From an uncultured beta proteobacterium (GTDB lineage: Bacteria > Pseudomonadota > Gammaproteobacteria > Burkholderiales > Burkholderiaceae_B): a DNA stretch of 37,515 nt. The notes beneath the pieces are model-generated. The model was not told the origin of the DNA and did not search any database. It saw nothing but the letters and a program-made list of their open reading frames with translations. This document shows positions 1 to 37,515 of the stretch, in pieces. The stretch's first letter is position 1. Each line of letters opens with the position of its first letter. The translations under genes were made by a program, and so were the position numbers. Where the stretch lies: NCBI GenBank assembly GCA_903894155.1, contig CAITPF010000343.1, positions 1 to 37,515 of the forward strand, given 5' to 3'.

Positions 1-1
1 A

Positions 2-382
2 GGAGAGGTTTCACTGATGTTTGACAGCATTTCAACTTCTTACCAGCAGATCAAGACCGGGAAACTCAAGGCAATCGCGGTGTCCGGGGCTACGCGTTCA
101 GCGATTCTTCCGAATGTGCCGACCATTGCCGAATCCGTGCCGGGTTTTGTCGTGGATGGGTGGTATGGAATTCTGGCACCAGCCGGAACGCCCGATGCAA
201 TTGTGCAGAAACTCAGCAAAGCTTTTGCCGAGGCTGCGAACGTGCCTAAAGTGCGCGCTCAGCTCAACGACAACGGTTATGAAATCGTAGGCTCGACACC
301 AGACGCATTCGCAAAGCACATCGACTCCGAACTTGCGCTCTGGGGAAAGGCCGTCAGGGACTCCGGGGCAAAAATCCAGTAG
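2..382 (+). CDS. Bug-family (TctC-like) periplasmic solute receptor, 3' part only
   Basis: The window opens inside this gene. The reading frame is open from base 2 (in-frame codons before the first ATG read G-E-V-S-L), so the ATG at 17 is an internal Met and the true start lies to the left. The visible part gives about the last 126 residues. The sequence M-F-D-S-I-S-T, the segment LKAIAVSG, 'LPNVPTIAES' and the 'GWYGILAPAGTP' stretch are typical of the C-terminal half of Bug receptors. These are periplasmic binding proteins of tripartite tricarboxylate transporters and are greatly expanded in Burkholderiales. The ligand (usually a carboxylate) cannot be told from this part. No membrane-subunit genes follow, so it looks like an orphan receptor, as is common for this family. 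No clear terminator with a T-run is visible after the stop. Confidence 0.9.
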   Translation, partial: GEVSLMFDSISTSYQQIKTGKLKAIAVSGATRSAILPNVPTIAESVPGFVVDGWYGILAPAGTPDAIVQKLSKAFAEAANVPKVRAQLNDNGYEIVGSTPDAFAKHIDSELALWGKAVRDSGAKIQ

Positions 383-468
383 TGCCTCATGTCGGCGCAA
401 GGCGCCTCTCGAATGCTCGCTTGGGCAAGAGCAGGGCGGTATCGCACTGCGCATGATCACAGGCACCA

Positions 469-658
469 GAACGCAGCAGAACCTTGAGGCAAAAAGTTGT
501 AGCTAAACAACGCTGAGCCGCACCCCGGAATCCAAAAAGTGTGTCGCGACTGTGTCAATGACCACTTTTTGAGCAGGGTGCTCGGAGAGCCAAGATTCTA
601 GTGGTGCCCGGGGCAGGATTCGAACCGGCACGTCTTGCGGGGGGGTGAGTCCCCTGCG
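469..658. repeat. Direct repeat copy A (tRNA-Leu 3' part plus downstream spacer)
   Basis: This stretch is a second copy of 1445-1639. Over 469-601 it aligns without gaps to 1445-1577 at an offset of 976, with about 18 mismatches in 133 bases by hand count (about 86% identity). Similarity then continues into the tRNA-like part, where copy A is 5 bases shorter. Conserved inside both copies are a small inverted repeat GAGCA/TGCTC (571-583 here) and an 8-base palindrome (543-550). The two copies flank the mntA-hepT pair. Confidence 0.85.
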
Positions 659-672
659 CCTGTCGCTATCCC
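602..672 (-). pseudogene. Decayed tRNA-Leu remnant
   Basis: Read on the minus strand, this is a damaged copy of the tRNA-Leu at 1578-1662. The 3' part survives well: T-loop TTCGAAT, then CCCGGGCACCA. The anticodon-stem strand GCAGGGGACTCA is also kept. However, the anticodon region has lost bases, the T-stem has a mismatch, and the 5' acceptor strand no longer pairs with CCCGGGC. It should not fold into a working tRNA. The hepT stop codon lies immediately beside its ruined 5' end. Confidence 0.75.
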
Positions 673-681
673 AAGATGGCA

Positions 682-1059
682 TTACAAATTATTTGGCTTC
701 GATATTTTTTCAGCGGCATGGATGAGTCCAGGCATTTGAAGAAGAAGGGCAGGAACTGCGGTTTGTACGGTATCCCAAACCACCTCCAAGTTGATGTCAA
801 AGTAGCCATGAGCAAGTCGGTTACGCATTCCACGCAGACTGCGCCATGAAATGTCGCCGTGGGCAGATGCGAATTCAGGGAATTTATCCATGACCTTGGT
901 TGCAGCCTCTCCGATCACAATCAAATTCATCACGACCGCCGCTTGTGTGCGCTTATCGCCGAGAAAATCTTCCTGATTGATCCCTTCTGCAAAGCTGCAC
1001 GCATCAAATGCCGCTGTTTGTATATGCCCAAGGTAATCGGTAAGCCAACGCTCTTTCAT
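682..1059 (-). CDS. hepT: HepT-like HEPN toxin (DUF86), RNase
   Basis: This 125-residue protein matches the DUF86/HepT family, the toxin of the MNT-HEPN toxin-antitoxin class. The active-site signature RX4HXY is present as R-N-R-L-A-H-G-Y, within SLRGMRNRLAHGYFD. In characterised systems the Arg/His pair forms the RNase site of a HEPN dimer, and the Tyr is modified with AMP by the partner MNT protein. Its ATG overlaps the mntA stop in an ATGA tetranucleotide (1056-1059), so translation is probably coupled. It lies between the two copies of a tRNA-Leu repeat and looks less GC-rich than neighbouring housekeeping genes, which suggests acquisition. The function is inferred from family motifs. Confidence 0.9.
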   Translation of the reverse strand: MKERWLTDYLGHIQTAAFDACSFAEGINQEDFLGDKRTQAAVVMNLIVIGEAATKVMDKFPEFASAHGDISWRSLRGMRNRLAHGYFDINLEVVWDTVQTAVPALLLQMPGLIHAAEKISKPNNL

Positions 1060-1346
1060 ACTGGGATGGCTTCGTCCAGGACTTGTTGTCTAAACTTGAC
1101 CGGCAGATCTTGAGGTGTGAGCAGGTCAACTGGAACACCCAGCAATTCTTCCAGTTCAACTTGAAGGCCACCAAGGTCAAAAAGCGTGGCGCCCGGAAGT
1201 GCGTCAACGAGGATGTCGATATCGCTGCCATCCTGATCCAAGCCATGAAGCACGGATCCAAAAACGCGTGGGTTTGCAGCACGATAACGTCCCGTGACTT
1301 CACGCACGGCTATGCGCTTCAATTCAAGTGCGGCTGATGGTTTCAT
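1056..1346 (-). CDS. mntA: MntA-like nucleotidyltransferase antitoxin
   Basis: This 96-residue minimal nucleotidyltransferase carries the GSX10DXD signature: F-G-S, ten residues, then D-I-D within SDIDILVD. This is the catalytic motif of the MNT superfamily. In studied MntA-HepT pairs the enzyme transfers AMP from ATP to the HepT active-site Tyr and so silences the RNase. It is the first gene of the two-gene operon and overlaps hepT by four bases. No strong Shine-Dalgarno is visible before the ATG. A 13-base palindrome overlaps the start codon and a TATAAT box lies 28 bases upstream, so autoregulation at the promoter or start is possible but inferred. Confidence 0.9.
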   Translation of the reverse strand: MKPSAALELKRIAVREVTGRYRAANPRVFGSVLHGLDQDGSDIDILVDALPGATLFDLGGLQVELEELLGVPVDLLTPQDLPVKFRQQVLDEAIPV

Positions 1347-1380
1347 GATGAATCATCAAACTGGGTGGTGGTTAATTATA
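1346..1380 (-). promoter_or_regulatory. mntA-hepT promoter -10 box and possible operator
   Basis: On the minus strand a perfect TATAAT lies at 1380-1375, 28 bases before the mntA ATG; I see no convincing -35 hexamer. Between it and the start, bases 1346-1358 form TGATGAATCATCA, a perfect palindrome around a central A that touches the start codon. Such a site could bind an autorepressor, but the binding protein is unknown. Confidence 0.5.
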
Positions 1381-1444
1381 AATTGGGCTGCTTTGTAAGA
1401 GTGTGGCGTCTTGCAGCAGCGTGCAACGGAATTCAACAGACGGT

Positions 1445-1639
1445 GAACGCAGCAGAACCTTGAGGCAAAAAGTCGAGGCTAAACAAGGCTGAGCCACACT
1501 CCCGAATTCAAAAAGTGTGTCATGACTGTGTCGCTGAGCACCTTTTGAGCAGGATGCTCGGAGAGCCTTGATTTTAGTGGTGCCCGGGGTCGGAATCGAA
1601 CCGACACGCCTTGCGGCGGGGGATTTTGAGTCCCCTGCG
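1445..1639. repeat. Direct repeat copy B (within tRNA-Leu and its downstream spacer)
   Basis: This is the partner of copy A (469-658). It covers the 3' part of the intact tRNA-Leu and 133 bases downstream of it. The small inverted repeat GAGCA/TGCTC is at 1547-1559. The 8-base palindrome at 1519-1526 reads GTCATGAC, where copy A has GTCGCGAC, so both copies stay self-complementary despite two base changes. Confidence 0.85.
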
Positions 1640-1662
1640 TCTACCAATTTCACCACCCGGGC
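1578..1662 (-). tRNA. tRNA-Leu (anticodon CAA)
   Basis: The minus strand folds as an 85-nt class II tRNA. The acceptor strand GCCCGGG pairs with CCCGGGC, followed by the discriminator A and an encoded CCA. The anticodon stem GGGGA/TCCCC holds the loop CTCAAAA with anticodon CAA (reads UUG). A long variable arm built on GCCGCAAGGC is present, and the T-arm has TTCGATT. A TACAAT box on the minus strand (1707-1702) may belong to its promoter. Confidence 0.96.
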
Positions 1663-1869
1663 CAGAGCAGGGCGCGAGCGCGCCTCGGCAGAATGATTGT
1701 TATTGTAAAGCGTTCAGGAATTTTTGCTTCGACAGGTGCACATCGCCATCACGAGTACCCTTTAGGGCTCGCGTGCCCAAGGGCGACATGTGCCCAATCC
1801 CGCCCTGTGTACGACAATCTGACGCGCAATCACGTTTTTCACATGAGCATTGCTTAAGAATTAAGGGTT

Positions 1870-1885
1870 TGGCACGAGTATTGCT
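1870..1885 (+). promoter_or_regulatory. Sigma-54 (RpoN) promoter, -24/-12 type
   Basis: The sequence TTGGCACGAGTATTGCT (1869-1885) fits the sigma-54 consensus YTGGCACGRNNNTTGCW at every defined position. GG at 1871-1872 and GC at 1883-1884 have the required spacing, giving a predicted start near 1896. That leaves an untranslated leader of about 95 bases before the DUF1028 gene. I could not identify the enhancer-binding site. The rest of 1663-1990 contains no gene that I can support. Confidence 0.75.
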
Positions 1886-1990
1886 TGTCCCGCTTGATGC
1901 GGGGCGGTCCGTCCCGATCCGTAGACGACACGAAACTTGCTGGCACCCGGCGTAGGTCCGCCGGGGCGGGCAGCAGTGTAAGGAGATGTC

Positions 1991-2707
1991 ATGACCTGGT
2001 CGATACTCGCGCGTGATGCGCGGGGGCACTTCGGAATGGCGATTGCGAGCCGTTTTTTTGCCGTTGGCTCTTTATGTGTGCACGCTCGCCACGGTGTTGG
2101 CGCGCTGTCGACGCAGGCGTTGCTCAACCCGCTGTACGGACCCGCCGGGCTAAATCGCCTTGCGCAGGGGGACACGGCTGCGCAGGCGATTGCCTCCGTC
2201 ATCGCCGGCGACCCCGGTCGCGAACATCGCCAGATTCATGTGTTGCCCGTCAATGGATCTGCTGCTGCCCATACCGGTGCACAATGCATCGCGTGGTGTG
2301 GCCACATCGAGGGCAAGGACATCAGCGTGGCCGGAAACATGCTGGCAGGCCCCGAGGTGCTCGAGGCGACGGCGCAGGCCTATCTGGCTGGCGAAGGCAC
2401 GCCGATGGCGCAGAGGCTGCTTGCGGCGATGGACGCCGGGCAGGCCGCAGGGGGCGACAAGCGCGGCAAGCAGGCCGCTGCCCTTAAGATCCTTGCTGAC
2501 GAAGACTATCTGCAACTTGATCTGCGGGTTGACGACCATCCAGAGCCTTTGACAGAACTGCGCAGGCTGTACACAGTGAGCCTTGAGCGATTCCAGCCGT
2601 TTCTTTCCTGCTTGCCAGGTCGGGGGCGCCCGGCCGGCATCACGGATCGCGCACAAATTGAGGCTGTCATCGAGCAATTTCACGCCATGTCTTCCAAAGG
2701 CAGGTGA
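1991..2707 (+). CDS. DUF1028 family protein (Ntn-hydrolase-like fold)
   Basis: This 238-residue protein has the hallmark DUF1028 N-terminus: SILARDARGHFGMAIASRF, then GVGALSTQALLNP, then the central GNML segment and the LDLRVDDHPEPL region near the C-terminus. DUF1028 proteins are thought to resemble Ntn hydrolases and often sit with peptide-type ABC transporter genes, as here; the reaction is not established. An AAGGAG five to six bases before the ATG supports the start. It is the first gene after the sigma-54 promoter and is followed after 85 bases by the solute-binding protein, so it probably belongs to the same transcription unit. A hydrolase acting on the imported substrate is plausible but inferred. 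Confidence 0.88.
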   Translation: MTWSILARDARGHFGMAIASRFFAVGSLCVHARHGVGALSTQALLNPLYGPAGLNRLAQGDTAAQAIASVIAGDPGREHRQIHVLPVNGSAAAHTGAQCIAWCGHIEGKDISVAGNMLAGPEVLEATAQAYLAGEGTPMAQRLLAAMDAGQAAGGDKRGKQAAALKILADEDYLQLDLRVDDHPEPLTELRRLYTVSLERFQPFLSCLPGRGRPAGITDRAQIEAVIEQFHAMSSKGR

Positions 2708-2792
2708 AAATCTGCTGAGTCGTCCATTGAAGTCCCGGCAGGCAGGCAGCCGTTCGCCACACCATTCCAGAAATCCGACAGGGGATCGCATC

Positions 2793-4304
2793 ATGAAGCA
2801 AGGTATCCGTAAGGCGTTTGGCGTTGCATTGATGACGCTTGTTCCAGTGCTCAGCGTGGCCCAGGTCTTGCGCATCGGTCTGGCCGAGGATCCCGACGTC
2901 CTGGATCCAACGCAGGCGCGCACCTTCGTTGGCCGGATTGTCTTTTCAGCGCTGTGCGACAAACTGGTCGACATCGACGAGAAGCTCAACATCGTCCCGC
3001 AACTGGCGTCGAGCTACCAGTGGGCCGACGACAGCAAGTCGATTACCTTCAAATTGCGCGATGGGGTGACATTTCATGATGGCGAGAAGTTCGACGCGGC
3101 GGCAGTGAAATACAACATCGAGCGGCACAAGAATCTCAAGGGCTCGAACAGGTCGGGCGAATTGCGCCCCATTTCGTCGGTCGACGTGATCGATCCGCTG
3201 ACGGTGCGCCTTAACCTCGCGGCGCCCTTTGCCCCGCTGCTGGCCGCGCTCGCAGACCGCGCGGGCATGATGGTTTCACCGAAGGCAGCCGAGGCCCTGG
3301 GCGACAAGTTTGCGACAAGCCCGGTCTGTTCCGGCCCGTTCAAATTTGTCGAGCGGATTGCGCAGGACAAGATCGTACTTGAGCGCTTCGGCAATTACTG
3401 GAACAAGGACGCCATCCATTTCGACAAAGTCATTTACGTCCCGATTCCGGACGCGACTGTCCGCCTGGCCAATTTGCGCGCCGGGCAACTGGATTTCATC
3501 GAGCGCGCCGCCTCGAACGATTTTGCGTCGATCAAGAAGGACAGCAAGTTGAAGTCCTCCAAGATTACCGAAATCGGCTATCAGGGCATTACGATCAATA
3601 TCGACAAGAGCGATCGGGCCAAACAGAATCCGCTGGGCCGCGACGCGCGCGTGCGCGAGGCGTTTGAACTTTCGCTGGATCGCCAGGGGATCGTGCAGGT
3701 GGCGATGGATGGCCAGGCCACCGCCGGAAACCAGTGGGTGCCGCCCGGCAATTCCTATTATGCCAAGAACGTCCCGATCCCGAAGCGCGATGTTGCGCGC
3801 GCCAAAGCCCTGCTCAAGGAGGCCGGGGTGACCAACCCCACGTTCACGCTGATGACACCGACCACGTCTGATTCGCAAAAAATCGCGCAGGTTGTGCAAG
3901 CCATGGCCAAGGAGGCCGGCTTTGATGTGAAGATTCAATCGACGGAGTTCGCGACTTCGCTGAATCTCGCCGATAAGGGCGACTTTGAAGCCTATGTGCT
4001 CGCCTGGAGCGGCCGCGCCGATCCGGATGGCAATATCTACAGTTTCGCCGCTTGCAAGCAGCCCCTGAATTACGGCGGGTATTGCAAGCCCGAGACGGAT
4101 GCGCTGCTCGATGCATCCCGCTCCAGCCTGAATCCCGCTGATCGACTCAAGAGCTATGAAAAGGTTGCCGTTGCGCTCGATGGCGAGCGCCCGATTGTCT
4201 ATCTCTTTCATCGTGACTGGCTCTGGGCATATACGCCCAAACTCGGCGGCGTGAAGGAAATCCCGGATGGATTGCTGCGTATGACGGGCCTGAAATTCAA
4301 CTAG
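2793..4304 (+). CDS. ABC transporter solute-binding protein, family 5 (peptide/opine/nickel type)
   Basis: A 503-residue periplasmic binding protein of the DppA/OppA class (SBP_bac_5). Residues 1-23 form a signal peptide (K, R, then a hydrophobic core ending VLSVAQ). The mature protein begins LRIGLAEDPDVLDP and contains the family regions WADDSKSITFKLRDGVTFHDGEKF and VREAFELSLDRQGI. I chose the ATG at 2793 because the signal peptide starts there and AGGGG lies upstream; the frame is open further 5' but overlaps DUF1028 and has no signal sequence. Two permease genes follow, so it delivers substrate to that inner-membrane channel. The ligand cannot be assigned; small peptides or glutathione-like compounds are possible. 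Confidence 0.93.
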   Translation: MKQGIRKAFGVALMTLVPVLSVAQVLRIGLAEDPDVLDPTQARTFVGRIVFSALCDKLVDIDEKLNIVPQLASSYQWADDSKSITFKLRDGVTFHDGEKFDAAAVKYNIERHKNLKGSNRSGELRPISSVDVIDPLTVRLNLAAPFAPLLAALADRAGMMVSPKAAEALGDKFATSPVCSGPFKFVERIAQDKIVLERFGNYWNKDAIHFDKVIYVPIPDATVRLANLRAGQLDFIERAASNDFASIKKDSKLKSSKITEIGYQGITINIDKSDRAKQNPLGRDARVREAFELSLDRQGIVQVAMDGQATAGNQWVPPGNSYYAKNVPIPKRDVARAKALLKEAGVTNPTFTLMTPTTSDSQKIAQVVQAMAKEAGFDVKIQSTEFATSLNLADKGDFEAYVLAWSGRADPDGNIYSFAACKQPLNYGGYCKPETDALLDASRSSLNPADRLKSYEKVAVALDGERPIVYLFHRDWLWAYTPKLGGVKEIPDGLLRMTGLKFN

Positions 4305-4334
4305 AACAAACCGCCTGTCGCCCAAGCCGAAGAA

Positions 4335-5279
4335 ATGTTTGCATTTTTCGTTCGTCGACTCGTTTCGTTGCTGCCCACGCTGGTCTTCGTGTCGATGCTT
4401 ATTTTCGGCCTGCAGCAACTGCTTCCGGGCGACCCGGCGCAAATTCTCGCGGGCGAGGACCAGAGCCCTGAATTGATCGCGCATCTGCGGGAAAAGCTCC
4501 ATCTCGATGAGCCTTTGCCCGTACGCTACTTTTACTGGGTGAGCGGGGTGGTGCGCGGCGATCTGGGCGAGTCGGTTCGAACGCAGCAACCTGTCCTTGA
4601 ACTTATCATCCAGAAGCTCCCCGTGACGGCGGAGCTTGCCATTCTTTCCATGCTGATCGGCTTGCTGATCAGCATTCCGGCTGGCGTCATCTCGGCGATA
4701 CGGCCGCGTTCGTTCTGGGACTATTGCGCCACGGCGTTTGCCTTCTCAGGGTTGTCCATTCCGCACTTCTGGCTGGGGATCCTGATGATCCTCCTGTTTT
4801 CCGTCGACCTGGGCTGGTTGCCCGCCTCTGGCTACGTCAGCCCGTTCGAGAATCTGAGGGAAAACCTGGCAGCCATGGCCATGCCGGCCTTTGTGCTGGG
4901 GACAGGAATCTCGGCAGTACTGATGCGCCATACGCGAAGCGCCATGCTCCAGGTGCTGGGCGCGGATTACGTGCGCACCGCGCGTGCCAAGGGCCTGAGC
5001 GAGCGCGTCGTCGTGCTCAAGCACGCGTTGCGCAATGCTTTGACGCCAGTCATTACGCTTGGTGCGCTCGAGTTTGGAACCCTGTTGTCAGGCGCGGTTC
5101 TGACCGAGCAGGTGTTCACGATCCCCGGGTTTGGCAAACTAATCGTCGACGCCGTGTTCAACCGGGATTATGCGGTGGTTCAGGGCGTGGTCCTGGTGAC
5201 CGCGACTGCCTATATCCTGCTGAATCTGATGGCGGACATGGCCTATTTTTTCGCTAACCCGCGCCTTCGACACGCATGA
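4335..5279 (+). CDS. ABC transporter permease, DppB/GsiC type
   Basis: This 314-residue inner-membrane permease starts with the typical MFAFFVRRLVSLLPTLVFVS segment followed by LLPGDPA. Several hydrophobic helices follow, and the cytoplasmic EAA-loop region that contacts the ATPase is visible as ADYVRTARAKGLSERVVVLKH. The C-terminal TIPGFGKLIVDAVFNRDY is a family signature. It lies 30 bases after the binding-protein gene, and its stop overlaps the next gene in ATGA. It should form a heterodimeric channel with the DppC-like protein encoded next. Confidence 0.94.
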   Translation: MFAFFVRRLVSLLPTLVFVSMLIFGLQQLLPGDPAQILAGEDQSPELIAHLREKLHLDEPLPVRYFYWVSGVVRGDLGESVRTQQPVLELIIQKLPVTAELAILSMLIGLLISIPAGVISAIRPRSFWDYCATAFAFSGLSIPHFWLGILMILLFSVDLGWLPASGYVSPFENLRENLAAMAMPAFVLGTGISAVLMRHTRSAMLQVLGADYVRTARAKGLSERVVVLKHALRNALTPVITLGALEFGTLLSGAVLTEQVFTIPGFGKLIVDAVFNRDYAVVQGVVLVTATAYILLNLMADMAYFFANPRLRHA

Positions 5280-6193
5280 CGCACATTCCGTCCCCCGCGG
5301 TGATCACGGCTCACCCGATGTCGCCGACAGACCAAGCGCGGCGAGAGGCGGGCCCCTGGAAGCGCGCTTTTCGCAAACTCATGCGCAATCGCCTGGCGAC
5401 GCTGGGGCTGGCGACGATCCTGTTCTTCATGCTGCTTGCGCTTCTGGCTCCCTGGGTGTCGCCCTATGACCCGCTCGCAACGAACTGGGGCGCGATTCGC
5501 AAGGCGCCGAGCATGGAGCACTGGTTCGGAACCGATGAGCTTGGACGCGACGTGCTGTCGCGCGTGATCTGGGGTACGCGTGCATCGATGCTTGCGGGGG
5601 TAGTGTCGGTTTTCATTTCGCTCGTGGCAGGCGTGACGATCGGCTTGCTTGCCGGGTTCGTGGGCGGCGTGTTTGACGGCGTGATCTCGCGCATCACAGA
5701 CGCTTTTCTTGCGTGTCCTTTCCTGATCCTCGCCATTGCGCTTGCCGCGTTTCTCGGCCCGAACCTGACCAATGCGATGATCGCGATCGGCGTATCGGCG
5801 GCACCGATTTTCGTTCGGCTGACCCGGGCCCAGGTCCTGAACGTCAAAGTGGAGGACTACATCGAGGCGGCGCGCGCCATCGGCTGCCCGCCCTCGAGGA
5901 TCGTGATGTCACATATTCTGCCGAACGTCACCGCTCCGTTGATTGTGCAAACCACCCTGGCGATCGCCGCCGCCGTGATTGCCGAGGCGAGTCTTTCCTT
6001 TCTCGGGCTCGGTCAGCAGCCGCCGGACCCGAGTTGGGGAAGCATGCTGAATACGGCCAAGAATTTCATGGAAGACGCTCCCTGGATGGCAATTTGGCCA
6101 GGGCTCGCCATTTTTGTCCTGGTGCTTGCTTTCAATCTGCTGGGCGACGGCTTACGCGACGCGCTCGATCCGCGTAGCCGCCAGTCGATCTAA
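5276..6193 (+). CDS. ABC transporter permease, DppC/GsiD type
   Basis: The second permease has 305 residues. A cytoplasmic N-terminal tail leads to the first helix (LATLGLATILFFMLLALLAPW), then SPYDPLATNW and the family motif HWFGTDELGRDVLSRVIWGTR. The EAA loop reads VEDYIEAARAIGCPPSRIVMSHILPN. Its ATG overlaps the dppB-like stop (ATGA), indicating coupling. A later ATG at 5317 is possible. No ATP-binding subunit gene follows: the next gene is htpG with its own promoter. The transporter must therefore borrow ATPases encoded elsewhere. Confidence 0.94.
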   Translation: MTHIPSPAVITAHPMSPTDQARREAGPWKRAFRKLMRNRLATLGLATILFFMLLALLAPWVSPYDPLATNWGAIRKAPSMEHWFGTDELGRDVLSRVIWGTRASMLAGVVSVFISLVAGVTIGLLAGFVGGVFDGVISRITDAFLACPFLILAIALAAFLGPNLTNAMIAIGVSAAPIFVRLTRAQVLNVKVEDYIEAARAIGCPPSRIVMSHILPNVTAPLIVQTTLAIAAAVIAEASLSFLGLGQQPPDPSWGSMLNTAKNFMEDAPWMAIWPGLAIFVLVLAFNLLGDGLRDALDPRSRQSI

Positions 6194-6217
6194 TCGATTG
6201 AAATAATTGATTTTTTT
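6192..6217 (+). terminator. Weak AT-rich intrinsic terminator after the ABC operon
   Basis: The stem AATCGATT (6192-6199) pairs with AATTGATT (6205-6212), with one G-U pair, around the loop GAAAT. It is followed by five further T residues. It overlaps the stop codon of the last permease gene. The stem is weak, so termination may be partial. Confidence 0.45.
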
Positions 6218-6246
6218 GCACGCCTGACGCCCAAGCGCGCCCGCGC

Positions 6247-6271
6247 CTTGAAATTCGTGTTTTGACCCCCA
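6247..6271 (+). promoter_or_regulatory. Sigma-32 (heat-shock) promoter of htpG
   Basis: CTTGAAA (6247-6253) is followed after 13 bases by CCCCA (6267-6271). This fits the RpoH pattern CTTGAAA - 13 to 15 bases - CCCCAT, with the last position off. It lies about 85 bases before the htpG start, as expected for a heat-shock chaperone gene. Confidence 0.7.
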
Positions 6272-6356
6272 GAACTAGGCCCGTATGGCCCCGCAGTCTC
6301 ATCGTCAGACTGGTCGGGTGGCCGATCGTTCAGTGGACAACTTTTGAGTGAGCACC

Positions 6357-8264
6357 ATGAATCAAACGACTTCCAGCGCAGATGCTTCGCAGACCCTGGG
6401 TTTTCAGGCCGAGGTCAAGCAACTGCTTCACCTGATGATCCATTCCCTCTACAGCAACAAGGAAATCTTCCTGCGTGAGCTGGTTTCCAATGCTTCGGAC
6501 GCCTGCGACAAACTGCGTTTCGAGGCGATCGATCAGCCGGAACTGATGGCGGGCGACAGCGAACTGCGTGTTCGGGTCGATTTTGACAAGGCCGCGCGCA
6601 CGATCACCATCTCGGATAACGGCGTCGGGCTTTCGCGTGACGAGGCGATTTCGCACCTCGGAACGATCGCGCGCTCGGGCACACGCGAGTTCTTCAGCAA
6701 ACTGACGGGCGACAACCAGAAGGATGCCCAGTTAATCGGCCAGTTTGGCGTGGGCTTTTATTCGTCGTTTATCGTCGCCGATCGGGTCACCGTACGAAGC
6801 CGCCGTGCAGGGCTGCCGGCTGACCAGGCCATCGAATGGGCGTCGGACGGTCAGGGCGAATTTACCGTGACCCCAATCGAAAAGGATGGCCGGGGCACGG
6901 ACGTCGTGCTGCATCTGCGTGCTGACGAGGACGAATTCCTGTCGGGCTCCAAGCTGCGCTCCGTCCTGCGCCACTACTCCGATCACATTTCGATCCCGGT
7001 TGAAATGCTCAAAGAGGAGTGGGATAAAGACAAGTCCGAGCAGGTCAAGACCACTGAGTGGGAAGCGGTCAACCAGGCGAACGCCCTCTGGACGCGCAAT
7101 AAATCGGACATCACCGACGAGCAGTACCGCGAGTTCTACAAACACGTTTCGCACGATTTCGAAGATCCGCTCGCCTGGACGCACAATCGCGTCGAGGGCC
7201 GCAGCGAATACACGCAACTGCTGTTCATCCCGCGCCATGCGCCGTTTGACATGTGGGATCGCGATGCCCGGCGCGGCGTCAAGCTCTACGTCAAGCGCGT
7301 TTTCATCATGGACGATGCCGACCAGCTCCTGCCGGCCTATCTGCGCTTTGTGCGGGGCGTGATCGACTCCTCCGACCTGCCGCTGAACGTCTCGCGCGAG
7401 CTGCTGCAGGAAAGTCGCGACGTGCGCGCCATCCGCGAAGGCAGTGCCAAGCGCATCCTCGGGCTGCTGGAGGATCTGGCCGAAAATCGCAAAGAGGATT
7501 ACGCGTCCTTCTGGACAGAATTCGGTCAGGTGCTGAAGGAAGGCACGGGCGAGGATCCTGCCAACCTGGAGCGTATCGCCAAGCTGCTGCGCTTTGCTTC
7601 CACCAAGGACGAAAGCGACGCCCAGGTCGTCTCGCTGGCGGATTACGTGTCACGGATGAAGGAAGGTCAGGACAAGATTTACTACATCACTGCGGACAGC
7701 TATCTGGCCGGCCACAACAGTCCGCACCTGGAAATCTTCCGCAAGAAGGGCATCGAGGTGCTGGTCTTGTGGGATCGGGTCGACGAGTGGATGCTTTCGC
7801 ATCTGCGCGAGTTCGATGGCAAGCAACTGGTTTCTGTCGCCAAGGGCGGGCTGGATCTGGAGTCGCTCGCCGACGAGGCGGAAAAAAAGCATCAGACCGA
7901 GGTGGCCGAGCAGTTCAAGCCGCTGGTCGAGCGCCTTCAGGAGTCCTTGAAGGATCGCGTCAAGGAAGTGCGGGTCACTGCGCGTCTGGTCGATTCGCCG
8001 TCCTGCGTCGTGGTCGGGCAGAACGAGCTCAGCCCGCACCTGCAGCGCCTGCTCAAGTCTGCCGGGCAGGAAGCGCCGAACATCCTGCCTGTGCTCGAAA
8101 TCAACCCCGAGCACGCGTACATTGCCAGGCTCAAGACGGCCGAAGGCGAGGCGTTCGACGACTGGGCCGCCTTGCTGCTTGAGCAAGCCATTCTGGCCGA
8201 TGGCTCGCAGGTGCCTGATCCCGCGGCGTTCGTTCGCCGGGTGAACAAGCTGCTCTTGGGCTAA
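6357..8264 (+). CDS. htpG: Chaperone HtpG (bacterial Hsp90)
   Basis: HtpG is the cytosolic ATP-dependent Hsp90 chaperone. The protein has 635 residues from the ATG at 6357, close to the family length of about 624-635. The GHKL ATPase domain shows [17 protein letters not shown] (ATP/Mg-binding Asn), [10 protein letters not shown], the lid GTIARSGT, and GQFGVGFYS. The middle domain includes [13 protein letters not shown] with the catalytic Arg region, and the C-terminal dimerisation domain ends [13 protein letters not shown] three codons upstream (6348) is an alternative start; neither has a strong Shine-Dalgarno. I prefer the ATG because homologues begin with a short tail before [12 protein letters not shown] sigma-32-type promoter precedes the gene. 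Confidence 0.97.
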
Positions 8265-8315
8265 CGCGCATCCAAACGCGGCGAGCCCTGACCGAGTCAG
8301 GCAAATGAACGACGG

Positions 8316-8338
8316 ATGGGGCGCCTTGTGTGCCCCAT
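8316..8338. terminator. Hairpin between convergent htpG and ampD
   Basis: ATGGGGC (8316-8322) pairs perfectly with GCCCCAT (8332-8338) across a 9-base loop. It sits in the gap between two convergent genes and could act on both strands. There is no clean T-run on either side, so it is only a candidate. Confidence 0.4.
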
Positions 8339-8359
8339 TCTCATTGTGCGCACATTGTG

Positions 8360-8938
8360 TCAGGCGACGTCGTCGGGCAGTGCATCGGACGGCCATGCTG
8401 CCATGCGCGCATAGCGATTCCAGTCAAAACAAGGCCCCGGGTCGGTCTTGCGCGTCGGCGCGACGTGGTTGTGCCCCCGAACCGCGCGCAGCGGGTAGCG
8501 CGCGCGCAAACAGCCTGTCAGTTCGGCCAGCCGGTCGTACTGGGCGTCTGTAAAAGGCACGTCGTCCGTTCCCTCAAGCTCGACGCCGATCGAGAAATCG
8601 TTGCAGCGCTCGCGCCCCGCGAAACTCGATACGCCTGCATGCCAGGCACGCTGGCCACAGGCGACGAACTGATCGATATCGCCGTGTCGATCGATCAGGA
8701 AATGTGCCGAAACGCGCAAACCGATAATGTTGACAAACCAGGGATGCGCCGCGGTGTCGAGCCGATTCAGAAAGAGATCGCGCGCGTAGCCGTTGAGGAA
8801 TTCACCCGGCGGCAGGCTGATGTTGTGTACGACCAGCAGGCTGATGTCTGCGTCCTGCGGGCGTGCGTCGAAGTTCGGTGACGGCACAAGCGCGATTCCG
8901 GCGCCCGGCAGAAGCCAGCCATGCGCATCGAGCTTCAT
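8360..8938 (-). CDS. ampD: 1,6-anhydro-N-acetylmuramyl-L-alanine amidase AmpD
   Basis: AmpD is the cytosolic zinc amidase that removes the peptide from anhydro-muropeptides during cell-wall recycling, and it indirectly controls AmpR-regulated beta-lactamases. The protein has 192 residues from the chosen ATG (MKLDAHGWL), near the 183-190 usual for the family. Zinc ligands are visible: His38 in LLVVHNISLPPGEF, and the C-terminal GHNHVAPTRKTDPGPCFDW with its His and Asp. An upstream in-frame ATG at 8986 would add 16 residues but would overlap the preceding gene. With the chosen start it begins 10 bases after that gene's stop. It is last in a minus-strand run with the PP0621-type and CcsA-like genes. 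Confidence 0.93.
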   Translation of the reverse strand: MKLDAHGWLLPGAGIALVPSPNFDARPQDADISLLVVHNISLPPGEFLNGYARDLFLNRLDTAAHPWFVNIIGLRVSAHFLIDRHGDIDQFVACGQRAWHAGVSSFAGRERCNDFSIGVELEGTDDVPFTDAQYDRLAELTGCLRARYPLRAVRGHNHVAPTRKTDPGPCFDWNRYARMAAWPSDALPDDVA

Positions 8939-8948
8939 GATCCCGGCG

Positions 8949-9221
8949 TCAGTCCAGTTTGCGCACACCGAGTCTGGCGTGCTCATTGTTGCACCAGTTA
9001 TTGCCCCCGATCATGGTAGCTTCAGAGCGCGGCAAGTGTACGCCGCAGTGAGAGCAGCGCACCATTGCTTCAGGATTGCCGCCTGGCGAGGCGCGCGGCG
9101 GCGCCGGATCAGGCGCAGGTGCGGCTGCTTTCGCAGCGTTTGAGGCCTTTTTGTGAGCAATGACCCGTGCAAGCATCAGCCCGCCGAGGATCACCAACAC
9201 CCAGAGAATCGTCTTGCCCAT
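8949..9221 (-). CDS. PP0621-family small membrane-anchored protein
   Basis: This 90-residue protein has an N-terminal membrane helix (ILWVLVILGGLMLARVIAH), an Ala/Pro-rich linker (residues about 28-50), and a compact C-terminal motif MVRCSHCGVHLPRSEA followed by NNWCNNEHARLG. The C-x-x-C plus later C and H suggest a small zinc-ribbon-like fold. It resembles the conserved PP0621 family of unknown function. It starts one base after the CcsA-like gene's stop and is followed by ampD, so it is probably co-transcribed with both. Confidence 0.8.
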   Translation of the reverse strand: MGKTILWVLVILGGLMLARVIAHKKASNAAKAAAPAPDPAPPRASPGGNPEAMVRCSHCGVHLPRSEATMIGGNNWCNNEHARLGVRKLD

Positions 9222-9222
9222 G

Positions 9223-10077
9223 TCAGCCCCTTTGCAGTATCACTTCGAGGACGAAGCGACTGCCGGTGTAGGCAAGCACGACAAAGACAAAGCCCGCGAG
9301 CGTGTAACGCAGGGCGATCCGCCCACGCCATCCGCGCAAGTGGCGACCAAGCAGGAGCACGCCAAACGTCGCCCAGGACAGCAGCGTGAATACGGTCTTG
9401 TGATCAAACGGCAGCAGTTTGCCGGTGGCTGCCATGGAAATCAGCGAGCCAGTGACGACCGCCAGCGACAATGCCCCGAACGCAACCCAGATGACGAGAA
9501 AAAGCAGGTGCTCCTGGGCCAGCAGGGGTGGTTGCGCATCCAGCATGCGACCGATCATTGCCTTCAGGCTGTTTGTATTGCCCGCCCGTTCATGGGGGTA
9601 GCGCAGATGGCGATCCAGCGCCGCCATCAGCATGGCTTGCAGCGCCGCGATCGTGATCAGGCCATAGGCCGACAGGGCGATCAGCAGGTGGGCGCGAAGC
9701 GCACCGCTGGAGGCATGCGCGATGAGCTGTGTTTCAGGAAAGAGTGCGGCCAGCAGGCACGAAAGTGCGCCCGCCGGTAATAAAAGCAGCATGAGCCCGT
9801 CGACGCGAAGCACCAGGCTTTCGAGCCAGAAAACGATCATGCCCAGCCATATCGCGGCGGAAAACGCGAGCGACCATCCAAGCTGGAGGTGGCTATCGCG
9901 CAGGATCGACTGCTGCAGCGCCACGCCGTGCAGGGCAATGGCCACGAGCACGCCCAGACGCACCGCGCGGCCGACGTGCAGGACGGGGCGTCCGGCCGAC
10001 AGCGCATGCCAGAGAATGAGCGCCAGAACGGCATACGCCAGCGCGGCCAGGGAGTGAAATACAATGCCAGAAGACAT
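9223..10077 (-). CDS. CcsA/YpjD-like cytochrome c assembly family membrane protein
   Basis: A 284-residue integral membrane protein with about eight hydrophobic helices, beginning MSSGIVFHSLAALAYAVLAL. Conserved His residues occur in LHGVALQ and in the PFDHKTVFTLLSW region. This matches the CcsA/CcmC-related family (YpjD type), found next to ffh in many proteobacteria; a heme-handling role is suggested for the family but not proven. The frame is open far upstream, but that part lies antisense to ffh and has coding-shadow composition, so I start at 10077. A TACACT box lies only six bases before this ATG, which would give a nearly leaderless mRNA if it is used. The gene diverges from ffh. Confidence 0.85.
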   Translation of the reverse strand: MSSGIVFHSLAALAYAVLALILWHALSAGRPVLHVGRAVRLGVLVAIALHGVALQQSILRDSHLQLGWSLAFSAAIWLGMIVFWLESLVLRVDGLMLLLLPAGALSCLLAALFPETQLIAHASSGALRAHLLIALSAYGLITIAALQAMLMAALDRHLRYPHERAGNTNSLKAMIGRMLDAQPPLLAQEHLLFLVIWVAFGALSLAVVTGSLISMAATGKLLPFDHKTVFTLLSWATFGVLLLGRHLRGWRGRIALRYTLAGFVFVVLAYTGSRFVLEVILQRG

Positions 10078-10105
10078 CCTTGTAGTGTAAAGCGAAACAG
10101 CCCCC

Positions 10106-11518
10106 ATGCTTGAAAATCTGACCCAACGCCTTTCCCGTGTCGTCAAGACAATACGGGGTGAAGCGCGCCTGACAGAATCCAATACGCAGGAAATGCTGCG
10201 CGAGGTGCGATTGGCCCTGCTCGAGGCCGACGTCGCGTTGCCGGTCGTGCGCGACTTCCTGGCCAAGGTCAAGGAAAAGGCCCTCGGCGAAGAGGTCGCA
10301 GGCAGCCTTTCTCCGGGGCAGGCGCTGGTCGGAGTCGTGCATCGTGAACTCACGGCCCTGATGGGCGGGGATCTCGGGCCGGATGCAAGCGAGCTGTCGC
10401 TGGCGATGCAACCCCCGGCGATCATCCTGATGGCGGGCCTGCAGGGCGCGGGCAAGACCACGACCACCGGCAAACTTGCGCGCTGGCTCAGCGAGGGCGG
10501 CCATGTCCAGCATGGGCGCAAGACAGGCAAGAAGAAAGTCGCGGTGGTCAGCGCGGACGTCTACCGCCCGGCGGCCATCGAGCAGCTCAAGATGGTGGCT
10601 GAGCAGGTCGGGGTGGACTGGATTCCGTCGGATTCATCGCAGAAGCCCGAAGATATTGCGCGCGGAGCTGTCGATTTCGCCCGCCGCCATCATTACGACG
10701 TGCTGATTGTCGATACGGCCGGTCGTCTGGGCATTGACGAAGCGATGATGCGCGAAATTCGTGCGCTGCACGATTTACTCAAGCCCATCGAGACGCTGTT
10801 TGTGGTCGACGCCATGCAGGGTCAGGATGCCGTGAACACGGCCAAGGCGTTCGGCGATGCCCTGCCGCTGACCGGTGTGGTGCTGACCAAGGTCGACGGC
10901 GATGCGCGCGGCGGTGCGGCGCTGTCGGTGCGTCACATCACCGGCAAGCCGCTCAAGTTCGTCGGGATTTCGGAAAAGCTCGACGGCCTTGAGCCGTTTT
11001 ACCCCGAGCGCATGGCGCAGCGCGTACTGGGCATGGGCGACATCGTCTCGCTCGTCGAGCAGGCGCACAAGAACATCGACATGGCCGAGGCCGAAAAGCT
11101 TGCCGCCAAGATCAAGTCTGGCGATAAGTTCGACCTCAATGATTTTCGCGACCAACTCGCCCAGGTCAAGAAGATGGGCGATATGAGTTCGCTGCTGAAT
11201 AAGCTTCCCGCACAGTTCGCCCAGGCTGCCGGGCAGCTCCAGGGCGGGCAGGCCGAAAAGCAGCTGCGGCGCACCGAAGGCATCCTCAATTCCATGACGC
11301 CGCACGAGCGCTCCAAGCCCGAGCTGCTCAAAGCCACGCGCAAGCGACGGATCGCCGCTGGTGCAGGCGTGCCTGTCCAGGAAGTCAATCGACTGCTGAG
11401 TCAGTTCGAACAGATGCGCGGGATGATGAAGCAAATGAAGAAGGGCGGCATGGCCAAGATGATGCGCGCCATGGGCGGCCTCAAGGGCATGGGCAAGGCG
11501 GGCCCGTTTGGGCGTTGA
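10106..11518 (+). CDS. ffh: Signal recognition particle protein Ffh (SRP54)
   Basis: Ffh binds 4.5S RNA and signal peptides of nascent membrane proteins and delivers ribosomes to FtsY. The protein has 470 residues. The N domain is at residues 1 to about 90. The GTPase domain has G1 GLQGAGKTTTTGKLA (residues 111-125), DVYRPAA, DTAGRLGIDE and TKVDGDARGG. The M domain is Met-rich from about residue 330 (MGDMSSLLNKL, then MRGMMKQMKKGGMAKMMRAM). A TACAAT box at 10060-10065 may be its -10. It is divergent from the CcsA-like gene and convergent with trmB. Confidence 0.98.
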   Translation: MLENLTQRLSRVVKTIRGEARLTESNTQEMLREVRLALLEADVALPVVRDFLAKVKEKALGEEVAGSLSPGQALVGVVHRELTALMGGDLGPDASELSLAMQPPAIILMAGLQGAGKTTTTGKLARWLSEGGHVQHGRKTGKKKVAVVSADVYRPAAIEQLKMVAEQVGVDWIPSDSSQKPEDIARGAVDFARRHHYDVLIVDTAGRLGIDEAMMREIRALHDLLKPIETLFVVDAMQGQDAVNTAKAFGDALPLTGVVLTKVDGDARGGAALSVRHITGKPLKFVGISEKLDGLEPFYPERMAQRVLGMGDIVSLVEQAHKNIDMAEAEKLAAKIKSGDKFDLNDFRDQLAQVKKMGDMSSLLNKLPAQFAQAAGQLQGGQAEKQLRRTEGILNSMTPHERSKPELLKATRKRRIAAGAGVPVQEVNRLLSQFEQMRGMMKQMKKGGMAKMMRAMGGLKGMGKAGPFGR

Positions 11519-11548
11519 GCCGCAGCCGATCCGCCCGAATCCCTGGTT

Positions 11549-12217
11549 TCAGCGCTTGCGAAAAATCAGATCCCAGACCCCATGGCCAAGCCGCAGGCCG
11601 CGCTGCTCGAACTTCGTGAGCGGCCGGTAGTCCGGACGGGGCGCAAACCCTTCGCTGGTATTGATCAGCGCGGGCTCGGCCGATAGAACTTCCAGCATCT
11701 GCAATGCATAGTGCTCCCAATCCGTGGCGCAATGCAGATAGGCGCCCGGCGCCATGCGCGAGGCCAGCAGATGGATAAGCGGGGGCTGAATCAGGCGACG
11801 CTTGTGATGGCGCGTCTTTGGCCAGGGATCCGGGAAATAGAGGTGCACACCGGCCAGGCTATCCGGGGCGATCATGTGCTGCAGCACTTCGACGGCATCG
11901 TGCTGGATGATGCGCACGTTGGCAAGGCCCGACGCCTCGATGCGCTTGAGAAGCGCACCGACGCCTGCTTCAAACACTTCGACGCCAAGGAAGTTGTCCC
12001 CGGATCGTGCCAGGGCGATCTGCTCGGTGGTCTCCCCCATGCCGAACCCGATTTCCAGGATCAGCGGTGCCACGCGCCCAAAGGCGGCCTGCGGATCAAG
12101 CGGGGCTTGCGCGAAAGGGATCGACCACTTATCCCGAACCGTTGAAAGCGCCTCCTTCTGGCCTTGCGTGATGTGACCGCGCCGATGCACGAAGCTGCGA
12201 ATATGGGCTTGATGCAT
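11549..12217 (-). CDS. trmB: tRNA (guanine-46-N7)-methyltransferase TrmB
   Basis: This enzyme uses SAM to methylate G46 in the variable loop of tRNAs. The protein has 222 residues. The SAM-binding motif is [13 protein letters not shown], followed by [15 protein letters not shown]. The family signature [19 protein letters not shown] and the C-terminal [19 protein letters not shown] are both clear. The start codon directly follows the stop of thiS (TGA then ATG), so the two are probably translated from one message. It ends 30 bases from the convergent ffh stop. Confidence 0.97.
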
Positions 12218-12418
12218 TCAACCGCCCCCGACGGCGACAACAATCTCGAGCCGGTCTCCGGGCACGATCATCGTCTGGGCATACGCGCTCCTGGGCACGA
12301 TTTCGCCATTGCGCTCGACGGCGATTCTCTTGCCGGCGAACCCGAGGGATTCGACCAGACCGGCGACACTGAGGGGGCCGTCCAGCGATTTGGACTGGCC
12401 GTTGAGTACGATTTCCAT
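12218..12418 (-). CDS. thiS: Sulfur carrier protein ThiS
   Basis: A 66-residue ubiquitin-like protein: MEIVLNGQSKSL, a central AVERNGEIVPRS, then GDRLEIVVAVGGG ending in the Gly-Gly tail. ThiF adenylates this tail, which then carries sulfur as thiocarboxylate for thiazole synthesis in thiamine biosynthesis. The downstream partner is normally thiazole synthase ThiG, but here trmB follows with no gap. The ThiG, ThiF and ThiO functions must be encoded elsewhere. I start at 12418 because homologues begin M-x-I-x-L-N-G; the longer open frame runs back through the tRNA-Gly on the other strand. Confidence 0.92.
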   Translation of the reverse strand: MEIVLNGQSKSLDGPLSVAGLVESLGFAGKRIAVERNGEIVPRSAYAQTMIVPGDRLEIVVAVGGG

Positions 12419-12451
12419 GGCCGGTATTGTAGTGGCTCGGAATCGACTCGA

Positions 12452-12479
12452 TTGTCTGGCATCGCCGATCCCGTATAAT
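12452..12479 (+). promoter_or_regulatory. Sigma-70 promoter of tRNA-Gly (and probably trhO)
   Basis: TTGTCT (12452-12457) and a perfect TATAAT (12474-12479) are separated by 16 bases. The predicted start is near 12486, about 37 bases before the tRNA 5' end. No terminator is visible between the tRNA and trhO. Confidence 0.7.
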
Positions 12480-12522
12480 GCGGCTCTGTCCGAGGGCCAT
12501 GTGGCCCAGCGATTCGCGACAC

Positions 12523-12596
12523 GCGGGTGTGGTTCAATGGTAGAACGGCGGCTTCCCAAGCCTCAAGCGTGGGTTCGATTCCCATCACCCGCTCCA
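12523..12596 (+). tRNA. tRNA-Gly (anticodon CCC)
   Basis: A 74-nt tRNA with acceptor GCGGGTG/CACCCGC, discriminator T and encoded CCA. The D-arm is GTTC AATGGTA GAAC, the anticodon loop is TTCCCAA and the T-arm is GTGGG TTCGATT CCCAT. The anticodon stem GCGGC/GCCTC contains one C-U mismatch at pair 28-42, which is unusual, although the rest is canonical. Confidence 0.95.
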
Positions 12597-12646
12597 CTTT
12601 CTTTCGCATGCTGTTCATCACGGGTGCCGCCCGGGCGCATTCCCGC

Positions 12647-13384
12647 ATGACCCAAATCACCAATATCGCCGCCTACAAGTTCGTTGCGCTCGACCGCCTG
12701 GCAGAGCGCCGCGAAGCCATGCAAGACAAAGCTTCTTCCCTGGGGCTCAAAGGAACGATCCTGCTCGCCGAGGAAGGCGTCAATCTGTTTATGGCAGGGC
12801 CTGCGCCTGACATCGACGCGTTCCTGGCCTGGTTGCGGGATGATCCCGCGTTCGCCGTGCTGGAAGTGAAGTTCAGCGCGTCTTCCAGTGTGCCGTTTGG
12901 TCGCCTGCGGGTCAGGATCAAGCGCGAAATCATCCGGATGAATCACCCCGCGATCCGTCCGGTGGCCGCCCGCGCGCCTGCGGTCGATTCCATGACGGTG
13001 CAGCGCTGGATCACGCAGGGCAGCGATGACGAAGGCCGCCCGGTTGTCATGCTCGACACCCGCAACGATTTTGAGGTGCAGGCAGGCACGTTTGCCAATG
13101 CTGTCCACTGGCATATCGACCGATTTACCCAGTTTCCGGAAGCTGTTCTTCAACACAGGGAAGAACTGGCCGGAAAGACGATCGTCAGCTTCTGCACGGG
13201 CGGTATCCGCTGCGAAAAGGCGGCCATCTACATGGCCGAAGCCGGCGTCGAGCGTGTTTTCCAGCTCGAAGGCGGCATCCTCAAGTATTTCGAGCAGACC
13301 GGAGGTACCGGGTTTGAAGGAAACTGTTTCGTCTTCGACGAGCGCGAGACGCTCGATCCGAGGCTTCATCCGCACGCCCTCTGA
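12647..13384 (+). CDS. trhO: tRNA uridine-34 hydroxylase TrhO (UPF0176, rhodanese-like)
   Basis: TrhO carries out oxygen-dependent hydroxylation of U34 in some tRNAs to 5-hydroxyuridine, an early step to cmo5U/mo5U. The protein has 245 residues. An N-terminal ferredoxin-like domain (KGTILLAEEGVNLFMAG) precedes a rhodanese domain with DTRNDFEVQAGTF and the active-site loop VSFCTGGIRCEKAA, with Cys183 as the likely key residue. I chose the ATG at 12647 (MTQITNIAAYKF); another in-frame ATG at 12608 starts only 12 bases after the tRNA. It follows tRNA-Gly by about 50 bases without an obvious terminator and is convergent with metG. Confidence 0.93.
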   Translation: MTQITNIAAYKFVALDRLAERREAMQDKASSLGLKGTILLAEEGVNLFMAGPAPDIDAFLAWLRDDPAFAVLEVKFSASSSVPFGRLRVRIKREIIRMNHPAIRPVAARAPAVDSMTVQRWITQGSDDEGRPVVMLDTRNDFEVQAGTFANAVHWHIDRFTQFPEAVLQHREELAGKTIVSFCTGGIRCEKAAIYMAEAGVERVFQLEGGILKYFEQTGGTGFEGNCFVFDERETLDPRLHPHAL

Positions 13385-13441
13385 TCCGATGCGCGGCAAA
13401 CCCTGCCGTTCATGGCGGGGTCAATAGCGCGGCCGTCGAAC

Positions 13442-15517
13442 TCAGCGCACCCGCATCCCGGGCTGGGCGCCCGAATCGGGCGACAGCAGGTAGATGCCGG
13501 TATCCACCGCATCGTCAGCATGGCTGGCAGCGAGCACCATGCCCTCCGACACTCCGAACTTCATCTTGCGTGGGGCGAGATTCGCGACCATGACGGTCAG
13601 CCGCCCGATGAGTTGCTCGGGCTGAAAGGCGGACTTGATTCCGGAAAACACGTTGCGGTGACGGCCTTCGCCGACGTCAAGCGTCAGGCGCAGCAGCTTG
13701 GCCGCGCCTTCGACATGCTCGCAATTGACGATGCGGGCGATGCGCAGATCGATGCGGGAGAAGTCTTCGATGCCGATGGTGTCGGCGATCGGTTCGCCGC
13801 CGGGCACAAGCGCAGGTTCGGGCGGGGCCGCGGGAGGCTCGAAGAGGGCGTCGAGCATGTCGGGATCCACGCGCTGCATGAGATGTTTAAACGGGTTGAT
13901 CCGGGTCGGCAGCACCCCGGCATCGCTCCAGACGAACGGACGATCCAGGCCGAACAGCTCGCCGGCGACCCGCGCCGACAGTTGGGGAAGGATCGGCGCG
14001 AGCATGACCGACATGGCCTTGAACCCGGCGAGCGCGGTCGAACAGATGTCCTGAAGGGCGCCGCGCTGCGCTGCATCGGCGTTGGCGAGCCCCTTGGCGA
14101 TCAGCCACGGTTGCGCGGCGTCAAAGGCCTGGTTGATCCGGTCGGCCATGGCCATGATGTCCCGGATCGCGCGCGCGTATTCGCGTGCCTCGATGTCCGC
14201 GCGCACGCGATCGGCAGCTTGCGTCCAAACGGCTGCGAGCGCGGTCGTGTCTGCGGTGTAGCGCAGCTCACCCTCGAAGTACTTGCTGATGAAGTTGGCG
14301 GCACGGCTGGCGATGTTTACGTACTTGCCCACGAGATCGCTGTTGACGCGCGCCATGAAATCGTCTGGGTTGAAGTCGATGTCTTCAACATGCGAGTTGA
14401 GCTTGGCGGCGATGTAGTACCGCAGCCATTCGGCGTTCATACCGATTTCCAGATAGCGTAGCGGGGAGATGCCAGTGCCCCGGCTCTTGGACATTTTTTC
14501 GCCGCTCACGGTAATAAAGCCGTGCACATTGATCTGGTCGGGTGTCTTGCGGCCCGAGAACTTCAGCGTGGCGGGCCAGAACAGTGCGTGGAAGTAGACG
14601 ATGTCCTTGCCGATGAAGTGCACCTGCTCGGTCGTGCCTGCCGGATCCACCAGGGCGTCGTAATCGAGACCCGCGATCGAGCAATAGGCCTTGAGCGCGG
14701 CGAGGTAGCCCACCGGCGCATCGAGCCACACGTAGAAATACTTGCCCGGCGCATCGGGGATTTCGATGCCGAAGTAGGGTGCGTCGCGCGAGATATCCCA
14801 ATCGCCAAGCTTGGCCTCGCCGTCGTCCTTGCCGAGCCATTCGCGTGTCTTGGCAAGCACTTCCTGCTGCAGGCGGCGCGTGCCGCGTGCATTTTCGCCG
14901 GTCGTCCAGTCCTGCAGAAATGCGACGCAGCGCGGATCGGACAGCTTGAAGAAAAAGTGGTCCGATGACTTGAGTACGGGTCGCGCGCCCGTGATCGTCG
15001 AATACGGGTCGATCAGGTCGGTGGGCGCATACACCGAGCTGCAGACTTCGCAGGCATCGCCGTACTGGTCCTTGGCATGGCACTTGGGGCACTCGCCCTT
15101 GATGTAGCGATCGGGCAGGAACATGCCCTTGACCGGGTCGAAGAACTGCTCGATGCAGCGTGTTTCAATCAGCCCCGCCGCCCGCAGCTTGCGATAGATG
15201 TCCTGGGAAAGCTCGATGTTCTCTGGCGAATCGGTCGAATGCCAGTGGTCGAACGCAATGCCAAAGCCCCTGAGGTATTGGGGGCGCTCGGCGGCGACCC
15301 GGGCGACGAGCTGCTGTGGCGTGATTCCTTCGGACTCAGCCTTGAGCATGATGGGCGCGCCGTGCGTGTCGTCGGCGCACACGAAATGGACCGTATGCCC
15401 CGCCATGCGCAGGGACCGCACCCAGATGTCGGCCTGGATGTACTCCATGATGTGGCCGATATGGAAGGAGCCGTTTGCGTAGGGAAGCGCAGTGGTGACG
15501 AAAATGGTGCGGGACAT
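13442..15517 (-). CDS. metG: Methionyl-tRNA synthetase
   Basis: This enzyme charges tRNA-Met. The protein has 691 residues from ATG 15517 ([16 protein letters not shown]). The HIGH motif is at residues 19-22. The zinc knuckle has CPKC and, after a short spacer, CEVC (about residues 142-158). KMSKS appears as [11 protein letters not shown]. After the anticodon-binding helical domain there is a C-terminal Trbp111-like tRNA-binding domain ([15 protein letters not shown] to the end), as in long dimeric MetG. An upstream in-frame ATG at 15550 would add 11 residues unlike homologues. It is convergent with trhO; a G-U-containing hairpin at 13401-13420 in the gap lacks a T-run. Confidence 0.97.
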
Positions 15518-15620
15518 GTGAGGCGCCGGGCGAAGGATCAAGCCCGCCATTTTAGATCAGCGCGCGGCTTTCCCCGCCCCGGACACGCATTGCGCGAACC
15601 TGCCCGCCTGTCGGGCGAGC

Positions 15621-16172
15621 TCAGGCCAGCGAAACCAGGCCCGAGTAGTGTGCTGCCAGCGCGACCGCCGCGCTGGTCAGCAGGGTCCAGATCGGATTGG
15701 CGCCAAGCTTGAGGATCGACACCATGCTGGCAGCGGAGATGGCGATCGTCAGCCAGCCCCGATGCGCGGCCTGCGCCAGATCCAGGCCGCCGGCGATGAT
15801 GAGCCCGATCGCGACCGGCACCAAGGCGTCCTGAGCTAGCCTGAAGCCCTTCGAGCCGGCTACCCGGCTCATCAGGCGCCCCACGACGAAGGCCAGCAGG
15901 CACGCGGGCAGGAGCATCGAGAGCGTTGCGACCAGAAGCCCGGCCATGCCGCCCATTTGCCAGCCGATGAGGCTGACGATGACGACGTTCGGGCCTGGCG
16001 TGATCTGCGTGACGGCATACAGTTGCATGAACGTGGCATCGCTCATCCAGTGCAGGACGTCGACCACTTCATGGCGCATCGCCGGGACGACGGCGTTGAC
16101 CCCGCCGATTGCGATGAGCGAGATCATCGCGAAGGTGCGCGCGAGCGCGCCGAGGATGACCAGGGAGGTCAT
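15621..16172 (-). CDS. Chromate transporter (ChrA/CHR family), short-chain subunit 2
   Basis: A 183-residue membrane protein with about six hydrophobic segments, equal to one CHR domain. The conserved region LYAVTQITPGPNVVIVSLIGW near residues 51-71 matches the Q-x-x-P-G-P motif of ChrA proteins. It starts within the stop of the preceding subunit (ATGA overlap at 16169-16172). Short-chain ChrA proteins act as pairs of oppositely oriented halves, so the two genes together correspond to one long ChrA. Chromate or sulfate-like anion export is known for the family; the actual substrate here is unknown. Confidence 0.9.
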   Translation of the reverse strand: MTSLVILGALARTFAMISLIAIGGVNAVVPAMRHEVVDVLHWMSDATFMQLYAVTQITPGPNVVIVSLIGWQMGGMAGLLVATLSMLLPACLLAFVVGRLMSRVAGSKGFRLAQDALVPVAIGLIIAGGLDLAQAAHRGWLTIAISAASMVSILKLGANPIWTLLTSAAVALAAHYSGLVSLA

Positions 16173-16756
16173 TTCCTGCCCAGCCAGGCGGTCAGCACGA
16201 GCGCGACGGGCACCATCAGCAGAACGACGCGCACCAGGGGCCAGTGCAACCCGATAATGATCGCCACGGCCAGAAGCACGATGATCCATCCGGCAAGCCC
16301 GGGCCGAATCTTGGAAAGCATCTTCAAACCGGTGCCAATGACCATTCCTGCTGCCGAAGCGCCGGCCGCCGTGAGCGCGATGTTCACGGCCGGGACGTCT
16401 GCAAACCGGTTGTAGAGCGCCGCGAGCGCCATCACGATCAGGATGGGCAGCACCATCAGGCCGAGCACGCCGACCAGTGAGCCCTTCGGTCCCTGGAAGC
16501 GGTCGCCGATGATGACCGCGGCGTTGACCGTGTTCGCGCCGGGCAGCACCTGGCCCACGCCAAGCACCGTCGCATACTCCTTTTCGGAGAGCCACCGGTA
16601 CTGCTCGACGATGACGTGACGGGAAATCGCTGCTACACCGCCGAAACCGAGCATCCCGATCGTGGCGAAGCCACGGAACAGCTCGGCCAGGCCAATGACG
16701 CGCGACGACGTGTCGGGCGGGTTCGCGGGCTCAGGGGACATCGCGGGACTTGACAT
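16169..16756 (-). CDS. Chromate transporter (ChrA/CHR family), short-chain subunit 1
   Basis: A 195-residue CHR-domain membrane protein. After a polar N-terminus it shows LFRGFATIGMLGFGGVAAI, then QYRWLSEKEYATVLGVGQVLPGANTVNAA with the characteristic Q-x-x-P-G pattern. Four to five further helices follow. Its stop overlaps the start of subunit 2, so the two are translationally coupled. The start could be the ATG at 16756 or an in-frame ATG at 16741; both overlap the end of the small membrane gene upstream, which suggests one transcript for all three. Confidence 0.9.
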   Translation of the reverse strand: MSSPAMSPEPANPPDTSSRVIGLAELFRGFATIGMLGFGGVAAISRHVIVEQYRWLSEKEYATVLGVGQVLPGANTVNAAVIIGDRFQGPKGSLVGVLGLMVLPILIVMALAALYNRFADVPAVNIALTAAGASAAGMVIGTGLKMLSKIRPGLAGWIIVLLAVAIIIGLHWPLVRVVLLMVPVALVLTAWLGRK

Positions 16757-17003
16757 CTATGATGTCGCCAGCGCGTAAAGCACCCGGTCGGAACATGGGT
16801 TTGCGGCGCGACTGCCGCTGTTTCCAGTATTCTCTTGCCGAGATTCGTTGGCCGCGCAGGGTCGCGACCAGTAAGGCAATGGCAAGTGCAATGAGTGTTG
16901 AAAGGGTGAAAATAGCGGCCATGGCCAGCCCTGCCAGGGCTAGCACTGTCAACAGCAGCAATCGCGTAAGACGTCGAATCAGCTCGGCCATGGTGTCGGG
17001 CAA
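16731..17003 (-). CDS. Small hypothetical membrane protein
   Basis: A 90-residue protein of unrecognised family. A long hydrophobic region spans about residues 14-47 (LLLLTVLALAGLAMAAIFTL and onward), probably one or two membrane helices. A basic tail follows (RISAREYWKQRQSRRKP) and then a short C-terminal end. ATG 16991, four codons in, is an equally good start. It overlaps the first chromate transporter gene and diverges from apbC. Overlap with a real gene and a sensible membrane-protein composition support coding, but there is no motif to give a function. Confidence 0.6.
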   Translation of the reverse strand: MPDTMAELIRRLTRLLLLTVLALAGLAMAAIFTLSTLIALAIALLVATLRGQRISAREYWKQRQSRRKPMFRPGALRAGDIIDVKSRDVP

Positions 17004-17050
17004 CCGTGTTGAGTTGGAAAGCAGAAGTTTAAGTCACAACAGGAATTGAA

Positions 17051-18136
17051 ATGAGTGTAACGCTGGCGGATGTACGTTCGGAACTGAACCAGATCGTCGA
17101 TCCCAACACGGGCGCCTCGCTGGGCGCCGGGATAAAGGATGCGCAGATACAGGTTGACGGGGGGCGCGTCGCTGTTCAGGTCCTGCTGGGGTACCCCGCG
17201 GCCAGCCAGTTCCAGTCGATCGGGGATCTCGTTCGGGCGCGCCTGGCCGCGATCGGCGCACCCGACGCGGCCGTTGAAGTGTCGAGTCGCATCATTGCCC
17301 ATGCCGTGCAGCCGGGCGTGCAGCTGGTTCCGGGCGTGCGCAACATTATTGCGGTGGGTTCGGGCAAGGGCGGCGTGGGCAAGAGCACGACAGCGGTCAA
17401 CCTTGCGCTGGCGCTGCAAGCGGAGGGCGCGCGGGTCGGCGTGCTGGATGCCGATATCTACGGGCCGAGCGTGCCGATGCTGCTTGGAGTGTCGGGCCGT
17501 CCCGAAAGCGCCGACGGCAAGACCATGGCGCCGCTGGTCGGGCATGGACTGCAGGCCAACTCGATCGGCTTTCTCATCAGCGAGGACACGCCCGCCATCT
17601 GGCGCGGCCCCATGGTGACCCAGGCGCTTGAGCAACTGCTGCGCCAGACCAATTGGGATAATCTGGATTATCTGATCGTCGACATGCCCCCGGGCACCGG
17701 CGATATCGCGCTGACGCTGTCCCAGCGGGTGCCCGTGGTTGGCGCGGTGATCGTGACGACCCCGCAGGATATCGCGTTGCTTGACGCCCGCAAGGCGCTG
17801 CGCATGTTCGAAAAGGTCAACGTGCCGATCCTCGGGATCGTGGAAAACATGGCCGTACACGTCTGCACCCAGTGCGGCCATGTCGAACACATCTTCGGCG
17901 AGGGCGGCGGCCAGCGCATGTCCGAAGACTACAAGGCGCCGTGGCTTGGCAGCCTGCCGCTGGCCATGGCGATCCGGGCGCAGTCAGACGCAGGCTCCCC
18001 GATCGTCGCCGCCGATCCCCAGAGCGCAGCTGCCGGAATCTACCGCGAGATTGCGCGCAAGCTCGCCGCCCGCGTGTCCACCCTGCCGCGGGATCTCAGC
18101 GATAAATTCGGCGTGATTTCGGTCAAGCGCACCTGA
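17051..18136 (+). CDS. apbC: Iron-sulfur cluster carrier ApbC/Mrp (P-loop NTPase)
   Basis: ApbC carries [4Fe-4S] clusters to apo-proteins in the cytosol. The protein has 361 residues. An N-terminal DUF59/MIP18-like domain covers about residues 1-80. The deviant Walker A motif GSGKGGVGKST is at residues 103-113, with DADIYGPSVPMLLG and DMPPGTGD following. The cluster-binding C-T-Q-C pair is at Cys272/Cys275, followed by FGEGGG. An AGGA before the ATG supports the start. It is divergent from the small membrane gene and 125 bases before dcd. Confidence 0.96.
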   Translation: MSVTLADVRSELNQIVDPNTGASLGAGIKDAQIQVDGGRVAVQVLLGYPAASQFQSIGDLVRARLAAIGAPDAAVEVSSRIIAHAVQPGVQLVPGVRNIIAVGSGKGGVGKSTTAVNLALALQAEGARVGVLDADIYGPSVPMLLGVSGRPESADGKTMAPLVGHGLQANSIGFLISEDTPAIWRGPMVTQALEQLLRQTNWDNLDYLIVDMPPGTGDIALTLSQRVPVVGAVIVTTPQDIALLDARKALRMFEKVNVPILGIVENMAVHVCTQCGHVEHIFGEGGGQRMSEDYKAPWLGSLPLAMAIRAQSDAGSPIVAADPQSAAAGIYREIARKLAARVSTLPRDLSDKFGVISVKRT

Positions 18137-18261
18137 GGCGGCCAGGCCCGGAGGGCGGCAATCGCGCTGCCCGCCGGCACCGCGCGCAAGGCCGCGACGC
18201 ATCCCGCCCCGGGGAGGCGTAAAATCCGCGCTCTCGACTTATCTTTTGGGGGCGGTGGGCC

Positions 18262-18825
<564 letters not shown>

Positions 18826-18924
18826 CCGCAATTGCCGCGACACGGTCATTTATTCAGCTTATCCTCGCGTGAGACCTTGCAGCTCGCCTGATTCCACGAA
18901 CGCCAGCTCAACGGAGCGCACCGC

Positions 18925-21183
18925 ATGAAATTTCGCTTTCCCATCTTCATCATCGACGAAGACTACCGGTCGGAAAATGCCTCCGGCCTGGGCGTGCGTG
19001 CGCTTGCCTCCGCCATCGAAGCCGAAGGTATGGAAGTGATTGGCGTGACCAGCTACGGCGATCTCAGCTCATTTGCCCAGCAGCAAAGCCGTGCCAGTGC
19101 CTTCATCCTGTCGATCGACGATGAGGAGTTCGATGTCGATTCGCCCGAGGATGTCGCCGGCGCGATCAAGAACCTGCGGACCTTCATCGGGGAGCTGCGC
19201 TTTCGGAACGCCGATATCCCGATCTACCTGTACGGCGAGACCCGCACCTCGGAGCACATTCCGAACGACATCTTGCGCGAACTGCACGGTTTCATCCACA
19301 TGTTCGAGGACACGCCGGAATTCGTGGCGCGCCACATCATCCGCGAGGCACGCAGCTACGTCGACAGCTTGCCCCCGCCGTTTTTCCGCGAGCTGGTCAA
19401 GTACGCACAGGATGGCTCCTACTCGTGGCATTGCCCGGGGCACTCCGGGGGCGTGGCGTTTCTCAAGAGCCCGGTCGGGCAGATGTTTCACCAGTTCTTC
19501 GGCGAAAACATGCTGCGCGCGGACGTCTGCAACGCGGTAGACGAGCTCGGGCAGTTGCTTGACCATACCGGTCCGATCGCAGAATCCGAACTCAACGCGG
19601 CGCGCATCTTCCACGCCGACCACTGTTATTTCGTCACGAATGGCACGTCGACCTCTAACAAGATCGTCTGGCACGCCAACGTGGCCGCCGACGACATCGT
19701 GGTGGTCGATCGCAATTGTCACAAGTCGATCCTGCACGCGATCACCATGACCGGAGCGATTCCGGTGTTCTTGCGGCCTACCCGGAATCACCTGGGCATC
19801 ATCGGCCCGATTCCGCTCTCCGAATTCGAACCCGAAAATATCATGCGCAAGATCGAGGCCAACCCGTTCGCGCGGGCGGTCAAGGACAAGCGGCCGCGGA
19901 TCCTGACGCTCACGCAAAGCACGTACGACGGGGTGATTTATAACGTCGAGACGATCAAGGAAAAGCTCGGCGACACGATCGACACGCTGCATTTCGACGA
20001 AGCCTGGTTGCCGCACGCGGCGTTCCACGAGTTTTACCGCGACATGCACGCGATCGGGCCGGATCGCCCCCGCAGCCCGAAGGCGATGGTGTTCGCGACG
20101 CACTCCACCCACAAGCTGCTTGCCGGCATTTCGCAGGCATCGCAGATCATCGTGCAGGAGTCCGAGTCGCGCAAGCTTGACCGCAACATTTTCAACGAGG
20201 CCTACCTGATGCACACGTCGACCTCGCCGCAATACGCGATCATCGCGTCATGCGACGTGGCCGCAGCGATGATGGAGGCTCCGGGTGGCACGGCGCTGGT
20301 CGAGGAAAGCATCCGCGAGGCGCTCGACTTTCGCCGCGCGATGCGCAAGGTCGACCTTGAATACGGCGACAGCGACTGGTGGTTCCAGGTCTGGGGCCCC
20401 GAGCGGATCGTGGGCTCGGGGATCGGCACCCAGGATGACTGGATGCTGGAATCCAACGACCACTGGCACGGGTTCGGCGATCTGGCTCCAAATTTCAACA
20501 TGCTCGACCCGATCAAGGCGACGATCGTTACGCCGGGCCTGGACATGTCGGGCAGTTTCGGCGAGACCGGCGTTCCTGCCGCGCTGGTGTCGAAGTTCCT
20601 GACCGAGCACGGCGTGGTGGTGGAAAAAACCGGTCTCTATTCCTTTTTCATCATGTTCACGATCGGCATCACCAAGGGCCGCTGGAACACGCTGCTCACG
20701 GCGCTCCAGCAGTTCAAGGACGACTACGATCGCAACCAGCCCATGTGGCGCATCTTGCCGGATTTTTGCAAGATCCACCGTAAGTATGAGCGTCTGGGCC
20801 TGAAGGATCTTTGCCAGCAGATTCACGAGGCGTATCGCAAACATGACGTCGCAAGGCTGACCACCGAGATGTACCTCAGCGATATGATCCCGGCGCTCAA
20901 GCCTTCCGACGCTTTTGCAAAGATGGCCCACCGCGAAGTCGAGCGCGTGGCGATCGATCAGCTTGAGGGGCGCGTCACGGGCGTGCTGCTCACCCCGTAT
21001 CCTCCCGGCATTCCGCTGCTCGTTCCCGGCGAACGCTTTAACAAGACGATCGTGCAGTACCTGCAGTTCGCGCGCGAGTTCAACGAAAAGTTCCCGGGGT
21101 TTGAAACCTACATCCATGGTCTGGCCGACGAGCTCGACGCCGATGGGGAGAAGCGCTACTACGTCGACTGCCTGATCGAGTAG
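18925..21183 (+). CDS. Orn/Lys/Arg decarboxylase (PLP-dependent, fold type I)
   Basis: A 752-residue cytosolic decarboxylase of the inducible AdiA/LdcI/SpeF class. The N-terminal wing domain is response-regulator-like (IFIIDEDYRSENASGLGVRAL). The PLP domain contains YSWHCPGHSGGVAF and FVTNGTSTSNK, then FDEAWLPHAAFHEFY. The PLP-binding Lys is Lys397 in THSTHKLLAGISQAS. The C-terminal domain has LLTPYPPGIPLLVPGERF. Length and gene order (after dcd) match a gene often annotated as arginine decarboxylase in Bordetella-type genomes. I cannot tell arginine from lysine or ornithine by eye, so no symbol is given. No amino acid antiporter is adjacent, so an acid-resistance role is not supported by context. 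A GGAG before the ATG fits. Confidence 0.93.
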   Translation: MKFRFPIFIIDEDYRSENASGLGVRALASAIEAEGMEVIGVTSYGDLSSFAQQQSRASAFILSIDDEEFDVDSPEDVAGAIKNLRTFIGELRFRNADIPIYLYGETRTSEHIPNDILRELHGFIHMFEDTPEFVARHIIREARSYVDSLPPPFFRELVKYAQDGSYSWHCPGHSGGVAFLKSPVGQMFHQFFGENMLRADVCNAVDELGQLLDHTGPIAESELNAARIFHADHCYFVTNGTSTSNKIVWHANVAADDIVVVDRNCHKSILHAITMTGAIPVFLRPTRNHLGIIGPIPLSEFEPENIMRKIEANPFARAVKDKRPRILTLTQSTYDGVIYNVETIKEKLGDTIDTLHFDEAWLPHAAFHEFYRDMHAIGPDRPRSPKAMVFATHSTHKLLAGISQASQIIVQESESRKLDRNIFNEAYLMHTSTSPQYAIIASCDVAAAMMEAPGGTALVEESIREALDFRRAMRKVDLEYGDSDWWFQVWGPERIVGSGIGTQDDWMLESNDHWHGFGDLAPNFNMLDPIKATIVTPGLDMSGSFGETGVPAALVSKFLTEHGVVVEKTGLYSFFIMFTIGITKGRWNTLLTALQQFKDDYDRNQPMWRILPDFCKIHRKYERLGLKDLCQQIHEAYRKHDVARLTTEMYLSDMIPALKPSDAFAKMAHREVERVAIDQLEGRVTGVLLTPYPPGIPLLVPGERFNKTIVQYLQFAREFNEKFPGFETYIHGLADELDADGEKRYYVDCLIE

Positions 21184-21214
21184 TAAAGCGCAGCCGCACG
21201 ATGCGAATCGCACC

Positions 21215-22405
21215 ATGACCGCCTCCACGTATGACGTTGCGGTAATCGGTGCGGGGGCAGCCGGGCTGATGTGCGCCGGCGTGGCCGCCCAGCGCGGCCG
21301 AAGCGTCGTGCTCATCGACCACGCGGCGCAACTCGCTGAAAAGATACGGATATCGGGCGGAGGCCGCTGCAACTTCACCAACCGCAGCGTCGGGCCGGAG
21401 AACTTCATCTCGGCCAATTCGCATTTTGCGCGCTCGGCCCTGTCGTCCTACACCCCGGGCGATTTCATTGCGCTGGTCAATAGCCATCGCATCGCCTGGC
21501 ACGAAAAGCATCGCGGCCAGCTGTTTTGCGACGACAGCAGCGAACAAATTATCCGGATGCTCCGGGACGAGTGCGATCGCGGCGCAGTTCATTGGCGCAT
21601 GCCTTGTACCGTGCTGTCGGTCGCCCGCGAAGCGGACGGATTCCGGCTCGACACGGCCGCGGGTCCGCTCTACGCCGCCCGTCTGGTGATCGCAACCGGG
21701 GGGCTGGCGATTCCGCAGCTCGGTGCGACGGATTTCGGCCTCAAAATCGCGCGGCAATTCGGGCTCAAGGTCATTGACCCGCGTCCGGCACTGGTTCCGC
21801 TGACATTTGATGCGCAGTCCTGGGCACCCTATGCCGCCCTGGCGGGCGTCGCGCTTGAGGCCGGTGTCAGCGCCGGAGAGGGGCGAGGGCGCCAGCGCTT
21901 TGTCGAGGATGTCCTTTTTACGCACCGCGGGCTTTCAGGGCCCGGGATTCTGCAAATCTCGAGTTACTGGAATCCGGGGGAAGCGATCGAGCTGGATCTG
22001 GCGCCCGGGGCAGAAATTGGTGAGGCGCTTGTCCGGTCCAAGCCAGGCAATCGCCAGCAACTTGCCACCGTACTTGCTGCCTTATGGCCTCGTCGCCTGG
22101 GCGATCAGTGGCTCGGGCCCGACGCATCCCTGCGACTGGCCGATGCCCCGGACCGCGTCCTGCGGGAGCTGGGATCGCGAATCCATGCGTGGCGCCTTGT
22201 TCCGGCTGGCACGGCTGGGTTTCGCAAGGCAGAGGTGATGCGCGGCGGCGTGGATACACGCGAACTCGAACAGCGCAGTCTGGAATCCCGCAAGGTCCCG
22301 GGGCTTCATTTCATCGGCGAAGTGGTCGATGTGACGGGGTGGCTCGGCGGGTACAACTTTCAGTGGGCCTGGTCCTCGGCCTTCGCTTGCGCCAGCAGCT
22401 TCTGA
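21215..22405 (+). CDS. BaiN/HI0933-family flavoprotein (NAD(P)/FAD-dependent oxidoreductase)
   Basis: A 396-residue flavoprotein of the HI0933/YhiN family. The FAD-binding Rossmann motif is VAVIGAGAAGLMCAG near residues 8-22. It is followed by the family hallmark EKIRISGGGRCNFTNR, and later by LVIATGGLAIPQLGATDFG and FIGEVVDVTGWLGGYNFQWAW. The substrate of most members is unknown; one relative (BaiN) acts on bile-acid intermediates. It begins 31 bases after the decarboxylase stop and may share its transcript, although no functional link is known. Confidence 0.92.
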   Translation: MTASTYDVAVIGAGAAGLMCAGVAAQRGRSVVLIDHAAQLAEKIRISGGGRCNFTNRSVGPENFISANSHFARSALSSYTPGDFIALVNSHRIAWHEKHRGQLFCDDSSEQIIRMLRDECDRGAVHWRMPCTVLSVAREADGFRLDTAAGPLYAARLVIATGGLAIPQLGATDFGLKIARQFGLKVIDPRPALVPLTFDAQSWAPYAALAGVALEAGVSAGEGRGRQRFVEDVLFTHRGLSGPGILQISSYWNPGEAIELDLAPGAEIGEALVRSKPGNRQQLATVLAALWPRRLGDQWLGPDASLRLADAPDRVLRELGSRIHAWRLVPAGTAGFRKAEVMRGGVDTRELEQRSLESRKVPGLHFIGEVVDVTGWLGGYNFQWAWSSAFACASSF

Positions 22406-22465
22406 CGCAACCCGGATCGCTGGGCAACATTAACTCCCGTTATTGACTGACCGTCGTCACCAAAG

Positions 22466-22495
22466 TTGAAGCGCGACGCGGTTTCGCGGTATGCT
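22466..22495 (+). promoter_or_regulatory. Promoter of the gcv operon
   Basis: TTGAAG (22466-22471) and TATGCT (22490-22495) are separated by 18 bases. The predicted start, near 22502, lies about 15 bases before the glycine riboswitch. Confidence 0.55.
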
Positions 22496-22516
22496 GGCAG
22501 CGCTGTGAACGCACAC

Positions 22517-22731
22517 TGCGGGAGAGCGCAATCCGTTGTCAGGATTGCCGCCGAAGGCGCAATTCGCCCAGAATCGCTCAGGCCCCCCATACCGCATGTG
22601 CATTGGCGGCTCGCATTCGTGCGCGCCGCCAGCACAACGCTCTGGAGAGACCCGCGGCCTGAAGGCCAAAACGGGCGCCGAAGGTGCACACCCGGTCGTT
22701 GCCGGGGCAACTCTCAGGCAAAAGGACAGAG
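22517..22731 (+). promoter_or_regulatory. Tandem glycine riboswitch (gcvT leader)
   Basis: Two glycine aptamers lie in the gcvT leader. Aptamer 1 (22517-22596) starts TGCGGGAGAGCGC, contains the core GCCGCCGAAGGCGCAA and GAATCGCTCAGG, and closes with ACCGCA pairing to TGCGG(G). Aptamer 2 (22640-22731) starts CTCTGGAGAG, has GGCGCCGAAGGTGCA and CAACTCTCAGGC, and ends AAAAGGACAGAG, whose CAGAG pairs with CTCTG. Aptamer 2 is fully canonical. Aptamer 1 lacks the usual A-rich AAAAGG segment before its closing strand and has a C-run instead. In this family glycine binding typically turns on glycine-cleavage genes, which fits the operon that follows. From the end of aptamer 2 to the ATG there are 80 bases for the expression platform. 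Confidence 0.95.
22597..22636 (+). other. Long hairpin in the linker between the two glycine aptamers
   Basis: Nested perfect stems fold the whole linker: TGTGC (22597-22601) with GCACA (22632-22636), GGCGGC (22605-22610) with GCCGCC (22625-22630), and CGCA (22612-22615) with TGCG (22620-22623), capped by TTCG. That is 15 base pairs with one internal loop (ATT against A) and one mismatch. It exactly fills the space between aptamer 1 and aptamer 2. Confidence 0.85.
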
Positions 22732-22811
22732 GGGCGGATGGACCGCGATCGCTGGCGCCGCCTTGGGCCCCGCGTGATGCGGTTTGCCGATCACCCCTCG
22801 CGGAGCGTCTG

Positions 22812-23915
22812 ATGTCATCTGCTGCACTGAAAGAAACCCCTCTGGCGCAAGTCCATGTCGCCGCTGGCGCGCGCATGGTCGACTTTGGCGGCTGGTCGAT
22901 GCCGGTCAATTACGGATCACAGATCGAAGAGCACCACGCAGTGCGCGCCGATGCAGGCCTGTTCGACGTGTCGCACATGCTGAACGTCGACCTGACAGGC
23001 GCGGATGCCACTGCGTACCTTCGCCTGCTGCTTGCAAACGACGTCGCGCGCCTGTCGACGCCGGGCAAGGCGCTGTATTCCGCCATGCTCAATCCCCAGG
23101 GCGGGGTCATCGATGACCTGATCGTCTACTTTTTTACCGCCACGGATTTTCGCCTTGTGGTCAATGCAGGCTGCGCCGACAAGGACATCGCCTGGATGCG
23201 CCGCGTCGCCGCCTCCCGGGGGCTGCGCGTCGAAATACTTCCGCGCCGCGATTTGGCGATGGTGGCTGTTCAGGGGCCAAATGCCCGCGCGAAGGTCTGG
23301 GCTGCCCGCCCGGCATGGCGTGCCGCCTCCGAGCCGCTCAAGCCGTTTTGCGCGGCGCGTGTCGGTGACGTTATGGTGGCGCGCACCGGGTACACCGGCG
23401 AGGATGGCTTCGAGATCGCCTTGCCGGCGGGTGACGTCGCCGCCCTTTTCCATGACCTGGTCGCCCAGGGCGTCAAGCCGTGCGGTCTCGGCGCGCGCGA
23501 CACCCTTCGCCTTGAGGCGGGCATGAATCTGTACGGTCAGGATATGGACGAACTGGTCGCTCCCGACCAGGCCGGCCTGACCTGGACCGTTTCCCTGGAC
23601 GATGCGGGTCGCGACTTCATCGGGCGCAAGGCCATCGAGCAGTTTGCGGATCCCCGGGCCTTCCTGGGCCTTCGGCTGCTCGATCGTGGCGTGATGCGCA
23701 GCCACATGATCGTGCGCATACCCGCGGGCGAGGGCGAGGTGACAAGCGGTACGATGTCGCCGACGCTGGGATATTCGATTGGGTTCGCCCGGTTGCCGCC
23801 CGGTGCAAGGCCAGGCGACGCGGCGCAGGTCGAGATTCGCGGGCGGTGGGTCGATGCACAGGTCTGCGCGCTGCCGTTCGTGCGCAATGGCAAGGCCGTG
23901 CAGCACAGTAATTAG
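22812..23915 (+). CDS. gcvT: Glycine cleavage system T protein (aminomethyltransferase)
   Basis: GcvT moves the methylene group from lipoyl-bound aminomethyl to tetrahydrofolate, releasing ammonia. The protein has 367 residues from ATG 22812, which has GGAG eight bases upstream; the longer frame runs back through the riboswitch and is not coding. Motifs: [36 protein letters not shown] (the conserved catalytic Asp region), [13 protein letters not shown] and [17 protein letters not shown]. The C-terminal barrel has [16 protein letters not shown]. It is the first gene of gcvTHP, 26 bases before gcvH, and is under glycine riboswitch control. Confidence 0.98.
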
Positions 23916-23941
23916 TATTCAATTTTCAACAGGAGCAGTCC

Positions 23942-24322
23942 ATGAGCATTCCCAGCGATCGCAGATACGCCAGTTCACACGAATGGATCAAGGCGGAGGG
24001 GGACGTCATGCTGGTTGGCATCACCGGACCGGCTCAGGAGCAACTGGGCGACCTGGTGTTCGTCGGAGACGTGCGCCTGGGTGCGCGTCTTGCTGCGGGT
24101 GCCACCGCAGGCGTGGTTGAGTCGGTCAAGGCCGCCTCCGATATTTACGCGCCCATTGCCGGCGAAGTCGTCGCGTTCAACGAATCGCTCAACGACTCCC
24201 CCGATCTGATCAACGGCGATCCATACGGAACGTGGATTTTCAAACTCAAACCCAACAACGCCGCCGATGTCGACGGGCTTCTGGATGCCGCCGGTTACCA
24301 GGTCGTTGCCGACGCCAGCTAG
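23942..24322 (+). CDS. gcvH: Glycine cleavage system H protein (lipoyl carrier)
   Basis: GcvH is the lipoylated shuttle protein that carries the aminomethyl group between GcvP, GcvT and the L protein. The protein has 126 residues. It shows [13 protein letters not shown] at the N-terminus, [16 protein letters not shown], and the lipoylation site Lys63 in [33 protein letters not shown] follows. A strong AGGAG precedes the ATG. It lies between gcvT and gcvP. Confidence 0.98.
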
Positions 24323-24331
24323 GATCTCCTC

Positions 24332-27205
24332 ATGTCTCTCGCTCCCGACACATCGCACGAATTCATCCCTCGCCACATCGGGCCTGGTGCCGCTGACCAG
24401 GCGACGATGCTGGCAACGATCGGCGCCGCATCGCTCGACGCGCTCATGGACGAGGTTGTCCCGGCCAGCATCCGCATGACCCGGCCGCTCAACCTCCCGG
24501 GCCCGCGCGCCGAGGCCGACGTGCTCAGCGAAATGAAGGCCATTGCCTCGGCCAACAAAGTCTTTCGCAACTACATCGGGCAGGGCTACTACGGCACGCA
24601 CACGCCCAACGTCATCCTGCGCAACATCCTGGAAAATCCCGCCTGGTACACGGCCTACACGCCCTACCAGCCTGAGATCTCGCAGGGACGTCTCGAGGCG
24701 ATCCTGAACTTCCAGACGATGATCGCCGACCTGACCGGGCTTGATATCGCGAATGCGTCATTGCTCGACGAGGGCACGGCGGCGGGCGAATCCATGACGC
24801 TCGCGCGTCGGGCGTCGACGGCGTCGAGCAAAGTGTTTTTCGTGTCGTCGCATTGCCATCCGCAGACGATCGAGGTTGTTCGCACTCGGGCAGACGGCCT
24901 GGATATCGAAGTCGTCGTCGGGGACGAGGCGCAGGGCGTGCCGGATTGTTTCGGTGTATTGCTGCAGTATCCCCATTCACTGGGCGGTGTGTCGGATTAC
25001 CGTTCGCTTGCCGAGCAGGTCCATGCCCGGGGCGGCATCGTGGCGTGTGCTACCGATCTGCTGGCGCTGGCGCTTTTGTCGCCGCCCGGGCAGTGGGGTG
25101 CCGACATCGCGATCGGCTCGGCGCAGCGCTTTGGCGTTCCGTTCGGGTTCGGGGGCCCTCACGCGGGTTTCATGTCCTGCAAGGATGCATTCAAGCGCAG
25201 CATGCCAGGCCGGCTCGTCGGCATATCCAGGGATGCGCAGGGCAACCCCGCTCTTCGGTTGGCGTTGCAGACACGCGAGCAGCACATTCGCCGGGAAAAG
25301 GCGACGTCCAACATCTGCACGGCACAAGTCCTCCTGGCCGTGATGGCCAGCATGTATGCGTTGTGGCATGGTCCCGCAGGCATTGCCGCGATTGCGCGGC
25401 GCGTCCACCAATCGACCGCGGCGCTGCGCGACGCGCTGGTTGCCGCCGGCGTCAGCGTTGTCAATACAACGTACTTCGACACGTTGCTGATGAACACCGG
25501 CGCGCTGACGTCGCAGGTGATCCAGGGCGCACGCCACGCGGCGATCAATTTGCGTCAGGTCGATGGCGCGCATGTGGCAGTTTCGCTCGATGAAACGGTG
25601 ACACCTGAAGACGTGCAGGCGCTGCTGGCGGTGTTCGCCAACGCGCTCGCGCATCCCGTGCCGGCGCTCGCGTGGGGCGACGCCAACGCCTCCGGTTTGC
25701 CGGGGATCCCCCAGGGCGTGCATCGAACGAGTCCAATCCTTGCGCACCCGATCTTTTCCACCATTCAATCCGAAACCGACATGCTGCGCTACCTGCGCAA
25801 GCTGGCGGACAAGGATCTCGCGCTTGACCGGACGATGATTCCGCTGGGATCGTGCACGATGAAGTTGAACGCCACGGCGGAGATGATTCCGGTGACCTGG
25901 CCCGAGTTCGCGTGCATTCACCCGTTCGCCCCCAGGGAGCAGGTACGTGGCTATCACGACCTGATCGAGCGCCTTTCGCGCGATCTATGCGAAATCACGG
26001 GCTACGATGCGATCAGCCTGCAGCCCAATTCGGGTGCGCAGGGGGAGTACGCCGGTTTGCTGGCGATCCGCGCCTACCATCGCGCAAACAGCCAACACCA
26101 GCGCAATATTTGTCTGATCCCGTCGTCCGCACATGGAACCAATCCGGCCTCGGCCAATATGGTCGGCATGCAGGTCGTGGTCGTGGCGTCGGATGCACAG
26201 GGGAACGTTGATCTTTCCGATCTTCGCGCGAAAATCGCGCAGGCGGGCGATCGCCTTGCCGCGCTGATGGTCACTTATCCCTCGACCCATGGAGTCTTCG
26301 AGGAATCGATCACCGGCATCTGCGACATGATCCATGCCGCTGGTGGCCAGGTTTACATGGACGGTGCCAATATGAACGCCATGGTGGGCATTGCCCAGCC
26401 TGGCAAGTTCGGTTCAGATGTTTCGCACCTGAATCTTCACAAGACCTTCTGCATCCCGCATGGCGGCGGCGGCCCGGGGGTTGGCCCGGTCGCGGTGCGT
26501 GCGCATCTCGCGCCGTTCCTGCCGGGAGTCGTGTCGGAGCACGGCACACTCGATGCATCCGTGCCGGTTGGCCCCGTCTCGGCGGCGCCATTCGGCTCGG
26601 CAAGCATTCTGCCGATTCCGTTTGTCTATATCGCGCTGATGGGGGCGCAAGGGTTGCGTCGCGCAACGGAGGTTGCGATTCTCAACGCCAACTATGTCGC
26701 CCGCAGGCTGGAGGCCTACTACCCTGTGCTGTATACGGGTCGCAGCGGCCGCGTTGCCCACGAGTGCATCCTCGACCTGCGCCCGATCAAGGACGTCTCC
26801 GGGATTTCCGCCGAGGACATCGCAAAGCGCCTGATGGACTACGGTTTTCACGCGCCGACGATGAGCTTCCCTGTGGCAGGCACGCTCATGGTCGAGCCGA
26901 CCGAATCCGAAAGCCTTGCTGAACTTGATCGCTTCATTGACGCGATGATCGCCATACGCGAAGAGGTCGCGCAGATCGAACGCGGTGAGCGCGACCGGGA
27001 GGACAACGTGCTGAAAAACGCGCCCCATACGGCGCAAGTGCTGCTGGCCGAAGAGTGGCACCACGATTATCCACGCCAGCAGGCGGCTTACCCGGTCGCG
27101 CTCCTGCGCGACAACAAGTACTGGCCGCCGGTCGGGCGCGTGGACAACGCCTGGGGCGATCGCAATCTGGTTTGCGCGTGCCTGCCGATCGAAGCGTACA
27201 CGTGA
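24332..27205 (+). CDS. gcvP: Glycine dehydrogenase (decarboxylating), P protein
   Basis: GcvP is the PLP enzyme that decarboxylates glycine and loads the aminomethyl group onto GcvH. The protein has 957 residues, the usual length of the fused single-chain form (about 950). The N-terminal half contains RHIGPG and [13 protein letters not shown]. The C-terminal half contains [23 protein letters not shown] and the PLP lysine Lys704 in [17 protein letters not shown]. It starts nine bases after the gcvH stop. The L protein (lipoamide dehydrogenase) is not in the window and is usually supplied from elsewhere. Confidence 0.98.
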
Positions 27206-27234
27206 CCAGGGGCGGGTAGCGCCTGCGGGGCCGC

Positions 27235-29130
27235 TTACTGCGGGGGAGCGTCGAGTTCCCTGGCGAACTCGCTAACTGCCTTGAGGAAGGACGCGACCAG
27301 CTCCGCCGCGGCGTCCTTGCCCATCCCGCCATAGGTGTTGATGTCCGACTCAAGGGCCGGAGCGCCTTCGCGGTTTGTGGAAGCGCGTGCGAAGCGCGTG
27401 CGTGCATTCCAGTCGGTGATGACCTTTGCAGCGGATGGCTTGTTCGACGCGAATTGCGCGCGCAGCACGACATCTTCGCAGGTGGCATCATTGCCGCAGC
27501 CGACGAAACTGATTTCGATCATTGACGCGCCGGAGTTGCCGGGAGCGACTACGAGCAACGGATCACCCTGGTCATCGCGTTTTTCCTTGAACGCGTAGCC
27601 GGCTTCGCTCAGGATTGCAGCCAGCGCCGATGGCGCGAGGTGCCGCATCGCGGCAGTCTCGTCCGGGCTGTCCTGCACGGTCGCAGGTTCGTCCGTGTAC
27701 CAACCCGTTGGGACGACGTTGCCAATTCCGGCGAGTAGTGCTTCGTTCGTCAGGGTCTGGCCGTTGAGTTTGAAATTCTGACCATCGAAGCGCAGACGGG
27801 TGATCATCGTGTTGCCGTCAAGTTTTCCGAGCTTCAACTTATCGACCATCTGGATCAACCCCCGCACTTCACGCTCCGCGCGTTGCCGCGCCAGCGTTCG
27901 GCTCGGCGTTCCCTGCTGCAGCAGATCAGTCCATAGCGTGGCCACCATCGGGCGCGAGATCGTCAAGGTCGCCTCGAGCGTCTGGATGGGATTGCCAGCC
28001 AGCCCGATGCCACTGGAATGAAGTGCAGTGCGAGTCAGCCCTGCATTGACTTCCAGTTTGCTTTCGCCGCTCGGGGCCCGCCACACGATTGGCCCGACGC
28101 GGATTCCCGGGTTGTTCGGCAACAGCGCCGCCATTGCCTGCCAGAATTGCTTGATGTCCGATTGTGAAACCAGCGTCGCGTCGGGTTCGCCTGAAATCAG
28201 GCGTACGACCAACCCATGGTAGAGACCGACAAGCGCGATCGCCGCTTGTCCGCCAAATCGTTCGAATCCAACCACCGAGCGCAGGGATCCCCAGTTGTTG
28301 TCGTTGACCGCGATGGATCCCGCGTCGTGCCGGAATTCGCCGGACACGAGCGAACCCGTCTCGTTGATCGCGACGCGCGAATCCAGTTGGCGAAGCACGA
28401 TCTTGGGGATGTCAGGCGAAGTGATCGTGGCGCTTTCGACAGTGACGCCGCTCTTGCCGACCGCCACGGTGAATGCGCCGCGCGCGGTGTCGGTAAATCC
28501 GTGCAGGCCCTTGAGCTGGACACTGGTCTTGTCGTTGGTCGCGCCGAGGTTCGTGAGCGCGATGTCGGCTCGCGTGAACGAGATCTGCGGACCGAGCTGC
28601 GCTTTGAACTTGCCGCCGCCAAGCGTGAGACGCACGGCACCGCTCGCGATCTCCATGGGGGCGAGTGTCCAGTCCAGCGTCGAAGTGCGGTCAAAATGCA
28701 CGCGGATCGTTCCTTCAAGCGCAGCGCGGTTCGGCGCCAGGCGCAGCGATTGCTCTGTGAATGGAGTCGACGCAAGCGTTGTGCTGACTGCGGCCAGATC
28801 GGTTTGCAGGCTTGCGGAGCTCAATAAGTCGGGTAGCGGCCCGTGCTGAACTTCACTGACGAAGAGTATTTCCGGGTTGACACTGCTTTCTGAAATGCCG
28901 GTGAGTTCGAGCGCGTAGATGGCCCGCGTGGAGAACACCCCGCGATCATAGCGACGCTGCACGAGGCGCGCATGATCCGGCCAGGTGGAGGCGAGGCGCG
29001 TATTGACCGCGTCGATGGCCCCGTTGGCCTCGATTTCGATGCGGCGCCCGACGTACCAGCTCGCGCCGGCGTAGCCGGCAAGAATCAGGATGACCGCGCC
29101 CGTGACCGCGATCCGCAGTTTGTTCTTCAT
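27235..29130 (-). CDS. DUF945 (YdgA-like) family protein
   Basis: A 631-residue protein with one N-terminal membrane helix (LRIAVTGAVILILAGYAGAS) and then a long periplasmic domain. The opening SWYVGRRIEIEANGAIDAVN and RYDRGVFSTRA are typical of the DUF945/YdgA family, whose function is poorly known; it is somewhat longer than the roughly 500 residues I expect for YdgA. The body is rich in beta-type, alternating hydrophobic sequence. A C-terminal part (about residues 480-580) has two Cys in SFVGCGNDATCED. Its ATG overlaps the folA stop (ATGA), so it is translated with the folate genes. It is convergent with gcvP. Confidence 0.8.
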   Translation of the reverse strand: MKNKLRIAVTGAVILILAGYAGASWYVGRRIEIEANGAIDAVNTRLASTWPDHARLVQRRYDRGVFSTRAIYALELTGISESSVNPEILFVSEVQHGPLPDLLSSASLQTDLAAVSTTLASTPFTEQSLRLAPNRAALEGTIRVHFDRTSTLDWTLAPMEIASGAVRLTLGGGKFKAQLGPQISFTRADIALTNLGATNDKTSVQLKGLHGFTDTARGAFTVAVGKSGVTVESATITSPDIPKIVLRQLDSRVAINETGSLVSGEFRHDAGSIAVNDNNWGSLRSVVGFERFGGQAAIALVGLYHGLVVRLISGEPDATLVSQSDIKQFWQAMAALLPNNPGIRVGPIVWRAPSGESKLEVNAGLTRTALHSSGIGLAGNPIQTLEATLTISRPMVATLWTDLLQQGTPSRTLARQRAEREVRGLIQMVDKLKLGKLDGNTMITRLRFDGQNFKLNGQTLTNEALLAGIGNVVPTGWYTDEPATVQDSPDETAAMRHLAPSALAAILSEAGYAFKEKRDDQGDPLLVVAPGNSGASMIEISFVGCGNDATCEDVVLRAQFASNKPSAAKVITDWNARTRFARASTNREGAPALESDINTYGGMGKDAAAELVASFLKAVSEFARELDAPPQ

Positions 29131-29642
29131 GGTTTAACCGTGCCTTCCCGGGGCATCGACGCGATGCGGCGTCGATAATGGACCAGATCATAGGGTAGAC
29201 CGTTTTCGACCGGCTGTGGCTGGCGATGGATTTCGATCCAGTCCGCCGGATCGATCGGATCGAAGAACGCATCGCCGTCGACATCGGCGCGGATCTCGGT
29301 TGCCACGATGCTGTCAGCCAAAGGAAGCGCCTGGCGGTAAAGCTGGGCGCCACCAATCACAAAGGCGCGTGGCTGGTCGCTGACAAGTGCCAGCGCCTGC
29401 GGTAGGCTCTGGACGAACTCTGCTCCCGGCGCTGCGCGGGATCGGTCGGTCGAGACGACGATGTTACGCCGGCCCGGAAGCGCGCGGCCCAGGGAATCCC
29501 AGGTCTTGCGCCCCATGATGATCGGGCAGCCCATCGTCGTGCGCCTGAAGTGTGCCATATCCCCGGGCAGTTTCCAGGGCAGGGCATTACCCCGGCCGAT
29601 GCTGCGGTTCTGCGCGTAGGCGACGATCAGGCTAAGTTCCAT
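29127..29642 (-). CDS. folA: Dihydrofolate reductase
   Basis: This enzyme reduces dihydrofolate to tetrahydrofolate with NADPH and is the target of trimethoprim. The protein has 171 residues. It shows LIVAYAQNRSIGRGNALPWKLPGDMAHFR with the catalytic acid Asp28, then PIIMGRKTWDSLGRALPGRRNIV and FVIGGAQLYRQAL. It sits between thyA (26 bases upstream) and the DUF945 gene (4-base overlap). ThyA generates dihydrofolate, so the pairing makes metabolic sense. Confidence 0.98.
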   Translation of the reverse strand: MELSLIVAYAQNRSIGRGNALPWKLPGDMAHFRRTTMGCPIIMGRKTWDSLGRALPGRRNIVVSTDRSRAAPGAEFVQSLPQALALVSDQPRAFVIGGAQLYRQALPLADSIVATEIRADVDGDAFFDPIDPADWIEIHRQPQPVENGLPYDLVHYRRRIASMPREGTVKP

Positions 29643-29668
29643 GGTCTTTTGGCTCGCATCGCGTCGGG

Positions 29669-30463
29669 CTAGACCGCGACCGGCGCCTTGATATGCGGGT
29701 GATGCTGGTAATCGTGAATCACGAAGTCGTCGTATTCGTAATCGAACAGGGTCGGGGGGCGTCGCCTGATCTCCAGCGTGGGATAGGGGTGAGGCGCGCG
29801 CGACAATTGTTGCTCGACCTGCTCAAAGTGATTGCTGTAGAGGTGACAGTCGCCGCCTGTCCAGATGAAGTCGCCCACCGCAAGGTCGCATTGCTGTGCG
29901 ACCATGTGGGTGAGCAGTGCGTAGCTTGCGATGTTGAAGGGCACGCCGAGGAAGATGTCCGCGCTGCGCTGGTAGAGCTGGCAGGAGAGCTTTCCATCGG
30001 CGACGTAGAACTGGAAGAATGCATGGCAGGGCGGCAGTGCCATGTTGCGGATTTCTCCGACATTCCAGGCCGAGACGATCATGCGACGCGAATCCGGCGT
30101 ATTGCGGATCTGCTCCAGGACCTGGGAGATCTGGTCGATGCTGCGACCGTCCGGCGTAGGCCAGGAGCGCCACTGCACTCCATAGACTGGTCCGAGATCG
30201 CCGTCTTCGCGTGCCCACTCGTTCCAGATCGTGACGCCACGCTCCTGAAGCCATCGCACGTTCGAATCGCCGCGCAGAAACCAGAGCAACTCCACAAAGA
30301 TGCTGCGCGTATGTAGTTTCTTGGTGGTAACCAGCGGAAAGCCTTCCTGCAGGTTGAAGCGCATCTGGTGGCCAAACACCGAGCGCGTGCCGGTGCCGGT
30401 GCGATCCGGCTTGTCGATGCCCGTCGTGTAGACGTGGCGCATGAAGGTTTCGTACTGGTTCAT
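29669..30463 (-). CDS. thyA: Thymidylate synthase
   Basis: This enzyme makes dTMP from dUMP, using methylene-tetrahydrofolate as carbon donor and reductant. The protein has 264 residues, the same as the E. coli enzyme. The catalytic Cys146 lies in [36 protein letters not shown] (folate and phosphate contacts), [20 protein letters not shown] and the C-terminal PHIKAPVAV are present. It follows the OsmC-like gene by 13 bases and precedes folA. The glycine cleavage operon that converges on this cluster supplies its folate cofactor. Confidence 0.98.
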
Positions 30464-30476
30464 AGCGTCGGGCCGG

Positions 30477-30923
30477 TCAGACAGGCACAGCCTGCGCCGC
30501 GCCGCCTTCGACGATCCTGACCGACCAGTCGATCTTCGCGGTGTGCGAAAGCATCGCCGTGGCCGAGCAGTACTTTTCGTGGGAAAGGTGGATCGCGCGC
30601 TCGACTGCGGCCAGAGGGAGGTTGTGGCCGGTCACGGTGAATGCGAAGTGGATGCTCGTGAAGACTTTCGGATCGGTTTCGGCGCGCTCGGCCCTGAGGG
30701 CTACCGAGCAGCCGCTGACGGCATGGCGCCCGCGTTTGAGGATCAGCACGACATCGTACGCGGTGCAACCGCCCGTGCCGACCAGGATCATCTCCATGGG
30801 GCGCGGCGCAAGGTTGTTGCCGCCACCGTCGGGTGCGCCGTCCATGGCCGCGATGTGGCCGGTGCCAGTTTGCGCGACGAAAAGCATGCCGTCGGGGCCG
30901 CCCCAGTCAATTCTGCATTCCAT
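30477..30923 (-). CDS. OsmC-family protein
   Basis: A 148-residue OsmC/Ohr-superfamily protein, YhfA-like in overall pattern. The two conserved cysteines of the family are Cys53 in [15 protein letters not shown] and Cys119 in [12 protein letters not shown]. Members are thiol peroxidases or stress proteins that often act on organic hydroperoxides. The start ATG at 30923 has AGGG at a good distance; the longer open frame is antisense to coq7 and is rejected. It is the first gene of the OsmC-thyA-folA-DUF945 run and diverges from coq7. Confidence 0.88.
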
Positions 30924-31113
30924 ACCTGATCCCTCGGGTTCAAAGCAGGAATCATAAACCGTTTGGCTGCTGCGGGGATGCCCGGCCCACGCGGCAGCGA
31001 GCGTCTCCCGGCCCGACGGGCGGGGTAGAATCGCGGCGTGGCCTTTCGCAAAGGCACCGCGCAAAAACTCACTAGAAGGCGCATCGCCCTGCAGGCGGTG
31101 CGACATAAGGGCT

Positions 31114-31803
31114 ATGTCAAAGCACACCAATCCCGCCGGGACGGGGCATCCCGGCATACGGCGCCAGCAAGGCTGGCTTGATCCCGTGATCGCAGAAATC
31201 GACATCGCCTTGCAGGTGCTGGGCGGTGGCGTGACTGCGGGAAGGCCGAATCCTGCCGGTCCCCGCGGCCCCGAGGAGTCCGACCTTGGCGACGACACCC
31301 AGAAGCAGCACGCTGCCGGCCTGATGCGCGTCAACCATGTCGGAGAAATCTGCGCCCAGGCGCTCTATCGTGGCCAGGCCTCGGTGTGCAAGGATCCGCA
31401 AACCGTTGGGTTGCTGCAACACGCGGCACGCGAGGAGGTCGATCATCTCGCCTGGTGTAGCCAGCGGCTGACTGAACTGAGCAGCCGGCCGAGTCTGCTC
31501 AACCCGCTTTGGTACGCGGGGGCTTTCACGCTAGGGATGATCGCCGGCAGGGCAGGTGTCGGGCCGAACCTCGGCTTCATGGCCGAAACTGAACGCCAGG
31601 TGGAGGCGCACCTGGATGATCATCTGCAGCGGCTGCCGCTTGGGGATGATCGGTCGCGTCGGATCGTCGAACAGATGAAGCAGGACGAGATCGGGCATCG
31701 GATCACCGCCGAGACGCACGGCGCTACGCCGATGCCGCTGCCCGTGCGAGGCCTGATGAAGCTGATGTCCAAGGTCATGACGACCACGGCTTACAAGATC
31801 TGA
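31114..31803 (+). CDS. coq7: Ubiquinone biosynthesis hydroxylase Coq7 (di-iron)
   Basis: Coq7 hydroxylates 2-polyprenyl-3-methyl-6-methoxy-1,4-benzoquinol in the last ring hydroxylation of ubiquinone synthesis. The protein has 229 residues. Di-iron ligands are visible: Glu78 in VNHVGEICAQALYRGQA, Glu108 and His111 in EEVDH, a Glu of ETE followed by VEAHLDDH, and Glu192/His195 in DEIGH. An N-terminal extension of about 45 residues is of low complexity. Many betaproteobacteria use Coq7 where enterobacteria use UbiF. A possible -10 (TAGAAT, 31026-31031) precedes it. Confidence 0.95.
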   Translation: MSKHTNPAGTGHPGIRRQQGWLDPVIAEIDIALQVLGGGVTAGRPNPAGPRGPEESDLGDDTQKQHAAGLMRVNHVGEICAQALYRGQASVCKDPQTVGLLQHAAREEVDHLAWCSQRLTELSSRPSLLNPLWYAGAFTLGMIAGRAGVGPNLGFMAETERQVEAHLDDHLQRLPLGDDRSRRIVEQMKQDEIGHRITAETHGATPMPLPVRGLMKLMSKVMTTTAYKI

Positions 31804-31804
31804 G

Positions 31805-31832
31805 ATGTTGTTGCGATGCACAAAAACAACAT
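31805..31832. repeat. Inverted repeat just after coq7
   Basis: ATGTTGTT (31805-31812) is perfectly complementary to AACAACAT (31825-31832) across a 12-base loop. No T-run follows, so this does not look like a terminator. It overlaps one of the two TGCAC-containing near-repeats described separately. Confidence 0.5.
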
Positions 31833-31884
31833 TCGCACCTTGTAAGGACTGGAAACATTAAAGATCTTGCATTGCACAAAAAAC
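31811..31884. promoter_or_regulatory. Two near-identical TGCAC sites (possible operators)
   Basis: TTGCGATGCACAAAAAC at 31811-31827 and TTGCATTGCACAAAAAAC at 31867-31884 are near-copies 56 bases apart. The second overlaps the -35 box of the promoter for the candidate RNA, so a bound protein could repress it. TGC...GCA sites of this kind resemble those of PhaR/PhbF-type regulators of polyhydroxybutyrate genes in betaproteobacteria, but the match is loose. Confidence 0.4.
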
Positions 31885-31895
31885 TGCTTTAAGAT
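31867..31895 (+). promoter_or_regulatory. Sigma-70-like promoter for the candidate regulatory RNA
   Basis: TTGCAT (31867-31872) and TAAGAT (31890-31895) are separated by an ideal 17 bases. The predicted start is near 31902. The only complete transcription unit it could drive is the non-coding stretch ending in the strong terminator at 32037-32069. Confidence 0.6.
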
Positions 31896-31901
31896 TCTTT
31901 T

Positions 31902-32069
31902 CATGGATGTTTGATTTCGGTTGCGGGTGAGGTAACCCCCCCTGCAAATACCGGTCAGGTGTGGTGAAAGCCCCTGCGGTATCCGGTGATCAGCTTGCCA
32001 AGGTTGTCTCCTCCACCCTCCTCCTTTGGTGGATTTAGCCCAAGACCGTAAGGTCTTGGGCTCTTTTTT
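31902..32069 (+). ncRNA. Candidate small RNA or leader with an anti-Shine-Dalgarno loop
   Basis: About 168 nt from a predicted start to a strong intrinsic terminator, with no plausible open reading frame. Several hairpins can be drawn. TACCG and CAGG (31949-31959) pair with CCTG and CGGTA (31973-31981). TCCACC (32012-32017) pairs with GGTGGA (32028-32033) around the 10-base loop CTCCTCCTTT. The loop contains CCTCCTTT, equal to the 3' anti-Shine-Dalgarno of 16S rRNA, and the flank ACCCTCC (32015-32021) is the exact complement of GGAGGGT at the wbpO ribosome-binding site (32166-32172). It could be a free small RNA acting on mRNAs with strong Shine-Dalgarno sites, or a terminated leader of wbpO. 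I do not recognise it as 6S, 4.5S or a known riboswitch. Confidence 0.6.
32037..32069 (+). terminator. Strong intrinsic terminator
   Basis: An 11-bp perfect stem, AGCCCAAGACC (32037-32047) with GGTCTTGGGCT (32052-32062), has the loop GTAA and is followed by CTTTTTT. It is the clearest intrinsic terminator in the window. It lies more than 230 bases after coq7, hence the case for a separate RNA. Confidence 0.92.
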
Positions 32070-32123
32070 GCCCGTAGTCAACGCAAATTGGGAAACGATT
32101 GCTTAGGAGCCGATTCCGGTCGG

Positions 32124-32129
32124 TACAAT
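32124..32129 (+). promoter_or_regulatory. Possible -10 box of wbpO
   Basis: TACAAT lies 47 bases before the chosen wbpO start. The best upstream hexamer, TTGCTT (32099-32104), is 19 bases away, which is longer than ideal. If it is real, wbpO has its own start downstream of the terminator. Confidence 0.4.
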
Positions 32130-32175
32130 CCCGAGGGCACGGTCGTTCCCAAAGCTTTCCCCGTTGGAGGGTATC

Positions 32176-33450
32176 TTGCAGATTCAGGATGTGAAGCTCG
32201 CAGTTGTTGGTCTTGGCTATGTCGGGTTGCCGCTCGCCGTGGAGTTCGGCAAGAAGCGCCCCGTGATTGGCTTCGATATCAACCGCGCCCGCATCACAGA
32301 GCTCACGGGCGGCCATGATCACACGCTTGAGGTGACGCCCGCCGAGCTTGCCGACGCATCCGGGCTGCGCTTCACCGCCGAGCGCGGGGATTTGCGCGAA
32401 GCGAACGTGTTCATCGTGACTGTCCCGACGCCAATCGACGCGTACAAGCGGCCAGACCTGACCCCGTTGATCAAGGCGAGCGAGACGATCGGCGCGGCGC
32501 TCAAGCGCGGCGACATCGTGATCTACGAATCCACGGTCTATCCCGGCGCCACCGAGGAAGATTGCGTGCCCGTGCTCGAGCGCGTGTCCGGCCTGAAGTT
32601 CAACCAGGATTTCTTCGCGGGCTACAGTCCGGAGCGCATCAACCCGGGCGATAAAGAGCACCGTGTCAGCACGATCCGCAAGGTCACCTCGGGCTCGACC
32701 CCGGCAATCGCCGACCTGGTCGACGAACTTTACCGCCAGATCATCGTGGCCGGCACGCACAAGGCACCCAGCATTCGCGTGGCCGAGGCTGCCAAGGTGA
32801 TCGAGAACACCCAGCGCGATGTCAACATCGCCCTGATCAACGAGCTGGCGCTCATTTTCAACCGCCTGGGCATCGATACCGAAGAAGTCCTGAAAGCGGC
32901 CGGCACGAAGTGGAACTTCCTGCCGTTTCGTCCTGGCCTGGTCGGCGGGCATTGCATCGGCGTCGATCCGTACTACCTCACGCACAAGGCACAATCCATC
33001 GGCTACCACCCCGAGATTATCCTTGCCGGGCGCAGGCTGAACGACGCCATGGGCACCTATGTCGTGTCGCAGCTCATCAAGGCCATGACGCGCCAGGATA
33101 TCCACGTGCAGGGCGCCCGCGCCCTGGTGATGGGGCTGACCTTCAAGGAAAACTGCCCGGATTTGCGCAACACGCGCGTGGTCGACATCGTGTCGGAACT
33201 CAGGGAATACAACGTCGAGGTCGATGTCTACGATCCCTGGGTCGATCCGCAAGAGGCGATGGACGAATACGGCATACGGCCGGTTTCCGAGGTCCACCCG
33301 GGGCAATACGACGCGATCGTGCTCGCGGTGGCGCATGGCGAGTTCGCCCGGATGGGAAGCGCGGCAATCCACGCGCTTGGCAAGCCCCAGCACGTTCTGT
33401 ATGACCTTAAGTACCTGTTCCCCGCCGATCAGACCGATCTGCGCCTCTGA
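32176..33450 (+). CDS. wbpO: UDP-N-acetylhexosamine 6-dehydrogenase (WbpO/TviB type)
   Basis: An NAD-dependent nucleotide-sugar dehydrogenase that oxidises UDP-GalNAc (or UDP-GlcNAc) at C6 to the uronic acid for surface polysaccharide. The protein has 424 residues. The Rossmann motif is GLGYVG (residues 12-17), with [29 protein letters not shown] and the catalytic Cys260 in [14 protein letters not shown]. The C-terminal domain has [17 protein letters not shown] chose the TTG at 32176 because GGAGGG ends four bases before it; the frame is open from another TTG at 32164, which contains this site. The pairing with a WbpP-like epimerase gives the UDP-GalNAcA assignment, rather than UDP-glucose dehydrogenase. 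Confidence 0.9.
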
Positions 33451-33464
33451 CCGGATAGCTGCAC

Positions 33465-34490
33465 ATGACCAACGCATATGACGAGGCACGGCATGCGCTG
33501 CGGGCCGGGCCCCGAACCTGGCTGGTGACCGGGTGTGCGGGATTTATTGGCTCCAACTTGCTCGAGACATTGCTCGGGCTGGACCAGCGCGTTGTCGGGC
33601 TGGACAATTTTTCAACGGGCTACCAGCGCAATCTGGATGAGGTCAGGACGCGGCTCGAACCGGGCCAGTGGGCGCGCTTTCGGTTTATCGAAGGCGATAT
33701 CCGCGATCCCGCCGCCTGTCAGCAGGCGATGCAGGGTGTTGATACCGTGCTGCACCAGGCGGCGCTGGGATCGGTGCCTCGTTCGATCCAGGACCCGGTT
33801 ACGACCAACGCGGTCAACATTGATGGTTTCCTGAATATTCTGGTTGCTGCGCGCGACGCCGGCGTGAAGTCGTTTGTCTATGCGGCATCGAGCTCGACCT
33901 ATGGCGATCATCCCGGCCTTCCCAAGGTCGAGGATTGCATCGGCAAGCCACTGTCGCCCTACGCGGTCACTAAGTACGTGAACGAGCTCTATGCCGACGT
34001 GTTCGCGCGCACCTACGGGTTTGCCAGCGTTGGTTTGCGGTACTTCAACGTTTTCGGTCGCCGCCAGGATCCGGATGGCGCCTATGCGGCAGTGATCCCG
34101 AAGTGGATCGCCTCAATGATCCGCGGCGACGATGTCTACATCAACGGCGATGGCGAAACGAGTCGGGATTTTTGTTTTGTCGACAATGCGGTGCAGGCCA
34201 ATATTCTCGCCGCGCTCAACGTGCCACAGGGTGCGAGCGAGGTCTTTAACGTTGCGGTGCATGCGCGCACGACGCTCAACGAGCTGTTTGGGCACCTGGC
34301 GCGCGGCCTGTCGCAGCAGGGCGTGACGTACGACCGCAAGCCGGTCTACCGGGATTTCCGTGCGGGGGATGTCCGCCATTCACAGGCGGATATTTCCAAG
34401 GCGCAGCGATTGCTGGGCTACGCACCGGCCTACACCGTCGTACAGGGCCTGGAGCTCGCCATGCCCTGGTACCTGGAGTTTCTGCGCTAG
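33465..34490 (+). CDS. wbpP: UDP-GlcNAc 4-epimerase (WbpP/TviC type)
   Basis: A short-chain dehydrogenase-fold epimerase interconverting UDP-GlcNAc and UDP-GalNAc. The protein has 341 residues. Its sequence is very close to what I recall of Pseudomonas Wbp[18 protein letters not shown] (GxxGxxG at 23-29), [34 protein letters not shown] with the catalytic Ser, and the catalytic Tyr166/Lys170 in [29 protein letters not shown] and [20 protein letters not shown] follow. It starts 14 bases after the wbpO stop, in one operon. Its stop shares the four bases CTAG with the stop of convergent pgi. Confidence 0.95.
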
Positions 34491-36052
34491 CCGTTCGCCA
34501 GCTTGCGGACCCAGTGCGCAGTAGACGGATCGTACGGGCTGACCCCGGGGTCGCTGCCCAGTGCGTCCAGACGGCGCTCAAGATCGGTGGCGAGCTGCTT
34601 GCCGAACTCCACGCCCCACTGGTCGAACGGGTTGATACCCCAGAGAACGCCCTCGGTAAACACTTTGTGTTCGTAGAGTGCGAGCAGGGCGCCAAGGTGC
34701 GCGGCATCCAGGCGCGGCAGCACAATCAGGGTCGAGGGGCGCCCGCCCGGGTGCACCCGGTGGCGCGCAAGTTCGCTGGCCAGTTTCGGATCACTGACGG
34801 TTTTCTGAACCTGTGCAAGCGCCTGTTCGTAGGTCTTGCCCTCCATCAGTGCTGCACGCTGGGCCAGACAGTTTGCAACCAGTAGCCTGTGATGGCGCGC
34901 ATGCCGATGAGCGGGTTTGGCGCAAAGGATGAAATCGACCGGTGCGCCCTTCGCATCCTGGTGCAGCCACTGGAAGAAGGTGTGCTGCGCGTCGGTGCCG
35001 GGCATCCCCCAGACGGCCGGGCTGCTAGGCACATCCACGGGCGTGCCGTCACGCTGGACAGATTTGCCCAGGGATTCCATTTCGAGCTGCTGCAGCCACG
35101 GCACCAGATTGCCCAGGCGCGCGTCGTACGGGCACAGTGCGAACGATCCCCAGCCGCGGACGCTGCAGTTCGCGACGGCCGCCAGCGCCATCTGAACGGG
35201 CGCGTTCTCGCTGATCGGCGCGCTGCGAAAGTGTGTGTCCATGGCCGCCGCACCCGCAAGCAGCTCGTGGAACTTGTCCAGGCCCAGTGCGAGCGCGACC
35301 GGCAACCCGATCGAAGACCAGATCGAATAGCGGCCGCCGACCCAGTCCCAGAATTCGAAGATGTGATCGTCGCTGATGCCGAATTCGCGCGCGGCTTTCG
35401 CGTTGGCGGTGACCGCCACGAAGCGATCAAGCGGATTGGCGATGCCTGCCGCGCGCAGCCAGTCGATTGCGCAGGCGGCGTTGGCCAGCGATTCGGTCGT
35501 GGTGAACGATTTGGATGACACGATGATCAGGGTGTCATGCGGGTCGAGACCTTCCAGCGCTTCAGTGATCGCATGGGCATCGACGTTCGAGGCAAAACGG
35601 ATCTTGCGGCGCCCACCGCCGCCGCCCAGTGCCTGCACGGCCAGACGCGGTCCCCAGTCGCTGCCGCCAATGCCCAGGTGGACAACGTTGCGATAGAGAT
35701 TGAGCGAATTTGCCTGCTCGACGAAATTCGCCAGCCGGGTGCGCTGTTGCTTGATGACGGCCGACACCGCCGCCGGCGGCTCCGGCGCGCGCAACGCGGT
35801 GTGCCAGGCGGCGCGGTCTTCTGTCCAGTTGATGTGAGCGCCCTCGAACAGCCCGTTGCGCAGGCCATCGAAATCCTGCTGCTGCAGCAATGCCTCCCCG
35901 GCCCGGGTGAGGTCGGCGCAGTGCAGTTGCGTGCTCAGATCGATATCGATGTCTGCCGCGTGAATGATGCGCAGCGCGTCAGGCTTGAGGATCGCCTCAT
36001 GGACGGCTCGCGAAAACTCTAGCCATGCAGGTGTTTTGGACAGTGCGCTCAT
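34487..36052 (-). CDS. pgi: Glucose-6-phosphate isomerase
   Basis: This enzyme interconverts glucose-6-phosphate and fructose-6-phosphate. The protein has 521 residues from ATG 36052 ([13 protein letters not shown]); the longer frame back to 36139 is antisense-like and overlaps the upstream gene. Motifs: [34 protein letters not shown] (sugar-phosphate site), [13 protein letters not shown], the catalytic Glu in QLEMESLGK, His in [10 protein letters not shown], and the signature [15 protein letters not shown] with the catalytic Lys. It lies 16 bases after the phosphomannomutase gene, in one operon. Confidence 0.97.
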
Positions 36053-36068
36053 GATGGCCGCCAGGTGT

Positions 36069-37457
36069 TCAGAAGGGAAGGTGAGCGTGCGGGGCGAGCA
36101 GCTTGAGCTCGGCGCGGAATGCGTCCTGGATCCTGGCAAGCGCCTCGGGCGTGTCGCCCTCGAAACGCAGAACGATCACGGGTGTCGTGTTCGATGCCCG
36201 CGCCAGGCCGAAGCCGTCCGCGTATTCGGCGCGAACGCCGTCGATCGTGATCAGTTCGGTTGAGCCCGCAAACTTTGCTTCGCGCTGCAGTCGTTCAATC
36301 ACGGCGTGCGGCTCGCCTTCTTTCATCTCGATCTTGAGTTCGGGGGTTGAGACGCCCTGGGGCAGGCCTTCCAGGACGGCCGATGCGTTGGCTGAACGCG
36401 AAAGGATCTCAAGCAACCGTGCGCCCGTGTAAAGGCCGTCGTCAAAGCCGTACCACCGCTCCTTGAAGAACGTGTGGCCACTCATCTCGCCGGCCAGCGG
36501 CGCACCGGTCTCGGCGAGCTTGGCCTTGATGAGCGAGTGCCCGGTCTGGCACATCAGCGGAACGCCGCCCGCCTTGCGGATCTCGACGGCGACGTGACGG
36601 CTGCACTTGACGTCGTAGATGATGGTTTCGCCCGGGCAGCGCGAGAGGACATCGCGTGCGTAGAGGATCAGCTGACGGTCGGGCCAGATGATTTCGCCAG
36701 ATTTCGTGACCACCCCGAGGCGGTCGCCGTCACCGTCGAACGCAAGGCCGATTTCGCAGTCGGTGGATTGCACGCAGCGAATGAGATCCTCGAGATTGTG
36801 CGGATCGGCGGGATCGGGATGGTGGTTCGGGAAAGTGCCGTCCACCTCGCAGAACAGCTCGGTCACCTCGCAGCCGAGCGAGCGGAACAACTGTGGCGCG
36901 ACCGCGCCGGCTACGCCGTTGCCGCAGTCGATTGCGATTTTCATCGGGCGCGAGAGCTTGATGCCTGCGACGACGCGTGCGAGATACGGGGTCAGGATAT
37001 CGACCTCGCTCGCGCGCCCGGGCGTGGCCGGCAAGGCCGGACCTGCCAGGATGGCATCGCGCAGCGCGGCAATGCCCGCGCCGTGCAGCGTGCGCCCGGC
37101 CATCATCATCTTGAAGCCGTTGTAGTTCGGGGGGTTGTGGCTGCCAGTCACCGCGACGCCCGAGCCTGTCTTGAGCGTATAAGCGGCGAAGTAGACCAGC
37201 GGCGTCGGCACTTGCCCGACGTCGATCGAATCGATTCCGCCGTCGCGCATTCCCTGTTGCAGCGCTGCGGACAGCGTCGGGCTGCTGATGCGCCCGTCGC
37301 GTCCGACCACCATCGCCGTGACACCTTCGGCGCGAGCCTGGGCAGCCAGGCCTCGGCCCAGGAGCCGGGCAAAGTCGGGATTCAGTTCTTCGGGAACGAT
37401 GCCCCGGATGTCGTAGGCCTTGAAGGCGGCCTTGGGAAATTGAAAGGCGTCGGACAC
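36069..37457 (-). CDS. Phosphomannomutase/phosphoglucomutase (AlgC/ManB type)
   Basis: This enzyme interconverts hexose 6-phosphates and 1-phosphates, feeding nucleotide-sugar synthesis. The protein has 462 residues, close to AlgC (463). FKAYDIRGIVPEEL opens the fold. The phosphoserine is Ser106 in VAVTGSHNPPNYNGFK. The metal loop DGDGDR is at residues 241-246, and the sugar-binding loop GEMSGHTFF and the C-terminal phosphate loop RASNTTPVIVLRFEG follow. I chose GTG 37457 because CGGAG lies seven bases upstream; a GTG at 37475 in the same frame would add six residues with a poorer site. The region from there to the window end (37515) shows nothing further. Confidence 0.94.
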   Translation of the reverse strand: MSDAFQFPKAAFKAYDIRGIVPEELNPDFARLLGRGLAAQARAEGVTAMVVGRDGRISSPTLSAALQQGMRDGGIDSIDVGQVPTPLVYFAAYTLKTGSGVAVTGSHNPPNYNGFKMMMAGRTLHGAGIAALRDAILAGPALPATPGRASEVDILTPYLARVVAGIKLSRPMKIAIDCGNGVAGAVAPQLFRSLGCEVTELFCEVDGTFPNHHPDPADPHNLEDLIRCVQSTDCEIGLAFDGDGDRLGVVTKSGEIIWPDRQLILYARDVLSRCPGETIIYDVKCSRHVAVEIRKAGGVPLMCQTGHSLIKAKLAETGAPLAGEMSGHTFFKERWYGFDDGLYTGARLLEILSRSANASAVLEGLPQGVSTPELKIEMKEGEPHAVIERLQREAKFAGSTELITIDGVRAEYADGFGLARASNTTPVIVLRFEGDTPEALARIQDAFRAELKLLAPHAHLPF

Positions 37458-37515
37458 GTCATTACTCCGAATCACAGGGGCGGGTGGTCCGCAAGGACAA
37501 CCCTGTTGATGGATC

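Follow-up and report, generated by a model that had tools for sequence, protein, structure and literature searches.

A probable S17-type small RNA gene of the RF02278 family between coq7 and wbpO in an uncultured beta proteobacterium

Organization of the coq7-wbpO intergenic region

In this work, the gap between coq7 and wbpO was analysed within a window of 37,515 nt, that is, the whole stretch of DNA under study. The gap holds a putative promoter, a leader, a short structured RNA and an intrinsic terminator, all on the same strand as both neighbouring genes (Table 1). The gene name wbpO was taken over from a sequence-only reading, which had described here a promoter, about 168 nt free of genes, a 6-bp hairpin with its loop and an 11-bp terminator stem followed by a T-run, and all of these were found again at the same positions. 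The start codon of wbpO is most likely TTG 32176, where the conserved protein of the relatives begins; a longer in-frame start at TTG 32164 also appears in the list of open reading frames.

Table 1. Features of the candidate small RNA gene and its neighbours (positions in the window)
Feature	Position	Strand	Basis
coq7, conserved upstream neighbour	31114..31803	+	Pfam COQ7, E 2.5e-44
Putative promoter: TTGCAT (31867-31872), 17-nt spacer, TAAGAT (31890-31895)	31867..31895	+	Sequence; conserved position across the 31-locus alignment
5' leader; the presumed long precursor runs to 32069 (about 168 nt)	31902..32003	+	Alignment
Predicted mature small RNA, RF02278 / S17S-like	32004..32069	+	Rfam match 32005-32069
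CU-rich 5' end preceding the hairpin; part of S17 'Site 1' (limits approximate)	32004..32011	+	Fold, alignment
6-bp hairpin, 'Site 2', with anti-Shine-Dalgarno loop: stem TCCACC (32012-32017) / GGTGGA (32028-32033), loop CTCCTCCTTT (32018-32027)	32012..32033	+	Folds; 5/6 pairs invariant, n = 20
Intrinsic terminator: 11-bp stem (32037-32062), GTAA loop, CTTTTTT tail	32037..32069	+	Terminator scan; 9/11 pairs changed on both sides, n = 20
wbpO-like UDP-sugar dehydrogenase gene, downstream neighbour, outside the RNA gene	32176..33450	+	Pfam UDPG_MGDP_dh domains

A consensus promoter scan returned no promoter at its threshold, and the putative promoter was called on its conservation across the aligned loci. 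By analogy with the 5'-RACE of S17, a small RNA of Bordetella pertussis, transcription would start about 7 nt past the -10 box. The mature 5' end would be 32004 or 32005, judging from the stated length of the short form S17S (67 nt) and its conserved positions 2-28. In the minimum-energy fold the CU-rich 5' end is unpaired, save for 32010-32011, which belong to a 2-bp helix, and the GTCTCCTCC within it is invariant across 20 aligned sequences. The hairpin loop contains CCTCCTTT, which we take to be the 3' end of 16S rRNA, the anti-Shine-Dalgarno. A search of this assembly for the 16S 3'-end string gave no hit.

The short motifs taken singly are not beyond chance, since the window contains one CCTCCTTT (0.65 expected) and two GGAGGGT (3.2 expected), one of the latter being the reverse complement of the RNA itself. 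The whole element does exceed chance, both in its match to the Rfam family RF02278 (E 1.9e-11) and in its folding. The stretch 32001-32070 folds with a z-score of -5.1, which none of 200 shuffles equalled, and the folding of the 168-nt precursor is weaker (z -2.9; one of 200 shuffles as good).

Family assignment, covariation and synteny with coq7

The predicted mature RNA matches RF02278, 'Betaproteobacteria toxic small RNA', over the full model (positions 1-64 of 64), and the score of 66.6 bits exceeds the cut-off of 50. The architecture of the family is present, with a first hairpin bearing a CU-rich loop and then an intrinsic terminator hairpin. The window RNA is a new RF02278 member with conserved synteny, of a kind already described in relatives. 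Among the characterized members are ncS03, ncS05, ncS27 and ncS62 of Burkholderia cenocepacia, described as 'double-hairpin RNAs' (PMC5688073; PMC4603805; reviewed in PMC10987360), and those of Herbaspirillum (PMC7011215). The two hairpins and the CU-rich unpaired regions are common to the B. cenocepacia RNAs and the window RNA. Unlike the window RNA, three of the four B. cenocepacia RNAs lack a leader and comprise little beyond the two hairpins, and Burkholderia carries three to five copies, whereas one was found in the genome of the window. NmsRA and NmsRB of Neisseria meningitidis likewise carry two anti-Shine-Dalgarno motifs and a terminator hairpin (PMC5362039). The match to NmsRb (RF02877) reached 36.9 bits against a cut-off of 52 and does not support membership of that family; the likeness would lie in the way the RNAs work. 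Three further, weaker Rfam matches also fell below the cut-off.

By comparing the genome of the window with 40 relatives, RF02278 was found at E 0.001 or better in 33 of the 41 genomes and above the cut-off in 28. Within the genus, 22 of 24 genomes have a match, and the two genomes in which none was found are 76% and 89% complete. A match was present in 80 of 120 genomes drawn from the order, in 49 of them above the cut-off, in a search whose filters lose some weak matches; 14 control genomes gave no RF02278 match. Three genomes of the same order (G030, G080 and G143) have 9, 8 and 6 matches at E 0.001 or better, some of them below the cut-off, against the single one in the genome of the window.

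Covariation was evaluated on a set of 20 sequences, from which L026, L027, L030 and many near-identical loci were left out. In the terminator, 9 of 11 pairs changed on both sides. In the first hairpin, 5 of 6 pairs are invariant and one varies on one side, even though the set includes four other families of the order. Of 500 shuffles, which ignore relatedness, none equalled the covariation score of the whole structure, two had as many pairs with changes on both sides, and 91 had as many further pair types. The first hairpin is nearly invariant and the terminator is varied, and therefore the covariation supports the terminator, the first hairpin being supported by folding and the family model. 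Because the first hairpin hardly varies while the terminator covaries, its 3' arm GGUGGA could itself be a binding site. It may be that the hairpin is kept as sequence and not as structure, the arm binding Hfq, another RNA or a sponge, and that the hairpin opens to give one long seed of about 24 nt on preferred targets, but we regard this as unlikely.

Synteny was followed by a Coq7 search over named genome contigs, of which we used the best 80 of at least 580 confirmed stretches, a sample and not a census. The first 30 of these (L031-L060) have Coq7 identities of 59-70% and by title are mostly Alcaligenaceae, with some metagenome bins. All 30 loci carry the core on the coq7 strand, 175-835 nt downstream of the end of the coq7 match, with 26 to 29 of its 29 positions identical. 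As the sequence-only reading had expected for related genomes, the stem and the loop are conserved, the stem being identical in 30 of the 30 loci and the loop in 26. Among the remaining 50 of the best 80 loci, three (L083, L090 and L108) have a weaker ungapped core match about 600 nt downstream, and in the other 47 no core match was found at a threshold of 20/29. In three metagenome bins (L035, L036 and L039; core at 4876, 1123 and 2734, respectively) the loop-final CTTT is replaced by AATA or TATA, so that the 16S-like octamer is lost and CTCCTC is kept. In Pigmentiphaga humi (L058), two copies of the RNA follow coq7 (at 5490 and 5922), about 430 nt apart and with different terminators.

When the window and the 30 loci are aligned, the -35 region (CTTGC...GCA) and the -10 box are conserved, and a promoter-like pair was reported in 31 of 31 loci, the pick in L050 being misplaced. 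The -10 box is followed by a short GGATG/GGAAG stretch at the presumed start, a variable leader, the fixed core and the terminator. Beyond the first 15 nt or so, both the length and the sequence of the leader vary among relatives. The presumed transcript start itself (31903-31909 and the matching site in L031-L060) is conserved as GGATGTCGAAACG in many relatives and GGAAGTTAAGT in others, unlike the remaining leader. The variable leader and the fixed core fit a view in which the function resides in the processed RNA.

Comparison with S17 and proposed mode of action

In B. pertussis, S17 is flanked by coq7 and a glycosyltransferase gene and is transcribed from a promoter TTGCAT-17-TACTAT as a 190-nt form, which is cut by RNase E to a stable 67-nt form (Sim et al., preprint PMC11722255). 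The same RNA is called CT_433 in a RIL-seq paper, in which four of 11 conserved S17 targets were found (PMC12235514). The coq7 neighbour, the TTGCAT -35 box with a 17-nt spacer, a leader and an intrinsic terminator are common to S17 and the window RNA, and so is a conserved block of 27 nt in the 5' part of S17S, which would correspond to TGTCTCCTCCACCCTCCTCCTTTGGTG here. By sequence, a promoter of the S17 type, TTGCAT-17 nt-TAnnnT, stands ahead of the leader. On the other hand, the far-side neighbour is BP3151 in B. pertussis and wbpO in the window, and the presumed precursor is shorter in the window (about 168 vs 190 nt). The authors of the S17 study themselves compare S17 with RF02278 (PMC11722255). 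The window RNA is very probably the ortholog of S17 (CT_433), a judgement based on the description in that preprint and on loci labelled as Bordetella, and not on the B. pertussis sequence itself. The full-length RF02278 match, together with a promoter type and a neighbourhood as described for S17, supports the proposal, first made from sequence, of a trans-acting small RNA that displays an anti-Shine-Dalgarno in its loop.

We hypothesize that the locus is a free-standing gene for a trans-acting small RNA, an S17 ortholog and RF02278 member, and we consider this model highly likely. The sequences themselves show the family, the anatomy, the conservation, the synteny, the independence from wbpO and the presence of hfq; transcription, processing, Hfq binding and repression are carried over from the relatives, and so, more tentatively, is the target set. 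Transcription from a housekeeping promoter would stop at the gene's own terminator and yield the precursor of about 168 nt, which RNase E would then trim to a stable form of some 66 nt bound by Hfq. With its anti-Shine-Dalgarno loop and its CU-rich 5' end, this form would cover the ribosome-binding sites of many mRNAs and thereby repress their translation. The region of the RNase E cut is conserved in sequence across the 31-locus alignment; the cut context of S17 is GU/GU (PMC11722255), which has no exact placement on the window. The level of S17 falls without hfq (PMC11722255), and an hfq gene is present in the genome of the window. The S17 targets of B. pertussis include many transport-related genes, and sigma-54 activators are the one target class proved by compensatory mutation, via Site 1 (PMC11722255). 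Sigma-54 activators gave nine matches in the genome of the window, and the strongest six were compared with Site 1 and Site 2 for complementarity. No 8-nt match to either site was found near the first start in these six, whose start codons are uncertain; one of the six has a 7-nt match at the ribosome-binding site, and the frame of another runs off the fetched stretch. A search of the genome for TGGAGGAGACA, the 11-nt complement of the 5' end, returned no site beyond the RNA gene itself.

The S17 locus, with coq7, the promoter, a variable leader and a fixed RF02278 core, is maintained far outside Bordetella, the titles of such loci including Sheuella, Zwartia, Castellaniella, Achromobacter and Alcaligenes. 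Since it is retained so widely, this suggests that the basic role of the locus is not tied to virulence control.

Alternative roles and other features of the window

The RNA could instead mimic the 16S 3' end broadly and act as a general translation brake with no chosen mRNAs, which would account for the word 'toxic' in the family name, and its loop presumably equals the anti-Shine-Dalgarno. Members of the family also slow growth when overexpressed (PMC5688073; PMC4603805). However, overexpression of S17S in E. coli BL21 left exponential growth unimpaired, and in the S17 deletion strain 91 genes rose, 70 of them with a match (PMC11722255). Furthermore, the repression of BP2158 by S17 was disrupted by base changes in Site 1 and restored by compensatory mutations, and two of five target candidates tested were without effect (PMC11722255). 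These results argue for chosen targets, and we find a general brake quite improbable.

A short peptide encoded by the precursor, as suggested for S17, would make the RNA dual in function. The S17 precursor has a putative frame of 32 aa, with the processed 5' end falling inside it (PMC11722255). A frame ending in ...VVSSTLLLWWI-stop also crosses the core in the window, where a GTG start would give 25 aa, and an ATG near the presumed transcript start recurs in relatives, often as MSKRD or MEVK. Nevertheless, in contrast to S17, no ATG was found in the core frame of the window, in which GTG is the sole start. Among the 31 loci, 13 have an upstream ATG in the core frame and nine have one past the presumed start (10 when the misplaced start of L050 is corrected), and in 14 the core frame opens only 61 nt or less from the core. 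The frames opened by the recurrent 5' ATG vary in length and do not keep a constant phase to the core; in the window they comprise 3 and 7 codons. A conserved leader ORF was rejected on this variation in start, length and phase, and a coding role is thus highly improbable.

The sequence-only reading had also offered an attenuator-type leader acting in cis on wbpO-wbpP, with a conditional terminator and a CU-rich segment that pairs with the wbpO ribosome-binding site. It is true that wbpO follows the RNA immediately and in the same orientation, and that ACCCTCC (32015-32021) is complementary to GGAGGGT at that site (32166-32172). The genus was represented by 23 loci including the window (L001-L022 and L024), of which L011, L012 and L020 end too early to show the downstream gene. 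Among the 20 informative loci, the window counted, wbpO is directly downstream in 16. In the other four (L002, L003, L010 and L022), however, the RNA lies beside a convergent pgi with no wbpO between, and in the more distant loci wbpO is 0.6-1.6 kb off or outside the fetched stretch. The core and the terminator are intact in all four pgi loci, which also keep promoter-like pairs, TTGCAT-17-TATGAT in L022 and TTGCGC with a -10 box matching at 4/6 positions in L002, L003 and L010; the Coq7 of L022 is the closest of these to that of the window (86%). No leader can act on a gene transcribed towards it, and the retention of the RNA in the pgi loci therefore contradicts this reading. The complementarity stands in the window, where ACCCTCC is half buried (ACC in the stem, CTCC in the loop), but among 34 wbpO upstream regions (matches above 70% identity over at least 150 residues and starting at residue 1, with some genomes entered twice from two collections) its pairing site occurs in that of the window alone, and the pairing was rejected as a conserved feature. 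Moreover, the terminator stays intact in the minimum-energy fold of 32001-32070 as well as in that of 31902-32069. The attenuator was rejected and has next to no probability left. Thus, the RNA would be a separate gene for which a leader role for wbpO is very unlikely, and it is set apart from the adjoining polysaccharide gene, a natural but apparently wrong target.

Elsewhere in the window, a tandem glycine riboswitch at 22509-22739 (RF00504 matched twice, with 50.7 and 57 bits) precedes long plus-strand frames, which resemble a glycine-cleavage operon in size and order alone. Two tRNA genes were found at 12523-12593 on the plus strand and at 1581-1662 on the minus strand.
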